Assembly (NCBI GenBank): GCA_020555605.1
Contig: JAJCJC010000009.1
Coordinates: 1-64,000, forward strand
Direction: 5' to 3'
Source of the DNA: a bacterium 210917-SL.2.15
Lineage (GTDB): Bacteria; Bacillota; Clostridia; Oscillospirales; Oscillospiraceae
DNA length: 64,000 nucleotides
Below, one piece after another: positions 1 to 64,000 of this stretch. Below the pieces are notes generated by a model. It saw only the letters and a list, made by a program, of their open reading frames with translations, was not told where the DNA came from and made no database searches. Each line of letters begins with the position of its first letter. Position 1 is the stretch's first letter. The position numbers and the translations under genes were made by a program.

Positions 1-63
1 TGCCTGATAATCCTCTACGGCCTGAATCTTTAGCTCCGGTGGTATTTTGCCTTTTAAGCTCAT
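1..63 (-). CDS. IS3-family transposase OrfA, N-terminal 21 codons (partial)
   Basis: Only the first 21 codons are present (MSLKGKIPPELKIQ...). The start has a good ribosome binding site (GGAGGGAGC) about ten bases upstream. The opening, a short basic stretch followed by PPELKIQAV, is typical of the helix-turn-helix OrfA of IS3/IS150-group elements, which binds the element ends. The rest of the gene is beyond base 1. It differs from the IS3-type remnant near 24.1 kb, so they are two unrelated insertions. Confidence 0.6.
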   Translation of the reverse strand, partial: MSLKGKIPPELKIQAVEDYQA

Positions 64-123
64 GATAATTGCTCCCTCCGTTTCGACAGTTTTGTTTTTC
101 CGCTGTCTACTTTAAAGGGAGCA
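1..123 (-). mobile_element. End of an IS3/IS150-type insertion sequence, cut by the window edge
   Basis: The start of a transposase OrfA lies at the window edge. About 60 bases outside it is a candidate terminal inverted repeat that begins TGCTCCCTTTAAAGTAGACA when read on the minus strand from position 123. IS3-family ends usually start with TG, so 123 is my best guess for the outer end. The other end lies outside the window, so no target duplication can be checked. Confidence 0.55.
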
Positions 124-168
124 TATCGCAACGAAAGCCGCTCCACGTTCTCTTTTTCTTTGTACCGC

Positions 169-220
169 TGCGCTCCACATTTCTTTTTCTCTTGCAAGAG
201 AAAAAGAAATGTGGGGCGCA
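169..220. repeat. 52-bp near-perfect palindrome (long hairpin)
   Basis: Positions 169-194 and 195-220 are reverse complements with a single G-T wobble; the inner 40 bases are perfect, with no loop. The arms are pyrimidine/purine-rich (CTTTTTCTCTTG type). A second, imperfect copy of one arm lies at 140-160. It sits just downstream of the minus-strand permease pair, so it may act as their terminator, although no separate T tract follows. A small palindromic repeat element is the alternative. Confidence 0.6.
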
Positions 221-254
221 ATCGTTCCTCCCTCTGCCAAGAGGGAAAAATCGC

Positions 255-620
255 CTATTTCTTCTTTTTCGGCCAAAGCACTGAAACTCCGGCCCAAAGA
301 AGGTACAGTCCGAAGGCTTTACGCAGCAGCTGCGTGTCCACAAAGGCGGCCGCCACGGCGCCGGCTACCGCCAGCGCCACGCCCGGGGGAATCGCGCCTC
401 GGATGGCCTCTTTTTTGAGATATCCGTTTTTCTTATGGTAGTAGAGGGAACCGAGGGCGGTGGGCAGGAAATACAGCAGATTGATGCAGCGGGCCACGGG
501 GCCTTCCACACCTAAAAACAGGGTCATCACCAACAGCAGCAGCGTGCCGCCGCCGATGCCGAAAGCGGAGACGATGCCCGTGCCAAAGCCGACGGCGGCG
601 GCGATCAGGGCCTGCGTCAT
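255..620 (-). CDS. TauE/SafE-family permease, second half-size subunit
   Basis: A 121-residue membrane protein (MTQALIAAAVGFGTG...) with about four hydrophobic segments and the glycine-rich FGIGGGTLL signature of the TauE/SafE (DUF81) family. Members of that family move sulfite, sulfoacetate or other small anions. Usual members have about 250 residues with two such repeats; here each repeat is a separate gene. The chosen ATG overlaps the stop of the upstream half (ATGA), which implies translational coupling. An in-frame ATG at 633-635 is possible but lacks this logic. The protein ends in a KKKK tail. The substrate is unknown. Confidence 0.75.
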   Translation of the reverse strand: MTQALIAAAVGFGTGIVSAFGIGGGTLLLLVMTLFLGVEGPVARCINLLYFLPTALGSLYYHKKNGYLKKEAIRGAIPPGVALAVAGAVAAAFVDTQLLRKAFGLYLLWAGVSVLWPKKKK

Positions 621-970
621 GTGAGATACCGCCATGCGCCGTAGAGGATAAACACGGCAAAAATGCGCTTGAGCCACAGCGGCGGCATTTTGCGGAACAG
701 TTTGCCGCCGATCAGCCCGCCCGCCGCGCCGCCGATGAGATAGGGCGCCGACTGAAGCCAGGGAAAGTCCACAAAGAAGAGCTGGGCCAGGAAGGACACC
801 GCGCAGATGGGAAAAATAATTGCCACCGCGCTGGCAAAGGTTTCCTTGGCTTTCAGTTCCCCGCTTTTGAGCAGCAGCGGCACCAGCACCATGCCGCCGC
901 CTCCGCCGAATAACCCGTTTACAAATCCCGCCGCCCCTCCGGCGATTCGATACATCGTTTTCTTTTCCAT
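617..970 (-). CDS. TauE/SafE-family permease, first half-size subunit
   Basis: A 117-residue membrane protein (MEKKTMYRIAGGAAG...) with the TauE/SafE glycine motif FGGGGGMVLVPLL near residue 21 and about four membrane helices. It overlaps the second half by four bases, so the two probably assemble as a heterodimer equivalent to one full-length permease. A G-rich ribosome site precedes the ATG. Whether the ancestral gene was split or these are primitive half-size subunits cannot be decided from the sequence. Confidence 0.75.
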   Translation of the reverse strand: MEKKTMYRIAGGAAGFVNGLFGGGGGMVLVPLLLKSGELKAKETFASAVAIIFPICAVSFLAQLFFVDFPWLQSAPYLIGGAAGGLIGGKLFRKMPPLWLKRIFAVFILYGAWRYLT

Positions 971-1118
971 GCTGCGTTACCGCCCCCCTGTATGTCCCTG
1001 TATGTAGATAAAAAAGGAAACGTTCTGTTTCAAAAGCGCGGGAGCCGTGTGCGCGGCGCATCCGGCAGGGCAGACGGAGAGAAGGGAAAGGGGGGGAGGC
1101 TCCCCCCTTTCGGCCTTT

Positions 1119-1289
1119 TTAGAGCGTGAAGCTCTCGCAGTCGGTGCACTTGACTTCGGTGGGGTTGGCTTCGTGGGTGCCCACCTGGATGCTGTTCAGT
1201 GCGCAGTAGTTGTCGCTCTTGCAGTGATGGGCGCACTGGGTGACAGAGCACTTGATGGCTTTGTTCGGGGTGCAGGAACAATTGGACAT
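1119..1289 (-). CDS. DUF1540 small cysteine-rich protein
   Basis: A 56-residue protein with eight cysteines (MSNCSCTPNKAIKCSV...C...CTDCESFTL). The pattern with paired histidines (CAHHCKSDNYCAL) is that of DUF1540, a small presumed metal-binding domain common in Clostridia; its function is unknown. The start has a consensus AGGAGG site seven bases upstream. It stands alone, between the permease pair and galE, all on the minus strand. Confidence 0.8.
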   Translation of the reverse strand: MSNCSCTPNKAIKCSVTQCAHHCKSDNYCALNSIQVGTHEANPTEVKCTDCESFTL

Positions 1290-1431
1290 AATCGTTACCT
1301 CCTGAATATTTGCCGAAACAGGAAAACGACGATACCCTTTTGTTTTCTTGTTCCGGCAGTCAAACTTCTGGAAAACCGTTTGGCTTTCCACGGGGCTTAT
1401 TGTGCGCGTTGCTCTGTAAAATATGCAAAAG

Positions 1432-1472
1432 AAAAAAGTGCGCATTCAAAACATGGAATGCGCGCTTTTTTG
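1432..1472. terminator. Rho-independent terminator, both strands
   Basis: An 11-12 bp stem (arms 1437-1447 and 1456-1466) is flanked by A6 on the left and T6 on the right, so it can stop transcription in both directions. It lies 16 bases after the galE stop and is best assigned to galE. Confidence 0.8.
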
Positions 1473-1487
1473 CAGCGTCTTTTGGGA

Positions 1488-2477
1488 TCACGGTTTGCTG
1501 TAGCCGTAGGGATGGCTGCTGTGCCAACGCCAGGCCGAACCGATGATGTCTTCAATGGAAGCGTGTTTGGGCTGCCAGTGCAGCACCTGCATGGCTTTTT
1601 CGCTGGAGGCGATTAGGGTGGCAGGGTCGCCGGGGCGGCGGCCTTCTTCCGACACGGGGATTTCGCATCCGGTGACGCGCCGGGCCGCTTCAATGATTTC
1701 GCGGTTGGTGAAGCCCTGGCCGTTGCCCAGATTGAACGCGGTGGAGGGGTGGCCGGCTTTCAGGTATTCCAGCGCCAGCAGGTGGGCGTCGATCAGATCT
1801 TCCACGTGGATGTAATCGCGCACGCAGGTGCCGTCCCGGGTGGGGTAGTCTGTGCCGAACAGGCTCAGCTTCTCCCGCTGGCCCAGGGCAGTGGCCAGCA
1901 CCAGGGGGATCAGATGGGTTTCCGGGCTGTGGTCCTCGCCGATGGAGCCGTCGCTCCATGCGCCAGCCACATTGAAATAGCGCAGCGCCACATATTTGAG
2001 CCCGTGGGCATAGTCGTTCCAGCGCAGCATGCGCTCCACGATCAGCTTGCTCTCGCCGTAGGCGTTGGTGGGGTTCTTGGGGTGCTCTTCGTCGATGGGG
2101 GTGTATTCCGGCTCGCCGTAGGTGGCGGCGGTGGAGGAGAAAATGAGGTAGGGCACGCCGTATTTCACCATAGTGTCCACCAGGGTCAGGCCGGCCATGC
2201 AGTTGTTGCGGAAATACTGCTCCGGCATGCTCATGCTTTCGCCCACCAGGGAGAAGGCTGCAAAGTGGATCACCGCTTCGATGTGCTCCCGGCGAAACAC
2301 ATCCTCCAAAAATACACGGTCGCCCACGTCGCCCACATAGAGGCGTCCGCCTTTGAGGGATGCGCGGTGGCCTTTGGACAGGTTGTCCACCACCACGGTG
2401 TCGATGCCGCGGGAAACGAGGGCGGCCACGCAATGGCTGCCGATGTAGCCGGCGCCGCCGGTCACAAGAATAGACAT
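1488..2477 (-). CDS. galE: UDP-glucose 4-epimerase
   Basis: 329 residues, the usual size. The NAD-binding GGAGYIGSH motif is at residues 7-15, the catalytic Ser/Thr lie in SSTAATYGEP (114-123), and the active-site pair is Y140/K144 (YGESK). It interconverts UDP-glucose and UDP-galactose in the cytoplasm for galactose use and envelope sugars. The gene has its own promoter and terminator and is divergent from argG. Confidence 0.93.
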   Translation of the reverse strand: MSILVTGGAGYIGSHCVAALVSRGIDTVVVDNLSKGHRASLKGGRLYVGDVGDRVFLEDVFRREHIEAVIHFAAFSLVGESMSMPEQYFRNNCMAGLTLVDTMVKYGVPYLIFSSTAATYGEPEYTPIDEEHPKNPTNAYGESKLIVERMLRWNDYAHGLKYVALRYFNVAGAWSDGSIGEDHSPETHLIPLVLATALGQREKLSLFGTDYPTRDGTCVRDYIHVEDLIDAHLLALEYLKAGHPSTAFNLGNGQGFTNREIIEAARRVTGCEIPVSEEGRRPGDPATLIASSEKAMQVLHWQPKHASIEDIIGSAWRWHSSHPYGYSKP

Positions 2478-2556
2478 AGGATCGAATCTCCTTCTATTTT
2501 AATAACGGTTTTCTTCCGGACACTGCCCGCTGCGGGCAGGAGTGCGTTCCATTTTT

Positions 2557-2584
2557 ATTATAGCATCTTGACCGGGCGGCGCAA
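2557..2584 (-). promoter_or_regulatory. Promoter of galE
   Basis: Read on the minus strand, TTGCGC and TATAAT are separated by 16 bases, with the -10 about 80 bases upstream of the galE ATG. Confidence 0.55.
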
Positions 2585-2596
2585 GAAAAAATAAAA

Positions 2597-2634
2597 TGAA
2601 TAATTATACAGAGTATGAGCGAATATATGCATTC
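2597..2634. promoter_or_regulatory. Two upstream ARG-box-like sites
   Basis: TGAATAATTATACA (2597-2610) and GAATATATGCATTC (2621-2634) resemble the ArgR operator TGAATNNNNATTCA. Their centres are about 24 bp apart. They lie over 100 bp upstream of the argG -10, so they would be auxiliary sites to the one on the promoter. This is assigned by motif only. Confidence 0.45.
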
Positions 2635-2722
2635 CAAAAGTGCAAAACCACAAAAGGAAGTTTCAAAATACAAAAGAAAATTGTGTAAAACAGGAAAAAT
2701 AGAAAAAGGAGAGGATTTTGTA

Positions 2723-2750
2723 TTGCATAATCATTCAAAAGCGGTATAAT
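2723..2750 (+). promoter_or_regulatory. argG operon promoter overlapped by an ARG box
   Basis: TTGCAT (2723-2728) and TATAAT (2745-2750) are spaced by 16 bp. The bases TGCATAATCATTCA (2724-2737) match the ArgR operator at 12 of 14 conserved positions and cover the -35 and spacer, where a bound ArgR would block RNA polymerase. No argR gene is in the window. Confidence 0.65.
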
Positions 2751-2811
2751 AGGCATACCTGATGGAAGAACGGGAAAAGAAATTTTGATTACATACGGAG
2801 GCGTTTCATCG

Positions 2812-4215
2812 ATGAAAGAGATCAAAAAAGTCGTTTTGGCGTATTCCGGCGGTCTGGATACTTCGGTCCTGATCCCCTGGTTGAAAGAACATTATAACAA
2901 TTGCGAAGTCATTGCCGTTTCCGGCAACGTGGGCCAGGCGGACGAACTGCAGGGCCTGGAGAAAAAAGCCAAGGCCACCGGCGCGTCCAAGCTGTATGTG
3001 GAGGACCTGACCGAGGAATTTGTGGACGACTATATCATCCCCACCATGCAGGCCGGCGCCGTGTATGAGGACGGGTATCTGCTGGGCACCTCCTTTGCCC
3101 GCCCGCTGATCGCCAAGCGCCTGGTGGAAATCGCGAAAAAGGAAAAGGCCGACGCCATCGTGCACGGCTGCACCGGCAAGGGCAACGATCAGGTGCGCTT
3201 CGAGCTGGCCATCCGTCACTTTGCCCCGGAGATGACCATTATCGCGCCCTGGCGCTTCTGGGAGTTCAAATCCCGTGAGGATGAGATCGAGTATGCCGAA
3301 GCGCATAAGATCCCGTTGAAAATTGACCGCGAGACCAACTATTCCAAGGATAAGAATCTGTGGCATTTGAGCCATGAGGGCCTCGACCTGGAGGACCCCG
3401 GCAACGAGCCGACCTATGAGAAAGAGGGCTTTTTGGAGATGGGCGTTTCGCCCATGCAGGCGCCCGACGAGCCGGAATATGTCACGCTGGACTTTGAAAA
3501 GGGTGTGCCTGTGGCCCTCAACAGTAAGGAAATGAGCGCCAAGGAGATTGTGCTCGCCCTCAATGAGATCGGCGGCAAAAACGGTATCGGCTTGGTGGAT
3601 CTGGTGGAAAACCGTTTGGTGGGTATGAAGAGCCGCGGCGTGTATGAGACGCCCGGCGGCGCCATTCTGTACCGCGCCCACCAGGTGCTGGAAACCATCA
3701 CGCTGGATAAGGACACGGCCCACTACAAGCAGCAGGTGGCCATCAAGTTCGCCGACCTGGTGTACGACGGCCAGTGGTATACGCCCCTGCGCGAGGCATT
3801 GAGCGCCTTTGTCACCTCCACCCAGGAGCATGTCACTGGCACGGTGCGGCTGAAGCTTTACAAGGGCAACATGATCAACGCCGGCGTTTGGTCCCCCTAT
3901 ACGCTCTATGACGATGCCATCGCTTCCTTCGGCGAGGAAGAGTCCATCTATAATCAGGCGGATTCGGAAGGTTTCATCAAGCTCTTCGGCCTGCCTATCA
4001 CCGTGCAGGCGCTGATGGATGAGCGGCGCGCCGCTGCTGTGAAAGAGCAGAAGACCGCCAAAAAGGCTGCGGTGAAGAAAGCCTCCGTCAAGGCGGCCAT
4101 GACCGCAGCCAAGGCCGTGGGCGACGCGGCCGCCAAGGCGGGCGAGACTGTGGTGAAAACCGCCAAGACCGCCAAAAAGACCGCTGCCAAGAAAGCGGCG
4201 GGAAAGAAGAAGTAA
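2812..4215 (+). CDS. argG: Argininosuccinate synthase with a histone-like Lys/Ala tail
   Basis: Joins citrulline and aspartate using ATP, the penultimate step of arginine synthesis. The ATP-binding loop AYSGGLDTS is at residues 10-18. The ATG at 2812 is ten bases after a GGAGG site; an upstream in-frame ATG at 2785 has none. The core ends near residue 410, as expected for ArgG. It is followed by an extra 57 residues (411-467, bases 4042-4212) made almost only of K, A, V, T and G, with AKKAA/KTAKK units like histone H1 or mycobacterial HupB tails. It is the first gene of an operon running to argD. Confidence 0.93.
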
Positions 4216-4280
4216 TCGGAGGGCACTGCGCCGGGGCGGGGAGACGATTCCCCGCCCCGCGCCGTATGGGCCCGGCGAGA

Positions 4281-4303
4281 TGCATATTTATTCTTTTTAT
4301 AAA
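4281..4303 (+). promoter_or_regulatory. ARG-box-like site and weak -10 upstream of argH
   Basis: The gap between argG and argH holds a strong GC hairpin (4233-4242 with 4249-4258, no T tract). After it comes TGCATATTTATTCT (4281-4294), a 12/14 match to the ArgR operator, and a possible -10 TATAAA (4298-4303). No good -35 is seen. It may be an internal regulated start point or a processing site. Confidence 0.4.
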
Positions 4304-4334
4304 ATGATACGACTGTAAGAGAGGAATTTCGTTT

Positions 4335-5720
4335 ATGAAACTGTGGTCCGGGAGATTCCGCAAGGAAACCGACGCGCTGGTCAACGATTTTAATTCGTCC
4401 ATCCCCTTTGACCAGCGGCTTTACCGTGAGGATATAGAGGGCAGTGTGGCCCATGCCGCCATGCTGGGCGAGCAGGGCATTATTTCCCGCGCTGATGCGG
4501 AGAACATCCGCGCGGGGCTGCGCGGTATCCTCGCCGATGTGGAGGCGGGGACGATCGAATTTTCCGCCGACAACGAGGATATCCACATGAATGTGGAAAC
4601 CATTTTGACGGCGCGCATCGGCGACGCGGGCAAACGCCTGCACACCGCCCGCAGCCGCAATGACCAAGTTGCCCTGGATTTCCGGCTGTACCTCAGGCGG
4701 CAGATCGGCGAGATTGTGGGGCAGCTGCTGCACTTCCAGCAGGTGCTGCTGGAGCAGGCCAAGCAGCACACGGAAACGGTGATGCCGGGCTATACTCATC
4801 TGCAGCGGGCGCAGCCCATCACCTTTGCCCATCATCTACTGGCCTATGCCCACATGCTCTGCCGGGACGTGACGCGGCTGGAGGACTGCCGCGCGCGCAT
4901 GAACGAATGTCCCCTCGGTTCTGGCGCCCTGGCCGGCACCACCTATCCCATCGACCGCTTTGCCACCGCCGAAGCGCTGGGCTTTGACCGGCCCATGGGC
5001 AACAGCCTGGACGGCGTCAGCGATCGGGATTACGCCCTGGAATTCCTGTCGGCCTGTTCGATTCTGATGATGCACCTCTCCCGTCTGGCGGAAGAGACGA
5101 TCCTCTGGTGCAGCTGGGAGTTCAAGTTCATCGACCTGGACGATGCCTATTCCACCGGCTCGTCCATCATGCCCCAGAAGAAGAATCCGGATGTGGCGGA
5201 GCTGGTGCGGGGCAAAACCGGCCGTGTGTATGGCTCCCTGATGGGCCTCCTGACGGCGATGAAGTCTCTGCCGCTGGCCTATAACAAGGACATGCAGGAG
5301 GACAAAGAGCCGGTGTTCGATGCCATCGACACTGTGAAACTGTGCATCCCTGTGTTTGCCGGCATGATCGAAACCATGACCGTACACCCGGAGAACATGC
5401 GCCGCGCCGCGGGCCGGGGCTTTATCAACGCCACCGACTGCGCCGACTATCTGACGAAAAAAGGCATGCCCTTCCGCGACGCCTATACCGCCGTGGGCAA
5501 TCTGGTGTACTACTGCCAGGAGCGGGGCAAGACGCTGGAGGAGTTGACGCTGGAAGAACTGCAGAAGACGTCGCCGCTGTTTGAGAAGGACGTGTACGAG
5601 GCGCTGAACCTGGAAAACTGTGCCATGAGCCGTGCCTCCTTCGGCGGTCCCGCCAAGGCTGAGGCGGAGCGCCAGATCCGCGAGATCGAAGCCTTTATCC
5701 AAACAAGAGAGAGTGTGTAA
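4335..5720 (+). CDS. argH: Argininosuccinate lyase
   Basis: Splits argininosuccinate into arginine and fumarate, the last step of the pathway. 461 residues, full length. The fumarase/aspartase signature [12 protein letters not shown] is at 275-286, with the usual TH pair at 154-155. The ribosome site AGAGAGG precedes the ATG. It follows argG by 119 bases and is followed after three bases by argC. Confidence 0.95.
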
Positions 5721-5723
5721 TCC

Positions 5724-6665
5724 ATGAGCAAACCCATTGTATACATCGACGGCAAGGAGGGCACCACCGGCCTGCAGATTTATGACCGGCTGGCGCAGCG
5801 GCAGGACATCGACCTGCTGCTGATCGACGAGGACAAGCGAAAAGATGCGGCTGAGCGGAAAAAGTGCATCAACGCGGCGGACATCGTGTTTTTGTGCCTG
5901 CCCGACGCGGCGGCAAAGGAGGCCGTGTCCCTGACGGAAAATGACCGCACCCGGATCATTGACGCTTCCACGGCCCACCGCACGGCGGAAGGCTGGGCCT
6001 ACGGCTTTGCTGAGCTGTCGAAGGAGCATCGCGCCGCCATTGCCGGAGGGAAACGTGTGGCCAACCCCGGCTGCCATGCTACGGGTTTTATTTCCGCCGT
6101 ATACCCGCTGGTGAAATACGGCCTGCTGCCGCCGGATTACCCGCTGACCTGTTTTTCCCTGACCGGCTACAGCGGCGGCGGGAAAAAGATGATTGCAGAA
6201 TATGAGGCTGCGGACAAGAACGCGGCACTGTATGCGCCGCGGCTGTACGGCCTGAATCTGGAGCACAAGCATCTGCCGGAGATGCAAAAGGTGTGTTCCC
6301 TGCTGCGCGCACCGGTGTTCTGCCCCATTGTGGACGATTACTACAAGGGCATGGCCACCTCTGTGGCGCTGCACACCGCCCTGCTGCCGGGCCATCCCAC
6401 AGCGGCGCAGCTGCACGACGTGTTGGAGAGCCACTATGCCGGCTCGGCCCTTGTTTCCGTGGCGCCGCTGGGCTATACGGAAAAGATGATTGCCGCCAAT
6501 GCCATGGCCGGCAGTGACAAGCTGCAGCTGATTGTTTGCGGCCACGAGGATCAGGTGCTGATTACGGCCTTGTTCGACAACCTCGGAAAGGGCGCCTCCG
6601 GCGCGGCGGTACAGAACATGAACCTGATGCTGGGGCTGGAAGAAACCACGGGACTGAATCTGTGA
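5724..6665 (+). CDS. argC: N-acetyl-gamma-glutamyl-phosphate reductase (short, type 2)
   Basis: Reduces N-acetylglutamyl phosphate to the semialdehyde with NADPH. 313 residues, the short type-2 form, with the modified N-terminal motif DGKEGTTGLQI (residues 9-19) and the catalytic cysteine C117 in NPGCHATG. It starts three bases after argH stops, so the two are translated from one message. Placement inside a linear arg operon fixes its role. Confidence 0.93.
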   Translation: MSKPIVYIDGKEGTTGLQIYDRLAQRQDIDLLLIDEDKRKDAAERKKCINAADIVFLCLPDAAAKEAVSLTENDRTRIIDASTAHRTAEGWAYGFAELSKEHRAAIAGGKRVANPGCHATGFISAVYPLVKYGLLPPDYPLTCFSLTGYSGGGKKMIAEYEAADKNAALYAPRLYGLNLEHKHLPEMQKVCSLLRAPVFCPIVDDYYKGMATSVALHTALLPGHPTAAQLHDVLESHYAGSALVSVAPLGYTEKMIAANAMAGSDKLQLIVCGHEDQVLITALFDNLGKGASGAAVQNMNLMLGLEETTGLNL

Positions 6666-6755
6666 GCGGAGGCCGTGCCGGTATGGCGGAACGGCGCGGC
6701 GGTACGGACAAAACCGCTCTGCCCCATGTGAAATGGAAGGAAAAGAGAAGAAGGA

Positions 6756-7985
6756 ATGGACATGTTGAACTGGATTTCCGGCGGCGTATGTGCGCCGGAG
6801 GGATTTACGGCGGCCGGCGTGCATGCCGGTGTGAAGGCGGGCAGCAATGCGGAGAAGAAGGATTTGATGCTTCTTTATTCCGAAAAGCCCTGCGCCGCCT
6901 GGGGTATGTATACGCAAAACGTAGTCAAGGCGGCCTCGGTGCTGTGGACGCGCCAGGCGCTGCAGAACGGCACGGCCCAGGCCGTGGTGGCCAACAGCGG
7001 CAACGCCAACGCCTGTTGCGAACAAAGCGGCGAGAATGCGAAACGGATGGCCCGGACGGCGGCCAAACTGCTGGGAATCGCGCCGGAGGATGTGGTGGTC
7101 GGTTCCACCGGCGTCATCGGTCAGACCATCAACATTGCCGCCATTGAGCAGGCGCTGCCCGGCTGCGCGGAGCAGCTGAGCCGTACCGGTTCTGACGCGG
7201 CGGCCCAAGCCATCATGACCACGGACACTGTGAAAAAAGAAGAAGCTGTGGCGGTGGAAATCGGCGGAAAGACTGTGACGATCGGCGGCATTTCCAAGGG
7301 CAGCGGTATGATCCACCCCAATATGGGCACCATGCTGTGCTTTTTGACCACTGACTGTGCGATTTCCAAAGGACTGGTCCGGATGGCGCTTCAGGAGGCC
7401 GTGCGCGGCAGCTTCAACCGCATCAGCGTGGACGGTGATACCTCCACCAACGACACCTGCGTGCTGCTGGCCAACGGCATGGCCGGCAATGCGGAAATCA
7501 CGGAGAAGGGCGAATCTTATATCCTGTTTGTGGAAGCGTTGAAAGCACTGTGCGTCAAATTGGCCCGTCAAATGGCCAAAGACGGCGAAGGAGCCAAACA
7601 TCTGATTACCTGCACCGTGTCCGGCGCGCGGGACGAGCAGAGTGCTGAAACCATTGCCAAAAGCGTCATCGCTTCCAGCCTGACCAAGGCTGCGGTGTTC
7701 GGCTGCGATGCCAACTGGGGTCGGGTGCTGTGCGCCATGGGCTATTCCGGCGAGTCCTTTGACCCTGACCGGGTGGATGTGACCTTCTCCTCAGAAAACG
7801 GCGCGGTAGACGTCTGCCGCGCGGGCCGCGGACTGTCCTTTGACGAGGAAGCGGCCAAGCGGGTCCTTTCTGCCGGCGAGGTGGTCATCGCCATTGCCAT
7901 GGGTGAGGGCGAGGGATGCTGCACCTGTTGGGGCTGCGACCTCACCTATGACTATGTTCAGATTAACGGAGATTACCGCACGTGA
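6756..7985 (+). CDS. argJ: Bifunctional glutamate N-acetyltransferase/ornithine acetyltransferase
   Basis: Moves the acetyl group from N-acetylornithine to glutamate, making the pathway cyclic. 409 residues. The autoproteolysis site KGSGMIHPNMGTML has the nucleophile T192; the residue before it is Gly, where Ala is more usual, a small change that should still permit cleavage into alpha and beta chains. Two in-frame ATGs compete (6756 and 6762); the second has better spacing from the AGAAGGA site. No argA or argE is needed or seen in this operon. Confidence 0.92.
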   Translation: MDMLNWISGGVCAPEGFTAAGVHAGVKAGSNAEKKDLMLLYSEKPCAAWGMYTQNVVKAASVLWTRQALQNGTAQAVVANSGNANACCEQSGENAKRMARTAAKLLGIAPEDVVVGSTGVIGQTINIAAIEQALPGCAEQLSRTGSDAAAQAIMTTDTVKKEEAVAVEIGGKTVTIGGISKGSGMIHPNMGTMLCFLTTDCAISKGLVRMALQEAVRGSFNRISVDGDTSTNDTCVLLANGMAGNAEITEKGESYILFVEALKALCVKLARQMAKDGEGAKHLITCTVSGARDEQSAETIAKSVIASSLTKAAVFGCDANWGRVLCAMGYSGESFDPDRVDVTFSSENGAVDVCRAGRGLSFDEEAAKRVLSAGEVVIAIAMGEGEGCCTCWGCDLTYDYVQINGDYRT

Positions 7986-8069
7986 GCGATCTGTCTTGTG
8001 TTTGCTGTAGTACGAGCAAAAAAGATGAACGGGGAAGCAGTCCCGTATATGAGCAAAGAAGGGGTAACG

Positions 8070-8963
8070 ATGAACAGTACAAATTATGAGCGGGCGCAAA
8101 CACTGGTGCAGGCGCTGCCGTATATCCAGAAATTCTACGGCAAGACCATCGTGGTAAAATATGGTGGCAACGCCATGGTCAACGGTGACCTGTTTGCTGC
8201 GGTGATGGAGGATATCGTCCTGTTGAACCTGGTGGGCGTGAAGGTGGTGCTGGTGCACGGCGGCGGACCGGAGATCAGCGAAATCCTGGACCGGCTGGGC
8301 ATTGAATCCCGGTTTATCAACGGCTTGCGCTATACCACAAAAGAGGCCATGCATGTGGTGCAAATGGTGCTGTGCGGCAAGGTGAACAAAAATCTGGTGG
8401 ATCGGATCTCCCGGATCGGCGGCCATGCCGTAGGCCTTTCGGGGCTGGATTCGGCCCTGATCCAGGCAAAAAAGCTCGACCGGGGCGACGGAGAGGATTA
8501 CGGCCTGGTGGGCGAGATCACGCAAGTGAACCCCAATGTGCTGGAAACGGCGTTGGCCAACGGCTTTATCCCCATCGTAGCCACGGTGGCCCAGGCGGCA
8601 GACAACACCGACGAGGGCTATGTATATAACATCAACGCCGACACCGCAGCGGCTAAGCTGGCCGTGGCACTGCAGGCGGAGAAGCTGATTCTGCTGACAG
8701 ATGTGCGCGGCGTGCTCCGCGACCCGAAGGATGAGGGAAGCCTGATCCATGTGATCCATCCCGGGGAGCTGGTGGATTACCGCACGCAGGGTATTCTCAC
8801 CGGCGGCATGATCCCCAAAACAGACTGCTGTGCCGAAGCGGTGGCCGGTGGGGTCAAGCGTACCCATATCATCGACGGCCGCATCCCCCATTCCATTTTG
8901 ATCGAAATGCTGACCGACGAAGGTATCGGAACCATGATACTCAATGAGGAGGAACATGTGTAA
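8070..8963 (+). CDS. argB: Acetylglutamate kinase
   Basis: Phosphorylates N-acetylglutamate. 297 residues of the amino-acid kinase family, with KYGGNAM at residues 30-36, HGGGPEI further on, and a C-terminal GGMIPK segment. The ATG at 8070 follows an AAGGGG site; upstream in-frame ATGs lack one. The C-terminus ends in MTDEGIGTMI, as in feedback-regulated enzymes. Its stop overlaps the argD start (TAATG). Confidence 0.94.
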   Translation: MNSTNYERAQTLVQALPYIQKFYGKTIVVKYGGNAMVNGDLFAAVMEDIVLLNLVGVKVVLVHGGGPEISEILDRLGIESRFINGLRYTTKEAMHVVQMVLCGKVNKNLVDRISRIGGHAVGLSGLDSALIQAKKLDRGDGEDYGLVGEITQVNPNVLETALANGFIPIVATVAQAADNTDEGYVYNINADTAAAKLAVALQAEKLILLTDVRGVLRDPKDEGSLIHVIHPGELVDYRTQGILTGGMIPKTDCCAEAVAGGVKRTHIIDGRIPHSILIEMLTDEGIGTMILNEEEHV

Positions 8964-10144
8964 TGGAAAACCAGGAACTGATGGCCCGGGATGCGCAATG
9001 CGTCATGCAGACCTACGGCCGCTTCCCCATCGCCATTGATCACGGCCAAGGCGCGCTGCTGTACGATGTGGAGGGCCGGGAATATGTGGATTTCACCTCC
9101 GGCATCGGTGTCAACTGCCTGGGCTACGGCAACTGGCAGTGGGCCAGCGCCGTGGGCGCACAGGCTTTGCGCTTGGCTCATGTGTCCAATTTGTTCTACA
9201 GTGAACCGTATATTGCGCTGGCCGAGCAGCTGTGCGCGCGTTCCGGGCTGAGCGCGGCTTTTTTTGCCAACGGCGGCGGCGAGGCCAACGAAGGCATGAT
9301 TAAGCTGGCCAGAAAATACAGCTTTGATAAGTACAGCCATGGCCGGAGCACCATCATCACGCTGAACAATTCTTTTCACGGCCGCACTGTCACCACCTTG
9401 TCAGCCACGGGCCAGGCGGTGTTCCACCAGTATTTTTTCCCCTTTACCGAGGGCTTCCGCTATGCCGATGCCAACGACATTGACTCCATCCGCGATGCCG
9501 GAGGCGACGATGTGTGCGCCGTGATGCTGGAGTTGGTACAGGGCGAGGGCGGCGTATACCCTATGGAACAGGAGTTTGTACACCAGCTGGCGGTGCTGTG
9601 TGCCGAAAACGACTGGTTGCTGTTGGTGGATGAGGTGCAGACCGGCATCGGTCGCACGGGCACCTTGTTCGCCTATCAGCAGTACGGCATTCTGCCAGAT
9701 GTTGTCTCCTTTGCCAAGGGCATCGGCGGCGGTTTGCCGCTGGGCGGTATCCTGGCTAATGAAAAATGCCGCACTGTGCTGGGACCGGGGATGCACGCTA
9801 CCACCTTCGGCGGAAATCCGGTTTCCTGTGCCGGTGGCTGTGCTGTGCTGGAACAGCTCAGTGACGATGTGCTGGAAGAAGTGAAAATCAAGGGCGAGCT
9901 GATCCGGGACTATATTGAGGGGATGCACAGCCCTTACGTTGCCGGCGTGCGGGGACTGGGGCTGATGATCGGCATACAGCTGACGGGTATCTCCCATAAA
10001 GAGTTGGCGCAGCGCTGTATCGACCGGGGGCTTTTGGTGTTGACGGCAGGAAAAGATACACTTCGTTTGCTGCCGCCGCTGACCATTACCAGGGAAGAGA
10101 TCCTTCGCGGACTGGATATTCTGCGCAGTGTCTTGTGTGAATAA
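8963..10144 (+). CDS. argD: Acetylornithine aminotransferase
   Basis: A PLP-dependent class-III transaminase (393 residues) that makes N-acetylornithine from the semialdehyde. The PLP lysine is K252 in SFAKGIGGGLPLGG, and DEVQTGIGRTG is at 223-233. The usual NSGAEANE reads NGGGEANE here. It is the last gene of the operon, one base overlapping argB and followed by a strong terminator. argF/argI (ornithine carbamoyltransferase) is absent from the window, and so is carB. Confidence 0.94.
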   Translation: MENQELMARDAQCVMQTYGRFPIAIDHGQGALLYDVEGREYVDFTSGIGVNCLGYGNWQWASAVGAQALRLAHVSNLFYSEPYIALAEQLCARSGLSAAFFANGGGEANEGMIKLARKYSFDKYSHGRSTIITLNNSFHGRTVTTLSATGQAVFHQYFFPFTEGFRYADANDIDSIRDAGGDDVCAVMLELVQGEGGVYPMEQEFVHQLAVLCAENDWLLLVDEVQTGIGRTGTLFAYQQYGILPDVVSFAKGIGGGLPLGGILANEKCRTVLGPGMHATTFGGNPVSCAGGCAVLEQLSDDVLEEVKIKGELIRDYIEGMHSPYVAGVRGLGLMIGIQLTGISHKELAQRCIDRGLLVLTAGKDTLRLLPPLTITREEILRGLDILRSVLCE

Positions 10145-10162
10145 AAAGCGGAAAATGTATTC

Positions 10163-10204
10163 AGCCATCCGGAAACTATTATGTTTCCGGGTGGCTTTTT
10201 CTTT
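10163..10204 (+). terminator. Terminator of the arg operon
   Basis: A 14-bp stem (10163-10176 with 10183-10196, one wobble) with a six-base loop and a T-rich tail (TTTTTCTTTT). Confidence 0.92.
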
Positions 10205-10205
10205 T

Positions 10206-10550
10206 ATGGACGCAAGAAAAAACTACTTAGTAAAAATTGAATATCCAATTTCTCCCATTTCATGTCTACCGGATGTCTACCAGAATGGGGGGCGGAAGTG
10301 ATTAGAGCGCAGGGGGTGGAAAGAGAGCAGCGGAAGTGTCTGTCAGAGAAATGTCTACCAAATTAAAAATCACTGTGTTTGGTAGTCCCCGGAAAGGCCG
10401 CTGTGGTGCGGCTTTCCGGGGATTCTGCGTTGTAATCAAGGGAAGCTATGCGGTATTTATAACCCGAAATTTTGGAGGGAAAACGGGCTGTTTGTGCCAA
10501 ATCAAATCACTTTTTGGAGCGAAACGATCAAAAGGGAGGACTACCGAACC
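10206..10550 (+). other. Gene-free leader with repeats and two hairpins
   Basis: About 345 bases with no convincing gene. The nonamer ATGTCTACC occurs three times (10262-10270, 10273-10281, 10351-10359). Two hairpins follow: CTACCAAA/TTTGGTAG (10355-10362 with 10379-10386) and a GC-rich one (TCCCCGGAAAG.CCGC, about 10386-10422) with no T tract. The region leads into the SLH remnant, so it may be its structured 5' leader. No riboswitch class was recognised. Confidence 0.4.
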
Positions 10551-11322
10551 ATGAAGAATCTGAAAAAGGTTCTGTCCCTGGTGTTGGCGCTGGCCATGGC
10601 ATTGAGCCTGATGACCGCCGCCTTCGCCGCGGACGCAAGTGACTACAAGGATTACTCCAAAGTCACTTACAAAGAGGCGGTCGATGTTATGACTGTGGCA
10701 GGTATTTTCAATGGCGGCGACGGCAACAACATCGGCACCTATTACGATGCTTATGACGATTCTGACAAGAACGAACTGCCCGGCTTTGACACCAGCATCT
10801 ATGAGGAAGGCACCGTTCTGGCTGTGGCCATGAACGGCAAGAAGGCTGTTGCCAGCTATGTGGCCGATGTGGTCACCGAGACGCCCACTTCCGTGAAGGA
10901 AGCTATTAACGGCAACATCACTATCGACGGCGCCAAATACAACTATGCAGGCGAACCCGCCGGCAACTATTGCTAAGGGCTATGTCATTGCCGTTGACGG
11001 CGCTTGCGCAGCTAACCTCGAGGACATTTGCTACGTCACTGCTATCTACAGGGATGTTGTTGGCGGAGAAGATGTCTACTATGCACAGTGCGTTTCCTCC
11101 GAAGGCAAAGTTGATTCTGTTGAAGTCGAAAAGGGAGCTTTGCAGGTGGCAGGTTTTGAAGCCGCAAAGGATGCACTGTGACCACCAAGGTTTCCGACGG
11201 CGATCATGCGGGCCTGTATGAGTTCACTGATAAGAAAGTTGCCCCCACCGCTACGGCAGAAGAGCGGCGTGGACGCCAAGGGCCAGAGCGCTGTAGAAGA
11301 CGGAGAAGGCGGTGCAATATAA
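10551..11322 (+). pseudogene. SLH-type surface protein, broken by three frameshifts
   Basis: It starts with a good signal peptide (MKNLKKVLSLVLALAMAL...TAAFA) and one SLH-like segment (VTYKEAVDVMTVAGIFNGG, near residues 35-53), then jumps into a beta-rich middle region. The frame breaks at about 10970 (extra T; the next frame continues AKGYVIAVDG), at about 11180 (one base missing; continues TTKVSDGDHAGLYEF) and at about 11262 (continues GVDAKGQSAVEDGEGG, stop at 11320-11322). Intact relatives are far longer and carry several SLH repeats that anchor them to the cell wall. The absence of the other repeats suggests an internal deletion as well. Confidence 0.75.
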
Positions 11323-11350
11323 AAAAAGCTCCCGCCATGAGGCGGGAGCT
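11321..11350 (-). terminator. Terminator of the YitT gene
   Basis: A ten-bp stem (AGCTCCCGCC/GGCGGGAGCT, 11327-11350) followed on the minus strand by T7. Confidence 0.85.
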
Positions 11351-11358
11351 CGGAAAGA

Positions 11359-12240
11359 TCAGATTTTGGCGCGGTAGTTTCCGTGCACCCGAACGCCCTC
11401 GTCAGTGACGAGAAAGGCGTCGGGATCAATTTCCAGCATAGCGTGCCGGAAGTCCTCCAACTCGTATTTGGACATGCAGATGCACATTACGTTGGTTTCA
11501 TTGTGCTGATAAGCGCCGGTGGCGGGCCAGTAGGTCACAGAGCGGTGCAGGGTACCCGTTACATAGTCCCGCAGGGCGTCGTCCTGGCGTTTGCTGAAAA
11601 CCCAGACCATGACGGCGATATTCTGCTGGTGCAGACGGTCTGCAATCAGGCCGCAGAAGACGGAGTAAATAATGGAATAAATGGCCACCTGGGGGCTGAA
11701 CAAAATCAGGCAAATGATATAAAGCGTGGTATTAAAGGTCATATTGATGCGTCCCACGGACATGCCGGGGGCCTTTTTCATGAGGTACACGCCCAGGATA
11801 TCCATACCACCGGACGAGCCGCCGTCATACAGCATCAGGCCGATGCCGGCGCCGGCAATCATGCCGCCGAGGATGGAGGAGGCCAGCACATCGTAAAGAA
11901 TGGGTTCGGCAGGTGGGGTCAGCAGACTGAGAAATGCGGTGTTGCACACGGTGCACAGCAGTGATTTGAGGCCGAAGTGCCCCGAGATGGAGCGGAACGC
12001 GATCAGATACACCGGGATATTCAAGGCGAAATAAATCAGGCCGGCCACATCAAGACTGCCGAAATCCAGTCCCACTTCGGTGATCAGCAGGGTGCGGATG
12101 ATCTGCCCGACACCGAGAAAGCCGCCGGTATACAGTCCGGCGGGGGTGACAAAATAGTTGATGCCGACAGAATAAATCAGGCTGCCCAGCACCGCGAGGG
12201 CAATGCGGGTTCCGCGATGGCGCGTGGTATTGTAAAGCAT
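11359..12240 (-). CDS. YitT family membrane protein (DUF161 + DUF2179)
   Basis: 293 residues. The N-terminal two thirds hold about five or six membrane helices with the YitT signatures GLYTGGFLGVGQII (35-48) and GGSSGGMDILG (about 140-150). The C-terminal DUF2179 domain (from about residue 205) is a soluble, likely ligand-sensing part. The function of the family is not established. It is a single gene with a terminator on each side. Confidence 0.85.
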   Translation of the reverse strand: MLYNTTRHRGTRIALAVLGSLIYSVGINYFVTPAGLYTGGFLGVGQIIRTLLITEVGLDFGSLDVAGLIYFALNIPVYLIAFRSISGHFGLKSLLCTVCNTAFLSLLTPPAEPILYDVLASSILGGMIAGAGIGLMLYDGGSSGGMDILGVYLMKKAPGMSVGRINMTFNTTLYIICLILFSPQVAIYSIIYSVFCGLIADRLHQQNIAVMVWVFSKRQDDALRDYVTGTLHRSVTYWPATGAYQHNETNVMCICMSKYELEDFRHAMLEIDPDAFLVTDEGVRVHGNYRAKI

Positions 12241-12301
12241 GATGGAGGCCTCCTTTGCCAGTTTGCATTATAGCAAAAAGCGATGGGGGATGCAATAAAA
12301 G

Positions 12302-12333
12302 AAATGGGAGGGACGCTTGTCCCTCCCATTTTC
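12302..12333. terminator. Terminator of the small sigma-like operon
   Basis: Hairpin AATGGGAGGGAC/GTCCCTCCCATT (12303-12314 with 12319-12330) with A-rich and T-rich flanks. It serves the minus-strand operon ending at 12334. Confidence 0.75.
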
Positions 12334-12630
12334 TTAGAGTGCATAGCGCAGGCATCGCTTCAGGCGCTGTTTCGCCCGGGTGATGGTGCGCGACACTGTG
12401 GATTTGGAAATGCCCAGGGCGTGGCCCACGGCCTCCATAGTCATTTCTTCTTCAAAGTACAGCCGCAGCACCTGGGCCTGCCGCTCGGTCAATTCCTCCC
12501 GCCGGGCAATGCGCAGGTTGCGCTTGAGACGGGATACGGCCTCGTCGTTGTCCGACGCCACGGCGCGCATATAGGCGGCCATATCGCTACTCAGTGTGTT
12601 GCGCCGCCGATCATAGGGTATACTTTTCAT
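12334..12630 (-). CDS. Sigma-70 region-4-like helix-turn-helix protein
   Basis: 98 residues. From about residue 45, ELTERQAQVLRLYFEEE, then a helix-turn-helix (EAVGHALGISKSTVSRT) and a basic end (RAKQRLKRCLRYAL). This is region 4 of a sigma factor (the -35 reader) without region 2, so it cannot be a complete sigma on its own. Similar proteins accompany mobile and phage-like loci in Clostridia. It is the third gene of a three-gene operon and overlaps the preceding gene by 20 bases. Confidence 0.7.
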   Translation of the reverse strand: MKSIPYDRRRNTLSSDMAAYMRAVASDNDEAVSRLKRNLRIARREELTERQAQVLRLYFEEEMTMEAVGHALGISKSTVSRTITRAKQRLKRCLRYAL

Positions 12631-12844
12631 TCTTGTGATACCTCCTGTCGTAATAATTCCGTGTCAGTACGGCGAGCTCCCTGGCCTCCTGCAACAGGGG
12701 GCGCAGTTCCAGGATTCGCCGCTCCAGGCGGTGCCGGCGCTCCGGATCCTCGGTTTCCCGCGCCGCCAGACGCAGCTGCTTCATGCGCAGCGACAGGGCG
12801 TCGGCGTGGGCTTTGTATTCATAAGACAACTCGCGTAGTGTCAT
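12611..12844 (-). CDS. Small charged coiled-coil protein, unknown
   Basis: 77 residues, rich in R, E and L with heptad-like spacing (LSLRMKQLRLAARE...RRHRLERRILELRPL), so probably a coiled coil. The start has GGAGG seven bases upstream and overlaps the previous stop (ATGA). Its partner is probably the sigma-like protein encoded next. No function is recognised. Confidence 0.65.
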   Translation of the reverse strand: MTLRELSYEYKAHADALSLRMKQLRLAARETEDPERRHRLERRILELRPLLQEARELAVLTRNYYDRRYHKNEKYTL

Positions 12845-13044
12845 AACATCCTCCATTCTCTGCCGCTGAGGCGGAAGGAACGGTATTCCTCCTGGGCGAA
12901 GCCGGGCAGACAGTCTTCGCACACAACACAGCCGTTGACGGCGTAAAATTCGTCTCCATCGTAAAGCGCCGCGCCGCAGCGGTCACAGTGGGCGATCGCA
13001 CAGGCGCGCTGCGGATCGGCGTTTACAGAGGTTCGAACGGGCAA
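12841..13044 (-). CDS. Small zinc-ribbon protein, unknown (TTG start)
   Basis: 67 residues with two CxxC pairs (CDRCG at 20-24 and CVVCEDC at 39-45), a likely zinc ribbon. The chosen TTG at 13042-13044 has a clear AAAGGAAG site nine bases upstream; an ATG at 13090-13092 in the same frame lacks one. First gene of the small operon that ends with the sigma-like protein. Confidence 0.6.
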   Translation of the reverse strand: MPVRTSVNADPQRACAIAHCDRCGAALYDGDEFYAVNGCVVCEDCLPGFAQEEYRSFRLSGREWRML

Positions 13045-13099
13045 AGAAATGCACTTCCTTTCCGGTTGAAAAAAACAACGTAAAAATTTCATATTTTTC

Positions 13100-13128
13100 T
13101 TGACAAAGGGGCTGCTTTCTGATAAACT
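13100..13128 (+). promoter_or_regulatory. tRNA operon promoter
   Basis: TTGACA (13100-13105) and TAAACT (13123-13128) are spaced by 17 bp, about 20 bases before tRNA-Thr. Confidence 0.8.
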
Positions 13129-13147
13129 AATCACTGCTGTTGGATGC

Positions 13148-13223
13148 GCTGGTGTAGCTCAGTTGGTAGAGCAGCTGATTTGTAATCAGCAGGTCGGGGG
13201 TTCAAGTCCGTCCACCAGCTCCA
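13148..13223 (+). tRNA. tRNA-Thr (anticodon TGT)
   Basis: Acceptor stem GCTGGTG/CACCAGC, anticodon stem GCTGA/TCAGC around loop TTTGTAA, T-loop GGTTCAAGTCC, and a genomically encoded CCA at 13221-13223. It reads ACN threonine codons, mainly ACA. Co-transcribed with tRNA-Tyr. Confidence 0.95.
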
Positions 13224-13232
13224 AATTCATAT

Positions 13233-13317
13233 GGGGGAATTCCCGAGTGGCCAAAGGGGACAGACTGTAAATCTGCTGGCTTCGCCTTCGGTGGTTCGAA
13301 TCCACCTTCCCCCACCA
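13233..13317 (+). tRNA. tRNA-Tyr (anticodon GTA)
   Basis: Acceptor stem GGGGGAA/TTCCCCC, anticodon loop ACTGTAAAT with GTA, a long class-II variable arm, and encoded CCA at 13315-13317. Lies nine bases after tRNA-Thr. Confidence 0.95.
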
Positions 13318-13318
13318 G

Positions 13319-13352
13319 GAACCGATCGCTGCAAAGCGGTCGGTTCTTTTTT
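13319..13352 (+). terminator. Terminator of the tRNA operon
   Basis: A 12-bp stem (GAACCGATCGCT with AGCGGTCGGTTC, one wobble) with a GCAA loop and T6. Confidence 0.9.
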
Positions 13353-13431
13353 GTTTGCGGGAAAACGAATGATCAGAGACCCTGTTGAAAGATTGAGACA
13401 ATTATTAGGTGGAATTGGAACGGTGTTTGTC

Positions 13432-13543
13432 CAAGTTTTCTGGCGGTAAAATGATAATAGCACAAATGTTCTGGAATTGTCAAGGGATAAATCCAGAAAA
13501 CTTGTGCTTTTTCGTTGACAGAAAGGAACAGTCCCAGTACAAT
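13432..13543 (+). promoter_or_regulatory. Promoter and repeated half-site operator of the S24 repressor
   Basis: The promoter is TTGACA (13515-13520), 17 bp, TACAAT (13538-13543). Upstream, the 12-mer CAAGTTTTCTGG (13432-13443) recurs as its exact reverse complement at 13493-13504, and a diverged copy (CAAATGTTCTGG) lies at 13463-13474. These inverted copies just before the -35 are the natural binding sites for the repressor encoded next, that is, autoregulation. Confidence 0.6.
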
Positions 13544-13568
13544 GGAAGCAGGAAAGGGTGTGCAGGCC

Positions 13569-14324
13569 ATGAGCTTTGGAGAGCGGCTGCGCCGCAGGCG
13601 CGAAGAAAAAGGCATGACTCAGCAGCAGCTGGCACAGCAGTTGGGCATCAGCAAGTCTGCCGTGGGCAATTATGAGACTGGCGTCAGCATGCCGCGGGAA
13701 GATGTGTTGCTGCGGCTGTTTTCCGCGCTGGATGCAGAGCCGAACTATCTGTTTCAGGACAGCTTCCACTCCGGCGGCGGAGCGCTGTCCTCCGGCGAAC
13801 AGCAGCTGGTACAGCGTTACCGGGCCTTAAGCGCTAAAGGGAAGGCTGCGATAGGCGCGGTGCTGGAAGCGGCAGAAGAGAAGCATGGAGGTTCGGTGAC
13901 GGTGTTGCCGCCCCCAAAATCGGTGCGGCGCATTCCGCTGTTTGCTTCGCCCGCGGCGGCAGGCTATGCGTCTCCGGTGCTGGGTGAGGAATACGAAATG
14001 ATCGACGATGGCGGGGAGGAAGCCGCCCAATTTGCCGTGCGCATCCGGGGAGATTCCATGGAGCCGCATATCCCGGACGGGTCCATTGTTTATGTAGGCC
14101 GGGAACCGCTGCAAAACGGGGATGTAGGGATTTTCTGCGTGGATGGGGATACTTTCTGTAAACAGTATTACAAGGACGCACTGGGAATCGTGTATCTTTT
14201 TTCCCTAAACCGGGTGCGTGCAGACGCAGATGTGACGTTGCCTCCCAGTTCCGGGCGAACGTTGGCCTGTTTTGGCCGGGTGCTGTTGAAGCAGCGCTTT
14301 CCGCTTCCGGCTGGGGCGTGCTGA
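13569..14324 (+). CDS. XRE/S24 (LexA/CI-like) repressor
   Basis: 251 residues. An N-terminal XRE helix-turn-helix (MTQQQLAQQLGISKSAVGNY, about 21-40) is joined to a C-terminal S24 peptidase-like domain with RGDSMEPHIPDGS (catalytic-type Ser in GDSM) and a later lysine in FCKQYYKD. Such proteins repress until self-cleaved after DNA damage, or sense other signals. The ATG at 13569 follows the transcription start and a GGAAAGG site. No phage genes are adjacent; the neighbouring macrodomain gene is probably co-transcribed. Confidence 0.82.
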   Translation: MSFGERLRRRREEKGMTQQQLAQQLGISKSAVGNYETGVSMPREDVLLRLFSALDAEPNYLFQDSFHSGGGALSSGEQQLVQRYRALSAKGKAAIGAVLEAAEEKHGGSVTVLPPPKSVRRIPLFASPAAAGYASPVLGEEYEMIDDGGEEAAQFAVRIRGDSMEPHIPDGSIVYVGREPLQNGDVGIFCVDGDTFCKQYYKDALGIVYLFSLNRVRADADVTLPPSSGRTLACFGRVLLKQRFPLPAGAC

Positions 14325-14350
14325 GCGCAGAAAAAAGGAGGATGTGAACT

Positions 14351-14860
14351 ATGGGATTGCACGTGGAACGGGGTGATATCACCGCCTATGCGGTGGACGC
14401 GATCGTCAACGCCGCCAACTGCACGCTGCTGGGCGGCGGCGGTGTGGATGGGGCCATTCACCGCGCCGCCGGACCGGAGCTGCTGGCGGAATGCCGGACG
14501 CTGCATGGCTGCCAGACAGGGCAGGCCAAACTCACCAGGGGATACCGACTGCGCGCGAGATATGTGATCCACACGCCGGGACCGGTGTGGTACGGCGGCT
14601 GTAAAGGAGAGGCGCAGGCGCTGCGTGCGTGCTATGAGAACTCTCTGCGCCTGGCGGAGGAATATGGCTGTGAAACGGTGGCCTTTCCCTCGATCAGCAC
14701 CGGAGTGTACCGCTATCCGCTGGATCAGGCGGCGGCGATCGCAGTGGATGCGATCGAAACATTTTTGAAAACGGCCCGCTCTGTGCGCACGGTCACTATG
14801 GTGTGCTTTGACGATGTTACACTTGCAGCGTATCAGGCGGCCCAAGCCGCACGCAGATAA
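14351..14860 (+). CDS. Macrodomain protein (O-acetyl-ADP-ribose deacetylase type)
   Basis: 169 residues forming one macrodomain. The ADP-ribose-binding segments are visible: [20 protein letters not shown] (5-24), [14 protein letters not shown] (28-41) and [11 protein letters not shown]. These match the YmdB/MacroD-type class, which removes ADP-ribose from acidic residues or deacetylates O-acetyl-ADP-ribose. It lies 26 bases after the S24 repressor, with an AAGGAGG site, so it may be under the same control. Confidence 0.85.
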
Positions 14861-14884
14861 AGCAGCTTCCGCAGCAGACGCGAA

Positions 14885-14922
14885 AAGGCCCCGGCTTTCT
14901 TTAGAAAGCCGGGGCCTTTCGA
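14885..14922. terminator. Hairpin terminator between convergent units
   Basis: A 15-bp GC-rich stem (14885-14899 with 14904-14918), loop TTTA. The T tract is short on both sides. Confidence 0.65.
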
Positions 14923-14955
14923 TTGGGATTGGGAAGGAATATGGAAAACAGGGAT

Positions 14956-15289
14956 TCAGCCCATCATGCAGGCGCCGCCATCGATGACAAAGTGGGCGCC
15001 GGTGACCCAGGTGGCTTCGCCGGAACAGAGGTAGGTGGCGGCGTAGGCGATATCATCGGGTACACCCAAGCGGCCGATGGAGCACACGTTCTTGCACATG
15101 TCTGCCTGGATTTCGGGATTTTCGAGTACGTCTTTGGGCGTCATGTTGGTGGTGACCGGTCCCAGGCAGATGACGCTCAGGCGCACGCCCTGGGGGGAGA
15201 ATTCTCGGCTCAGGTTGCGGGTCATCAAATCCACGGCGGCCTTGAAGGCACCATAGTAATAGGTGTCGCTCTCGGGTTTGCTGGGCCAG
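14956..15289 (-). pseudogene. C-terminal half of a short-chain dehydrogenase
   Basis: It reads WPSKPESDTYYYGAFKAA and then the SDR end, with the catalytic YxxxxK region, SVICLGPVTTNM and the C-terminal VTGAHFVIDGG. The first half, including the glycine-rich NAD motif, is missing. The left part of the frame is replaced by the MFS piece, so this is a deletion product. An internal ATG (15232-15234) could at most give a 92-residue fragment lacking the cofactor site. Confidence 0.8.
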
Positions 15290-15838
15290 TTTTCCTTTTT
15301 CGCCCAGTTCCGGCATCAGTACGCCGCCGACAATGGCGATAATGACCAGGAACACTGCCATCAGGGTGAAGATCATGGTATAGTTTGCGCCCACAAAATT
15401 GGCCACAATCACGGGCACTACGAAACCGCAGATGCCCACGGCGGTGTTGTTCATGCCGCCGGTCGCGCCCACGTCCTCGGGCCCGAATTCGCCGGTCAGA
15501 GGCAGCAGGGGGATGCGGGCCATGTTTACGCCGATGGAGCCGGAAACGATGATGCCGCCCGCAGCCACGAGCACATAAGTCAGAGAGCTGATGGGCAGCA
15601 TATAGGCCAGGTAGAAAAGCACTGCGCCGCCCACGCAGATAACGATATAGGGAAGATTATACCGTCCCACGTTGGAAACGACAATACCTGAGAGGATGCC
15701 GCCGATCAGCAGGCACACGTTGAGCAGCGTGGCCACGCCGCTGGCGGCTGCCGGGGCCATGCCCTTGGCGAGGAACGCGTTAACAAGGTAGCTGTTAAGC
15801 AACAGTGCCGCGCCTACAGACAGACCGCCGCAGATCAT
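15281..15838 (-). pseudogene. C-terminal half of an MFS transporter, joined out of frame to the SDR piece
   Basis: About 185 residues correspond to membrane helices 7-12 of a major facilitator permease (start MICGGLSVGAALLLN, end GGVLMPELGEKGKL). Helices 1-6 are missing, and after KGKLAQ the frame runs into the SDR fragment in the wrong frame. The junction lies at about 15280-15300. A ribosome-like AGGGAAAGG precedes the first ATG, so a truncated product might be made, but half an MFS fold should not transport. Confidence 0.78.
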
Positions 15839-16035
15839 CGTATTTGCCTTTCCCTCTCTATCTGCACTCTGCCTGGCGGCAGCGGAGCGCAGCAGAACCG
15901 GTCTGCCGTGTTCGTGTTCAGTGTATGGAATGGTTTTGCCGCTGTAAAATAAAAAGATATTGTAACGTCAGAGCGAATCTGTTTTGTTATGGATTTAACA
16001 AAAAGAATCTTTGTTCATTGGCACAGAAAAGGAAG
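15839..16035. other. Intergenic DNA upstream of the MFS remnant
   Basis: No gene is seen. The minus-strand frame of the MFS piece stays open for about 120 bases without a start codon, consistent with a lost 5' part. The stretch is otherwise AT-rich next to the terminator at 16036. Confidence 0.4.
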
Positions 16036-16082
16036 AAAAAGTTTCGAATTTTCTGTATTTTCAGGAAGATTCGAAACTTTTT
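16036..16082. terminator. Bidirectional terminator after the LysR gene
   Basis: A perfect 14-bp stem (AAAAAGTTTCGAAT, 16036-16049, with its complement 16069-16082) with A5/T5 ends. Confidence 0.85.
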
Positions 16083-16113
16083 GCTTTATTTGGTTTTGTT
16101 GGGGCGCGGCGCA

Positions 16114-17025
16114 TCAATAGTCCATGGGAATCCGGTTGTCGAGCAGGATGTTGAGAGCCGTACGCACGGCGGGGTTGGTATTGCTGGTAAGATATCCGGC
16201 GCTCATACGGAACATGGGGGGATTGGGCATATCCAGTTCCAAAAAGCACATGTTTCCGGTGATGTTGTTGCGCACGAATTCGGGCACCAGAGCCGCAATA
16301 TTGTCCATGCCCACGGCGAACAGCAGCTCTTCCATGCGGTTGACCTGGTCGAAGGAGGGATTCACCGGTGGCATCAGCCCCAAGCGTTTCCAATCCCGGT
16401 GCATAGCCCGCTGTGTGGCGGGCATGCCGCGCAGATCCACCATGGTGAAGCGTTCATCCACCAGCTTTTCCGGAGGAACACGCTTGTAGGAGGACAAGGG
16501 ATGCTCCGTGGAGCAGATCAGGTAGCTCTTGAATTCTCCCAGGCTATGTACCGTCAGTTCCTCGGCCTCCATCATGTCGTAAGGCCAGCAGATAGCGATA
16601 TCACATTCGCCGCGGCGCAGCCGGTCCACCATGTAGCGGGGAGAGATCAGGTTGACTGTGAGCTTTATAGTGGGGTAATGTGTTTTGAAGTAGCGCAGGC
16701 GGGACATGAAGATCAGCCCCTCGATGCAGCTGGGCACGGCCACTACCACGCTGCCTTCGCCGCCGCTGGAGAGGTTCTGGCTGTGGCGCACGGCATTGTC
16801 GTAGCTGTGGACCACGGCTTTCATCTGCTCGTAAAAATCCCGTCCGGCGGTGGTCAGCTCCACGTTGCGGTTGTTGCGCCGGAAGAGCTGGAAGCCAAGC
16901 TCCTTTTCCATATTGGCAATGTGCTGGCTCATGGCGGTCTGGGTGATAAAGCACTCCTTGGCCGCGCGGGTAAAGTTCAGACATTCTGCCGCGCTGATAA
17001 AGTATTTCAGTCCTCGAATATCCAT
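16114..17025 (-). CDS. LysR-family transcriptional regulator
   Basis: 303 residues. A winged helix-turn-helix (FTRAAKECFITQTAMSQHI, about 18-36) is followed by a LysR substrate-binding domain. The ATG at 17023-17025 has a consensus AAAGGAGG site nine bases upstream. LysR proteins usually control a divergent neighbour; here the neighbours on both sides (MFS/SDR pieces and MATE piece) are broken, so its original target may be lost. The inducer is unknown. Confidence 0.88.
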   Translation of the reverse strand: MDIRGLKYFISAAECLNFTRAAKECFITQTAMSQHIANMEKELGFQLFRRNNRNVELTTAGRDFYEQMKAVVHSYDNAVRHSQNLSSGGEGSVVVAVPSCIEGLIFMSRLRYFKTHYPTIKLTVNLISPRYMVDRLRRGECDIAICWPYDMMEAEELTVHSLGEFKSYLICSTEHPLSSYKRVPPEKLVDERFTMVDLRGMPATQRAMHRDWKRLGLMPPVNPSFDQVNRMEELLFAVGMDNIAALVPEFVRNNITGNMCFLELDMPNPPMFRMSAGYLTSNTNPAVRTALNILLDNRIPMDY

Positions 17026-17381
17026 AGCGCGCCTCCTTTTGCAGCCGATCGAAATCAAAACAGAAAACAAGAAACTATTATGATAATTTATTGTAGCATA
17101 AACAACAAATAAAAGGCAATATTTCGAAGATTGGCAAATCTAACAGATGAAAATGCATTGAATTCACCGAAAACGGACATTAAAAAGCAATTGCAATGAA
17201 AATCAACAGAAACTCTGCTTGTTCAAAAACCGTAAATTAAAAAGCATTTGTTTTCGTGTAAACAGTTTTGTAAATAACGGGGCTGCCGCTGCGTTTGACG
17301 GAGGGAAGTTCCTTCGCTATAGTACGATTGAATGATGGGCGCGGCGCCCCGTCCGCGTGGGAGAGAAGGAAGGCGTTTTGC
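17026..17381. other. AT-rich intergenic region between LysR and the MATE remnant
   Basis: About 355 bases with no gene. It is much more AT-rich than its surroundings, as expected for a LysR-controlled divergent promoter region. A T-N11-A type palindrome cannot be singled out by eye. Confidence 0.35.
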
Positions 17382-17713
17382 GTGGTCAGGAATCTGCCGG
17401 AGGGGACGCCCTGGCGGCAGATCATGGCGCTGGCCCTGCCGCTGCTGCTGGGCAATGTGTTTCAGGCGTCCTATAACCTGGTGGACACGATGATCGTGGG
17501 CCGCTCTGTGGGGTCGGGATCTCTGGCCGGGGTGGGGGTAGCCTCGCCGGTCTTCCATTTTGTCAACGCGCTGCTCATTGGGCTTTCCATGGGATCTTCC
17601 ATTGTGGTGTCCCAGCTGTTCGGTGCCGGCCGGGAAAAGGAGCTGCCTACGGCGGTGTCCACCATGGTGTGGACCTCCCTGGCCATGGCCGCCGTGCTCG
17701 CGCTTGTCGGGCA
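17382..17713 (+). pseudogene. N-terminal piece of a MATE efflux pump
   Basis: From a GTG (17382) with an AAGGAAGG site, about 110 residues show the MATE start: LALPLLLGNVFQASYNLVDT, then GVGVASPVFHFVNALLIG and SSIVVSQLFGAG. The frame loses MATE character after VLALVGQL (near 17713), where it joins an iron-sulfur protein in another frame. Full MATE pumps have about 450 residues and 12 helices. Confidence 0.75.
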
Positions 17714-18102
17714 GCTGCCGCATCCGGATCGATTTGGGCACCCGCTCCATGATTCACCGGGTTCTGGCCTGCCAGCAGTGCAACGACCACCCTTGCTACG
17801 ACGCCTGCCCCAAAAAGGACGAGGCCATAAAAATCGACGAAAACGGTATCATTTATATCGACGAGGCATTCTGCATTGGCTGCGGACTGTGCGCCAGGCA
17901 CTGCAAATTCCAGCCCAGCCGCATCTCAATGAAGCGGGACAAGATGCGCAAAGCGTGGAAAGCGGTCAAATGCGACCTGTGCCGGGGCAATCCCGAAGGC
18001 CCGCAGTGCATCAAATGGTGCCCCGTGCGCCGTATCGGCCTGAGCCGGGATTCCCTGTTCGCCGAGGACGGCGTCCGGCCGGCAGAGCTGGACGCGGAAT
18101 AA
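17714..18102 (+). pseudogene. 4Fe-4S ferredoxin-like protein, N-terminus lost
   Basis: It reads LACQQCNDHPCYDACPKKD, then FCIGCGLCARHCKF, then KCDLCRGNPEGPQCIKWCP: three cysteine clusters of the ferredoxin that donates to or accepts from aldehyde:ferredoxin oxidoreductases. The beginning is missing where it joins the MATE piece. It lies 18 bases before the AOR fragment, as expected of the partner electron carrier. Confidence 0.75.
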
Positions 18103-18120
18103 GGAAAGGGGGACAACCAT

Positions 18121-19050
18121 ATGCTGAATTATAAGATTGCCGATCTCCCGAAAAACCCGGAAAACACCCAAAAACTCTATGGCTACTGCGGGAAAATTGC
18201 CCGCATCAACCTGACCACCAAAGAGGTTTCCACTCTGAGCACCGATCAGTATGTGCCCAAATATGTGGGCGGACGCATGCTGATCCACCGCATCTTCTGG
18301 GATGAGGTGGCCCCGGGCACCGGCGCGTTCGACGAGGGGAACAAGTTTATTTATATGAACGGTCCCACCACCGGCACCGGTATCCCCGCCGGCGGCCGCA
18401 GTGCCGCCTGCGCCATTGGGCCAAGTGTGCTGCCCGGGCAGTTTACCTTCGGCAACATCGGCGGCTGGTTTGCCACGGAGCTGAAATACGCCGGTTACGA
18501 CGGATTTATCATTGAGGGTAAGTCGAAGGAGCACGTGTATATCAAAATTGAGGATGACAAGATCGAGATTCTGCCTGCCGACGACCTGTGGGGCATGCGT
18601 GTCCACCAGACTCAGAAAGCCCTGGAGGACAAATACGGCCATGCGTTCAAGAGCATGGTCATCGGTCCCGCCGGCGAAAATCTGGTGCGCATCGCCTCCA
18701 TCACCACCAGTAATGACTGCGCCTTTGCCAAGGGCGGCTTCGGCGCGGTGTGGGGCAGCAAGGGGCTGAAAGCCGTCACGGTCCACGGCACCGGCATGGT
18801 GGCGCCGGCGGACCTTGAAAAGCTCAAATACCTGCGCCTGAACATGAATCACCCCAGCATGCGCCCCTCGCCCATCCTGCATCTGGATCAGCTGGGCGTG
18901 CCGGGAGGCGAATTCGAGGTGAAATATGACCGCGGCAACGTGGCCTGCAGCCCGGGGTGCAACCAGCGCTGCAACGCTCTGTTGATGAACGGCCCCAGCG
19001 CTTTCGAGGATGAGCCAGTCAACCACATTGAAAAATGGTTTTGGAAATAG
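18121..19050 (+). pseudogene. Aldehyde:ferredoxin oxidoreductase, N-terminal half only
   Basis: 309 residues match the N-terminal domain of tungsten-pterin AOR enzymes (GYCGKIARINLTTKEVS, then YVGGRMLIHRIFWDE, NGPTTGTGIPAGGR, CAFAKGGFGAVWGSKGLKA). Family members have about 600-700 residues; the cofactor-binding second half, with the [4Fe-4S] cysteines and the pterin motifs, is absent. The stop follows HIEKWFWK. Folding alone is unlikely to give activity, so I call it a truncated gene. Confidence 0.8.
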
Positions 19051-19227
19051 AAAAAGAGCGCAAAAAATACACGCGGGGGCGTGCCCTATGCGTGTTGTTC
19101 TCCCACGCACCGGCGCGGGTCGTTTCCAAGGATACCGGTTAGGTGCTTTGCGATTTTTCGTTCCCGGTCAGTATATCATAAAACAAGAAAGGATGTAAGC
19201 AGAAGCGCCAAAAACTGTGCAAAACGC

Positions 19228-19256
19228 GCATGCACCCGCGGCTGGCGGGTGCATGC
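19228..19256 (-). terminator. Terminator of the SDR gene
   Basis: A 12-bp stem (GCATGCACCCGC with its complement), with TTTT a few bases further on the minus strand. Confidence 0.6.
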
Positions 19257-19264
19257 GGCATTTG

Positions 19265-20005
19265 TTACAGGGTGAAGCCGCCGTCGGCCGTCAAAACCTG
19301 GCCGGTGATGAAATCGGAATCGGCAACAGCCAGGAAGCGGACGACTTTGGCTATGTCCTCCGCAGTGCCGATACGGCCCATGGGCGTTTCCTGCGCCAGG
19401 GAAGCGACAGCCTCTTTGCCCAGAGCGCGGAGCATGTCCGAATCGATACAGCCCGGCGCCACCGCATTGACCCGGATGCCGGAGGGGGCCAGTTCAGCGG
19501 CCAGCGATTTGGTCAGGCCTACCAACGCGGCTTTCGTGGCGGCGTAAGCCACTTCGCAGGAGGCGCCGTGGAGGCCCCAGATGGAGGTGACATTGATGAT
19601 GTTCCCTTCTTTTTCATGGAGCATCCGGGGGAGCACAGCTTGGATACAGTGATAGGCTCCGTCTACATTCACGGTGAACAGGCGGCGCCAGGCTTCATAA
19701 TCTGTGTCCTGAAACAGGCCGGTCCAGGAAAGACCAGCGTTGTTGACCAGCAGCGACACCGGGCCGAGGCGGTCTTCCACGTCGGCCACCATGGAGCGTA
19801 CGGCCTGTGCATCGGCGACGTCGGCCTGCACGGCAATGGCCCTTCGGCCCAGAATAATGATGTTTGAGGCGATTTCTTCGGCGCCTGCGGCACTGGTGCG
19901 GTAATTTACTGCGACGTCCCAGCCTGCTCCGGCCAGCTTCAGGGCGATTGCCCGGCCGATGCCCCGACCGGCTCCCGTTACCAGCGCCACGCGATTCATG
20001 GACAT
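19265..20005 (-). CDS. Short-chain dehydrogenase/reductase (FabG-like)
   Basis: 246 residues, intact. NAD(P) motif TGAGRGIGRA (10-19), NNAG further on, catalytic Ser (NVTS) with the YAATK pair, and C-terminal TGQVLTADGG. It resembles 3-oxoacyl-ACP reductases but stands alone, not in a fatty-acid operon, so its substrate cannot be named. Divergent from the sulfate transporter. Confidence 0.85.
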   Translation of the reverse strand: MSMNRVALVTGAGRGIGRAIALKLAGAGWDVAVNYRTSAAGAEEIASNIIILGRRAIAVQADVADAQAVRSMVADVEDRLGPVSLLVNNAGLSWTGLFQDTDYEAWRRLFTVNVDGAYHCIQAVLPRMLHEKEGNIINVTSIWGLHGASCEVAYAATKAALVGLTKSLAAELAPSGIRVNAVAPGCIDSDMLRALGKEAVASLAQETPMGRIGTAEDIAKVVRFLAVADSDFITGQVLTADGGFTL

Positions 20006-20044
20006 TTGTTCCGTTCCTCCTTCCGTATCCGGCGCAACAGGGAC

Positions 20045-20073
20045 TTGCCTTTCCGACGCCAGACGGGTATAAT
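20045..20073 (+). promoter_or_regulatory. Promoter of the sulfate transport operon
   Basis: TTGCCT (20045-20050), 17 bp, TATAAT (20068-20073). It leaves a 5' leader of about 105 bases with no riboswitch recognised. Confidence 0.65.
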
Positions 20074-20184
20074 ATAAAGAATTCCAACGAAAAACAACGT
20101 GGGTTTCCCGCGGCAGGTTCTTTTATTTCAGTATAGCAGACACCGAAGAAAAAGCAATGGAAAAAGAAACGGAGGGCACGGGGA

Positions 20185-21204
20185 GTGAGAGAGAAAAGAG
20201 GCGCCTGCGTGGCGCTGCTGCTGAGCTTAGCTCTGTTGGCAGGCTGCGCCAAGCTGGGCGAGCCGGAGCTGATCAACGTGTCTTATGACCCGACTAGAGA
20301 ATTTTATGAGGAATACAACGCCCTGTTTACCGAGCACTGGCGGCAGGAGACGGGAAAACACCTGGAGATCATCCAGTCCCACGGCGGCAGCGGCGCCCAG
20401 GCGCTGTCCGTGTCCCAAGGGCTGCCGGCGGACGTGGTGACACTGGCGCTGGAAGCCGACGTGCAGGCTATTGCTGACGAAGGACTCATCGACGAAGGCT
20501 GGATCGACGAATTCCCCAACGATTCCTCCCCTTATACCTCTACAATTGTTTTTCTGGTGCGCAAAGGCAATCCCAAGAATATTGAGGACTGGGACGACCT
20601 GGTGCGCTCGGATGTGGGCGTGATCACGCCCAATCCCAAGACGTCCGGCGGCGCTCGGTGGAATTTCTTGGCTGCCTGGGCCTGGGCGCAGCAGGAATAC
20701 GGCGGTAGCGAGGCGCGGGTGAAGGAGTATATCGAAGCGCTGTATCAGAATGTGTTGGTGCTGGATTCCGGCGCCCGGGGAGCAACCACGTCCTTTGTGG
20801 AGAACGGGCAGGGCGACGTGCTGCTGACCTGGGAAAATGAAGGATACCTCGCCATGGAGGAATACCCCGGCGAATATGAACTGGTTACGCCCTCGGTTAG
20901 TATCCTTTGCCAGCCCTCGGTGGCGGTGGTGGATGAGGTGACGCGGGTGAACGGCACGGCGAAGCTGGCCACAGAATACCTCAATTACCTTTATTCCGAT
21001 GAAGCACAGCGTCTGGCGGCGGAGTATTACTACCGGCCCAGCAACTCTGCGATTCTGGCTGAGTACGGCGACCGCTTTGACCTGAATGTGGAGTTGGTTA
21101 CCATTGATGATTTCGGGGGCTGGACGGAAGCCCAGTCAAAGTTCTTTGCCGAGGGCGGTGTGTTTGATATGATCTACGAGAACATGGAGCCCGGGGAAGA
21201 TTGA
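20185..21204 (+). CDS. cysP: Sulfate/thiosulfate ABC transporter, substrate-binding lipoprotein
   Basis: 339 residues, GTG start after GGAGG. The lipobox LLAGC places the lipidated cysteine at C21. The mature part is a sulfate-binding protein (ISVSYDP-like start, SHGGSGAQA, PADVVTLALEADV, NPKTSGGARWNFLAAW, GDVLLTWENE). It captures sulfate or thiosulfate outside the membrane and hands it to the two permeases that follow. Molybdate or tungstate cannot be excluded, but the close family is Sbp/CysP. Confidence 0.9.
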   Translation: MREKRGACVALLLSLALLAGCAKLGEPELINVSYDPTREFYEEYNALFTEHWRQETGKHLEIIQSHGGSGAQALSVSQGLPADVVTLALEADVQAIADEGLIDEGWIDEFPNDSSPYTSTIVFLVRKGNPKNIEDWDDLVRSDVGVITPNPKTSGGARWNFLAAWAWAQQEYGGSEARVKEYIEALYQNVLVLDSGARGATTSFVENGQGDVLLTWENEGYLAMEEYPGEYELVTPSVSILCQPSVAVVDEVTRVNGTAKLATEYLNYLYSDEAQRLAAEYYYRPSNSAILAEYGDRFDLNVELVTIDDFGGWTEAQSKFFAEGGVFDMIYENMEPGED

Positions 21205-21221
21205 GCGGAAAAGGGAGGTGA

Positions 21222-22118
21222 GTGGCGTTGCAGGATGTGCAGAAGTGGTCAAAATCGCCGTTTGTTGCGCCGGACGGCACACGGAAATTCAACACGGCCA
21301 CCTCGGTGATCCCGGGGTTTGGTCTGAGCATCGGCGTCACGCTGAGTATGCTGAGCCTGATCGTGCTGATCCCGCTGGCTTCGATTTTCTGGAGCAGTGC
21401 GGAGCTGACTATGGCGGATTTTTTTGCCACGATCACCCGGCGGCGCGTCCTGATGAGCTTTGCCGTGAGCCTGGAAACGGCGCTGCTGGCGTCTCTCATC
21501 AACATGGTGATGGGCCTGATCATGGCCTGGGTACTGGTGCGTTATCAATTTCCGGGCAAACGCCTGCTGGATGGCATGATTGAACTGCCCTTCGCCCTGC
21601 CGACTGTGGTGGCCGGCATGGCCCTCACATCGCTGACAGCCAATACGGGCCTGATCGGCGGCTTTTTCGAGTCCATCGGTATCCCGGCCCCGGCTTATAC
21701 CCGCGCGGGCATCGTCATTGCCATGATCTTTGTGGGCATCCCCTTTGTGGTGCGTTCCATTCAGCCGGTGCTGGAGAAAGTGGACCGGCAGATGGAGGAG
21801 GCGGCCTTTATCATGGGGGCCACTCCGGCCACCATTTTCCGTCGCATTATTTTTCCGGAGATCCGGCCCGCCATGCTGACGGGATTCGGCCTGGCCTTTG
21901 CCCGCAGTATGGGCGAATACGGCAGCGTAGTATTCATCGCGGGTAACAAGCCCTATGAAACGGAGATTGCGCCGCTGCTGATCATGTCGGAGCTTCAGGA
22001 ATACGATTACACTTCGGCCACGGCCATTGCGCTGGGGATGCTGATCATCGCGTTCCTGGTGCTGTTTCTGATGAATTTGGTTCAGGGCCGTGCCGCCAAA
22101 CGTGCGGGTGAACGCTGA
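21222..22118 (+). CDS. cysT: Sulfate ABC transporter permease CysT
   Basis: About 298 residues with six membrane helices. The EAA loop (EEAAFIMGATPATIFRRIIFP) contacts the ATPase. Two starts are possible: GTG at 21222 is only four bases from the GGGAGG site, while TTG at 21228 has better spacing. Second gene of the four-gene operon. Confidence 0.9.
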   Translation: MALQDVQKWSKSPFVAPDGTRKFNTATSVIPGFGLSIGVTLSMLSLIVLIPLASIFWSSAELTMADFFATITRRRVLMSFAVSLETALLASLINMVMGLIMAWVLVRYQFPGKRLLDGMIELPFALPTVVAGMALTSLTANTGLIGGFFESIGIPAPAYTRAGIVIAMIFVGIPFVVRSIQPVLEKVDRQMEEAAFIMGATPATIFRRIIFPEIRPAMLTGFGLAFARSMGEYGSVVFIAGNKPYETEIAPLLIMSELQEYDYTSATAIALGMLIIAFLVLFLMNLVQGRAAKRAGER

Positions 22119-22135
22119 AGGAGAGGGGAAGCACC

Positions 22136-22954
22136 ATGCAGAAACAAAGAAAATGGATCCCCCGGCTGCTGATCGGTGTGACTGTGGCGTTTTTGGCGCT
22201 GTTTTTGGTGGTGCCACTGGTTTTTGTGCTGGTGCAGGCTTTCAGTAAGGGCTTGAGCGTGTATCTGGAGTCCAGTACCGACACGTATGCGCTGCAGGCG
22301 CTGGTGCTGACGATGATCACGGTGCTGGTTGCGGTGGCGGTGAACACGATCTTCGGCCTGTTCGCCGCTTGGAGCCTGACGCGCTACCGCTTTTTCGGCC
22401 GCCGTATTTTGAATACGTTTATCGACCTGCCTCTGTCGGTGTCTCCGGTTATTGCGGGATTGATTTTTATTTTGACCTTCGGGCGTTCCAGCCCGATCTA
22501 CCCGTTGCTGACGGAGGCCGGCATCCGTGTGGTTTACGCGATTCCCGGCATCTTGCTGGCCACGATTTTTGTCACCTTTCCCTATGTCTCCCGGGAAATC
22601 ATTCCCATTTTGGAAGCCCGGGGCACCGATGAGGAAGAGGCTGCGGCGCTGATGGGCGCCAGCGGGCGCACGATTTTTCGCCGCATTACGTTTCCTCATA
22701 TCAAATGGGCGCTGCTGTACGGGGTGGTGCTGTGCGCGGCCCGGGCGCTGGGAGAATTCGGCGCGGTGTCGGTGCTGTCAGGGCGTTTACGGGGACGGAC
22801 GCTGACCCTGCCGCTGTATATTGAGTCTTTGTATCAGGAATACAGCTATGCGCCGGCCTTTGCCGTGTCCTCTATCCTGGTGGTGATCGCTATCGTCATT
22901 CTGGTGGTGCGGGCTGTGATCGAATACAAGGGCGACAAACGGGGTGACATGTGA
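22136..22954 (+). CDS. cysW: Sulfate ABC transporter permease CysW
   Basis: 272 residues, six membrane helices, EAA loop [19 protein letters not shown]. Pairs with CysT to form the channel. Its stop overlaps the cysA start (TGATG). Confidence 0.9.
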
Positions 22955-23994
22955 TGTATGTAGAACTGAAAAACGTCGTAAAAACTTATGATGCCTATCC
23001 GGCGGCGGATCACATTGATCTGGCTATTGAGGAGGGGCGGCTGGTGGCGCTGCTGGGACCTTCCGGCAGCGGAAAGACCACAATTCTGCGTATGATTGCA
23101 GGGCTGGAACATCAGGATTCCGGGGACATTATCATCGATGGGCGGGTCGTCAACGATGTGCCGGGTAGCCAACGCGGCATCGGATTCGTGTTTCAGAATT
23201 ATGCGCTATTCAAATACATGACAGTCTATGACAACATTGCGTTCGGGCTGGAGATCCAGAAACGGGACAAGCGGTATATTCAGAAGCGTGTAGAGGAACT
23301 GCTCAGCCTGACCAACTTGGAGGGGCTTGGAAAGCGCTATCCCAATCAACTCTCTGGCGGCCAGCGTCAGCGGGTGGCTTTTGCCCGCGCTATTGCGCCC
23401 AGTCCGCGCCTGCTGTTGCTGGACGAACCGTTTGCCGCCATTGATGCCAAGGTGCGGAAAGATTTGCGTGCCTGGCTGCGCCATACCATTTCCCGCTTGG
23501 GTGTCACCAGCATTTTTGTGACGCACGATCAGGAGGAAGCTATCGAAGTAGCCGATGAGATCGTGGTCACCAATAAAGGGCGCATCGAACAGGTGGGGAC
23601 CCCGGTGGAGATCTGTATGAACCCCAAAACGCCTTTTGTGGCGCAGTTTATTGGCCGGGGCACAGTGGTGAGCGATATCCGTGTATTCTCCGGCTTTGCC
23701 CGTGCACCCGTAGGGCACGCCATTGTACAGCCGGAATTTGTACATGTCTTTTCCTGCGGAGAAGCGTCCGGTCAGAGGGAAGAGCTTTTGATTCCGGGTG
23801 TGGTGCAGGAGGTATCGTTCCGCGGCGCACTGTATGAACTGCAGATTGCGGCTTGCGGGGAAACGCTGAGTGCGTTCCGCTCGTTTGAGGCGCCGCCGTT
23901 GTCGCCCGGAGATTCGGTGCTGTTTTATATTTCCCGTGCCCAGGGAATGGAAGGTGAGGAAACGCTTTCATTGAATAATGAGCGGCTTGCATGA
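22954..23994 (+). CDS. cysA: Sulfate ABC transporter ATP-binding protein
   Basis: 346 residues. Walker A GPSGSGKT (35-42), signature [15 protein letters not shown], Walker [13 protein letters not shown], switch histidine VTHDQEEA. The C-terminal TOBE-like regulatory domain (from about 240) is shorter than usual. The ATG at 22954 overlaps the cysW stop; a GTG one codon upstream is also in frame. Confidence 0.9.
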
Positions 23995-24011
23995 GATGCA
24001 AAAGTACCCCC

Positions 24012-24275
24012 GGACAATTGAGTTGCCCCAGATTGTGCGGACAGTACAAAAAGCCCTTGGTAGGAATGTAGGAAATATCTGTTACCCATTTCCGGATTGG
24101 CCTGTCTCCCTCCAGCCCCAGGCTTTCCGCAACTTCCCGCTGGCTCATACCGCTTTCTAACATTTTCTTGATTTCCGGCAGAAGCCCCTGCATTTTTTGA
24201 TATCTTTTTGGCATATGAAATCCCCCCTGATGTAGTTTTATTTTCCTACATCAAGGGGGACTTTGTCTATTGTCC
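24012..24275 (-). mobile_element. 264-bp internally deleted IS3-family remnant
   Basis: The ends begin GGACAATTGAGTTGCCCC (24012) and, read inward from 24275, GGACAATAGACAAAGTCCCC, an imperfect inverted repeat. Between them, on the minus strand from 24214, an OrfA start (LESGMSQREVAESLGL, a helix-turn-helix) is joined directly to the first-aspartate motif of the OrfB integrase core (KWVTDISYIPTKGF). Most of OrfA and OrfB is deleted. A hairpin (CTGATGTAG/CTACATCA) lies near the right end. Confidence 0.7.
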
Positions 24276-24311
24276 TTTTTTAATGGACCGGTTCAAAGCA
24301 CGGGCCAGGGT

Positions 24312-24740
24312 TTATCCCAGAAGAAAAGCGATGGCCATGCCGAGCAAGCTGCCGAAAAGGACTTGGAGCGGCGTGTGACCCAGCACTTCTTTCATTTTGC
24401 GGTCGGGAGCGGCGTCGCTGTTGACCAGTTCCCACAGTTCGTTGAGGGCTTGGGCGTGTTTGCCTGCTTCCAAACGAATCCCCATCGCGTCGTGCATAAC
24501 GACTATAGCCAGAATCACGGAAACCGCAAATACCGGAGAGTTGATACCATATTCCAGGCCTGCCGTGACCGTCAGAGCTGTAACGGTGGCGGAATGGCCG
24601 CTGGGCATGCCTCCGTCTGCAAGAAATTGCCGGAGCGTAAGTGTGTGGGTCAGAATGCAGCAGATGATCCCTTTGAGGCATTGCGCTGTCACCCAGGCGA
24701 TCAAGGCGTTGATCAGCAGATGGTTTTCCAGCAATTCCAT
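24312..24740 (-). CDS. Divergent PAP2 family protein (DUF212/YuiD)
   Basis: 142 residues, about four membrane helices. Contains GGMPSGHSATVTALT (44-58) and VVMHDAMGIRLEAGKHA, the two conserved blocks of DUF212, which resemble the phosphatase motifs of PAP2 (phosphatidic acid phosphatase) enzymes. The physiological substrate is unknown; lipid or polyprenyl phosphates are the usual guess. It stands alone between the IS remnant and the van cluster. Confidence 0.85.
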   Translation of the reverse strand: MELLENHLLINALIAWVTAQCLKGIICCILTHTLTLRQFLADGGMPSGHSATVTALTVTAGLEYGINSPVFAVSVILAIVVMHDAMGIRLEAGKHAQALNELWELVNSDAAPDRKMKEVLGHTPLQVLFGSLLGMAIAFLLG

Positions 24741-25017
24741 AAGGAGGCCCCCCAGACATATCGTTTGGGCCGCTGGCCCCCACAGGCGGCAGCGGCTTTT
24801 TCCATTTTTCTTTCTTTTATGATAAAGCATCCGCATAGGAAGTGTCAACCATAAATACTTCCGTCGGGTACAAAAGGCGCTGGGAAACGTTTTCCCAAAA
24901 GAAGTGAAGACGCGAGCAGGCAAACTGCTGGATTTGTGCATGAGCTGTGCGCAGCACAGAACTCATTGACGAAGGGGGGAGATGCAGGAGCGGCCCGGCG
25001 CACCCGATACCGACCGC

Positions 25018-25051
25018 AAAAGGCAGACGGCTGAAGGCCGCCTGCCTTTTT
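25018..25051. terminator. Bidirectional hairpin terminator before the van cluster
   Basis: AAAAGGCAG.CGG pairs with CCG.CTGCCTTTTT (25018-25030 with 25038-25050), with A and T runs on both sides. No plus-strand gene precedes it, so it may isolate the van promoter from read-through or be left from a lost gene. Confidence 0.55.
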
Positions 25052-25063
25052 GCGCGAAAGCGG

Positions 25064-25124
25064 TTGACAGAAGGGGGAAGTGATACTATATTGCATGTAC
25101 TAATATATATAATACAGTTAGTAC
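25064..25124 (+). promoter_or_regulatory. Promoter of the van-like cluster with a downstream inverted repeat
   Basis: TTGACA (25064-25069), 17 bp, TATATT (25087-25092). Just after it GTACTAA (25097-25103) pairs with TTAGTAC (25118-25124), a possible operator across the transcription start; AGTAC recurs near 25129. Known vanG clusters are switched on by VanRS, which are not in the window. The 5' leader is about 105 bases. Confidence 0.55.
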
Positions 25125-25207
25125 ACATAGTACAAAAACCTGTACGTGCGGCGATGGGAAATGGCATATTGCCGCGCAAGCGGGACAATTGGAAGGAGCG
25201 TTTTTTT

Positions 25208-26254
25208 ATGGACAAGCGTACCGTTGCCGTCCTTTTTGGCGGCTGCTCTTCGGAGTACAGCGTATCTCTGGCATCTGCCCAGGCGGTGGTGCAGCATATG
25301 GATCGGGAGCGCTATACGCCTGTGCTGATCGGTATTTCGCGCAGCGGGGCATGGCTGCATTACACTGGCCCTGTGGAACGTATGGCGGAAGATACTTGGA
25401 ACGACCCGCGTTGGTGCGCCCCTGCGGTCGTATCGCTTGACCGCGGCGATCAAACGCTGCTGGTGCGCAGGGGAGAGCAGATTGAGCGTATCCATCTGGA
25501 CGCAGCTTTCCCCGTACTACATGGCAAGAACGGGGAAGACGGCACGGTGCAGGGTGTGTTTGAACTGGCAGGCATTCCGCTGGTGGGCTGCGGCTTGCTT
25601 GCTTCCGCGCTGTGTATGGACAAGGACCGCGCTCATAAACTGGCTGCTGTGGCCGGAGTGAGCGTGCCGAACTCCTATGTGCTGGGCCGGGGCGAAGCGG
25701 GAGAAGCGGCGAGCCGGGCCGAGGCGCTGGGCTACCCAATTTTTGTCAAGCCCGTCAAAGCCGGCTCTTCCTATGGCGTAACCAAGGTGACAGAGCGCGG
25801 GCAGCTTGCTGCGGCAGTGGAACTGGCGTTTTCTCATGACGACGCTGTGCTTCTGGAAGAATGTATTTCCGGCTTTGAGGTGGGCTGTGCCGTGCTGGGC
25901 AACGACGTGCTGACCGTGGGCGCAGTTGATGAGATCGAACTGCAGAGCGGCTTTTTTGATTATACCGAAAAGTATACGCTGAAAACGGCGCAGATTCATG
26001 TGCCGGCCCGTATCCGGCCGGAGCAGAGCGCCCAGATCCAGGAGACGGCTCGAACCGTGTACCGCGCTTTGGGTTGCCGCGGCTTTGCGCGGGTCGATCT
26101 GTTTTTGGATGCGCAGGGGCGGATCGTGTTCAACGAAGTGAACACCATTCCTGGCTTTACGGCCCACAGCCGGTATCCCAGCATGATGAAGGCGGCAGGG
26201 CTGTCGCTGCAGGAGGTTCTTACTGCGGTGATTGAACTGGCGGTGGAACCATGA
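25208..26254 (+). CDS. vanG: VanG-type D-alanine--D-serine (or D-alanine) ligase
   Basis: 348 residues of the D-Ala-D-X ligase family: N-terminal VAVLFGGCSSEYSVSL, HGKNGEDGTVQGVFEL, GCGLLASALCMDKDRAHK, and SGFFDYTEKYTLK in the omega-loop region, which is the VanG form rather than the housekeeping Ddl form. D-Ala-D-Ser ends lower vancomycin affinity. The specificity is inferred from resemblance to VanG as I remember it and from the neighbouring vanXY and vanT genes. Whether resistance is expressed cannot be told. GGAAGGAG site upstream. Confidence 0.85.
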   Translation: MDKRTVAVLFGGCSSEYSVSLASAQAVVQHMDRERYTPVLIGISRSGAWLHYTGPVERMAEDTWNDPRWCAPAVVSLDRGDQTLLVRRGEQIERIHLDAAFPVLHGKNGEDGTVQGVFELAGIPLVGCGLLASALCMDKDRAHKLAAVAGVSVPNSYVLGRGEAGEAASRAEALGYPIFVKPVKAGSSYGVTKVTERGQLAAAVELAFSHDDAVLLEECISGFEVGCAVLGNDVLTVGAVDEIELQSGFFDYTEKYTLKTAQIHVPARIRPEQSAQIQETARTVYRALGCRGFARVDLFLDAQGRIVFNEVNTIPGFTAHSRYPSMMKAAGLSLQEVLTAVIELAVEP

Positions 26255-26996
26255 CGGAGCGAAGGCTGGAGCGCAGCGCCGTCCACCGGGGCGATCTGAT
26301 TCTGGTCAATGCGCAGCTGCCTTTTGCCGGGCCGGAGGAGCAGGATAGGGTTCGCTTGGATGCAAATGTAATGCTGGCGCGCCGGGCGGCGGAGCCGCTG
26401 CGCCGCCTGGTGCGGGCGTTGGGCGGCTGGTCCGTGCTGGTGCCTGTCAGCGGATGGCGCTCGCAGCGGGAGCAGCAGGAGATTTACGAGAGTTCCCTGC
26501 GCCAGAACGGGCGTGCTTTTACCGAGCCGTTCGTGGCCCTCCCCGGACACAGTGAGCATCAGACGGGACTGGCCATTGACCTGGGACAGGCAGGGCCTGA
26601 TCTGGATTTTATTTGCCCGGACTTCCCCTATTGCGGTATTTGTCAGAAATTTCGCCGCCGGGCGGCGGATTATGGATTTGTGGAACGGTATCGGGCCGGA
26701 AAAGAATCCGTGACCGGCATTGCCCATGAGCCATGGCATTTTCGTTATGTGGGCCGGCCCATGCGGCGATTATGACACAGCGGGATCTGGTGTTGGAGGA
26801 GTATCACATTTTCCTCAAAGAGTTCCCACTGGGCGGCACTCCTCTGTGCTGGAAAGAGGGCAAAGGCGTTTGGAAAATCGTTTTTGTTCCGCTTCAGGGC
26901 GCGCAGACCTGCATCCCGTGGGGCGGAACCGGTTCTTGGGCTGTGTCCGGAAACAATGAAGACGGGTTTATCCTTACGTTATGGAAGGAGCAATGA
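26251..26996 (+). pseudogene. vanXY: VanXY D,D-peptidase, C-terminal part frameshifted
   Basis: The first frame (26251-26775) gives 174 residues with the complete M15/VanY zinc peptidase core: SGWRS (67-71), SEHQTGLAIDL (101-111; H103 and D110) and AHEPWHFRYVG (158-168; H163). At 26758-26760 a C is missing from a C run. The other frame continues HAAIMTQRDLVLEEY to 26996, where it ends in a SGNNEDGFILTLW tail as in longer VanXY of the G type. The stop-shortened protein keeps all catalytic residues, so it may still cut D-Ala-D-Ala. Its ATG overlaps the vanG stop. Confidence 0.75.
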
Positions 26997-27000
26997 GAGC

Positions 27001-27471
27001 ATGAGTGTGCGCCAGCAGATCATTGACTATTCCAAAGGCGATCATCTGGGCCTGTTCTGGCGGCTGTTTGCATGGCGGAGCCACACCGCCAGCCGGCGGC
27101 TGCGGGCGGTGCAGACGTTTTTCCTTAACCGCAGTGCCCGGCGGCACGGCGGTTACATCGGCAAAGACGCTGTCTTTGCCGGCAGGCCGGTGCTGCCTCA
27201 CGGCCTGCATGGGATTTATATTTCCCGGTACGCCCGTATCGGTGCGGACTGCTGCATCTATCAAAACGTCACCATTGGGGAAGTGGACCGCGCCGCGCCG
27301 CAGATCGGGGATCACTGCCTGATTGGTGCCGGGGTGGTGCTGGTGGGAGGTATCACCGTGGGCGACTATGCCAAGATCGGCGCCGGGGCAGTGGTGTGTT
27401 TTGATGTACCCGCTCATGCTACGGTGGTGGCACAGCAGCCCCGGGTGATCGTGCGGGAGGAGGAGCTTTGA
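27001..27471 (+). CDS. Serine-acetyltransferase-like hexapeptide-repeat protein
   Basis: 156 residues. After a short helical start, left-handed beta-helix hexapeptide repeats run from about residue 50 (YIGKDAVFAGRPVL, YISRYARIGADCCIYQNVTIG, IGDHCLIGAGVVLVGGITVGDYAKIGAGAVV). The YQNVTIG block is that of serine O-acetyltransferases (CysE), but the long N-terminal domain of CysE is absent. It lies inside the van cluster, between vanXY and the racemase, where E. faecalis VanT has an acyltransferase-like membrane domain. The acceptor is unknown. Confidence 0.75.
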   Translation: MSVRQQIIDYSKGDHLGLFWRLFAWRSHTASRRLRAVQTFFLNRSARRHGGYIGKDAVFAGRPVLPHGLHGIYISRYARIGADCCIYQNVTIGEVDRAAPQIGDHCLIGAGVVLVGGITVGDYAKIGAGAVVCFDVPAHATVVAQQPRVIVREEEL

Positions 27472-27473
27472 AC

Positions 27474-28631
27474 ATGGACGATTGCTTTCGGAGAGACCGG
27501 GCTTGGATCGAACTGGATATGGGTGCGCTGCGGCATAATGTGGCAGTACTGCGCGCCCTGCTGCCTCCGGGCTGTGCGCTGATGCCCGCGGTCAAAGCCG
27601 ACGCCTATGGTCACGGCGCGGCGCTTATTGCGCGGGAGTTAAACCGACTCTGCGTGAGGGCCTTTTGCGTGGCCAGCGCCCGGGAGGGAGCACAGCTGCG
27701 CGGGAGCGGCGTGGAGGGCGAGATCCTTGTGCTGGGCTATACGCATCCTCAGCTGATTCCGCTGTTGCACCGCGCCAGGCTGACCCAAACGGTACTGGAC
27801 GCCTCTTATGCTGAATGTTTGAATCGGGCGGGCCTTCCGCTGGAGGTGCAAATCAAAATCGACACCGGCATGCACCGCCTGGGGGAGCGCTGGACACAGA
27901 TCGATGCGCTGGAGCGCATCTTTGCGTGCCGGAATCTGCGTGTGACTGGAGCCTTTACCCATCTGTGTGCCGATGAAACGACGGGGGAGGAGGACAGGGC
28001 CTATACTCATGCCCAGGCCCGGGCGTTTCAGGATGCAGTTGCCACCCTGCGCAAGCGCGGCTGTCAGGTGCCCAAGGTACACGCGCTGGCCAGTTACGGC
28101 CTTTTGAATTATCCGGAGATCGGGGGCGATTATGCTCGTATCGGGATTGCGCTGTACGGTGTGCTGAGCGGTGCTTCCAATGCGGTGCCCCGCGCCGCTG
28201 CCCTGCGGCCGGTACTTTCCCTCAAGGCCCGTGTCGCTCAGCTCCAGACGCTGCGGCCGGGAGAGCGGGCCGGTTATGATCTGCAGTTCACGGCCCGGCG
28301 GGAGACGCGGCTGGCGGTGCTGTCCATCGGCTATGCCGACGGGCTGCCCCGCTGCCTGTCCTGCGGCGTGGGCACAGTACTGCTCCGTGGCTGTCGTGCG
28401 CCCATCGCGGGCCGCATCTGTATGGACCAGACTCTGGTAGATGCCACGGAGATCCCCGAGACTGCGCCCGGCGACGAGGCGGTGCTGATTGGGAAAAGCG
28501 GCGCAGAAGAAATCACGGCCTGCGACGTGGCGGAAGCGGCGGGGACGATCTCCAATGAGATTTTGAGCCGGCTGGGCGGGCGGCTGGAGCGGATCGCTGT
28601 GGAACAGTGCCGTATGGAACAAGCTGTTTGA
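27474..28631 (+). CDS. vanT: VanT-like serine/alanine racemase, soluble domain only
   Basis: 385 residues of a PLP fold-type-III racemase: RAWIELDMGALRHNV (9-23), PLP lysine K41 in PAVKADAYGHG, catalytic tyrosine in YDLQFTARRETRLAVLSIGYADGLPR, GRICMDQT. In VanT this domain follows a membrane part of about 330 residues; here it stands alone, as in a normal alanine racemase. The genome context with vanG and vanXY favours D-serine supply. ATG at 27474; a TTG at 27468 overlapping the previous stop is possible. Confidence 0.82.
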   Translation: MDDCFRRDRAWIELDMGALRHNVAVLRALLPPGCALMPAVKADAYGHGAALIARELNRLCVRAFCVASAREGAQLRGSGVEGEILVLGYTHPQLIPLLHRARLTQTVLDASYAECLNRAGLPLEVQIKIDTGMHRLGERWTQIDALERIFACRNLRVTGAFTHLCADETTGEEDRAYTHAQARAFQDAVATLRKRGCQVPKVHALASYGLLNYPEIGGDYARIGIALYGVLSGASNAVPRAAALRPVLSLKARVAQLQTLRPGERAGYDLQFTARRETRLAVLSIGYADGLPRCLSCGVGTVLLRGCRAPIAGRICMDQTLVDATEIPETAPGDEAVLIGKSGAEEITACDVAEAAGTISNEILSRLGGRLERIAVEQCRMEQAV

Positions 28632-28720
28632 CTAATTCCAAAACGGATATTATGCTCTTGGGGAAAAGATAGGGCAGGCTTGAAGTGCAGACGTTCCACG
28701 CATGAAAGGGTAAGTTTGTA

Positions 28721-28757
28721 AAAAGGCGCCGTTGCTTATTGTGGCAACAGCGCCTTC
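28721..28757 (-). terminator. Terminator of the ArsR/permease operon
   Basis: A 13-bp stem with one mismatch (28723-28735 with 28744-28756), followed on the minus strand by T5. It may also slow plus-strand transcripts from vanT. Confidence 0.7.
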
Positions 28758-28864
28758 CTCTTGTGATTTCTGCGCGGAAAGTCCTTTTAATTTGAGACCC
28801 ATTTCAGTTGTCCCGCTCCTGCCTGGACGAGCGCAGAGCGAGACTGCCACCACTGGGATTGTTA

Positions 28865-29206
28865 TCAGCCTCGGATCTTTTGAATAAGGGCTTTTACCTC
28901 ATCTTTTTTCAAGACTTTACCATAGGACACGACCTTGCCATCTACCACAAGAGCAGGAGTAGTCATTACACCATAGGCGGCAATCTGCGAGAAGTCTGTT
29001 ACCTGGTCTATGGTTGTGTCCATGTTTAGTTCCGCAAGCGCCGCTCTGGTGGCATCTTCCAACGCATGGCACTTCGCACAGCCAGCTCCCAGCACTTTGA
29101 CCCCGGAAGTTGTTTTTGCGGCCTCTGCCCGGGCCATCTTTTCCGGTGTGCAGATGCTCCCGCAGCAGCAACTTTTTTCTTCTTTCTTCTTACTAAACAA
29201 TCCCAT
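28865..29206 (-). CDS. Thioredoxin-like small redox protein
   Basis: 113 residues. A Cys-rich leader (SCCCGSICTPEKM, 12-24) is followed by a thioredoxin-fold domain with CxxC in GAGCAKCHALEDA and the cis-proline motif VMTTPALVVDGKVV. This is the small 'redox-active disulfide protein 2' type often encoded beside arsenic or other metal permeases. Third gene of the arsR operon. A role as reductant or chaperone for the permease is inference. Confidence 0.82.
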   Translation of the reverse strand: MGLFSKKKEEKSCCCGSICTPEKMARAEAAKTTSGVKVLGAGCAKCHALEDATRAALAELNMDTTIDQVTDFSQIAAYGVMTTPALVVDGKVVSYGKVLKKDEVKALIQKIRG

Positions 29207-29225
29207 CGTGAATGACCTCCTTAGA

Positions 29226-30227
29226 TTAAATCAAAATGAATTGAAACGCATTGAACAGATAGCCGACCAAAATAATGCCAATCGCGCAAATTCCAATGAA
29301 CAGCGCCAGCAATTTGGGTTTAACAGCCTTGCGGAGCATGATAAGTGACGGTAGGGACAGGGTGGTGACAGCCATCATGAAGGACAAAACGGTACCGAGT
29401 TGCGCTCCTTTAGAAAGCAGAGCCTCCGCAACAGGAATTGTGCCGAAAATATCCGCATACATCGGAATACCTACGATCGTGGCGAGGATCACGCCAAAGG
29501 GGCTGTTGCTGCCAAGTACTGTTTCAATCCAATTTTCCGGTATCCAGTTGTGGATCAGCGCGCCGATCCCAACACCAATCAGAATATAAGGGAACACTTT
29601 TTTAAACGTGTCTAACATCTGTTCCTTTGCGTAAGTCAGACGCTCCCGTATCGTCGGATCGGGCGACTCAATATCCACACCACCAGCCGAGAGGATGAAG
29701 CTCTCAACATACTTTTCCATATGTAATTTTTCGATAAGCGTACCGCCCACTACGGAAATCACCAGCCCTACCACCACATAAACGATGGCGACTTTTGCAC
29801 CGAAGATGCTCATAAGCAGTACCAAACTGCCCAGATCTACCATCGGGGAGGAAACCAAAAAAGAAAATGTCACGCCCAGAGGTAGACCCGCGCTGGTAAA
29901 GCCGATGAATAAGGGAATAGAGGAGCAGGAGCAAAAGGGTGTTACTGTTCCCAGCAGAGCGGAAACGATGTTCGCCCAAATCCCATGGAGACGACCTAAA
30001 ATGCGTTTGCTCCGTTCCGGTGGAAAATAACTTTGGATATAGGAGACGGCAAAAATCAATATGCAGAGCAACACCGTGATTTTCAAAACGTCGTAGATAA
30101 AAAACTGGACGCTGCCACCAATGCGCCCATTCACATCCAATCCCAGTGCCGGCAGGCCCATGCCGAGAAGTTCATTGAGCCATTTCATGCCAAGCATTTG
30201 ATCTTGAATAAAGCCCCATACGCCCAT
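29226..30227 (-). CDS. ArsP/DUF318-type permease
   Basis: 333 residues with about eight membrane helices in two repeats. The conserved TPFCSCSSIPL (near 95) and the second-repeat GIPMYADIFGTIPV are the signatures of the UPF0718/ArsP permeases, some of which export trivalent organoarsenicals such as methyl- or phenylarsenite. Cotranscribed with arsR and the thioredoxin-like gene. The substrate is inferred from family and context, not proven. Confidence 0.85.
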   Translation of the reverse strand: MGVWGFIQDQMLGMKWLNELLGMGLPALGLDVNGRIGGSVQFFIYDVLKITVLLCILIFAVSYIQSYFPPERSKRILGRLHGIWANIVSALLGTVTPFCSCSSIPLFIGFTSAGLPLGVTFSFLVSSPMVDLGSLVLLMSIFGAKVAIVYVVVGLVISVVGGTLIEKLHMEKYVESFILSAGGVDIESPDPTIRERLTYAKEQMLDTFKKVFPYILIGVGIGALIHNWIPENWIETVLGSNSPFGVILATIVGIPMYADIFGTIPVAEALLSKGAQLGTVLSFMMAVTTLSLPSLIMLRKAVKPKLLALFIGICAIGIILVGYLFNAFQFILI

Positions 30228-30255
30228 ACAAGAACCTCACTTTCCATTTGATGGA

Positions 30256-30283
30256 CAATATATCAAAACTTTTTGATATATTG
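30256..30283. promoter_or_regulatory. ArsR-type operator between arsR and the permease
   Basis: CAATATATCAAAA and TTTTGATATATTG form a 13-bp inverted repeat with a two-base spacer. The core ATCAAA/TTTTGAT equals the operator at the arsR promoter, so ArsR probably binds both. Confidence 0.65.
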
Positions 30284-30329
30284 TGTAGATTGAAACGCTA
30301 TCTAAATTAGATGGCGTTTCAATCTACAC
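30283..30329 (-). terminator. 47-base hairpin overlapping the arsR stop
   Basis: GTGTAGATTGAAACGC (30283-30298) pairs with its complement at 30314-30329, and the inside (ATCTAA.TTAGAT) pairs too. One arm encodes the last residues of ArsR. It has no strong T tract on the minus strand and looks like an attenuator or RNA-stability element that would lower permease expression relative to arsR. Confidence 0.6.
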
Positions 30330-30634
30330 TGGGGACAGGTATTTTCTTGCTCCATGTCTGGAGTTGTCAATTTTTTCAACAGTTCTATCGCATAGTCCCT
30401 GCCAGAAGAACTCAGTCGGTAGTGCGTCCATTTGCCCTCCTGACGACTGATGACGATGCCGGAATCGCAGAGGATTTTCATGTGGTAGGAGAGGCCGGAC
30501 TGCGTTAAATCCAATGGCTCCTGAAGGACACAAGCACACTTTTCACCGCTCCTTAACTGTTCCAGAATTGCAAGCCGCTTAGGGTCGCAGAGGGCCTTAA
30601 ACACTTTTACCTGTTCTTGATACGCTGTCCCCAT
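30302..30634 (-). CDS. arsR: ArsR-family metalloregulator
   Basis: 110 residues. Winged helix-turn-helix with the metal-site motif SGEKCACVLQEPL (CxC in the alpha-3 helix region), recognition helix DLTQSGLSYHMKIL, and a C-terminal CPQC pair. It represses until arsenite, antimonite or a similar thiol-loving metal binds. The ATG at 30632-30634 has a GGTGAG site; an in-frame TTG/ATG lies 15-18 bases upstream. Confidence 0.87.
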   Translation of the reverse strand: MGTAYQEQVKVFKALCDPKRLAILEQLRSGEKCACVLQEPLDLTQSGLSYHMKILCDSGIVISRQEGKWTHYRLSSSGRDYAIELLKKLTTPDMEQENTCPQCRLKRHLI

Positions 30635-30647
30635 GTTCTCACCGCAC

Positions 30648-30698
30648 ATCAAATTATTTTGATATGATTAGTATATGCGGCACCTTTGAGTTTGTCAA
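30648..30698 (-). promoter_or_regulatory. arsR promoter with operator on the start site
   Basis: On the minus strand TTGACA (30693-30698), 17 bp, TATACT (30670-30675). The inverted repeat ATCAAATTATTTTGAT (30648-30663) lies just downstream of the -10, over the transcription start, the classic place for ArsR autorepression. Confidence 0.8.
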
Positions 30699-30857
30699 CC
30701 GTTCCATCAAAATTTCTTGAAGTCAATGCCTTCCCCGATCAAAAGAGCACCGGGGCCGCTTGCGGCATTTCTCCGCTGGTTCGAGTTGTTTGTCGGTCTC
30801 TGCCGCTGACCATAGGGTACGTAGTAATGCCGTTTTTCAGTATTACAGCAAAAGAGA

Positions 30858-30895
30858 AAAACCCCGGAAGTCTTGAAAGCAGGCTTCCGGGGTTT
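30858..30895 (-). terminator. Displaced native terminator of guaA
   Basis: AAACCCCGGAAG pairs with CTTCCGGGGTTT (30859-30870 with 30884-30895), then T5 on the minus strand. On the minus strand it follows the left att copy by eight bases. In the empty site it would therefore sit directly after the guaA stop. The integrated element has moved it 12.4 kb away from its gene. Confidence 0.75.
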
Positions 30896-30902
30896 CCGTT
30901 TA

Positions 30903-30915
30903 TTATTCCCATTCT
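30903..30915. repeat. attL core of the integrated element
   Basis: TTATTCCCATTCT, identical to 43275-43287. The flanks differ on the element side and restore a guaA-terminator junction on the host side. Confidence 0.8.
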
Positions 30916-31040
30916 GTTTCGGCTTACGCTGAACAAGGCTGAAAAGTGCTTCTTTTCTGCTGAATATGTGGCGAATTTCAACAATTTTTCAGCAATATTC
31001 AGTGTAAAATGAACTATTCAAGCGTACTCTGAACCGCTAT

Positions 31041-31058
31041 TAGTACGATTTTAGTACG
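31041..31058. repeat. Left arm-type repeat of the element
   Basis: TAGTACGATTTTAGTACG, matched at 17 of 18 bases by 43147-43164 near the other end, in the same orientation and at a similar distance (about 110-125 bp) from each att core. Probably integrase arm-binding sites. Confidence 0.6.
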
Positions 31059-31111
31059 CCCGTTTTTTCAATCCCTTGAACTGCCTTTCTTTTGAAAATC
31101 AACTTTCAAAG

Positions 31112-31339
31112 TCAGTAATCACAGTTTGGATCAGGGTACAAGTCAACCACGGGGAAAGTCGTGATCAGAAGGTTTTTCCCACGCTCCAAACTATCCCGCA
31201 TTATTGCTTCAGGATCGGCCATAGCACCTTCCAACAAATAATCCCGGCCCCTATATTCATAAACACAGCGGCCATCAGGCATGGCATAAAACACCTGTCC
31301 ACCGAAACGGGCGGTGAAGGCTTCTTCAGTCTTGGTCAT
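31112..31339 (-). CDS. Small element protein, unknown
   Basis: 75 residues (MTKTEEAFTARFGGQVFYAM...). No recognised domain; two acidic stretches and a single cysteine near the end. Starts 13 bases after the zinc-ribbon gene and is the last gene of the element's minus-strand operon. Confidence 0.6.
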   Translation of the reverse strand: MTKTEEAFTARFGGQVFYAMPDGRCVYEYRGRDYLLEGAMADPEAIMRDSLERGKNLLITTFPVVDLYPDPNCDY

Positions 31340-31352
31340 AGCACACCGCCTT

Positions 31353-31742
31353 TCAATCCCACATGACAACGGCCACAACATCTGTTTTCTTCAGGGGTTC
31401 CCGGCAAGCTGGGCAACGCATATCTTTCCCGCTCCTGATCCGGTGCATGGTTGCCCCACACTCACACCGCTGAAGGATTGGAACCCGGATAGGGGCTTTC
31501 ACAGTAACCGCCAGACGGCTTTCCAGCTTGCCACAGTCCCCGCATTGGTACATAGCCCTTTCAACGCTCACAGGGGCTTCAGGATGGGCTATCATGGCCG
31601 CTTGTGCCTTGGGGCCATAGATACCCGCCAGAATGCTTTCCCGCTCCATATCGGTTTCCACAGGGGACATAAAGCCCACACCGGATAGAAGTTCTTCTTC
31701 ACGGCCACATTTAGGGCATTTGTAAACAAACCCTTTACCCAT
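31353..31742 (-). CDS. Four-CxxC zinc-ribbon protein of the element, unknown
   Basis: 129 residues with four cysteine pairs: CPKCG (9-13), CGDCG (about 67), CECG (about 93) and CPAC (about 110), so two zinc ribbons. Downstream of a hairpin and an element-specific repeat, which suggests its own transcription unit. Such proteins on phage-like elements are often labelled tail or replication accessory, but nothing here supports either. Confidence 0.65.
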   Translation of the reverse strand: MGKGFVYKCPKCGREEELLSGVGFMSPVETDMERESILAGIYGPKAQAAMIAHPEAPVSVERAMYQCGDCGKLESRLAVTVKAPIRVPILQRCECGATMHRIRSGKDMRCPACREPLKKTDVVAVVMWD

Positions 31743-31792
31743 ACCGGTTCACCCCTTTTGGATTCCAGTATAGCATACCTGACCAAAAGAAG

Positions 31793-31822
31793 AAACCCCG
31801 GATCAGCTATGATCCGGGGTTT
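31793..31822. terminator. Terminator between the tape-measure and zinc-ribbon genes
   Basis: A 13-bp stem (AAACCCCGGATCA with its complement, loop GCTA) with short A and T flanks on both sides. Confidence 0.75.
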
Positions 31823-31843
31823 ACTTGTTGACTGGAAAACCAA

Positions 31844-31871
31844 ATTCCCGGACATTTCGGAGGCCCTAAAA
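31844..31871 (-). repeat. Element repeat copy 1 (TGTCCG-AAA-TGTCCG type)
   Basis: Read on the minus strand: TTTTAGGG, two bases, TCCGAAATGTCCGGGAAT. It differs from copy 2 (36433-36460) at two of 28 bases. It lies in the gap between the tape-measure stop and the zinc-ribbon gene. Confidence 0.6.
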
Positions 31872-31909
31872 AGTGGCAATCGCACCCGCCAAATACATTT
31901 TGTATGCCA

Positions 31910-33874
31910 TTACTCATGCACCCCTTCTTCAGAAACATCCAGCTTTTCAGCAAAATCATTGGCCCAAGCATCCATGATCCCGTCAAGATCGGTGTCACTG
32001 GAAATGTGGTTTTCATTGTGCTGTTCCACATGGATTTCAGCCGTGGTGAACCGGTTGATTGCTTCCTGCTCCGCAATATCCCGCATATAGGCCAAATCTT
32101 CTTCAGCAATATCAAGGGCATCACTCATGGCGGCGGTGTTCCCCGCCGTGTCCCCGGTGTTGCCATAGATACCATCAAGGGTGTTGCCAAGGTTGAAGGC
32201 ATCTGTACCATCAAGGCTAAAGGCTCCGGAAATTTTATCGGCAATTCCTTTGCCGAAATCATATCCAGCGGAAGCGGCTTCAGAATAATCAATGAAGTCC
32301 ATCTTCTGAACATATTCAACCCAACCGGCTTCATCTTTAACTTTCTGCTGGGCCTGCTCCAATCCTACATAAAAGTTATCAAGGCCGCTTGTAATGTCTA
32401 CTGTCACACCGGGGATCTTATTGATCAAATCTTCAATGCCTTGGGCCAAATTGCGGATATATCCAATGACGGTCAGGCACATATCATAGAAAAGCACCTT
32501 CACCGCCGCAACAGGGTCATTGAACACATTCCCAATGAAGTTGGCGATCATGGCAAAAGCATTTTGCAACGGGATAATGAAAGTGTTCAGAATGTGCGCC
32601 CCCAACACGGCAAAGGCCCCGCCAATGATACCGGTTGCAGATACACCGGCTCCGGTAAACTTATTATAGGCCGCAACGCCAGCATACAAGGCCGCAATCA
32701 AAACGGCAATTAGCATGACCACCCACACAATGGGATTAGCCAGCAATGCCGAATTGAAGGTGAACACAGCCGCTGAAGCCGCCGCCGTGTTGCCTGTAAG
32801 AATGCCAAAGCCAATGGAAAGGAAGTTCACAACACCATGGTAAATGGCCGTTGCCGCCGCCGCAATCTGTGTCCAATGGGCGGCAATCTGAAATACAGCA
32901 AAAGCCGCACCCAATCCAAGCACAAGAGGGCCGATAATAGAAATATTGTTAGCAAGCCAGTTGATCCCGTTCAACAAGGGCTGAAGCACCTGAAGGGCCA
33001 CATTGGAAGCCATGGTGAAAACTTGGCCCCATGTTATGGGCATATTTTCAAAAGTTTTGTTTACTTCATTGGCCGAAGAAAGAACAGCATTCTTCACTAC
33101 ATCTGCTGTGATTTGTCCTTCTTCGGCCATAGCCCGGATTTCACCTATAGAAACGCCCAAATAATCTGCGATAGATTGAACCACTGGTTGGGCATTTTCA
33201 AAAACGCTGTTTAGTTCTTCACCACGAAGCACACCGGAAGCCATTGCTTGGGTAAGCTGAAGGGTTGCGGCTTCTATTTGCTGAGCCTGCGCTCCGGCAA
33301 TGACAAATTGCTTGTTCAGGGTTTCGGTGAATGCAATCAGTTCATCATTTCCGGAAAAGGCATCAGCGGTCATCAAGCCCATTTGGGAAACTGCTTGGGC
33401 GGTGGTCAGATAAGAAGCCCTTGACCGCTGGGCCGAAGCCATGATCTTCTTTTCCAATTCTCCAACGGAACCGCCATCATCCACAATCAGATTCAGCCTT
33501 GCCCGTGTGCTTGCCATGCTGTCAGAGAGATTCACCAGCTTCTTCAATGCGGTCAATCCGCCAACGGCTACGGCAATATTTTTGATCTGCTGAAGCAATC
33601 CACCGGCGCTATCAGAACCTTCTTGAATGCGGTCATTAAAGCGATTCTGGGCAGTATCGGCTTGTCTGATCTGCTGTTCCATCTGGTCAAACCCAACCGT
33701 GGCTTCAGCAATATCTTCCCGCACCTGCTGAAGAACTGAAGAATCGAACCCATGCTCAAAAGTGCCTTGGGCCGTTTCCATGGCGTTGATAAGGGTATTC
33801 ACCCCCCGGCTCATTGCCTGAAGGGGGCGGCTCATTTGGTCATAAATTTGAATTGCGGCTCTAATAGTTGCCAT
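31910..33874 (-). CDS. Phage tail tape-measure protein
   Basis: 654 residues. The N-terminal 230 are largely alpha-helical with the tape-measure signature (MASTRARLNLIVDDGG, ASYLTTAQAVSQMGLM, ATLQLTQAMASGVLRGEELN). Two or three hydrophobic stretches follow at about 300-400 (PLVLGLGAAFAVFQIAA, VVMLIAVLIAALYAGVAA), then an acidic C-terminus. In siphophages this protein sets tail length and enters the host membrane. No tail tube, tail terminator, distal-tail or baseplate gene is near. It overlaps the preceding gene by 14 bases. Confidence 0.85.
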   Translation of the reverse strand: MATIRAAIQIYDQMSRPLQAMSRGVNTLINAMETAQGTFEHGFDSSVLQQVREDIAEATVGFDQMEQQIRQADTAQNRFNDRIQEGSDSAGGLLQQIKNIAVAVGGLTALKKLVNLSDSMASTRARLNLIVDDGGSVGELEKKIMASAQRSRASYLTTAQAVSQMGLMTADAFSGNDELIAFTETLNKQFVIAGAQAQQIEAATLQLTQAMASGVLRGEELNSVFENAQPVVQSIADYLGVSIGEIRAMAEEGQITADVVKNAVLSSANEVNKTFENMPITWGQVFTMASNVALQVLQPLLNGINWLANNISIIGPLVLGLGAAFAVFQIAAHWTQIAAAATAIYHGVVNFLSIGFGILTGNTAAASAAVFTFNSALLANPIVWVVMLIAVLIAALYAGVAAYNKFTGAGVSATGIIGGAFAVLGAHILNTFIIPLQNAFAMIANFIGNVFNDPVAAVKVLFYDMCLTVIGYIRNLAQGIEDLINKIPGVTVDITSGLDNFYVGLEQAQQKVKDEAGWVEYVQKMDFIDYSEAASAGYDFGKGIADKISGAFSLDGTDAFNLGNTLDGIYGNTGDTAGNTAAMSDALDIAEEDLAYMRDIAEQEAINRFTTAEIHVEQHNENHISSDTDLDGIMDAWANDFAEKLDVSEEGVHE

Positions 33875-34223
33875 GATTTTTCACCACCTTCCTGCGCTCC
33901 AATTCCGCCAACAGGCAATAACGGTAAATGACCTGAAGCGGCTGATTTGAGTGTGAACAGCGCAAGGAATCAAGTTCCTTTTCAATCTGCCGGTTTTTCA
34001 GCTTCATAACCGCTTCTGTGGCCTTCTTCACAAGTTCAAAGTGCTTGAAATCCTTGTTCAGAATCATGATACCATCAGGGCCAAACTGCCCCGGCACCTG
34101 TTCCAGCGGGACAGAGGGATCAGGCTTATAACTGATCTGTGGAATGAAGGGGATCAGAGAAAACCGAACCGCCCACAGATTTTTGTTGATAATTTCAATG
34201 TTCGGGTTTTCGTGTTTCAGCAT
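33861..34223 (-). CDS. Small protein upstream of the tape measure, unknown
   Basis: 120 residues (MLKHENPNIEIINKNLW...). Begins with a short PQISYKPDPSVPLEQVPG segment and ends in basic helices. In tailed phages the gene before the tape measure is a tail assembly chaperone; position and overlap fit that, but I see no family motif. The ATG at 34223 has an AAGGCGG site nine bases away; a GTG at 34232 overlapping the sigma stop is the alternative. Confidence 0.6.
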   Translation of the reverse strand: MLKHENPNIEIINKNLWAVRFSLIPFIPQISYKPDPSVPLEQVPGQFGPDGIMILNKDFKHFELVKKATEAVMKLKNRQIEKELDSLRCSHSNQPLQVIYRYCLLAELERRKVVKNHGNY

Positions 34224-34228
34224 ATTTT

Positions 34229-35272
34229 TCACCGCCTTTTTGTAAGTGCGTCAGCTTCCCGTAAGAGGGCTTCCGCCTGTTTGATGGTTTTTTGCAGTTT
34301 TTTAAGGCCAATAGGAACAGTTCCATTTTCCTTTTTCATGCGGGATGAAGATACTTGGGCAAAGGTGGATATACCACGAATTTCTTTTGCTGAATTTTTC
34401 CGTGACTGTTCCTGTTCAATGTGTTTCAGTGCCAAATATTCTGTTGCTGAAGTGCCTGTATTTTTGAAGTGTCCAAGCCCCCAATGATAGGCTTGAGCGC
34501 ACTCATACCCATAAACTTCAGCGGCTTCTTTCAGCTTCTTATTTCGGCGAAGGTTGGAAATGGCCCGGTTCTTAATCTGCCGAACCCGTTCTATACTGAC
34601 TTCCAGCCGATCCGAAATGCCTTGGAGCGTTTCACCGTTTTTGTAATAGCCTTGAACAACTTCAGAAGCGTTTCCACCAAGATCAGAAACAGCCCCCCAA
34701 ATAGTGGTTTTGGCTTGCTCATCTGCCAAAGTGTCACAAACACTTTCTTCAAGGTTAAAATCATCTGCAATCACATCAGCAAGGGTGAAATCTTCTGTTC
34801 CGGGTACAATGCCATCCAAACTTGCTGTTTCAGAACCGGTCATGTATTTGCGAAGTTCCTTCAGCCGCCTATTTTCGATACTAAGATAGAAGCAATATTC
34901 TTCATCGGTAGGTTCGTCCCCAACTACGGCTTGAAAATCTGAACGGAACTTTTGATATTTTGAAATCTGTTCAAGAACATGAACGGGAACACGCTTCAAG
35001 CGCCCACAGTTCTGACAATATCTTTGGATTGACAAGCGTATATGATTTTCGGCATAGGTTAAAAACGCATAGCCCAAGGTTGGATCATACTTGGAAACCG
35101 CTTTTTCCAATCCAAAATAGGCTTCCTGCATCAGATCATCCAATTCAACAGAATTGGAAAACGGCAAGGCAAGCCCAGCAATAAATCGCCGGTTTTGCTG
35201 GTATAGCATCGTCATATTCTCCGAAACATGATCCCCGGCTTGGATCAGGGCCACAAGTTCTTCATTGGTCAT
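34229..35272 (-). CDS. Sigma-70 family factor of the element
   Basis: 347 residues. Region 2 lies at about 20-85 (LALPFSNSVELDDLMQEAYFGLEKAVSKYDPTLGYAFLTYA, given here only as landmarks D46-Y85), and region 4 near 200-250 (GETLQGISDRLEVSIERVRQI). A basic, low-complexity C-terminal tail of about 90 residues follows. A complete sigma factor on the element could direct transcription of its own or a helper phage's genes. Good AGAAGGT ribosome site. Confidence 0.8.
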   Translation of the reverse strand: MTNEELVALIQAGDHVSENMTMLYQQNRRFIAGLALPFSNSVELDDLMQEAYFGLEKAVSKYDPTLGYAFLTYAENHIRLSIQRYCQNCGRLKRVPVHVLEQISKYQKFRSDFQAVVGDEPTDEEYCFYLSIENRRLKELRKYMTGSETASLDGIVPGTEDFTLADVIADDFNLEESVCDTLADEQAKTTIWGAVSDLGGNASEVVQGYYKNGETLQGISDRLEVSIERVRQIKNRAISNLRRNKKLKEAAEVYGYECAQAYHWGLGHFKNTGTSATEYLALKHIEQEQSRKNSAKEIRGISTFAQVSSSRMKKENGTVPIGLKKLQKTIKQAEALLREADALTKRR

Positions 35273-35293
35273 GGTTTACCTTCTCTCTTGATA

Positions 35294-35340
35294 GGGTTCA
35301 CCCCTAAAGGCCCATACGAAACCTTCAGGGGGGTGAACCC
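35294..35340 (-). promoter_or_regulatory. Leader hairpin of the sigma gene
   Basis: GGGTTCACCCCT pairs with AGGGGGGTGAACCC (35294-35305 with 35327-35340) across a 21-base loop, 20 bases upstream of the sigma start. It could control translation or attenuate transcription. Confidence 0.45.
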
Positions 35341-35357
35341 AATATGGAGGTAACAAC

Positions 35358-35504
35358 TTACTTCTGATTGCGTTTCTGCTCCACCAAGGCTTCCAAGGCA
35401 TCTGCTATCCGGTGAAGTTCGTAGGTGCGTTGATAGAAAAACAGGGTTTTCCAATCAAATCGGTTATCATCTTCCAACATTTTGATAAATTCTTCTCTGG
35501 TCAT
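35358..35504 (-). CDS. 48-residue element protein, unknown
   Basis: MTREEFIKMLEDDNRF... to VEQKRNQK: charged and helical, with an AGGTG site before the ATG at 35502-35504. It fills the gap between the 270-residue protein and the sigma gene exactly and is in the operon direction. No family recognised. Confidence 0.6.
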   Translation of the reverse strand: MTREEFIKMLEDDNRFDWKTLFFYQRTYELHRIADALEALVEQKRNQK

Positions 35505-35525
35505 TTATAACACCTTCTTCCGTAA

Positions 35526-36338
35526 TCAACTAAATAAAACCTTATACTTGGGGTGAAGGCTGACCAATGCACGGAGTTCCGGGCTGTTCATAATCTGTGT
35601 CATGGCATCACCGGAAGGTAAGCCATCAGAGAACAGGCTTTCTACAATAGTTTGTTCCTGATCAGTCAACTTACGGGGTTCCACAGTGGGAGTGGTTTGT
35701 TCATTGCCATCCAGAATATCAATAGCATAAGTCTTATAGTTCATATCATCTGGGGCACCATTCTCCTTACCGCCCCAAACATCAAAAAACACTTTGCTAT
35801 CCAATCCCATTTCCCGGTAATCGGTTGTATTCTTCAAATCATCAATGGCACTGTGAAGATATTTTTCAGTCCAACGCAAGGCATCAGTTAAAGCCTGATA
35901 GTCATACGAAACCGGAATATGGAGATTATGACCGGCTTGACTGGCAATAATCTGAAGGCTATGAAGGGCACGATAATTCCCCGTAAGCTGTACAGCAATA
36001 GACTTGATTTCATCGGGAGTAATTTCACTTCCTTGAATCCGAAGTGCTGTCAGCAGGTTCGTTTGCTCTACACTGGGGGCATCTGCAAGCATTTTATTCA
36101 ATGCAGTTCTTTTTTCGGTTACTGTCAACTTAACAGCCGCTTCAAGATCGGCAACCACAGAAGCACGAACTTTGGCAACTTCAGTTTCACCCTCATCTTT
36201 AATTTTCTTTAAGTAATCTGGGGCATAGATATTCAGATCAATCAATTTCTGATATGCCTTGTTTACTTCAGCTTGCTTGCTGACAATTTTCTGATACTGA
36301 GTAATTGCATATTCTCTGAGTTCAGCAAAAGTTTTCAT
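35526..36338 (-). CDS. 270-residue element protein, unknown
   Basis: Mostly alpha-helical and charged (MKTFAELREYAITQYQK...), with long helices to about residue 110 and a looser acidic C-terminus ending LVSLHPKYKVLFS. The position right after the small terminase would suit a scaffold-like or packaging-redirecting protein, but no motif supports this. Strong AAAGGATG ribosome site. Confidence 0.65.
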   Translation of the reverse strand: MKTFAELREYAITQYQKIVSKQAEVNKAYQKLIDLNIYAPDYLKKIKDEGETEVAKVRASVVADLEAAVKLTVTEKRTALNKMLADAPSVEQTNLLTALRIQGSEITPDEIKSIAVQLTGNYRALHSLQIIASQAGHNLHIPVSYDYQALTDALRWTEKYLHSAIDDLKNTTDYREMGLDSKVFFDVWGGKENGAPDDMNYKTYAIDILDGNEQTTPTVEPRKLTDQEQTIVESLFSDGLPSGDAMTQIMNSPELRALVSLHPKYKVLFS

Positions 36339-36432
36339 AAATTTATCATCCTTTCATTTAGCTATAAGCTCAAAGTGTTGATTTTACAGGGTTTGAAGGC
36401 CTTTTTGTTACTATTGTGTTTTTATTGCCCCC

Positions 36433-36460
36433 TTTTAGGGTGTCCGAAATGTCCGGGAAT
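36433..36460 (+). repeat. Element repeat copy 2
   Basis: TTTTAGGG, then TGTCCGAAATGTCCGGGAAT: a direct repeat of TGTCCG three bases apart. It lies in the gap between the small terminase and the 270-residue gene. Confidence 0.6.
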
Positions 36461-36482
36461 AGCTGTGGCCGGGGCCAGCGGT

Positions 36483-36905
36483 TCAATCTTCAAGTTGATC
36501 ATCACCCACAATCACAACCGGAATGGCATTATCAATTTTCACTTTGTCACTGAACAGTCCATAACGCTTGCCCAACAGTTCCGCCGCTCTAATCCGGTCT
36601 TTGGCTGAAACCTGTTTGGTGGTGATCTTTTGTACACTATTCCCGACAAGAATCAGAACTTCTTCAGTATGTTCACCCCGCATTACAGCGGTAAGGTATT
36701 TCATGATTTCTTCAATATCAGCGATATTGGCGCTTGTCATGCCGTCCAAAAAGGCCGCAATAGCGGTTTGAACCTTAACATTGGATAACAGCCGGGAAGC
36801 CTGTTCCTGTGCTGTCTTGGGGCTATAACCGGCCCTGATTGCCGCTTGCTTTGCGTTCAAGTCAATCAGATATTCTTGTATAAATCGCTCTTGCCGTTTG
36901 GTCAT
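36483..36905 (-). CDS. Terminase small subunit
   Basis: 140 residues. The N-terminal helix-turn-helix block (TKRQERFIQEYLIDLN-AKQAAIRAGYS, residues 2-28) is the Terminase_2/XtmA signature that recognises the packaging site. The C-terminus (AKDRIRAAELLGKRYGLF) is typical too. No large terminase is present, as in SaPI-type satellites, where a satellite TerS redirects the helper's large subunit to package satellite DNA. Confidence 0.88.
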   Translation of the reverse strand: MTKRQERFIQEYLIDLNAKQAAIRAGYSPKTAQEQASRLLSNVKVQTAIAAFLDGMTSANIADIEEIMKYLTAVMRGEHTEEVLILVGNSVQKITTKQVSAKDRIRAAELLGKRYGLFSDKVKIDNAIPVVIVGDDQLED

Positions 36906-37055
36906 TGGATCACCTTCTTTCTGATACTCTAATTATACCATTTCAGCCCTTGCAAATCACTATATATAGTAATTTTAGGTTGTTTTCCGTGTGTATAACC
37001 ACTTTATATTGTGTCTTTGGAATATTAACTTCAATAAAAAACAAGCGGCTCAAGA

Positions 37056-37340
37056 TTACCTTGAACCGCTTGTGGCCTGAATGATTTTTCGTATATGATC
37101 AGGGCTTAGTTCATACCGTTCTCCCAATGCTTTGTAAATTTCCTGATACTTCATACCGGAAAATTCCGGTGAACAGAAATCCGCCCGGATTGCTGTATTC
37201 CGCTTGTCGCGCCTTGCACGGTCAATTCTTTTTGGTATGCAAATCGTACCGGGGCCAAGCTGTTCAATGATGATCTGAAACAATGTGGGGCCGGTCAGAT
37301 CATAAAGAACCTGAAGTTTCTGTTGGTTGGTCATGCTCAT
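37056..37340 (-). CDS. Mor-like transcription activator
   Basis: 94 residues. C-terminal helix-turn-helix MKYQEIYKALGERYELSPDH...RKII matches the Mor/C family of phage Mu, which activates middle or late promoters. The N-terminal dimerisation half (LYDLTGPTLFQIIIEQLGPG) also fits. It may control the later genes of the operon (small terminase to tape measure). ATG at 37340 with a GGTGGTGAA site. Confidence 0.7.
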   Translation of the reverse strand: MSMTNQQKLQVLYDLTGPTLFQIIIEQLGPGTICIPKRIDRARRDKRNTAIRADFCSPEFSGMKYQEIYKALGERYELSPDHIRKIIQATSGSR

Positions 37341-37344
37341 AGGT

Positions 37345-37734
37345 TCACCACCCAAAATTGTCAGCAATCAGCTTGATTGGCTTGGGTGGAATCTTTACCG
37401 GCCTTCCATCCGAATCAGGCGCATAGCGCTTATATTTTGCCGCAAAATTCCCGCACAAAATATATGGCTGATCTTTAATCTGTTTTCGGCTCATAAAATG
37501 AACTCCGCCGCAAGTGGGACAAATCCAAAACCAATGATCCGTTTTTGAATGGCCCAAAGGGTAAACCACATCAGGTTCATCCCCAGATTTATATTGTGTT
37601 CGCTGATCTATATAGAACTTGCGCCCAAACCTTGTCCCAAAGCAAACAACGTCGTCAGGGCGGTGGTTCACTCGGCCCGTTCTCATTGCATCAAGGGAGG
37701 CATGATAACCCATAATTGGAAGCAGATACTTCAT
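37345..37734 (-). CDS. Zinc-ribbon element protein, paralogue A
   Basis: 129 residues with FYIDQRTQYKS near 40, PLGHSKTDHWFWICPTCGGVH (about 58-78) and a second cysteine in ILCGNFAAKY. It shares order and motifs with the next gene upstream, so the two arose by tandem duplication. Function unknown. Confidence 0.65.
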   Translation of the reverse strand: MKYLLPIMGYHASLDAMRTGRVNHRPDDVVCFGTRFGRKFYIDQRTQYKSGDEPDVVYPLGHSKTDHWFWICPTCGGVHFMSRKQIKDQPYILCGNFAAKYKRYAPDSDGRPVKIPPKPIKLIADNFGW

Positions 37735-37740
37735 CAGGAA

Positions 37741-38106
37741 TCACCGGCTTTCTGATATGCCCAAGATAATCCGGTGTGCTGGAAGTTCTATGCGCTTCCC
37801 ATTGGCACCAAGAATCAACCGTGTGTGGCTTCTTTTCCCAATCCGACATCCACAGTTGATCGGCTGGTTGCCCTTAATCAAATTACTGTGAACAGAATGG
37901 GCTAATCCGCAATCAGGGCAGATATAAAGCCAATACCTATTAACGGTCATTCCAAGTGGCTTCACCAGATCAGGATCAGGATCCAACCGCCGTTCTGTTC
38001 TGCGATCAATGTAGAAGCGGCGGCTCTGGCCGTAAGCAATAATATCTTCAGGGTGATGGGTGATCTTTCCATCAATCAGCAATTCCATTGCTTCACCATA
38101 GGTCAT
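37741..38106 (-). CDS. Zinc-ribbon element protein, paralogue B
   Basis: 121 residues with FYIDRRTERRLDPDPDLVKP and YWLYICPDCGLAH, followed by INCGCRIGKRSH. Paralogue of the downstream gene; the cysteine spacing CPDCG plus CGC suggests one zinc site. AAAGGACG ribosome site. No function recognised. Confidence 0.65.
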   Translation of the reverse strand: MTYGEAMELLIDGKITHHPEDIIAYGQSRRFYIDRRTERRLDPDPDLVKPLGMTVNRYWLYICPDCGLAHSVHSNLIKGNQPINCGCRIGKRSHTRLILGANGKRIELPAHRIILGISESR

Positions 38107-38122
38107 TTTTATCGTCCTTTCC

Positions 38123-38303
38123 GCTTGTAGGAGATTTTGTAGTAAGAGAATATATAAATTCTATAATATTATTTCTTCACTTTATTTTTTTCAAAAGTTA
38201 TTCAGAAAATAGGTTGTTCTCCTACAACTCCTACAAGCAACGAATTTTGTAGTATTTATAAGGTGTAGGCCGTGTAGGTGAAGCATTCATTTCTTCACCT
38301 ACA
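38123..38303. repeat. AT-rich intergenic region with many CTACAA/TTGTAG repeats
   Basis: GCTTGTAGGAG (38123-38133) pairs with CTCCTACAAGC (38228-38238). ATTTTGTAGTA is directly repeated (38134-38144 and 38244-38254). GTGTAGGTGAAG (38270-38282 region) pairs with CTTCACCTACAC (to 38303). An AT-rich core of about 60 bases lies between. It could be a replication or regulatory region of the element; no gene is present in 38107-38373. Confidence 0.55.
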
Positions 38304-38373
38304 CAACACCTACAAAGCCGGGGTATTTTCGCTTCCTCGTCCGGGGTATAGCTGACATTGATCTTAATGGGCA

Positions 38374-38544
38374 TCAGCGATTACCCGCCTTCTGCCCCTG
38401 ATGGAAGCCAATCTTGAACGCCCAAGAAATCATCCTGAACACATCCCCATGGGTTTCACGGTACAGGGCATCCAGATCACTTGCCCGAAGTTCGTACTTC
38501 TCAGGAACCTTGGTGGCCTTGGCGGTTTCAATCAAATTTTTCAT
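38374..38544 (-). CDS. 56-residue element protein, unknown
   Basis: MKNLIETAKATKVPEKYEL... ending FHQGQKAGNR. Helical, charged, with a GAAAGGACG ribosome site before the ATG at 38542-38544. This resembles short phage replication-region proteins, without a named family. Confidence 0.55.
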   Translation of the reverse strand: MKNLIETAKATKVPEKYELRASDLDALYRETHGDVFRMISWAFKIGFHQGQKAGNR

Positions 38545-38625
38545 TATGTATCCGTCCTTTCTTTGACTGTTGGGCGGTTCGTGTGCTATACTGCTTATAA
38601 GCCGCCCTTTGGGTGGTGGGTTTTG

Positions 38626-38668
38626 GCTCCCTTGCGTCAGGTTGTGGAAGACGTGACGCAAGGGGGCT
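38626..38668. terminator. Hairpin between two small element genes
   Basis: CTCCCTTGCGTCA pairs with TGACGCAAGGGgg (about 38628-38639 with 38654-38666). The T run on the plus side is short, so it may be a processing site rather than a true terminator. Confidence 0.5.
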
Positions 38669-38671
38669 TTC

Positions 38672-38845
38672 TTACTGCTGGTGTTCGTCCAGATCATCCA
38701 GCCATATTTCCACTTCTTCAAGGGTCATGGGGCCGGGGGCCATCAGCCGGTTAAGGAAATCGGTCAGAAGATAACCGCCTTTCCCATCCTTGCGGATGAA
38801 CAGATCATGGGCTTTGGCTCTGGTTTTCAGTTTGTTCAGCGTCAT
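38672..38845 (-). CDS. 57-residue element protein, unknown
   Basis: MTLNKLKTRAKAHDLFIRKDGKGGYLL... ending LDDLDEHQQ: a basic first half with a small beta-like motif (KAHDLFIRKDGKGGYLL) and an acidic end. AAGGAAG ribosome site. Element repeat copy 3 lies just upstream of the start. Confidence 0.55.
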   Translation of the reverse strand: MTLNKLKTRAKAHDLFIRKDGKGGYLLTDFLNRLMAPGPMTLEEVEIWLDDLDEHQQ

Positions 38846-38863
38846 TGAAATTTCTTCCTTTCT

Positions 38864-38889
38864 TTTTAGGGTGTCGGAAATGTCGGAAT
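38864..38889 (+). repeat. Element repeat copy 3
   Basis: TTTTAGGG followed by TGTCGGAAATGTCGGAAT. Both TGTCCG units of copy 2 are TGTCGG here, so the two halves changed together. It sits 19-44 bases upstream of the 57-residue gene. Confidence 0.55.
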
Positions 38890-38891
38890 GC

Positions 38892-39035
38892 TTATTGTTC
38901 CGGGTCAGGTTTTGACAGGTTTTCAGCAATCACCACGATTGCACAGCGACCATTGATCCACAGGGCGCAACGCTCTTGATAGCACTCGAAGATCACATCA
39001 CGGATATTCATAAAAGGGCAATGTTTATCTTCCAT
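38892..39035 (-). CDS. 47-residue cysteine-containing element protein, unknown
   Basis: MEDKHCPFMNIRDVIFECYQ ... with four cysteines (positions 6, 18, 23 and 30) and a GAGAGG site before the ATG at 39033-39035. It is in the operon direction and fills the gap upstream of the 57-residue gene. A tiny zinc protein is plausible. Confidence 0.6.
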   Translation of the reverse strand: MEDKHCPFMNIRDVIFECYQERCALWINGRCAIVVIAENLSKPDPEQ

Positions 39036-39080
39036 CTTTGATTACCTCTCTTTCTGTTCCTCGTTACCCCATGTGTTACC

Positions 39081-39135
39081 CCGTTACTTGTGTTAAAAGT
39101 CCCTTACAAGTAACACATAACAACACAAGTAACGG
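39081..39135. repeat. Iteron-like repeats next to the primase gene
   Basis: CCGTTACTTGTGTT (39081-39094) is the exact reverse complement of 39122-39135, and a partial copy (TTACAAGTAAC, 39104-39114) lies between. GTGTTACC recurs just before. They lie within 20-75 bases after the primase-helicase stop, the place of the replication origin in SaPI-type satellites. Confidence 0.6.
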
Positions 39136-39153
39136 TAGTTGCATGGGAACACA

Positions 39154-40983
39154 TTAACTCCATTTTTGAAAGGTGTGTTTCCGGCCATAGGCTCCACCAT
39201 TCTTGCCGGGTGGATAATATAGAATTTGATCCCGTAAATATAGCATTTTTGCGGTTGTCTTGATTTTTCTTCCAAGGGAGTCCGGTGATTTATCTGGGGG
39301 CTTACCTGTTACCTCAATGCAAAGTTTGAATAATTCTGAAGCTGTTCCGCTCCATGTCAGGGTTTCCGAATCCGCCAACAGTTTCTTTACTGTCTGCACT
39401 ACGGGATCATTTTCATACTCCAAAGCTAACCGCCGTTCTTCGACTTCATCAACGGAACCTTTACATTCCCACCGACACGAATCCGGGTTAAACTCAATTA
39501 CCATATCATCTGCCACAACATCCCGCCCGGTAATGTGAAGGGTTGTTTCCTTGTCAGTGCGGTTTGCCTTCTGCATCACAAGGGCAGTATCTACGGAACC
39601 GAAAATTCCGTTAGTGCCGGAAATACGCTCAAATACATCTCCGTCCCCCTTGCCTTTTTTCAGATGGTGAACTACCAAAATACAAATGGAGTGTTGATCC
39701 GCAAACTGCTTCATCTGACCCATTTGCCGGTAATCGTCCGAATAGGCGCTTTCACGGTTCTTGATTTCTCCTCTGACTTTTTGAAGCGTATCAATCACGA
39801 TCAGGCCAGTTTTTGGGAATTTGGTGATATATTGTTCAAGCTGGGTGATTAGTCCGTTATCCAAGTTCTTAGAGAGAACAGCATACCGGAATCCATACGG
39901 GGCCGATGCGTGGTAAGTCAAGCGGTTAATGCGGTTCTGAAGGCGGTTCTTGCTGTCCTCCAAAGCAAGGTATAAGCATTCTGTTTTCTCTGTCTTGTGG
40001 TTCATAAAGCAATCACCCGCAGAAACGGACAGGCAAAGATCAAGCACCCACCAGCTTTTACCGTACTTTGGAGGTGAAGCCAGCATGGTAAGCCCTTGTG
40101 GAATCATGTCAACAACCACCCAGCGGATAGGGGGAAGTTCTTCTTCCTGAAGATCCCTCACTGACTGAACATCAAGTTCAGGAACTTTGACCTTCTTTGA
40201 ACGCTCCACGCCCCGTTCATACTTGCCAACAGAACCACAAATTGTTTCCAGTTCCCTTTCAGGAAGCGGGGGATCACACCGGCCTTCATTGACCACCTTC
40301 AGCATGGCGAAAATTTCGCTTTCCGTGTACTCCTGCGCTCTTAGACTTGCCGCCATACGGAACAGGGTATCATTTCTACCGCCTTTAGAAATTTTATCGG
40401 ACAGTTCAAATGCCGGGCCGCTACTTTCTTCTTTGGTCAGTAGTTCCAATAGAAACTCTGGAAGATCGGCGGGACCCTCCGGCATTGCGGAAGGGTTCAG
40501 GCCGTCAAGCCATTTGTAAGGGTTTCCGTTGGGGTGTACGCTGGGCGGGAACATGGAATATCCGCCATTTCCCCGAACATCTACATTGGGCAAAATACCA
40601 ACAAAGTTTCCAATAGGTGCATCAGTACGAAACAGAAGTTGTTTACCGCCCCGCCCTGTCTGGAATGTCCAAGTAGGCGGAATTCCACCCCCATGCTGGG
40701 CGGCGTACTCCATCAGGGATTTTTCCCCGTCCGGTTCCCCGTCTGCCTTGGGCTTGTCCAAGTCAATAGCTATAATCCCGTGTCCCATAGCAACACCAAT
40801 ATTGAAAAGTCGGTTCGTATCTCCATCCCACCATTTCAAGGCCGCAGAGGGATCAGTAGTGGCTACTTCTCGCCAGTTCATTACGGCGGCTTCTTTGCCC
40901 TTGATTTTCAGTTGGAACACCGGTAGACCTAAAGCCGCATACTCTGCCGCTACGGGGCCAAAGCTGAAAGGCTCTTTGCTCAA
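39154..40983 (-). CDS. Primase-polymerase/RepA-like helicase fusion
   Basis: 609 residues, TTG start after AAGGTG. The N-terminal prim-pol (AEP) domain has the metal motif AIDLDK (72-77), QTGRGGKQ and a later histidine (PPSVHPNG, 147-154). The C-terminal RecA-like (AAA_25/RepA) ATPase has a Walker A PPKYGKSWW (304-312), Walker B-like GLIVIDTL and VVHHLKKG. Such fusions start replication of phages, plasmids and satellites. Confidence 0.85.
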   Translation of the reverse strand: MSKEPFSFGPVAAEYAALGLPVFQLKIKGKEAAVMNWREVATTDPSAALKWWDGDTNRLFNIGVAMGHGIIAIDLDKPKADGEPDGEKSLMEYAAQHGGGIPPTWTFQTGRGGKQLLFRTDAPIGNFVGILPNVDVRGNGGYSMFPPSVHPNGNPYKWLDGLNPSAMPEGPADLPEFLLELLTKEESSGPAFELSDKISKGGRNDTLFRMAASLRAQEYTESEIFAMLKVVNEGRCDPPLPERELETICGSVGKYERGVERSKKVKVPELDVQSVRDLQEEELPPIRWVVVDMIPQGLTMLASPPKYGKSWWVLDLCLSVSAGDCFMNHKTEKTECLYLALEDSKNRLQNRINRLTYHASAPYGFRYAVLSKNLDNGLITQLEQYITKFPKTGLIVIDTLQKVRGEIKNRESAYSDDYRQMGQMKQFADQHSICILVVHHLKKGKGDGDVFERISGTNGIFGSVDTALVMQKANRTDKETTLHITGRDVVADDMVIEFNPDSCRWECKGSVDEVEERRLALEYENDPVVQTVKKLLADSETLTWSGTASELFKLCIEVTGKPPDKSPDSLGRKIKTTAKMLYLRDQILYYPPGKNGGAYGRKHTFQKWS

Positions 40984-41024
40984 AGTTTCATCACCTTCTT
41001 TTTTTTTGCATCATTGGCCCCCTA

Positions 41025-41219
41025 TCATTCTTCAAGAATCTGTTCCACAGGCACATTCAGGGCCTTTGCAATCTTGCCAATGGTAGCGGGGCGCAAATTC
41101 CGCCCGGTTATGGCATTGTTCAGCGTGGGCCGGGGAAGACTGGCGGCAATTGCCAAATCTCTTGAATCCATACAGGCTTTAGCCATTGCCAATTCCAGTT
41201 TCTTTTTGTTTACCTTCAA
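41025..41219 (-). CDS. Small XRE/Cro-like regulator
   Basis: 64 residues that form one helix-turn-helix (RDLAIAASLPRPTLNNAITG, about 20-39). TTG start with AAAGGGTG upstream. It faces the CI-like gene across a shared operator, so it is the natural switch partner that starts the minus-strand replication operon. Confidence 0.75.
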   Translation of the reverse strand: MKVNKKKLELAMAKACMDSRDLAIAASLPRPTLNNAITGRNLRPATIGKIAKALNVPVEQILEE

Positions 41220-41245
41220 CTTGTTTCACCCTTTCTAAAAATCTG

Positions 41246-41301
41246 TTGACAGGTTGTTTTCGACCTGATATAATCATATCAGGTTGAAACAAACCTGTCA
41301 A
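41246..41301. promoter_or_regulatory. Face-to-face promoters inside one large palindrome
   Basis: Plus strand: TTGACA (41246-41251), 17 bp, TATAAT (41269-41274). Minus strand: TTGACA (41296-41301), 17 bp, TATGAT (41273-41278). The whole 56-bp block is a near-palindrome with 26-bp arms and about three mismatches; the core ACCTGATAT/ATATCAGGT repeats on both sides. The two promoters share the same DNA, so only one can fire at a time: a lysogeny-type switch. Confidence 0.8.
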
Positions 41302-41378
41302 TAGCGAAAAAGATTTTTTTCAATCTGTTAATTTCTCTATTCTTGTGCTATACTGGTTTCATTGGAGGTGATACCGGC

Positions 41379-41888
41379 ATGACGGTAGGTGAAAATATCA
41401 GGAAATTGCGAAAAGAAAGGGGGCTAACACAAAAACAGCTTGGGGAACTATGCGGTATAAATGAAGCAAATATTCGTAAATATGAAGCGGATAAGCAAAA
41501 CGCAAAAATTGAAACCATAGAAAAAATAGCAAAGGCTTTAGGGGTTCCCATTGTCAAGATCAAGGAAGATTTGACTTGGGCAGAACACCAGAATACAGAG
41601 GAATTTAAGCAGTTGGAGCAGTCCACATATTTATTTGAAGGTATTGTGGTGGCCCTTGAAGAAATCTATGGTGCAGTGGAAGAAAAATCCATTATAGGGG
41701 AAAACGGATTGGAACGCCCCTATTGGGTTGTTGGAAAAGCCCCAAATAGTTTCATCCTGTATGAAGATGATATAGAAACCATTGTAAAGTCTGCCAAGGC
41801 TTCTATTCCGGCCTTGGTGGATCGGCTGAAGGACACCCGGCCCGAAGCTGAAATTATTCAAGAAATCACAGAAGAACTTAACAAGTAA
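41379..41888 (+). CDS. CI-like XRE repressor of the element
   Basis: 169 residues. The N-terminal helix-turn-helix (LTQKQLGELCGINEANIRKY, about 18-37) is followed by an acidic helical C-terminal half with no S24 peptidase motif. Loss of repression would need a partner protein, as with Stl of SaPIs, rather than RecA-driven self-cleavage. ATG at 41379 after GGAGGT. It precedes the integrase gene. Confidence 0.75.
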   Translation: MTVGENIRKLRKERGLTQKQLGELCGINEANIRKYEADKQNAKIETIEKIAKALGVPIVKIKEDLTWAEHQNTEEFKQLEQSTYLFEGIVVALEEIYGAVEEKSIIGENGLERPYWVVGKAPNSFILYEDDIETIVKSAKASIPALVDRLKDTRPEAEIIQEITEELNK

Positions 41889-41894
41889 AAAAAA

Positions 41895-41930
41895 TAACCG
41901 CCCTCCCTGCGCCAACAGGAAAGGCGGTTA
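41895..41930 (+). terminator. Hairpin after the CI-like gene
   Basis: TAACCGCC pairs with GGCGGTTA across a 20-base loop. No strong T tract. Downstream (41956-41993) TAATAGCACCT is nearly repeated, and AATAATAGC pairs with GCTATTAT, which may be recombination-directionality or integrase sites. Confidence 0.45.
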
Positions 41931-42036
41931 AAGATACCACACTGGGACAGGCCCAATAATAGCACCTCTGCAAAAGCTATTATAGCACCTGCCCTTGGTT
42001 CAACGCAACCATTTTCACGAAAGGACAGGTGATTAT

Positions 42037-43122
42037 ATGCCGGTTTATAAGAATGAAAAAGCCGGTTCATGGTTCTGCAAGTTCTACTATACCGATTGGA
42101 CGGGGAACCGGAAGCAGAAGAAGAAAGAAGGCTTTAAGACAAAGAAGGAAGCCCAAGAATTTGAACGGGAATTCTTATCCAAGGCCCATGCTTCCTGTGA
42201 TATGTCCTTTGGCTCTCTGGTGGAACTTTACATGGAAGATTGCAAGCACCGTCTAAAGCCCACCACCTATTCCAACAAGCAATTTCTGATTAACACTAAA
42301 CTTCTTCCTTTCTTCCGGGATATGCCAATCAACACCATTACCCCAGCCACAATCAGAAAGTGGCAAAACGAACTTTTAGCTGATCCCAAGGGTTATTCCC
42401 CAACCTATCTAAAAACGGTAAATAATCAGGCCAGCGCCATTTTCAATTTTGCTGTGAAGTATTACCGGTTGGAAAGCAACCCTTGCCGCCTTGCTGGTAG
42501 CATGGGGAAAAAACACGCTGATGAAATGGAGATTTGGACGGTAGAAGAATTTAACCGTTTCATCCAAGCGGTTGCCGACAAGCCCCCTTCGGTTGTGATT
42601 TTCAATCTGCTGTTTTGGACGGGTATGCGATCCGGTGAACTGTTGGCTTTAACTGCGGATGATTTTGATTTTGAAGCCCATACGGTGAGCATTTCCAAAA
42701 ACTATGCCCGACATAAGAAAGAAGATTTGATCCTACCACCCAAAACCCCGAAAAGCAAACGGATCATCACTTTACCCCCGTTCCTATCCGAAATGGTACA
42801 GCGGTATTCCACCTGTATTTATGTTACCGATCCATCAGGGCGGCTTTTTAGACAAACTAAAAGCTATCTTCTCCATGAAATGATCAGAGGGTGTAAGGCT
42901 TCCGGGGTAAAGCGAATTCGGGTTCACGATCTGCGACACTCCCACGCTTCCTTCCTGATTGAAAAAGGCTTTTCCCCCTTGCTGATTGCTGACCGGCTGG
43001 GCCATGAAAACATTGAAACCACCCTTCAGACATACAGCCATCTTTACCCCAACAAACATTCAGAAGTTGCGGCCTTGATTGAAGAAGCCCATTCCGCTTC
43101 CAGCAAAGCCCAACAGGGCTAA
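42037..43122 (+). CDS. int: Tyrosine integrase of the element
   Basis: 361 residues. N-terminal AP2-like DNA-binding part (WFCKFYYTDWTGNRKQ), then the catalytic domain with R198 (WTGMRSGELLAL), H297/R300 (HDLRHSHASFL), H323 (LGHENI) and the nucleophile Y333 (TLQTYSHLYP). The full active-site set is present. It lies at the guaA-proximal end, as guaA-targeting integrases do. It should catalyse insertion at, and excision from, the guaA 3' end. Confidence 0.92.
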   Translation: MPVYKNEKAGSWFCKFYYTDWTGNRKQKKKEGFKTKKEAQEFEREFLSKAHASCDMSFGSLVELYMEDCKHRLKPTTYSNKQFLINTKLLPFFRDMPINTITPATIRKWQNELLADPKGYSPTYLKTVNNQASAIFNFAVKYYRLESNPCRLAGSMGKKHADEMEIWTVEEFNRFIQAVADKPPSVVIFNLLFWTGMRSGELLALTADDFDFEAHTVSISKNYARHKKEDLILPPKTPKSKRIITLPPFLSEMVQRYSTCIYVTDPSGRLFRQTKSYLLHEMIRGCKASGVKRIRVHDLRHSHASFLIEKGFSPLLIADRLGHENIETTLQTYSHLYPNKHSEVAALIEEAHSASSKAQQG

Positions 43123-43146
43123 AAATTCAAGGCTATTTTTTGCAAA

Positions 43147-43164
43147 TAGTACGATTATAGTACG
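43147..43164. repeat. Right arm-type repeat of the element
   Basis: TAGTACGATTATAGTACG, partner of 31041-31058 (one mismatch). Confidence 0.6.
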
Positions 43165-43176
43165 GCAACAAAAAAG

Positions 43177-43222
43177 AACCACGAAACACAGAATATTTTC
43201 TTCCGTGTTTCGTGGTTTTTCT
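43177..43222. terminator. Terminator at the right end of the element
   Basis: A 13-bp perfect stem (AACCACGAAACAC at 43177-43189 with its complement at 43205-43217), T5 to the right and A-rich to the left. It ends the integrase transcript and may replace the lost guaA terminator. Confidence 0.85.
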
Positions 43223-43274
43223 CTTGTTTTCTCAAAATTTCTAAACTAATTCAGCGAGTTCAGAAATCCTATTG

Positions 43275-43287
43275 TTATTCCCATTCT
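43275..43287. repeat. attR core, last codons of guaA
   Basis: TTATTCCCATTCT encodes, on the minus strand, the guaA end Glu-Trp-Glu-stop. Identical to 30903-30915. Confidence 0.8.
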
Positions 43288-44816
43288 ATTGTGGCGGGCG
43301 GCTTGGATGTGATGTCGTACACGATGCGGTTGATATGGGGCACTTCGTTGACGATGCGCACCGAGATCTTGTCCAGTACGTCATAGGGGATGCGGGCCCA
43401 GTCGGCGGTCATGAAATCAGTGGTGGTGACGGCGCGCAGGGCCAAGGTATAGTCGTAAGTACGGCCATCGCCCTGGACGCCCACGGAACGCATATTCGTC
43501 AGGACGGTAAAGTACTGGTTCAAATTTTTGTCCTCGCCGGCCTTGGCACACTCCTCACGGAAAATTGCATCGGCATCGCGCAGCATATCCAGCTTCTCCT
43601 TGGTGATGTCGCCGATGACGCGGATGGCGAGACCCGGACCGGGGAAGGGCTGGCGCATGACCAGATAGTCCGGCAGACCTAATTCGCGGCCCAGCTGGCG
43701 GGTCTCATCTTTGAAGAGCATCCGCAGCGGCTCGATGATCTCCTTGAAATCTACGTAGTCCGGCAGGCCACCCACATTGTGGTGGCTCTTGATCACAGCG
43801 CTGTCGCCCAGGCCGGACTCAATGACGTCGGGATAGATGGTGCCCTGCACCAGAAAGTCCACTTTACCAATCTTTTTGGCTTCCTCTTCAAACACGCGGA
43901 TAAATTCTTCGCCGATGATCTTGCGCTTGTGCTCGGGATCGGAAATGCCGTCGAGCTTGTCCAAAAAGCGGCGCTCGGCATCCACGCGGATAAAGTTGAT
44001 GTCCCATTTGGCAAAGGCGGCCTCTACTTCATCGCCTTCATTTTTGCGCATCAGGCCGTGATCCACAAACACGCAAGTGAGCTGACGGCCTACTGCCTGG
44101 GCCAGCAGCGCGGCGGCCACAGAGGAATCCACGCCGCCGGACAGGGCCAACAGCACCTTTCCGTCGCCGATCTTTTCCCGCAGAGCGACGATCTGTGTCT
44201 TGAGATAGTCACTCATAGTCCAGTCGCCCTTGGCATGACACACTTCATAAAGGAAATTGCGCAGCATTTTTGTGCCGTTTTCGGTGTGGTTCACTTCAGG
44301 ATGGAACTGTACGCCGTAAAAGCTACGGCTTTCATCACAAATGGCCACATTGGGGCAGTTGTCGCTGTGCGCCACCAAGGAGAAGCCGTTGGGCACCTTT
44401 TCCATGTAGTCGCCATGACTCATCCAGGTGACGCCGTGCTCCGGCAGGTTGTGAAACAGTTTGCAGGTAGGTGTGAAATAGGTTTCGGTTTTACCATACT
44501 CTCGGGCAGTGGCGTCCGTGGCGGCAGTGACAGAGCCGCCCAGCGACCAGGCCATAAGCTGACAGCCATAGCAGATGCCCAGAATCGGCACGCCCAAACG
44601 GAACACCTCTGCGTCCACATGAGGCGAGGTTTCTTCGTACACGCTGTTGGGTCCGCCGGTAAAAATAATGCCGATGGGATCATATGCCTTGATTTTTTCC
44701 AAAGGCATGCTATAGGGATGGACTTCGCAGTACACATTGCACTCGCGGACACGGCGGGCGATCAGCTGGTTGTACTGGCCGCCGAAGTCCAGGATCAGAA
44801 CTTTTTGGTGATTCAT
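43275..44816 (-). CDS. guaA: GMP synthase (glutamine-hydrolysing)
   Basis: 513 residues, complete. The class-I amidotransferase half has [11 protein letters not shown] (catalytic Cys), and the synthetase half has the PP-loop [13 protein letters not shown]. The C-terminus ends TIEWE as usual. It turns XMP into GMP. The start overlaps the carA stop (ATGA). Its 3' end is the target of the 12.4-kb element, which has not changed the coding sequence. Confidence 0.95.
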
Positions 44817-45913
44817 GCGCCTTTGGCCTCCTTGCTGCCCTTGTGGGCGTCGATCAGGTTGATAAATTTATCAAACAGGAACCGGGTGTCCAGCGGGCCG
44901 CCGCAGGCCTCGGGGTGGAACTGGACGGTAAAAATGGGGCGGCCGGTGTAGTCCACGCCCTCACAGGTGCCGTCGTTGGCATTGGCATAACTGAGCACCG
45001 CGCCTTTGGGCAGGGAATCGGATACGACGGCATAGCCGTGGTTCTGGGTGGTGATAAACACGCGGCCGGTGGCGGTTTCCTTCACGGGCTGGTTGGCGCC
45101 GCGGTGGCCGTAATGCAGCTTTTCGGTTTTGGCGCCCATGGCCAAGGCCATCAACTGGTGGCCCAGGCAGATGCCGAACACCGGCACGCCGCAGTCGGCG
45201 ATCTTTTGCAGTTCGGCGATGATGGCAGTATTCTCTGCCGGATCGCCGGGGCCATTGCTGAGCATGATGCCGTCGGGTTCATAGGCGAGCACTTCTTCGG
45301 CGGCGGTGGAGCCGGGCACGCGGATGACTTTGCAGCCGCGGCGGATCAGTTCGCGGGGGATGTTTTCCTTGGCGCCGAAGTCCCACAGTACCACGGTGCA
45401 TTCCCCTTCATCCACGGTTTCGTATGCGTCGAAATTGCTGACGGCGTTGACGGCGCCGGTAATCACGTAAGGCCGGCACAGCTCCGCGCCGGTGGGGACT
45501 TTACGTTCATCCGTGGTGATGAAAGCGTTCATCACGCCGCTCTCGCGGATGATTTTGGTCAGGCGCCGGGTATCAATGCCCCACAGTCCGGGAACACCCT
45601 GCTGTTTCAGGAAGGAGTCAAGATCACCCTCACAGCGGAAATTGGAGGGAGACTGGCACCACTCGCGTACAATGTAGGCCTTCACCCAGGAGCGCGCGCT
45701 CTCATAGTCGGCCGGGATCACGCCGTAATTGCCGATCAGGGGAAAAGTCTGCACGACGATCTGGCCGTAATAGCTGGGATCGGTCAGCGTTTCGAGGTAC
45801 CCGGTCATGGCAGTGGTAAAGACGATCTCGCCGATCATATCCGCCTCAGCGCCAAAGGAAAAGCCTTGGAACACGGTGCCGTTTTCCAGCACCAGATATG
45901 CGTTTTTAGCCAT
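44813..45913 (-). CDS. carA: Carbamoyl-phosphate synthase small subunit
   Basis: 366 residues. N-terminal CPSase_sm_chain domain ([16 protein letters not shown]...[15 protein letters not shown]) and class-I amidotransferase with [14 protein letters not shown] and the FHPEACGG motif. It feeds ammonia from glutamine to CarB to make carbamoyl phosphate for arginine and pyrimidines. carB is not next to it or anywhere in the window, which is unusual. Coupled to guaA; 31 bases after purF. Confidence 0.93.
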
Positions 45914-45944
45914 AGGAAAATAACCCCTTTCCTGTTTTTGATTT

Positions 45945-47357
45945 TCAACACTCAAATTCGGATTTTTTGTGATGTCCGATCTCCATGGGATAGTTGCCGT
46001 CGAAGCAGCCGGTGCACAGATCCAGGCTGCAGCCGCTGCAGGCCTGTTTGATGCCTTCAATGCTGATATGGCCGAGGCTGTCGGCGCCGATGAATTTGGC
46101 GGTTTCCTCCAGGCTCATCCGATTGGCGATCAGTTTGGATTCGTCATCGATGTCCGTACCGAAATGGCAGGTGTGGGTGAAAGGCGGCGCGGAGATGCGC
46201 ATGTGCACTTCCGAAGCGCCTGCATCACGTAGCATCTTCACCGTACGGGCAGAGGTGGTGCCGCGGACGATGGAGTCGTCCACCACCACCAGACGCTTTC
46301 CACGGATATTGGCTTTGAGGGGATTGAGCTTTAAGCGCACAGCATTGTCGCGCTGGGTCTGGGTGGGGAAAATGAAGCTGCGGCCGATGTAGCGGTTTTT
46401 CGTGAAGCCGGAACCGAGGGGGATACCGCTCTCAAAAGCGTAGCCCGCGGCGGCGTCCAGCCCGCTGTCGGGAACGCCGCAGACCATGTCGGCCTCCACG
46501 GGGAATTCCCGCGCCAGCTGGCGGCCCATATTGAAGTGCGCCTGATAGACGCTGAGATGGTCGATCTCGGAATCGCTGCGGGCAAAGTAAATGTATTCAA
46601 AAAGACAGAACGCAGTGCGGTTTTCTTCGAGCACGATGGAGGTTTTCATGGAGCCGTCGGCGTCGATGACGATCATTTCGCCGGGCTTGACATCCCGCTC
46701 GAACTGGAAGTTGGAGCTGTCCAGGGCGCAGGATTCACTGGCCACGGCTACGCCGTGGTCGCTGCGGCCCAAGCACAGCGGACGCATGCCAAAACCGTCG
46801 CGCACGGCGATGAGCTTGTTCTTGCTGGAGAGGATGACCAGAGAGAACGCGCCCCGCAGCTGACGGACGGCGTTGATGACGGCTTGCTCGATGGAATCGG
46901 TGTGCAGGGCTTCATAAGCGATGAGGGAGGAGATGACCTCGGTGTCATTGGTGGCGGCAAAATCGCAGCCATAGGACTGCAACCGCTCCTTGATGGCGCC
47001 GGCGTTGACGATGTTGCCGTTGTGGGCGGTGGCTAGGCGGCCGCGGAGGTACTCCGTGACCACAGGCTGGACGTTCTGTACGCAGTTGGCCCCGGTGGTG
47101 GAATAGCGCACATGGCCGATGGCCATGTTGGACTCGGGCAGACGGCTCAGCACGCTTTTGCTGAACACCTCGCTGACTAGGCCAAGATCTTTGTGATAGA
47201 AGATCGCGCTGCCGTTGAGAGAGGCGATGCCTGCGCCTTCTTGGCCGCGGTGCTGCAGAGCGGACAGGGCGTTGTAAGTCAGGCCCGACGCTTCGCGGTT
47301 GTTGACCACAGCGCCGAATACGCCGCACTCCTCGTGCAGCTTGTCGTCAAATATCAT
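45945..47357 (-). CDS. purF: Amidophosphoribosyltransferase
   Basis: 470 residues. The propeptide (MIFDDKLHEE) ends before the catalytic C11 (ECGVFG). The PRPP motif VVVDDSIVRGTT and C-terminal cysteines (CSGCSLDLCTGC) mark the Bacillus-type [4Fe-4S] enzyme. First committed step of purine synthesis. The ATG at 47355-47357 follows GGAGGT. It heads a purF-carA-guaA operon: three glutamine amidotransferases in one message. Confidence 0.94.
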   Translation of the reverse strand: MIFDDKLHEECGVFGAVVNNREASGLTYNALSALQHRGQEGAGIASLNGSAIFYHKDLGLVSEVFSKSVLSRLPESNMAIGHVRYSTTGANCVQNVQPVVTEYLRGRLATAHNGNIVNAGAIKERLQSYGCDFAATNDTEVISSLIAYEALHTDSIEQAVINAVRQLRGAFSLVILSSKNKLIAVRDGFGMRPLCLGRSDHGVAVASESCALDSSNFQFERDVKPGEMIVIDADGSMKTSIVLEENRTAFCLFEYIYFARSDSEIDHLSVYQAHFNMGRQLAREFPVEADMVCGVPDSGLDAAAGYAFESGIPLGSGFTKNRYIGRSFIFPTQTQRDNAVRLKLNPLKANIRGKRLVVVDDSIVRGTTSARTVKMLRDAGASEVHMRISAPPFTHTCHFGTDIDDESKLIANRMSLEETAKFIGADSLGHISIEGIKQACSGCSLDLCTGCFDGNYPMEIGHHKKSEFEC

Positions 47358-47461
47358 CAGAAGATACCTCCGTTTTAAAGTGCCCGGCGGCAGGCTTGTC
47401 CGCCGGATATGGACGGGGACAGACTGAAAAAAGTCCATTTTGCCCCTGATTTTACTGCTAT

Positions 47462-47491
47462 ATTATACAACAAAGGCCCGCGGCAGGGCAA
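47462..47491 (-). promoter_or_regulatory. purF operon promoter
   Basis: On the minus strand TTGCCC (47486-47491), 18 bp, TATAAT (47462-47467). The leader of about 95 bases has a small hairpin near 47385-47407 but no recognisable purine riboswitch. Confidence 0.65.
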
Positions 47492-47617
47492 AGAGATTTC
47501 CCAAGCAGAAACAGAGAATAATTACAGATTCTTTCGTGAATTTTTTACATATTTTACAATTGACATCCTGCGGCCAATTTATTCTGCGACGGGATATGGC
47601 AAAACGGCGAAAATAGC

Positions 47618-47646
47618 TTGTGAAGGTGGGGGAAGCATGGTATAAT
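47618..47646 (+). promoter_or_regulatory. Promoter of the beta-CASP hydrolase gene
   Basis: TTGTGA (47618-47623), 17 bp, TATAAT (47641-47646), 45 bases before the ATG. The 335-base gap to purF otherwise holds only the divergent promoters. Confidence 0.65.
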
Positions 47647-47691
47647 TTGAACAAAGAAAACCAAAATTTTATCGGTTGAGGAGGACCTGTG

Positions 47692-49287
47692 ATGAAACTG
47701 AGCTTTTATGGCGCCGACCGCTGCGTTACCGGTAGCTGCCACTGCCTGGAGGTGGCTGGCAAAAAGATCCTGATCGACTGCGGGTTGCAGCAGGGCCGCG
47801 ATGAGATCGACAACGGGGCGCTTCCGTTTCAGCCGGGGCTGATCGATTATGTGCTGGTGACCCACGCCCATATCGATCATTCCGGACGCCTTCCGCTGCT
47901 GATCCGCCAGGGCTTCCGCGGCCAGATCCTGGCCACCCGGCTGACGGCACAGCTGATGAAGATCATGCTGCTCGACAGCGCCCATATTCAGGAGAGCGAC
48001 GCCATGTGGCTCAACCGCAAAGGCCAGCGTGCCGGCAAGCGCGAGGTGGAGCCGCTTTATACCATAGCGGACGCCATGCAGGTGAAAGAATATCTGCACA
48101 CCTGCGAATACGGAGAGGAAGTGGCCCTGTGCGACGGCGTGAAGGCGGTGTTTACCGACGCGGGGCATCTGCTAGGCAGCGCCAGCATCACGCTTGAACT
48201 GACAGAGGGGGACATTACCAAGACCATCGTCTTTTCCGGCGATATCGGCAACACGCGCCAGCCCATCATCCGGGATCCCATATTGCTGCACCGGGCCGAC
48301 TATGTGGTGATGGAGAGCACCTACGGCGACCGGGAGCACAACGAGGTGCCCAGCTATACCGAAGGCCTGGCTGGGGTGATCGACGAAACGCTGGGTAAGG
48401 GCGGCAATGTGGTAATTCCGTCCTTTGCCGTGGGCCGTACCCAGGAGCTGCTGTATTTTATCCGCGAAATTAAGGAAAAAGGCATGGTATATTCTGTGCC
48501 GAATTTCCCTGTGTATATTGACAGCCCGCTGGCACGGGAGGCCACGGAAGTGTTTTCCGGCGATCTGCGGGGATACCTGGACGAAGAGGCCATTGCGCTG
48601 GTGCAGGGGGGTGTGAATATGTTCACGTTTCCGGGGCTGATGATGACCTCCACCAGTGAGGAATCCAAGGCGCTGAATATGGATCTGACGCCGAAAGTGA
48701 TCATTTCCGCCTCGGGCATGTGTGATGCCGGCCGCATCCGACACCACCTCAAGCACAACCTGTGGCGCAGCGAATGCACCATTTGTTTTGTGGGCTATCA
48801 AGCGCAGGGATCTCTGGGTGCGCGGCTGCTGGACGGAGTGGACAAGGTGCGCCTCTTTGGCGAAGAGATTGCGGTGCACGCCCGTATTGTGAAATTTGAA
48901 GGCATGTCCTCCCATGCGGATCTTTCCAGCCTGTTGGAGTGGGTCGGGGCGTTTGCTCCGCGGCCGGAGCATGTGTTTGTGGTGCACGGCGACGCGGATG
49001 TGGCGCCGGTGTTCGCGCAGAATCTGAAAGACCGGGGCTATTCGGTCCATGCGCCGGAATATACCGAGGTGTATGATCTGGCGGCGAACCGTGTGCTTTC
49101 TCCCGGCTATACACCGGAGCGGAAAAAGACGGTTCCTATGGATAAAGGCTCTGCTGCATACCAGAGACTGGAGAGTGTGGGCCTGCTGCTGCAGGAGGTC
49201 ATCCGTCACAACAAGGGCGGCATCAACAAGGATCTGGGCAAGTTTGCCGATCAGATCCGGGCGCTGATTGAAAAATGGGACCGCTGA
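47692..49287 (+). CDS. Metallo-beta-lactamase/beta-CASP nuclease-like protein
   Basis: 531 residues. The metal motif THAHIDHSGRLP (about 57-68), later GDIG, the beta-CASP block with SFAVGRTQELLYFI and the C-terminal Zn_ribbon-less MBL extension (RMBL, KFEGMSSHADLSSLL). This is the CPSF/YSH1-like bacterial RNase family, likely a 5'-3' or endoribonuclease. GGAGGACC ribosome site; single gene with its own promoter and terminator. Confidence 0.88.
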   Translation: MKLSFYGADRCVTGSCHCLEVAGKKILIDCGLQQGRDEIDNGALPFQPGLIDYVLVTHAHIDHSGRLPLLIRQGFRGQILATRLTAQLMKIMLLDSAHIQESDAMWLNRKGQRAGKREVEPLYTIADAMQVKEYLHTCEYGEEVALCDGVKAVFTDAGHLLGSASITLELTEGDITKTIVFSGDIGNTRQPIIRDPILLHRADYVVMESTYGDREHNEVPSYTEGLAGVIDETLGKGGNVVIPSFAVGRTQELLYFIREIKEKGMVYSVPNFPVYIDSPLAREATEVFSGDLRGYLDEEAIALVQGGVNMFTFPGLMMTSTSEESKALNMDLTPKVIISASGMCDAGRIRHHLKHNLWRSECTICFVGYQAQGSLGARLLDGVDKVRLFGEEIAVHARIVKFEGMSSHADLSSLLEWVGAFAPRPEHVFVVHGDADVAPVFAQNLKDRGYSVHAPEYTEVYDLAANRVLSPGYTPERKKTVPMDKGSAAYQRLESVGLLLQEVIRHNKGGINKDLGKFADQIRALIEKWDR

Positions 49288-49365
49288 GACGGGACACACG
49301 GCGCCTTGCAGGGCGGAATCACTCCTGTTTCTGCTTAAAAAATTGCTGCAGGCAAGCCGGATTCA

Positions 49366-49396
49366 CGGCGCCGGGGAAAATCCCCGGCGCCGTTTT
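49366..49396 (+). terminator. Terminator of the beta-CASP gene
   Basis: A 12-bp GC stem (CGGCGCCGGGGA with its complement), three-base loop, T4. Confidence 0.8.
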
Positions 49397-49504
49397 GGTG
49401 CAAGGGAGAGGAAACTCTTGCGGGGAAACGGTTCTTATTGTAAAATAAAAATTCAAAGGAGGGCGATGCGCCCTATGCCGGAAAGGGAGTGCTGAAACGC
49501 TGTC

Positions 49505-50884
49505 ATGGATGCGATCAGAAAAAACGAGGTCTATACCGTCACCATCGGCGGCTATTCCAGCGAAGGGCTGGGTGTGGCCCGCGTGGGCGGGCAGGTGCTG
49601 TTTGTACACGGCGGCATTGCCGGCGAGGAATGCGACGTGCTGGTGATGAAGGTGTTGAAACACGCGGCCTATGGAAAAGCGATGACGGTGCGCCGCCCCT
49701 CACCGCACCGTACGAAGCCGGCGTGCCCCTACTTCGGAAAATGCGGCGGTTGCGCTTTCTGGCATATGGATTATGAAGAAGAGCTCTCGGCCAAGCGACA
49801 GAAAGTCTGGGATGCGCTGGAGCGCTTGGGCGGTCAGACACCGCCGGAACTCCCCATTTTCCCGAGTCCTTCCATGCTCCATTATCGGAACAAGGTGCAA
49901 TATCCGGTGGCGCCACCACACCAGATCGGCTTTTACCGCGCGCGGAGCCATCAGGTGATCGAAGTGGAGCGCTGCCTGATCCAGAGCGCGGCGGCGGATC
50001 GGATCGCTGCGGCGGTACGGGACTGGATGACGGAGCACCGGGCCGCCGCCTACGATGAGACGACGGGAAAGGGCTGGCTGCGTCATCTCTATATCCGCAC
50101 GGCACAAAAGGGAGCCACGCTGGTGTGCTTGGTAGCGGCGGGGAAAGGCGTGCCCGCAGAGGATGCGCTGATCGGCGCGGTGCGGACAGCCTGGCCGGAT
50201 ACGGCCGGCATTGTGCTGAATGTAAATGCGCGGCCGGGCAACGGCATTTTGGGGACGGAGTACCGTACGCTGTGGGGCGCGGCGGAATTGGAGGACACGC
50301 TGTGTGGCCATGTGTTTGCCCTGTCTGTGCCGTCGTTTTATCAGGTAAACCACGACCAGGCCGAGCAGTTGTATGCGCTGGCGGTGGAATTTGCGAATCT
50401 GAAGGGCGATGAAACAGCACTGGAGCTGTACTGCGGTGCGGGTACCATCACGCTGGCCCTGGCGGAAGCGGCCGGGCGGGTGATCGGCGCGGAGATCGTG
50501 CCGGAAGCGATCGAAAATGCAAAAGCAAATGCTGCGCGCAACGGTATTTCCAACGTGGAGTTTTTCTGCGGCGACGCCGGAGAAACGGCGCAAAAATGCG
50601 CCGCCGAGGGGCTGCGGCCCGATGTGGTGGTAGTAGATCCGCCCCGCAAAGGGCTGTCACCGGAGGTAATCGGCGCTGTCGCTGCTATGGCCCCGGCGCG
50701 GGTGGTGTATGTGTCCTGCGACCCGGCCACACTGGGGCGGGATGTGAAGCGCTTTGCCGCATCTGGCTACCGCCTGCGCCGTGCTGCGGCGGTGGACATG
50801 TTTCCGCGCACGCACCACGTGGAGACAGTTGTGCTGTTGGAGCGGACAGGGGAATTGGAACCCAGTGAAGGGAGCGGACAATGA
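49505..50884 (+). CDS. rlmD: 23S rRNA (uracil-C5)-methyltransferase, RlmD/RlmCD type
   Basis: 459 residues. N-terminal TRAM domain (1-60), the [4Fe-4S] cysteines CPYFGKCGGC (74-83), SAM motif ELYCGAGTITLALA, then VVVDPPRKGL and VSCDPATLGRD with the catalytic cysteine. It methylates U1939 (and U747 in Gram-positive RlmCD). The stop overlaps the next start (ATGA). Confidence 0.9.
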   Translation: MDAIRKNEVYTVTIGGYSSEGLGVARVGGQVLFVHGGIAGEECDVLVMKVLKHAAYGKAMTVRRPSPHRTKPACPYFGKCGGCAFWHMDYEEELSAKRQKVWDALERLGGQTPPELPIFPSPSMLHYRNKVQYPVAPPHQIGFYRARSHQVIEVERCLIQSAAADRIAAAVRDWMTEHRAAAYDETTGKGWLRHLYIRTAQKGATLVCLVAAGKGVPAEDALIGAVRTAWPDTAGIVLNVNARPGNGILGTEYRTLWGAAELEDTLCGHVFALSVPSFYQVNHDQAEQLYALAVEFANLKGDETALELYCGAGTITLALAEAAGRVIGAEIVPEAIENAKANAARNGISNVEFFCGDAGETAQKCAAEGLRPDVVVVDPPRKGLSPEVIGAVAAMAPARVVYVSCDPATLGRDVKRFAASGYRLRRAAAVDMFPRTHHVETVVLLERTGELEPSEGSGQ

Positions 50885-51354
50885 AACTTTTATTCAAACA
50901 GCGTTTCTTTTCCTGGTTGGACAGCTACGATATTTTTGATGAGCGCGGCTCCACGGCGTACACGGTGGAGGGAAGGTTGGCCTGGGGACATAAACTGGTG
51001 ATTTCAGACCCACTGGGGGAGGAAGTCGGCGTGGTGCGGGAACAAGCGCTGGCTTTTTTGCCGCGTTTTACCATTTCTGTTCGGGGAAAAGAAGTCGGTG
51101 AAATCTGTAAGGAATTTACCTTCTTCCGGCCATCGTTCCGTCTTCACGGTCTGGACTGGAAGATTCAGGGAAACTTTATGGAGTGGGATTACCGGATCAC
51201 AGACGGAGCAGGCCGGACTGTGGCGCAGGTGTCAAAAGAGTTGTTTCATTGGACGGATACTTATTCCATGGAAATTGACCGGGAGGAAGACGCGCTGTAT
51301 GTTCTGATGATCGTGCTGGCGATTGATGCGGCCAAATGTTCTGCCGGACATTGA
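50881..51354 (+). CDS. LURP-one-related (DUF567/YxjI) family protein
   Basis: 157 residues of repeated beta strands: KLLFKQRFFSWLDSYDIFDE, AYTVEGRLAWGHKLVISDPLG, FRLHGLDWKIQGNFMEWDYRI. This is the tubby-like barrel of the LURP-one/YxjI family. The function is not known; possibly lipid-associated. Translationally coupled to rlmD. Confidence 0.85.
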   Translation: MKLLFKQRFFSWLDSYDIFDERGSTAYTVEGRLAWGHKLVISDPLGEEVGVVREQALAFLPRFTISVRGKEVGEICKEFTFFRPSFRLHGLDWKIQGNFMEWDYRITDGAGRTVAQVSKELFHWTDTYSMEIDREEDALYVLMIVLAIDAAKCSAGH

Positions 51355-51454
51355 AGGACAGCTGGAGCTTGCGGCAGCTGAGCGGCGACGTTGGAGCATT
51401 TTTGGAGAAAAAGCACGGGAAATTTTGCCTTGTGGAAACAGGAGGAGAAAACCT

Positions 51455-51872
51455 TTGATACGAAAAGCAACCATGCAGAATATTGACGCGGTCGCACAGA
51501 TTTATGATGCGGTCCATGACGCGGAGGAATCCGGTGCGCTGTGCACTGGCTGGGACCGTTCCGTTTATCCGGTGCGTCAGACGGCGCTCGCCGCGCTGGC
51601 GCGGGAGGATGAGGTGATGGTGCTCCACACCCTGGTGGTGGACCCGCACTGCGGCGGTCGGGGCTATGGAACGGCCTTTGTGGCCTTTTACGAGGAGTAT
51701 GCCCGCGCCCACCCACGGCTGCGCGTACCTGCGCATGGATACGCAGGCGATCAATCAGGGCGCGCGGCGGCTGTACGCCGGTTTGGGCTATCGGGAGCCG
51801 GGCATCGTGCCCTGTGTGTTCAACGGTATTCCTGATGTGCATCTGGTGTGCTTGGAAAAGAAACTGGATTAA
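51455..51872 (+). pseudogene. GNAT acetyltransferase, frameshifted and internally deleted
   Basis: From a TTG with AGGAGG eight bases upstream: IRKATMQNIDAVAQIYDAVHD, a GNAT start, then VMVLHTLVVDPHCGGRGYGT (acetyl-CoA loop). At about 51715 a four-base tandem duplication (CCCA in GCCCACCCACGG) shifts the frame; the other frame continues GCAYLRMDTQAINQGARRLY to a natural stop at 51870-51872. About 30 residues between AREDE and VMVLH also seem to be missing. Both changes argue for a dead gene. Confidence 0.75.
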
Positions 51873-51923
51873 ACAGAACGGATACACAGGAAGGACAGGG
51901 CTGAGGCAGGAGGGAGAAACAAC

Positions 51924-53147
51924 GTGAAGAAGATCCTTGTGGTTGGCGGCGGAGCTGCCGGCATTGCCGCCGCGCTCAGCGCCGCCGAGGCGGGCGGCCG
52001 TGTAACGATCCTCGAAGGGCAGAGCCGTCCCGCGAAGAAGCTGCTTGTTACCGGAAACGGCCGGTGTAACCTGGGCAACACCCGGATTGCGCCGGAGTAT
52101 TATCACACGGCCCGACCCGACCGGCTGGAAGCGCTGCTGGAGCAGATGCCGGCGACGCTGACAACAGACTTTTTCGCACACTGGGGCCTAATGACGATGG
52201 CCGATGAGGCGGGACGGCTGTACCCATACTGCCGTCAGGCCTCCATGGTGGTGGATGTACTACTGCTGGCGCTGCAGCGCTGCGGCGTTGTGATGGAAAC
52301 AGGCTGTGCGGTGACGGAGGCGCTTTGGGAGCGCGGCGCTTTTACGGTGAAAAGCAGTCAGGGCGGCAGCTGGCGGGGCGATGCGCTGATTTTGACCACC
52401 GGCGGCAAAGCCGCGCCCAAACAGAGCTTGAGCGGCGCCGGCTATGCGCTGGCGAAAGGGTTCGGCCACAGCTGTACGCCGCTGTATCCCTGCCTGACGG
52501 CGCTGCGCTGCACTCATCCGGCGCTGCGGGGACTCAAGGGGATCCGTGTGCTGTGCACTGCGGCACTGTGCTCCAACGGGCGGGAGATCGCACGGGAAGC
52601 GGGGGAACTGCAGCTGACGGAGTACGGTGTGTCCGGGATTCCCGCCATGCAGCTCTCCTGCCGCCTCGGCGCGCAGAAGGATACAGAGATTTCCGTGGAC
52701 TTTTTCCCGGATTGCAGTGCGGGCGATATGCGCACCCTGCTGAACCGCCGGGCGGCGGAGTATCCCGGCGGCGCGCTGGAGGATGTGTTTTTGGGACTGC
52801 TGCACAAGCGCATCATGTATGCACTGATGAAGGAGGCGGGGCTTTCGCCCTTGTCCCGCACGGCCCGGACACTACGCCTGGAAGAGCTGGCCCGCCTGGC
52901 GGCGCTGCTGAAGGACTGGCGTCTGCCGGTAGGAGGCCCCATGGGCTGGGAGCAGGCCCAGGTGACCGGCGGCGGGGTGGCACTGCAGGAGATCGGAGAC
53001 GATTTTCAGTCCCGCTGCTGCCCCGGACTGTATCTGGCCGGAGAAGTGCTGGACACAGTCGGAGAGTGCGGAGGTTATAACCTGCACTGGGCCTGGTGCT
53101 CCGGTATTCTGGCGGGCCGCGGGGCGGCCGGGGAGGCGGAGATATGA
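51924..53147 (+). CDS. HI0933/BaiN-family flavoprotein
   Basis: 407 residues, GTG start. FAD dinucleotide motif VVGGGAAGIAAALSAAEAGG (6-25), then LLVTGNGRCNLGN (40-52), GGKAAPKQSLSGAGYALA, and the C-terminal GLYLAGEVLDTVGECGGYNLHWAWCSG, which all define the HI0933 family. The group includes BaiN (bile-acid chemistry in gut Clostridia), but most members are uncharacterised, so the substrate is unknown. Its stop overlaps the trmO start. Confidence 0.87.
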   Translation: MKKILVVGGGAAGIAAALSAAEAGGRVTILEGQSRPAKKLLVTGNGRCNLGNTRIAPEYYHTARPDRLEALLEQMPATLTTDFFAHWGLMTMADEAGRLYPYCRQASMVVDVLLLALQRCGVVMETGCAVTEALWERGAFTVKSSQGGSWRGDALILTTGGKAAPKQSLSGAGYALAKGFGHSCTPLYPCLTALRCTHPALRGLKGIRVLCTAALCSNGREIAREAGELQLTEYGVSGIPAMQLSCRLGAQKDTEISVDFFPDCSAGDMRTLLNRRAAEYPGGALEDVFLGLLHKRIMYALMKEAGLSPLSRTARTLRLEELARLAALLKDWRLPVGGPMGWEQAQVTGGGVALQEIGDDFQSRCCPGLYLAGEVLDTVGECGGYNLHWAWCSGILAGRGAAGEAEI

Positions 53148-53869
53148 ACGAAGAGGCCAAAAACAGTGAAGCGGCGGAACAGTATGTGCTCACGGTAGTT
53201 GCCCGCATCCGCAGCGATTTTAAGACGAAATTTGGTATTCCCCGCCAGAGCGGCCTGATCGATGCGCTGACGGCGGAGGTGGTGTTTGAGCCGGAATTCC
53301 GCAATGTTGACGCCCTGCGCGGCATCGAGGGCTTTTCCCATCTGTGGCTCATTTGGCAGTTTTCTGCCGCCGTCGGGCGGTCTTGGTCGCCTACGGTGCG
53401 GCCGCCCCGGCTGGGCGGCAATACACGCATGGGCGTATTTGCTACGCGCTCGCCGTTTCGGCCCAATGCCCTGGGACTTTCCTGCGTGCGGCTGCTGGGC
53501 GTTTGTCGGGAGCAGGAGCGGGGGCATGTGCTGCATGTGGCGGGCGCTGACCTGATGGACGGCACGCCGATTTATGACATCAAACCTTATATTCCCTATG
53601 CCGACTGCCACCCGGAGGCTTCTGGCGGTTTTGCGGATCAAACGCCCCGGCGCCTTTTGCGTGTGGACTTTCCGCGTGAATGGCTCTGCCGGGTGCCGGA
53701 GAACAAACGCGCTGCGCTGCGCGCTGTGCTGGAAAACGACCCGCGCCCGTCGTATCAGCACGATGCTGGGCGGGTGTACGGCTTTGTCTTTGCCGGCTGT
53801 GAGGTGCGCTTCACAGTAGATGGGGAGATCCTCACCGTGCGCAGCGTCGAGTCGGGGGATGGAAAGTGA
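53144..53869 (+). CDS. trmO: tRNA m6t6A37 methyltransferase (TsaA/TrmO family)
   Basis: 241 residues. N-terminal TsaA beta-barrel domain: ARIRSDFKTKFGIPRQSGL, ALRGIEGFSHLWLIWQF, RPPRLGGNTRMGVFATRSPFRPNALGLS, DGTPIYDIKPYIPYAD are all diagnostic (each quoted as a landmark). It uses SAM to methylate t6A37 in threonine tRNA. ATG overlaps the previous stop. Confidence 0.87.
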   Translation: MNEEAKNSEAAEQYVLTVVARIRSDFKTKFGIPRQSGLIDALTAEVVFEPEFRNVDALRGIEGFSHLWLIWQFSAAVGRSWSPTVRPPRLGGNTRMGVFATRSPFRPNALGLSCVRLLGVCREQERGHVLHVAGADLMDGTPIYDIKPYIPYADCHPEASGGFADQTPRRLLRVDFPREWLCRVPENKRAALRAVLENDPRPSYQHDAGRVYGFVFAGCEVRFTVDGEILTVRSVESGDGK

Positions 53870-54389
53870 CCGGCGACAGGCTGGACAAAAAGACAGGAAA
53901 GGGGCGGCGAACATAGCAAAAGAGGGACTGTATTCTATCGGAAAGGCGAACAAGATCTGCAACGTGTCGCCGCGAACGCTGCGATATTATGAGGAAGTGG
54001 GACTGCTGAATCCCGACCGTATCGATGAGCGCAGCGGTTACCGCTATTACAGCGCCGAGAGTATGTATCAGGTACAGGTGATTCGCTATTTGAGCGACGA
54101 GAGTTTTTCGCTGGAAGAAATCGGCCAGATTCTGCATGAGGAGGATTTGGTGAGGCTGCGGGAGATCTTTTCCGAGAAGATTGCTTCTACCCGTCGCACC
54201 ATCGACTACTATCACCGCCGGGAGGAAAGCCTGAAAGCGTGGTATGAGTTCTTTGTGGAAGGGGAATGGATACTGCGGCACGGGGGACTTTCCCCTGCGG
54301 CCCGTTATATTCCTCGGGAGCGTTATCGTTGTTATCGATGTCGCTATGACAGCACGGAAAAGTCGACTGCTTACATCGAAGCCAATTAA
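53859..54389 (+). CDS. MerR-family regulator, C-terminally truncated
   Basis: 176 residues from the ATG at 53859, which overlaps trmO by 11 bases. An ATA at 53914 directly after a strong AAAGGGG site could be the real, non-standard start. The MerR helix-turn-helix and wing (YSIGKANKICNVSPRTLRYY...PDRIDERSGYRYYS) and dimerisation helix are intact. After about residue 150 the effector domain breaks off and reads Arg/Tyr-rich nonsense (PRERYRCYRCRYDS). Probably truncated by the same event that damaged the SMR piece. Confidence 0.65.
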   Translation: MESDRRQAGQKDRKGAANIAKEGLYSIGKANKICNVSPRTLRYYEEVGLLNPDRIDERSGYRYYSAESMYQVQVIRYLSDESFSLEEIGQILHEEDLVRLREIFSEKIASTRRTIDYYHRREESLKAWYEFFVEGEWILRHGGLSPAARYIPRERYRCYRCRYDSTEKSTAYIEAN

Positions 54390-54626
54390 AAAACGTTTTC
54401 CAAGCTGGGCGGGCCATGGTGGATGTGGGCGGTGCGGTGTATGTGCGCTTTTTCTGCTTTGGCACAGTTGAATCTCGGTATAGCTTATGCTACCTGGGGT
54501 GCAGTAGGTACGGTGGCGACGCCGGTTGCAGGGTATTTCCTGTACCGGCAGAAGATCACGAAGATTGGCCTGTTTGCGCTGGCGCTCATCATTGTCAGCA
54601 TTGTTGTGCTGAATCTGTACGGCTGA
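54390..54626 (+). pseudogene. C-terminal part of an SMR multidrug transporter
   Basis: In the MerR frame, right after its stop: KTFSKLGG, then FSALAQLNLGIAYATWGAVG (helix 3 with the SMR GIAYATWGAVG signature) and the last helix LFALALIIVSIVVLNL. About 30 N-terminal residues with the essential glutamate helix are missing. MerR regulators often control drug pumps, so the pair may once have been regulator and target. Confidence 0.7.
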
Positions 54627-54682
54627 GCGAGCGCCCCGTTTTTCGTTTTGATTCCTGTTTTAACTGTTCATAATTTTTTCTA

Positions 54683-54724
54683 GCCAAAGGGCGCCGGAGC
54701 AAATTTGCTCCGGCGCCCTTTGGC
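54683..54724. terminator. 42-bp perfect palindrome, terminator between convergent units
   Basis: Positions 54683-54703 and 54704-54724 are perfect reverse complements (core GGGCGCCGGAGC). T/A flanks are weak, but the place between convergent units fits a bidirectional terminator. Confidence 0.7.
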
Positions 54725-54767
54725 TTTGTGCGGCGGAGCTGTGCTCCTCTGGACGTGCGGTTCGGGA

Positions 54768-55610
54768 TCAAAACAGATAGAGGATTGCCAGCACCAGGGC
54801 GGCAAAGACCGCCGCTAGGGCCAGAAGCACTTTGTCCCGGCAGATGACTTCCACCGGGTCGCCGTCGGAATCGCCCTCCACTGTTAGGCTGTATTTCATG
54901 CACAGACAGATCACCAGCGGTACGGTCCATACCATGCCCTGTTCCGCACCCATGCTCCAGAGAGCGTAAAAGGTGATGGAAAGGCCCAAACTGATCTGCA
55001 TGTATTTATCGAGATATTCATAGGTGTAGTATTTGAGCACCTTGCGGGTGTCGCCCTTCTGGCGCGCCAGCTCGCCCCTGCGTTTGCCCAGTCCCAGATA
55101 AAAGGACACGGCGATGACGGTGAGGTAAAGCCAGTCGGAGATGGCGATGCCGGTGACCGCAGCGCCGAAGAGCACTCGCAGCAAAAAGCCGGACACCAGC
55201 AGGGCGATATCGAGAATGGGGACGTTTTTCAGTCCCAGGCTGTAGCCAATATTCACAATAAAATAGATGGCGAGACATAGATAGCCCTCGCTTGGGAAGC
55301 CGCACCAAAGGCCCAGTATGAGCATTACAGCCAGAAGCGCGGCCGCTTCGGCAGTGGCCCGGGCTGGAGAAACGGCGCCGCTGGCGATGGGACGGTTTTT
55401 TTTGGTGGGATGCAGCCGATCCCGCGGCGCGTCACAGATGTCGTTGATGATGTAGACCACCGAGGCGAGACAGCAGAACGCCGCAAAGCCGCACACAGCG
55501 CTTTGCAGTACCGGCGCGTCAAACAATGCGCCGCCAAAAATAAGCGGCAGGAAGATCAGCACGTTTTTCAAAGCGTGCTTTGGCCGCAGCAAACGGATGT
55601 AGTGTTTCAA
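54768..55610 (-). CDS. UbiA-family prenyltransferase (polyprenyl-phosphate phosphoribosyltransferase type)
   Basis: 280 residues from a TTG (55608-55610) that follows GGGGGGTGAG and gives the typical start (M)KHYIRLLRPKHALKN. About eight membrane helices. The first Asp motif is NDICDAPRDRLHPTKKNRP (with ASG next), and the second is in GLGKRRGELA. This form is that of decaprenyl-phosphate phosphoribosyltransferase (UbiA of the mycobacterial arabinan pathway), which makes phosphoribosyl-polyprenol. The donor and acceptor here are inferred. Confidence 0.78.
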   Translation of the reverse strand: MKHYIRLLRPKHALKNVLIFLPLIFGGALFDAPVLQSAVCGFAAFCCLASVVYIINDICDAPRDRLHPTKKNRPIASGAVSPARATAEAAALLAVMLILGLWCGFPSEGYLCLAIYFIVNIGYSLGLKNVPILDIALLVSGFLLRVLFGAAVTGIAISDWLYLTVIAVSFYLGLGKRRGELARQKGDTRKVLKYYTYEYLDKYMQISLGLSITFYALWSMGAEQGMVWTVPLVICLCMKYSLTVEGDSDGDPVEVICRDKVLLALAAVFAALVLAILYLF

Positions 55611-55614
55611 ATGC

Positions 55615-56856
55615 TCACCCCCCAATGTAGCGCAGGAGCTGAAGATACCCCGGAAGATTCAATACGATCTGACACAGCAGAAACACGGACAGGGCGATAA
55701 ACGGGATCTTGTCCCATTTTCCTGCTGGCTGTTCTTTCGAGCGCAGCAGAAGCGCTGCGATCAGAAGCTGTGCGGAAAGATGGTGCAGGGAATAGAGAAA
55801 GCCTTCTTTCAGGCCGTACTGCAATGCACCGTGCAGTAGAAGGTTGAAAATAAGCACACCCAAGGGCGCCAGCAGAAGCGGATCGCGGCGCCCTTTGATG
55901 ACGGCGGCAATCAGCACGGCGCACCAGAGCACCATGGCCGCCACGATCAGCGGCGGGGCGGAAGGGAGAAACGAAAGCGCGTCGCCGGGATAATCCCCGA
56001 AGGGGGTGGCGTTTTGCGTGTCCACAAAGAAAAAAGTGGAGCCGAAAAAAATAAAAAAGGCATAGCGCAGCATGGTGAAGAGGGGAAAATGATCGCTGTA
56101 GTTTTCTGCGCTGCCAAAGCAGACAGCCAGCGTGTCCTGAAAAAAGATGCGGCCTGCAGGAGACAGCGCTACAGCCAGGCAAAAGCATACGCCTCCCAGT
56201 ACAAGCAGTGTCAGACGCTTTTTCAGGCTCCGTGTGGATGTGGCGAATACGATGATGGCCCAGAGAAAAGCGTTGGTGATGGTCACGCCTGCGGCCAGAA
56301 CGCCCAGAAGCACTACGGCGACGGAGTTTTTTCGGCGTGCGTAGTAATAGCTCATCAGCAGGATGCAGCTGGAGTTGATATAGCTCTCGGCAATGAAGGT
56401 GTAAAAGAGGGTGGAGAAGGCCAGCGCATAGATGGCGCACAGCAGCATGGCGTCGCGCGGGCGCAGATGGTAAAATTCATCGAGAATTTTATACAGATAA
56501 AGCACTGATACCAGAGAGATACACAGCTGCAGCAGGACGATCAGCTCGTAGTGATGGCGCAGGCTGATGGGGCCGAGGATGGTGGACTCGAGGCAGGTGA
56601 ACAGCCATCCGAACACGATCAGCAGCGGGTGCTTGACAATCCGGGGAGATTCATCCATGGTGGTGGAGAAGAAATGGTTGGTGTAATAAATGTCGTCTGC
56701 GGAAAACAGGCGGTCGTTGTGCGCTCCTTCAATAGAATATAGGGGGGTTTGGCACAACAGAACGAACAGGAGGATGTAGAGCGCGCACAAAAAGGCGAAG
56801 CCGATCCATTTCGAAGAAAGCCGCGGGCGCTGTTTGTTTGCCAAATAGTGTTCCAA
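55615..56856 (-). CDS. Polytopic membrane protein, GT-C-like
   Basis: 413 residues from a TTG (56854-56856) with AAGGAG nine bases upstream. About ten membrane helices with a large first outside loop (DRLFSADDIYYTNHFFS, then ESPRIVKHPLLI). An acidic DD near the first loop is the usual catalytic position in lipid-linked GT-C sugar transferases. No family is recognised for certain. Its stop is four bases before the UbiA start, so they form one operon. Confidence 0.65.
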   Translation of the reverse strand: MEHYLANKQRPRLSSKWIGFAFLCALYILLFVLLCQTPLYSIEGAHNDRLFSADDIYYTNHFFSTTMDESPRIVKHPLLIVFGWLFTCLESTILGPISLRHHYELIVLLQLCISLVSVLYLYKILDEFYHLRPRDAMLLCAIYALAFSTLFYTFIAESYINSSCILLMSYYYARRKNSVAVVLLGVLAAGVTITNAFLWAIIVFATSTRSLKKRLTLLVLGGVCFCLAVALSPAGRIFFQDTLAVCFGSAENYSDHFPLFTMLRYAFFIFFGSTFFFVDTQNATPFGDYPGDALSFLPSAPPLIVAAMVLWCAVLIAAVIKGRRDPLLLAPLGVLIFNLLLHGALQYGLKEGFLYSLHHLSAQLLIAALLLRSKEQPAGKWDKIPFIALSVFLLCQIVLNLPGYLQLLRYIGG

Positions 56857-56986
56857 AATGATAGTCTCCTTGCTGTATTGTGTGCGGCGCTCCTGTTCCG
56901 GGGCCGCATTTGGTTGAATTTTGCATGGGTATCTGCTAAGATAAAGGGCATATGTGAAACAACAAAAACGGATGCGGGACAATGCT

Positions 56987-57571
56987 ATGAATGTATATGA
57001 TTTTGACAAAACCATCTACCGGGGCGACAGCACCATGGATTTTTGGCGCTATTGCCTGAAGCGGTACCCCAAAGCCGTCCTGGCGCTGCCGGGCACTTTG
57101 GCCGGGGCGCTGGCCTTTCGGCGGGGCTGCTGCAGCCGGGAGCAGTTTAAGGAGCGCTTTTATCAGTTTCTGGGCTTTGTGCCGGATACGGAACGGGAAG
57201 CGGAACGCTTCTGGGACCGGAATCTTTCCGGGATAGAGCCGTGGTACCGGGCACAGCAATCGGATACGGACGTGATCATTTCCGCTTCGCCGGATTTTTT
57301 GATCGGCGCGGCCTGCCGCCGCCTGGGTGTGCGCTTCCTCGCTTCGCCGGTGGATGCGCACACCGGACAGCTGTTGGGCCCGAACTGCCGGGGAGAGGAA
57401 AAAGTGCGGCGCTTCCGGGATGCTTACGGCGCGGTGGAGGTGGAACGGTTCTATTCCGATTCCCGTTCCGATGCACCTCTGGCTGCTTTGGCCCAGGAGG
57501 CATTTTTGGTGTGCCGGGGACAAGTCCTGCCCTGGTCTGCGCACAGGGAGGAAAAGGAGAGGGAAGCATGA
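56987..57571 (+). CDS. HAD-IB family phosphatase
   Basis: 194 residues. HAD motif I DFDKTIYRGDST (5-16), motif II ISAS (about 98-101), and motif III/IV GEEKVRRFRDAYG with YSDSRSDAPLA. PSP/SerB-like phosphatases of this type dephosphorylate small or lipid-linked phosphates. Divergent from the GT-C-like gene; its stop overlaps the next small transporter (ATGA). A role in removing the 5-phosphate from phosphoribosyl-polyprenol is inference from the neighbourhood. Confidence 0.8.
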   Translation: MNVYDFDKTIYRGDSTMDFWRYCLKRYPKAVLALPGTLAGALAFRRGCCSREQFKERFYQFLGFVPDTEREAERFWDRNLSGIEPWYRAQQSDTDVIISASPDFLIGAACRRLGVRFLASPVDAHTGQLLGPNCRGEEKVRRFRDAYGAVEVERFYSDSRSDAPLAALAQEAFLVCRGQVLPWSAHREEKEREA

Positions 57572-57924
57572 AAGAAAACAAACAGAATCTGCCCCTGGGT
57601 ATTGCCTTGATGCTGACGGCGTCGCTGCTCACCTGTGTGGGTCAGCTGTGCTGGAAGCTGTCGGCCTCCGGCGCGCTGGGGCTGGTGCTGGCGGGATTTG
57701 TGCTCTATGGCTGCGGCGCGCTGTTGATGGTGGTGGCCCTGCGGTTTGGGGAGCTTTCGATTCTGCACCCCATGCTGAGCGCGGGATATGTGCTCTCCAT
57801 CGTTCTGGGCGGCGTGGTGCTGGGCGAAAGCGTCACGGCGCTGAAGGCCGCAGGGGTGGCGGTGATTCTTCTGGGATTGGTGCTGCTGAGCGCGCCGGAG
57901 AAAAAGGAGGATCGGCCATGCTGA
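57568..57924 (+). CDS. Small four-helix transporter, ArnE/F-like (first)
   Basis: 118 residues, four membrane helices of the DMT/SMR fold. CVGQLCWKLSA (about 17-27) and ELSILHPMLSAGYVLSIVLG are like the ArnE/ArnF flippase subunits, which move undecaprenyl-phosphate-aminoarabinose across the membrane. Overlaps the HAD gene and the next half. Confidence 0.75.
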   Translation: MKENKQNLPLGIALMLTASLLTCVGQLCWKLSASGALGLVLAGFVLYGCGALLMVVALRFGELSILHPMLSAGYVLSIVLGGVVLGESVTALKAAGVAVILLGLVLLSAPEKKEDRPC

Positions 57925-58244
57925 TCGGAATGGCCCTTTTGATGACGCTGTTTGGTTCTCTGGGCGCGTTCTTCCTGAAAAAGGGTACCGGCGGATCTTT
58001 TAGTCTCAGCACGCTGTTGCGCAATCGCTTTTTGTACCTCGGGGGCGTGTTTTATGTGGCGGGCGCTTTGCTGAACATCGCCCTGCTGCACCGGATGGAA
58101 TATTCCGTGATTTATCCTATGACGGCAATCACGTATATCTGGACGCTGTTTCTTTCGGCCCTGTTTTTGCAGGAGAAGATCACGCTGCGCAAGCTGCTTG
58201 GCGTGGCGCTCATTGTGTTTGGCGTGTTTCTTCTGACGCGCTGA
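57918..58244 (+). CDS. Small four-helix transporter, ArnE/F-like (second)
   Basis: 108 residues, four membrane helices (LFGSLGAFFLKKG; LHRMEYSVIYPMTAITYIWT; ALIVFGVFLLTR). Overlaps the first half by seven bases; the two should form a heterodimer. A plain multidrug pump is possible, but the pairing with UbiA, HAD and GT-C-like genes favours a lipid-sugar flippase. Confidence 0.75.
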   Translation: MLIGMALLMTLFGSLGAFFLKKGTGGSFSLSTLLRNRFLYLGGVFYVAGALLNIALLHRMEYSVIYPMTAITYIWTLFLSALFLQEKITLRKLLGVALIVFGVFLLTR

Positions 58245-58255
58245 TACGGAACGTC

Positions 58256-59731
58256 TCAACCTTCGGCGTTGACCAGGACAAAAGTGATATCGTGGGGCGT
58301 TTCGTAAAAATACTCCTCGCCCATCTTTTGGGATTCCGGTTCCCACAGCCATGCGCCGTTGGGATAGCGCACGACGGTGATTTCCGTTTCGCCCCGGGCC
58401 ATGGCCTGGGCGATGGAGCAGTCCCGGACGATTTCGGCCTGATGGATGGGGAAATAGATCTGAATGTAAAAGATCCAGATGACGGCAGCGAGCACAGCGG
58501 CTGCAGCGGTTGCAGTGTGTGTCGGTCGTTTGACGTTTTCCAGAGCCGCCTGCAAAAGATTTCCGGCGGCCAGGAGCAAAAGTACGTAGGATAAAAACAG
58601 ACACCGCGGCCCGATAGGGGACACTACGGCCAACGGCGCTGCTGCGGCTGCTGCACTGAACAGGAAAAAGACTGCCCGTCGCCGCTGCAGCCCTTCCGGT
58701 ACCCAGAGCAGGCAGGAAAGCAGCAGCGTAAGTCCCCAAATCAGCGCGATGAGCACCCGGAGTTTCAGCGTGGGAGCAGGCCCCCCCAGCAGCTGCCCGG
58801 CGAGATACCACAGCGCTGCAGCGGTGATCACAGCGGCGAGTAAAACGTCGCCCCAGCGCTTTTTGCGCAGGGAGAAGAAAAAGAACAGGCACAGCGCTGC
58901 CAGGGAGAGATAAAGCACGGGGGATGTTTCGATCAGGCTTTGGAGCATATCAGGAAGATTTTCCCGCGCTGTGTTCAAAAAACCCTGCAATCCGGTTTCC
59001 ATGGTGTAGGCGTTGTCCTCATTCCCGATGGTACGGTACGCCGGGGAGAGGAACAGAAGCGCAGCCCCGAGCACACAGCCGGCGGTGTTGGAGAAAAGCA
59101 CGAAAGAGAACCGGTGCTGCTCGAAAAAGTACCAAGCTAGGAGAAGAACGGAAGCCAGCAGGGCGTACAACGTGCTGTGCTCAATGAACAGCTGGCCCGA
59201 GAAGCCCAGCAGAAAAGCGGCCAGGGCCGTGCCAGGGGCGTCACGCATCGGCTCTTTTTCAAAAACCGGCCGGGCCAGGACAAAAAAGAGCAGGGTAGTG
59301 GCCACTGGGGGTACGTAATTGAAAAAGCCGGCGGCCCAGGGATAGACTTGAGCGAACATCGCTTGAGGCAGGACCAGCAGCGCAGTGAACGACAGCAGTA
59401 CAGGAATTGGCGTCAGGCGGTTGACGTTTTTGGCGACTGCAAGGATCAGAATAAATAAAACTCCGCCGCGCAGCACGGCCCGCAGCGCGGCGTGGCCACC
59501 GGCGCAATAGGCGAGTAGGTTGCCCAGCAGGCGCGGATTGGTGGTTTGGTATTTTTCTATGAGAAGCCCTGCAAGCTCGGAGAGCGTATGCAGGTTTCGC
59601 CCTACCGTTTCCCGGTACCAGTCGTCGCCGGTGACGGGGAACAGGGCGCTCAGGGCCAGCAGGGCGGCCAGCAGCGCCGCCAGCGTGAGCAGCAGCGGAA
59701 TACGGAGCCTGGATGTATGAGACTTTGCCAT
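58256..59731 (-). CDS. DUF6056-like polytopic membrane protein
   Basis: 491 residues, about 12 membrane helices. After helix 1, DDWYRETVGRNLHTLSELAG and TNPRLLGNLLAYCAG form the first outside loop, with an Asp pair like that of GT-C enzymes. Belongs to the DUF6056 type, thought to be glycosyltransferase-like. The ATG at 59729-59731 is chosen; the frame is open further upstream. Convergent with the small transporters. Confidence 0.75.
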   Translation of the reverse strand: MAKSHTSRLRIPLLLTLAALLAALLALSALFPVTGDDWYRETVGRNLHTLSELAGLLIEKYQTTNPRLLGNLLAYCAGGHAALRAVLRGGVLFILILAVAKNVNRLTPIPVLLSFTALLVLPQAMFAQVYPWAAGFFNYVPPVATTLLFFVLARPVFEKEPMRDAPGTALAAFLLGFSGQLFIEHSTLYALLASVLLLAWYFFEQHRFSFVLFSNTAGCVLGAALLFLSPAYRTIGNEDNAYTMETGLQGFLNTARENLPDMLQSLIETSPVLYLSLAALCLFFFFSLRKKRWGDVLLAAVITAAALWYLAGQLLGGPAPTLKLRVLIALIWGLTLLLSCLLWVPEGLQRRRAVFFLFSAAAAAAPLAVVSPIGPRCLFLSYVLLLLAAGNLLQAALENVKRPTHTATAAAAVLAAVIWIFYIQIYFPIHQAEIVRDCSIAQAMARGETEITVVRYPNGAWLWEPESQKMGEEYFYETPHDITFVLVNAEG

Positions 59732-59786
59732 GACCGGCGCCTCCTTTCGTAAACCACGGTTTGGCCGCTTCGGCGGCGTCACTTAA

Positions 59787-59819
59787 CCGGCCCCGCCGCA
59801 CAACGTGCGGCGGGGCCGG
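59787..59819. terminator. Terminator of the TPR gene
   Basis: A perfect 15-bp GC-rich stem (59787-59801 with 59805-59819), loop AAC. Few T residues follow. It lies between the TPR gene and DUF6056, both on the minus strand. Confidence 0.65.
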
Positions 59820-59881
59820 AAACAGATCGAAACAAGCCCTGCGGCCACGTGCCAAAGACGGCCGCGGCGCTTTTTGGCCGG

Positions 59882-60553
59882 TCAGCCGCTGTATTTGGAA
59901 AACAGCTCCTGCATGGCTTGGAACTGGGCCAGTTTATCGGCAGCCTGGGGCTGATTCTTCAAAAAGCTGCAGGCGGAGGCAATGTGGGCTTTTGCGCTGG
60001 GCCAGTTCTGCTGTTTGGCATACAGCGCTGCCAGGTTTGCGTGGGTGACGGCGGATTCGACTGCGTGGGCGGGCAGCGCGTCCATAATAACGGCTGCGTG
60101 CAGCAGGCAGTCGGCGGCCTGGTCCAGCTGGCCCAGGTCGGAGTAGGACGCGCTCATGTTGTTATACAGGCCTGCATAGTGCTCATCCATGGGGGAGAGT
60201 TTCTCCTCATAGATTGCCTGGCACTGCCGGAACAGTTCCAGCGCCTTCTGGCTCTGGCCGGCGAAGCGGTAGGCCGTAGCGGCGTTGAGCAGTGTGGTGG
60301 CGTGGGACAGGGAACCGAGACGGTATTCCTTGCTGCACAGATCCAAAGCCTGTTCTGCTACACGGATGGCCTCTTCAAAGCGCTGCTGGGAGCGATAGAA
60401 ACCGGTCAGTTCGTTAATGATTGCAAGCGATGCGTCGGCGTCGTGCTCTTGATTAGCGATTACCATTTGAGTGAGGAGATACGGCTCCACTTGTTCGATC
60501 TGGCCTGCGGCAAACAGACCGTCCAGATGCTGATAAAATGCAGTGATGTTCAT
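59882..60553 (-). CDS. Tetratricopeptide-repeat protein
   Basis: 223 residues made of about five TPR-like helical hairpins (e.g. ALDLCSKEY..., LNAATAYRFAGQSQKALELF, GLYNNMSASYSDLGQLDQAA, HANLAALYAKQQNWPSAKAH). A protein-protein interaction scaffold in the cytoplasm; the partner is unknown. AAGGAG site before the ATG at 60553. Confidence 0.8.
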   Translation of the reverse strand: MNITAFYQHLDGLFAAGQIEQVEPYLLTQMVIANQEHDADASLAIINELTGFYRSQQRFEEAIRVAEQALDLCSKEYRLGSLSHATTLLNAATAYRFAGQSQKALELFRQCQAIYEEKLSPMDEHYAGLYNNMSASYSDLGQLDQAADCLLHAAVIMDALPAHAVESAVTHANLAALYAKQQNWPSAKAHIASACSFLKNQPQAADKLAQFQAMQELFSKYSG

Positions 60554-60647
60554 AGCGGGAAACACTCCTTCCGGGCACTTGGCCCATATTTTGTCCTTCA
60601 GGACCTATGGACTAAAAAACAACTTATTCCAAATGTATATCATGTTC

Positions 60648-60676
60648 AGTGTAGCGTATTTGCCGCGGAAATGCAA
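60648..60676 (-). promoter_or_regulatory. Promoter of the TPR gene
   Basis: On the minus strand TTGCAT (60671-60676), 17 bp, TACACT (60648-60653). Confidence 0.65.
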
Positions 60677-60699
60677 GCCCCAGAGCCCTTCCATCTCTG

Positions 60700-60738
60700 A
60701 AAAAGGGGCAGCACTGTGGAACAGTGCTGCCCCTTTGC
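60700..60738 (-). terminator. Terminator of the traX remnant
   Basis: A 15-bp stem (60702-60717 with 60721-60735) followed on the minus strand by T5. Confidence 0.8.
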
Positions 60739-60798
60739 TGCGGCATCCTGCAGAGCGGGCTGCTGCAGCGCGTTTACAGAAAAAGCTGCAGCAAAAAA

Positions 60799-61526
60799 TT
60801 ACCAGCAGGTGCGCAGGATAGTAAAGATAAAAAAGCGCTTGGAAAGCCGGATGTGTGTGCCGATGGGAAGAAAAATGAACGGCAGTGCGAACAGAGAAAA
60901 GATTTCAAAACCTGCCGCATAGCTTTCAATTTTTAAAGAGAGCGGGTCGGCCACGGAACCGTTGAGCGCGGGCGGGTAGCTGGGCGTGTACAGAAGAAGC
61001 CTCAGCCAGGGCTTATTCCGGCATAGGTAGAAAATCAGCATCAGGATCAATCCGGTTTGCGCGTAATCGAAATTGACTGGGCACAGCAGGATGAGTCCGG
61101 CGAGTAACAGCCACCATTTCCGTTCTTTGAAGCCCCAGGTTGCCAGGAGACTGACCAGCAAGGGAAAGAAGATGTTTAGATTGAAATTGAATAGATTCCA
61201 GAGAATGTTATCGGCGTTAAAGGCCGGGATCCAGAACGGCTGGGGGATCAAGGCAAAAGCACCCAGGCGCAGGGCATATTTTCGGATGTCGCGGGTATAG
61301 AGCATTCCGGCGATCAGACAATAGCAAAAAGCGGAAATGCGATTCGCCCGATCCATCGAAAGATGGGGTATTCCGGGAAAAAGGCGGTTCCGATGTGATC
61401 GACGGTCATAGCCGCAATGGCGACGATTTTGATAAAGTTGGTATTCAAATTGGTTTTGAGTTCGGCAGGGGCGCTGGTTTCCGTGGCGGTGTTCTCCTTT
61501 GTGCTGGGTTTGCTGATTTGCTGCAA
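60799..61526 (-). pseudogene. TraX-family membrane protein, frameshifted
   Basis: First frame (61526 down): MQQISKPSTKEN..., then KIVAIAAMTVDHIGTAFFPE and RWIGRIAFPLF, the start of a TraX protein. At the A5 run 61326-61330 one base is missing; the other frame continues CYCLIAGMLYTRDIRKYALR to the end at 60799. Restored it would be about 240 residues with seven or more helices. TraX proteins acetylate pilin in F plasmids; those in Firmicutes genomes are of unknown function. A phase-variable slip or a sequencing error is possible. Confidence 0.75.
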
Positions 61527-61530
61527 GAAA

Positions 61531-61566
61531 AAATCCGCTTTCCTTTAAAAAATAAGGAAAGCGGAT
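61531..61566 (-). terminator. Terminator of tRNA-Ser
   Basis: A 14-bp stem (AATCCGCTTTCCTT with its complement), T6 on the minus strand. Confidence 0.85.
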
Positions 61567-61567
61567 T

Positions 61568-61659
61568 TGGCGGAGAGAAAGGGATTCGAACCCTTGATAC
61601 CTTTATAGGGTATACACGATTTCCAATCGTGCGCCTTCGACCAGCTCAGCCATCTCTCC
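61568..61659 (-). tRNA. tRNA-Ser (anticodon GGA)
   Basis: Acceptor GGAGAGA/TCTCTCC, anticodon loop with GGA between ACGAT and ATCGT, a long class-II variable arm (TATACCCTATAAAGGTAT), T-loop GGTTCGAATCC, discriminator G and encoded CCA (61568-61570). Confidence 0.95.
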
Positions 61660-61833
61660 AGGCCTCGTGCTCGTAACAGCACGATTCATTTTACCAGATT
61701 TTTTTGGTTTGTCAAGGGACTTTTTCAAAGAAAGTTTGGAAAAATGCAATTTCGGGGAAAATGAGACAAGGGCGGAAACGCCGTGCAGTTTTTGCCCGGA
61801 ATTTCCGCCCCGCCTTCCGCCTCTCGTGCCTGC

Positions 61834-62016
61834 TCAGTGGAATTTGTGCGAGATGTTGTCCACGACGTCGTCCACGGCGTTACCCATGGCGCGCATGGTG
61901 TTGCCCGCGCGCGTTTTCGCGGAACAGTCGCCAACGAGCATTAGTGCCTCCACTGCAGCGCCGGCCAGTGCGCCGACGCAGATACCGCGCAGAAAATCGG
62001 TACCCATAGTTTTCAT
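61834..62016 (-). CDS. Small membrane-anchored protein, unknown
   Basis: 60 residues: one glycine/alanine-rich hydrophobic segment (GICVGALAGAAVEALMLVG) then a polar tail (AMGNAVDDVVDNISHKFH), like YtxH-type small proteins. Starts at 62016 or 62007 are possible; AAGGAG fits the inner ATG better. Confidence 0.65.
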   Translation of the reverse strand: MKTMGTDFLRGICVGALAGAAVEALMLVGDCSAKTRAGNTMRAMGNAVDDVVDNISHKFH

Positions 62017-62088
62017 CACTCCTTTTTCGGTCTGACTATAGTATGGCCGGTAGAAAGAAAAAAAGACGGGACAAAGGACGCTTTTTTG

Positions 62089-62117
62089 TTGCTAAAAACA
62101 GGCAGAAATAGTATAAT
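62089..62117 (+). promoter_or_regulatory. Promoter of the pyrC-pyrF operon
   Basis: TTGCTA (62089-62094), 17 bp, TATAAT (62112-62117), 84 bases before pyrC. No PyrR-type attenuator hairpin was seen in the leader. Confidence 0.75.
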
Positions 62118-62200
62118 ATTTATATTTATAACATTTATAACAATCCATCCGGCCGCGTGTGCAAGGAGCGCGGCGGCGGGAAAGAATCGGAGGGAATCGG

Positions 62201-63490
62201 ATGGGCAAAAAACTGATCCGTGGTGCTCGGGTGATCGATCCTGCCTGCGGGCGGGACGAGCCGTGTGAACTGCTGCTCGAGGGAGGCCTGATTGCTGCCG
62301 TGGGGAATGACTTGCCGGCGGAAGGCGCGCAGATCATCGACGCTGCAGGCCTTGTGGCTGCGCCGGGCCTTGTGGACATGCACACCCACATGCGCGAGCC
62401 GGGCTTTGAGGACAAGGAAACCATCGCCACCGGCACGGCGGCGGCGGCTCGCGGCGGCGTGACCAGTATTCTGGCCATGGCCAACACCTGCCCCGTCATT
62501 GATAGACCGGAGCGCGTGGCGGATTTTTACAATCGTGCTATGCGCAGCGCCAGGGTGCGGGCTTACACCGTGGGCGCGGTATCGCTGGGTATGCAGGGCA
62601 AGGAGATTACCGATGTGGAGGGCCTGCTCTCCGCCGGGGCGGCAGCGCTGAGCGATGACGGCGTGCCGTTGATGAACGCGGAAGTCATGCGCGAAGCGCT
62701 GATCCGCATGAAGCCGTCGGGGCTGCCGATCCTCTCCCACAGCGAGGATGGCGATTTGGTGCGTGCCGGCGTGATGAATGAGGGCGCTTTGTCCCGGAAG
62801 CTGGGCTATAAGGGACGCCCCGCGGTAGCCGAGGAGCTGCTGCTGGTGCGCGACGGAATGCTGGCGGCTGATGTGGGCGGTTATGTGCACATCTGCCACG
62901 TGAGTACCAAAGGCTCGGTGGACTATATCCGCCGGATGAAAGCTGCGGGCATTCATGTTACTGCTGAGACCTGTCCTCAGTATTTCACCCTGACGGAAGA
63001 AGAAATCGAGAAGCAGGGGGCTATGGCGAAGGTCAACCCGCCGCTGCGGACCCAGGCGGATGTGGAAGCGATCCTCGAGGGCTTGGAGGACGGCACGCTG
63101 GACTGCATCATCACCGATCATGCGCCCCACACTGCGGCGGAAAAGGCGAAAGAGCTGCCCAAGGCGCCCAGCGGGATGGTGGGGTTGGAAACGTTGCTGG
63201 CTTTGTCGCTGACGGTGCTGCACCATAAACTGGGCTGGCCTTTGATGAAGGTGCTTCGGGCTATGAGCACGGCACCGGCGGGCATTCTGCAGCTGGACGC
63301 GGGTTCGCTGCGGGTGGGCGCGCCGGCGGATATCGTACTGTTTGACCCGGAGGAAGCCTGGACGGTGCACCCGGAAGCGTTTGCCTCCAAGGGGCGCAAC
63401 ACGCCCTTTGCCGGCTGGAAACTGAAAGGACGCGTGCGCTGCACCATCATGGGCGGCGAAACGGTCTATGATGCTGAAGCGGCACGCTGA
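62201..63490 (+). CDS. pyrC: Dihydroorotase
   Basis: 429 residues, type-I form. Metal motif DMHTHMREPG (59-68), PLSHSEDG-like ILSHSEDGDL (second zinc region), HICHVST, and DHAPHT with the catalytic Asp. Closes carbamoyl aspartate to dihydroorotate in pyrimidine synthesis. AATCGGAGGGAATCGG gives the ribosome site. Followed by pyrF after 78 bases. Confidence 0.93.
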   Translation: MGKKLIRGARVIDPACGRDEPCELLLEGGLIAAVGNDLPAEGAQIIDAAGLVAAPGLVDMHTHMREPGFEDKETIATGTAAAARGGVTSILAMANTCPVIDRPERVADFYNRAMRSARVRAYTVGAVSLGMQGKEITDVEGLLSAGAAALSDDGVPLMNAEVMREALIRMKPSGLPILSHSEDGDLVRAGVMNEGALSRKLGYKGRPAVAEELLLVRDGMLAADVGGYVHICHVSTKGSVDYIRRMKAAGIHVTAETCPQYFTLTEEEIEKQGAMAKVNPPLRTQADVEAILEGLEDGTLDCIITDHAPHTAAEKAKELPKAPSGMVGLETLLALSLTVLHHKLGWPLMKVLRAMSTAPAGILQLDAGSLRVGAPADIVLFDPEEAWTVHPEAFASKGRNTPFAGWKLKGRVRCTIMGGETVYDAEAAR

Positions 63491-63568
63491 TCCGGCGGCT
63501 GCGATACATGCGATACAAATAAATGAGTTACAAAATCAAAAAGAGAATGATAAAGGAGTTGCCGCACG

Positions 63569-64000
63569 ATGTCTTTTGAACGCTTGCAGGATAAAATCCG
63601 TGAAATGAAAAACCCAACGGTGGCCGGACTGGATCCTAAGCTGGAGTATGTGCCATCTTTCATCGTAGAGGAAAAAATCAAGCAATACGGCCAGACGCTG
63701 CGCTGTGCTGCCGAAGCCATTTACGAATACAATGTGGGACTGATCGACGCGCTGTGTGATGTAGTAGCCGCGGTGAAACCCCAGAGCGCATTTTACGAAC
63801 GCTTTGGCTTTGAAGGCGTGGAGGTGCTGAAACGCACTGTGGATTATGCCAAAAGCAAAGGGCTTTATGTCATTATGGACGCCAAGCGCGGCGACATCGG
63901 CTCCACCGCCGAGGGCTACAGTGAGGCATACCTTGGCAGTGTGAAGATCGGCGCAACGGAAGTGGAGCCGTTTGGCTGTGATTGTTTGACCATCAACGCC
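63569..64000 (+). CDS. pyrF: Orotidine 5'-phosphate decarboxylase (partial, runs off the window)
   Basis: 144 codons are visible. N-terminal GLDPKLEYVPSF (about 20-31), then VKPQSAFYERFG and the catalytic DAKRGDIGST are diagnostic of OMP decarboxylase (subfamily 2, as in Mycobacterium and many Clostridia). It makes UMP. AAAGGAG site nine bases before the ATG. The stop is beyond 64000. Confidence 0.92.
   Translation, partial: MSFERLQDKIREMKNPTVAGLDPKLEYVPSFIVEEKIKQYGQTLRCAAEAIYEYNVGLIDALCDVVAAVKPQSAFYERFGFEGVEVLKRTVDYAKSKGLYVIMDAKRGDIGSTAEGYSEAYLGSVKIGATEVEPFGCDCLTINA

What the first reader, a model, noticed from the sequence alone, without database searches (positions are those of the whole stretch)
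31910..33874. A tape-measure protein in an element that has no other recognisable tail gene
Seen: a 654-residue tape-measure protein is the largest gene, with a small gene overlapping its start where phages keep a tail assembly chaperone. No tail tube, terminator, distal-tail or baseplate gene is recognised. Known: satellites described so far redirect packaging or capsid size. Inferred: this one might replace the helper's tape measure, changing tail length, host-entry channel or the helper's fitness. This could be an undescribed way of parasitising a helper.
Basis: partly seen in the sequence, partly recalled or inferred. Interest (0 to 1): 0.75.

Follow-up and report, generated by a model that had tools for sequence, protein, structure and literature searches.

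The report
Gut phage satellite carrying tail ruler
A 12-kb element that looks like a parasite of bacterial viruses, inserted next to a housekeeping gene of a gut bacterium, carries an intact viral tail-length-ruler gene and short copies of a DNA stretch known from viral packaging genes; related elements carry the same ruler gene, so it probably builds hybrid virus particles with a helper virus.

Summary
Window 31910-33874 (-) encodes an intact tape-measure protein (TMP; PF20155, phrog_1068) in a ~12.4-kb guaA element with integrase, divergent regulators, prim-pol and its own TerS, but no TerL, capsid, portal, sheath, tube or baseplate gene found. It is not a one-strain remnant: the small overlapping gene (ovl123) has relatives in 20 viral contigs and 3 of 400 genomes, in all of them just upstream of a TMP; one contig is a recognisable full phage. 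TMP dN/dS is 0.09-0.34. Sister elements with 96-97% identical integrases carry scaffold and capsid genes instead of, or together with, the TMP. Best explanation: a satellite that puts its own TMP into helper-made contractile tails. That principle was published for Vibrio PLEs in March 2026, so this is a new variant of a known kind. Changed tail length is not supported: satellite TMPs are as long as their nearest phage relatives. The chaperone label rests on position only. Unexpected: the element has three copies of a direct-repeat site that in phages lies inside terS and covaries there; 13 of 43 satellite-type loci have it outside terS, which suggests a copied packaging signal. No experiment was run; the helper is unknown.

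The parts
30904..30914 (+). attachment-site core TATTCCCATTC at the end away from the integrase
   Evidence: direct repeat D8; core located; same kind of core in sister element L026
31112..31381 (-). small ORF of the constant right flank
   Evidence: region 30907-31826 is 94.6% nt identical in Intestinimonas element L106 and 84-89% in L026
31353..31742 (-). zinc-ribbon-like protein of the constant right flank
   Evidence: zinc-ribbon hits below the Pfam cut-offs
31849..31871 (+). pac-like site 3 (units CGGAC/CGGAG), at the junction of variable cassette and right flank
31866..31910 (-). 14-codon stub of the phage tail gene that follows the TMP
   Evidence: sequence; phage homologues start MAYKMYL or similar
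31910..33874 (-). tape-measure protein, 654 aa, intact
   Evidence: PF20155 E 6.5e-46, phrog_1068 E 1.8e-191; dN/dS 0.19 against L136
33861..34232 (-). 123-aa TMP partner (ovl123), unknown fold, in the chaperone position
   Evidence: 20 of 20 viral contigs and 3 of 3 genome hits have a TMP downstream
34229..35272 (-). sigma-70-like regulator
   Evidence: PF04542 E 7.8e-11, PF04545 E 5.4e-10, phrog_351 E 2.4e-42
35358..35504 (-). 48-aa ORF
   Evidence: ORF list only; no PHROGs hit
35526..36338 (-). 270-aa protein, perhaps related to the A_238 gene at the same place in other TMP satellites
   Evidence: hhalign E 6.6e-4, probability 27%: weak
36433..36455 (-). pac-like site 1 (CGGAC/CGGAC), between terS and the orf270-sigma-ovl123-TMP genes
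36483..36905 (-). terminase small subunit (phrog_51 type)
   Evidence: PF03592 E 5.8e-34, phrog_51 E 2.2e-44
37056..37367 (-). late-activator-like regulator
   Evidence: phrog_836 E 2.6e-5
38864..38886 (-). pac-like site 2 (CCGAC/CCGAC)
   Evidence: phage terS L171 has the same 23 bases
39154..40983 (-). primase-polymerase with AAA domain
   Evidence: PF09250, PF13481, PF08708
41025..41219 (-). small HTH regulator, divergent to the XRE gene
   Evidence: phrog_4583 E 5.1e-6
41343..41888 (+). XRE repressor-like protein
   Evidence: PF01381 E 4.6e-16
41995..43122 (+). tyrosine integrase
   Evidence: PF00589, PF14659; 96-97% identical in L026, L105, L136
43276..43286 (+). attachment-site core at the guaA 3' end

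Best explanation
The element is a phage satellite of gut Clostridia integrated at the 3' end of guaA. Shown by sequence: satellite-like architecture, an intact TMP under purifying selection, linkage of TMP to ovl123 across many elements, and three pac-like sites. Inferred: when a contractile-tail helper is active, the sigma-ovl123-TMP genes are expressed, ovl123 helps the satellite's TMP to be used, and the TMP replaces the helper's in helper-made tube, sheath and baseplate (chimeric tail), as shown for PLEs. Also inferred: DNA is packaged by helper terminase at sites copied from helper terS, by the satellite's own TerS, or both. Sister elements bring capsid genes in the same slot, so the family seems to supply different parts of a hybrid virion.
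For: ~12.4-kb element between two att cores. Same order sigma-ovl123-TMP in L105 (Intestinimonas butyriciproducens An565) and in L094, L095 and L096, at 22-43% identity in the last three. Related sigma plus a 1103-1185-aa TMP, without ovl123, in eight more integrase-sharing loci. ovl123 scan: 20 of 20 viral contigs have a TMP within about 520 nt downstream; by tblastn 19 of 20 have no sheath, tube or XkdN; 3 of 400 genomes, all three with a TMP beside it. Pfam on 72 ORFs of 7 such elements: TMP_3 7, Sigma70_r2 7, one portal, one TerS, one HK97-gp10, no TerL, capsid, sheath, tube or baseplate family among the 25 shown of 39; on 80 further ORFs of 20 loci the only virion family among the 25 shown of 41 is one portal. 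TMP dN/dS 0.09-0.34 for the 13 of 17 pairs that could be computed. TMPs of phages and satellites are interleaved (at least 5 label changes). Pac-like sites: 15 in 13 of 43 satellite-type loci against 0.05 per shuffled scan; in the four phage loci tested the site lies in terS followed by terL, and its repeat units are identical in 51 of 77 terS genes against 7.2 shuffled.
Against: No expression, virion or helper data. Many relatives are incomplete contigs, so absence of other genes there is not proof. One full phage (L113) also has an ovl123-like gene. TMP is mostly lost in element L112; it is split into two ORFs in L118 and L126, and in L126 integrase and prim-pol are split too. 30 of 43 satellite-type loci, among them the close relatives L105 and L136, show no pac-like site of this pattern. 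ovl123 has no detectable homology to chaperones.
Confidence: 0.6

Rival explanations
1. The TMP and its partner poison or compete with the tail assembly of the helper or of other phages (interference or defence) and are not built into satellite virions.
For: Satellite and prophage proteins that block tail assembly are known (Tai, passages read; Rta). ovl123 is small, of unknown fold and was found only next to a TMP.
Against: A decoy need not keep a full-length TMP, as long as that of phages, under purifying selection; in sister elements TMPs sit together with neck, adaptor, portal, minor head or capsid genes, which suggests building rather than blocking.
Confidence: 0.17
2. A degraded prophage or passive cargo: the TMP is what is left of a tail module.
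For: A cut-off start of the next tail gene lies behind the TMP; L112 kept only the TMP's C-terminal end (read by eye); a gene that lies third behind the TMP in phages follows the TMP directly in L105, L129 and L131.
Against: Same arrangement in many diverged elements, one TMP clade of nine that holds satellites only, dN/dS well below 1, intact replication and integration genes in the window.
Confidence: 0.1
3. The TMP is carried to change the inner-membrane entry route or to escape tail-targeting defence, while ovl123 is unrelated to TMP use (a regulator or an immunity protein).
For: The TMP body is exchanged with phages in pieces; in PLE11 the own TMP escapes Rta.
Against: The strict ovl123-TMP linkage argues for a joint role; no defence gene of the Rta or Tai kind was looked for.
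Confidence: 0.13

Closest known systems
PLE satellites of Vibrio cholerae (PLE1, PLE4, PLE11) with tmp-tac genes
   Same: Satellite-encoded TMP with a small gene in the chaperone position; contractile-tail phages carry the nearest relatives of the TMP; no complete tail module
   Different: Other hosts and integration site; own TerS (not compared with PLEs in a call); partner gene without detectable relation to known chaperones; sister elements with capsid genes; copied terS DNA site
Gram-positive PICIs (SaPI kind)
   Same: Tyrosine integrase, divergent regulators, primase, TerS, about 12 kb (features of PICIs partly recalled, size and packaging)
   Different: No recognised capsid-size or Ppi-type gene among the hits (no model of these was searched for by name); carries a TMP and a sigma factor
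cf-PICIs
   Same: Bring own virion genes; some are predicted to carry tmp (PMC12987554, legend)
   Different: cf-PICIs bring the whole capsid and packaging set (passage); this element brings none of the capsid genes
P2-P4 system
   Same: Satellite DNA carries the helper's own packaging signal (cos; passage)
   Different: Here the copied site would be a pac-like site from inside terS

Membership tests
Tape-measure protein (TMP_3) | Score above the curated Pfam cut-off | tested here: met
   156.9 bits against 41
Satellite with TMP substitution (PLE kind) | Intact TMP in an element without a full tail module | tested here: met
Satellite with TMP substitution (PLE kind) | TMP present in satellite virions in place of the helper's | not testable with these tools
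   needs virion proteomics
Satellite with TMP substitution (PLE kind) | Tail assembly chaperone beside the TMP | tested here: inconclusive
PICI | Integrase, divergent regulators, primase, TerS, 10-15 kb | tested here: met
PICI | Induction by a helper phage and packaging in its capsids | not testable with these tools
   no helper known
cf-PICI | Complete set of capsid and packaging genes | tested here: not met
   no capsid, portal or TerL gene among 18 ORFs nor by tblastn
Full prophage | Head, packaging, tail and lysis modules | tested here: not met
XkdN-type tail chaperone | Homology to phrog_389 | tested here: not met
   no phrog_389 hit for ovl123 at E <= 0.1; hhalign A4 against A6 probability 0

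The most novel reading that the evidence does not exclude
Gut Clostridia hold a family of satellites with one backbone and an exchangeable slot of single virion parts (capsid and scaffold, portal, neck, tape measure), which build hybrid virions; a dedicated partner protein, kept while TMPs are swapped with phages, makes the satellite's TMP win; and, in part of the family, several copied terS-embedded pac sites of different specificity let one satellite be packaged by different helpers.
Probability: 0.25. Interest if true: 0.87.

Novelty: new variant of a known kind. Interest (0 to 1): 0.73.

Why it matters
It would show that bringing an own tape measure is not a peculiarity of Vibrio PLEs but an independent and wider satellite strategy in gut Bacillota. 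It names a concrete candidate (ovl123) for the mechanism that the PLE paper calls unknown, by which satellite TMPs are selectively incorporated. The covarying repeat inside terS is a sequence signature from which packaging specificity, and so helper-satellite pairing, might be predicted.

Tried and rejected

A satellite-specific TMP N-terminus matched to ovl123: sat-sat identity 0.37, sat-phage 0.37, phage-phage 0.46 over residues 1-100; rejected.

Shorter tails: not supported, lengths equal those of the nearest phage TMPs.

Helper in the same genome: no genome is held for the window. Scans of viral contigs with the sigma protein and with the zinc-ribbon protein found no relatives. The prim-pol was found only as distant relatives (43% identity at best) in 4 of 394 genomes of the order and 8 of 300 of the family of G382. 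The TMP gave 7 of 87 genomes at E <= 1e-60 in the family of G001; apart from G001 their surroundings were not classified.

Zinc ribbon, orf270 and the small ORFs: no function could be assigned.

First form of the 21-bp repeat: I first took it for a recombination or operator site specific to satellites; the scan of viral contigs showed it inside terS of phages, so that reading was dropped. One search failed through an error of mine (empty query file) and was repeated.

My ORF picker takes the longest ORF and can hide a gene behind an antisense ORF (it hid the capsid gene of L136). Absence of virion genes was therefore checked again by tblastn.

Rows dropped: of 83 ORFs listed, 72 were scanned; of 88, 80 were scanned, and ORFs already labelled by BLAST or HMM (TMP, neck, adaptor, minor head and others) were left out by design. 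In some searches only 25 of 39 and 25 of 41 families are shown; the hidden ones have one member each and weak E-values. The 17 integrase loci with 43% identity or less were left out of the table.

Full report
WHAT IS THERE. The ORF 31910-33874 (-) is an intact 654-aa tape-measure protein: phrog_1068 E 1.8e-191 and TMP_3 (PF20155) 156.9 bits against a cut-off of 41. The sigma-70-like gene (34229-35272), a 123-aa gene (33861-34232, here ovl123) and the TMP overlap by 4 and 14 nt. The element ends at two copies of TATTCCCATTC (30904 and 43276, the latter at the guaA 3' end), so it is about 12.4 kb. It further holds a tyrosine integrase, divergent XRE and HTH regulators, a prim-pol/AAA protein, a weak late-activator-like protein and a terminase small subunit (PF03592 E 5.8e-34). 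No TerL, capsid, portal, sheath, tube or baseplate gene was found in 18 ORFs scanned with PHROGs, 10 of them also with Pfam, nor with tblastn of 24 phage virion proteins at E <= 1e-5. Behind the TMP lies a 14-codon stub (MAYKMYLAGAIATF*) with the same one-base TAATG overlap that joins TMP and the next tail gene in phages (L004, L007, L012), so the TMP came from such a tail module. The names that I use for the genes behind the TMP in phages (LysM, XkdQ, DUF2577) are recalled; XkdN is from PHROGs.

SISTER ELEMENTS. L026 (IMG/VR 2545555870_000006) shares integrase 97%, XRE 99%, prim-pol 98% and the right flank, but the stretch corresponding to window 31883-38315 holds scaffold (phrog_172 E 1.3e-13), major capsid (phrog_422 E 1e-62), a regulator and a head-tail adaptor (phrog_615 E 4.5e-41) instead. 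L105/L106 (Intestinimonas butyriciproducens An565) holds TerS 67%, sigma 82%, ovl123 54% and a TMP of 714 aa, at 50% identity overall but with its last 296 bp 96.6% identical to the window; it sits at the 3' end of a second GMP-synthase-like gene ending in IEWE. One backbone with an exchangeable slot for single virion genes fits these data.

SPREAD. An integrase scan of viral contigs gave 47 loci. Of the 30 that I tabulated (L041-L069 and L071), 11 have a TMP beside a sigma-like gene in the fetched DNA: three with ovl123 and eight with a 1103-1185-aa TMP. The other 19 are not all negative: several are short, and two belong to full prophages that hold a TMP elsewhere (G699, G703). A profile of ovl123 gave 20 viral contigs. 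In 20 of 20 a TMP lies downstream on the same strand within about 520 nt, in L115 and L121 with a neck gene and in L116 with a short ORF between. Three of the 20 are records already met (L114=L095, L120=L094, L123=L096), and L122 and L124 are near copies of L096. By tblastn only L113 (53.9 kb) has sheath, tube, XkdN and the genes behind the TMP and so is a full phage; among the other 19, L117 has portal and minor head, L128 minor head, and L129 and L131 one gene (DUF2577-like) of those behind the TMP; neck or adaptor genes occur in L114, L115, L116, L121, L128 and L132. In L118 and L126 the TMP is split into two ORFs, and L126 has other split genes too. Of 400 genomes searched, three have ovl123, all three with a TMP next to it. 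In the protein collection 235 relatives of ovl123 were found; the 120 listed carry no Pfam domain, and those with a name are called hypothetical. Of 13 phage-type loci examined (L001-L008, L011, L012, L103, L104, L113) one, L113, has ovl123; XkdN was recognised in nine of the 13.

SELECTION AND HISTORY. Pairwise dN/dS of TMPs was 0.09-0.34 for the 13 of 17 pairs that could be computed, satellite and phage pairs together; window against L136 gives 0.19. In four pairs dS was saturated, and nearly so in window against L002 (2.5). A tree of 31 TMPs puts the window with L136 (100/100) in a group with phages L002 and L003, L105 next to phage L011, L138 among L004, L007 and L012, and nine satellite TMPs in a clade of their own (100/100); the satellite label needs at least five changes; eight inner branches are open and some rows are long. 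So TMPs were exchanged between phages and satellites more than once, and one lineage has stayed in satellites. Lengths match: 654 and 654, 714 and 713, 709 and 711-714.

THE SMALL GENE. ovl123 shows no relation to XkdN (hhalign probability 0). Its AlphaFold2 model is good (mean pLDDT 86), but no Foldseek match reached E 0.001. I therefore call it a TMP partner by linkage only. The idea of a satellite-specific TMP N-terminus was tested and rejected.

A PACKAGING-SITE COPY. A repeat noticed at the cassette border led to a motif, CGGACATNTCGGACACCCTAAAA. An exact scan of viral contigs found 28 contigs. Reading frame and context put 19 of them inside a terS-like gene and 9 outside one. Four of the 19 were given to PHROGs: all four genes are terminase small subunits (phrog_309, E 1e-54 to 1e-72) and all four following genes are TerL. 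To test DNA-level selection without that bias I took 80 terS genes found through other peptides. In 77 distinct genes two 5-nt units, nine bases apart from start to start, are identical in 51, against 7.2 on average and 18 at most in 10,000 shuffles; in none of the other 113 windows does equality exceed about 1%. The units differ between genes and change together, and the following bases are NCC (71 of 77), TTA or CTA (71 of 77) and AAA (76 of 77). Codon entropy at the Leu and Lys is 0.49 and 0.10 of expectation, at 58 other conserved codons 0.92 on average. Related sequences are counted here as if independent, so the shuffle figure is not a strict probability. The general pattern occurs 15 times in 13 of 43 satellite-type loci (618 kb; 0.05 per scan in shuffles); that set holds near-copies (L096, L122, L124) and three loci (L139, L143, L158) found through the motif. 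The other 30 loci, among them L094, L095, L105/L106 and L136, have none, so the site is not common to the family. The window has three: CGGAC/CGGAC, CCGAC/CCGAC and CGGAC/CGGAG. The CCGAC site equals, over its 23 bases, terS of L171, which lies in the same 44.4-kb record as the TMP phage L004. Site 2 lies in the leader of a small ORF whose frame is open through it, so a coding role there is not excluded. L115 and L116, close relatives (TMP dN 0.03, dS 0.09), have different units (GTCAG and CGGAC). I read this as a copied pac site. That a pac site can lie in or near terS is recalled for classical pac phages; [quoted passage not shown] another (PMC10690885, passages) tells that P4 carries cos sites recognised by the P2 terminase. 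The window's own TerS is of another type (phrog_51), also found beside TerL-sized genes in phage loci L250 and L251 (56-57%), so two packaging routes are possible. Two of 17 motif-bearing records have a TMP of the window's kind (G699, G827); several of the other 15 are fragments.

COMPARISON WITH PRINT. PMC12987554 (section 8 read in full; other passages) shows for PLE11 that satellite TMP and hub replace the helper's in virions, that tmp deletion cuts transduction, that tmp-tac genes are common to PLEs, and that cf-PICIs have predicted tmp genes. [quoted passage not shown] So the principle is known. I found no paper on TMP satellites at guaA or in Oscillospirales in the listings of seven searches of the held open-access library; most subscription journals and all preprints are outside it.

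VERDICT. Satellite: very likely. TMP use in chimeric tails: likely (0.6), not shown. Pac-site copy: likely by sequence, not shown and not common to the family. New variant of a known kind.

Noticed in passing
window 36433-36455, 38864-38886, 31849-31871; terS of L140-L162 and L170-L249: Direct-repeat DNA site inside phage terS with covarying units, present outside terS in some satellites; probably a pac site and a possible predictor of helper-satellite pairing.
   Followed up: yes
window 31883-38315 against L026 6770-9692: Near-identical satellites exchange the whole virion cassette: capsid, scaffold and adaptor genes in one, TerS, sigma and TMP in the other.
   Followed up: yes
L109 5925-8223 (-): An element with a serine-recombinase-like integrase (by eye) and a related prim-pol carries the same capsid (69%) and scaffold (49%) type plus a sigma-like gene.
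   Followed up: partly
L107 6530-10195 (-): A prim-pol element holding a 453-aa gene that I take by eye for a terminase large subunit (not scanned) and an orf270-like gene, but no TMP hit.
   Followed up: no
L051 585-3971 and 18185-20188 (-): Two long TMP-like ORFs on either side of one integrase, perhaps two such elements side by side.
   Followed up: no
window 28865-30652 (-): Directly outside the element: what looks to me, from memory, like an ArsR-type regulator, a permease and a small protein with a CxxC motif; perhaps a metal or metalloid island.
   Followed up: no
L106 4144-5868 (+), L137 5555-7258 (-): Proteins of 567-574 aa with signal-like N-termini (by eye) at the end of satellite cassettes.
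   Followed up: no
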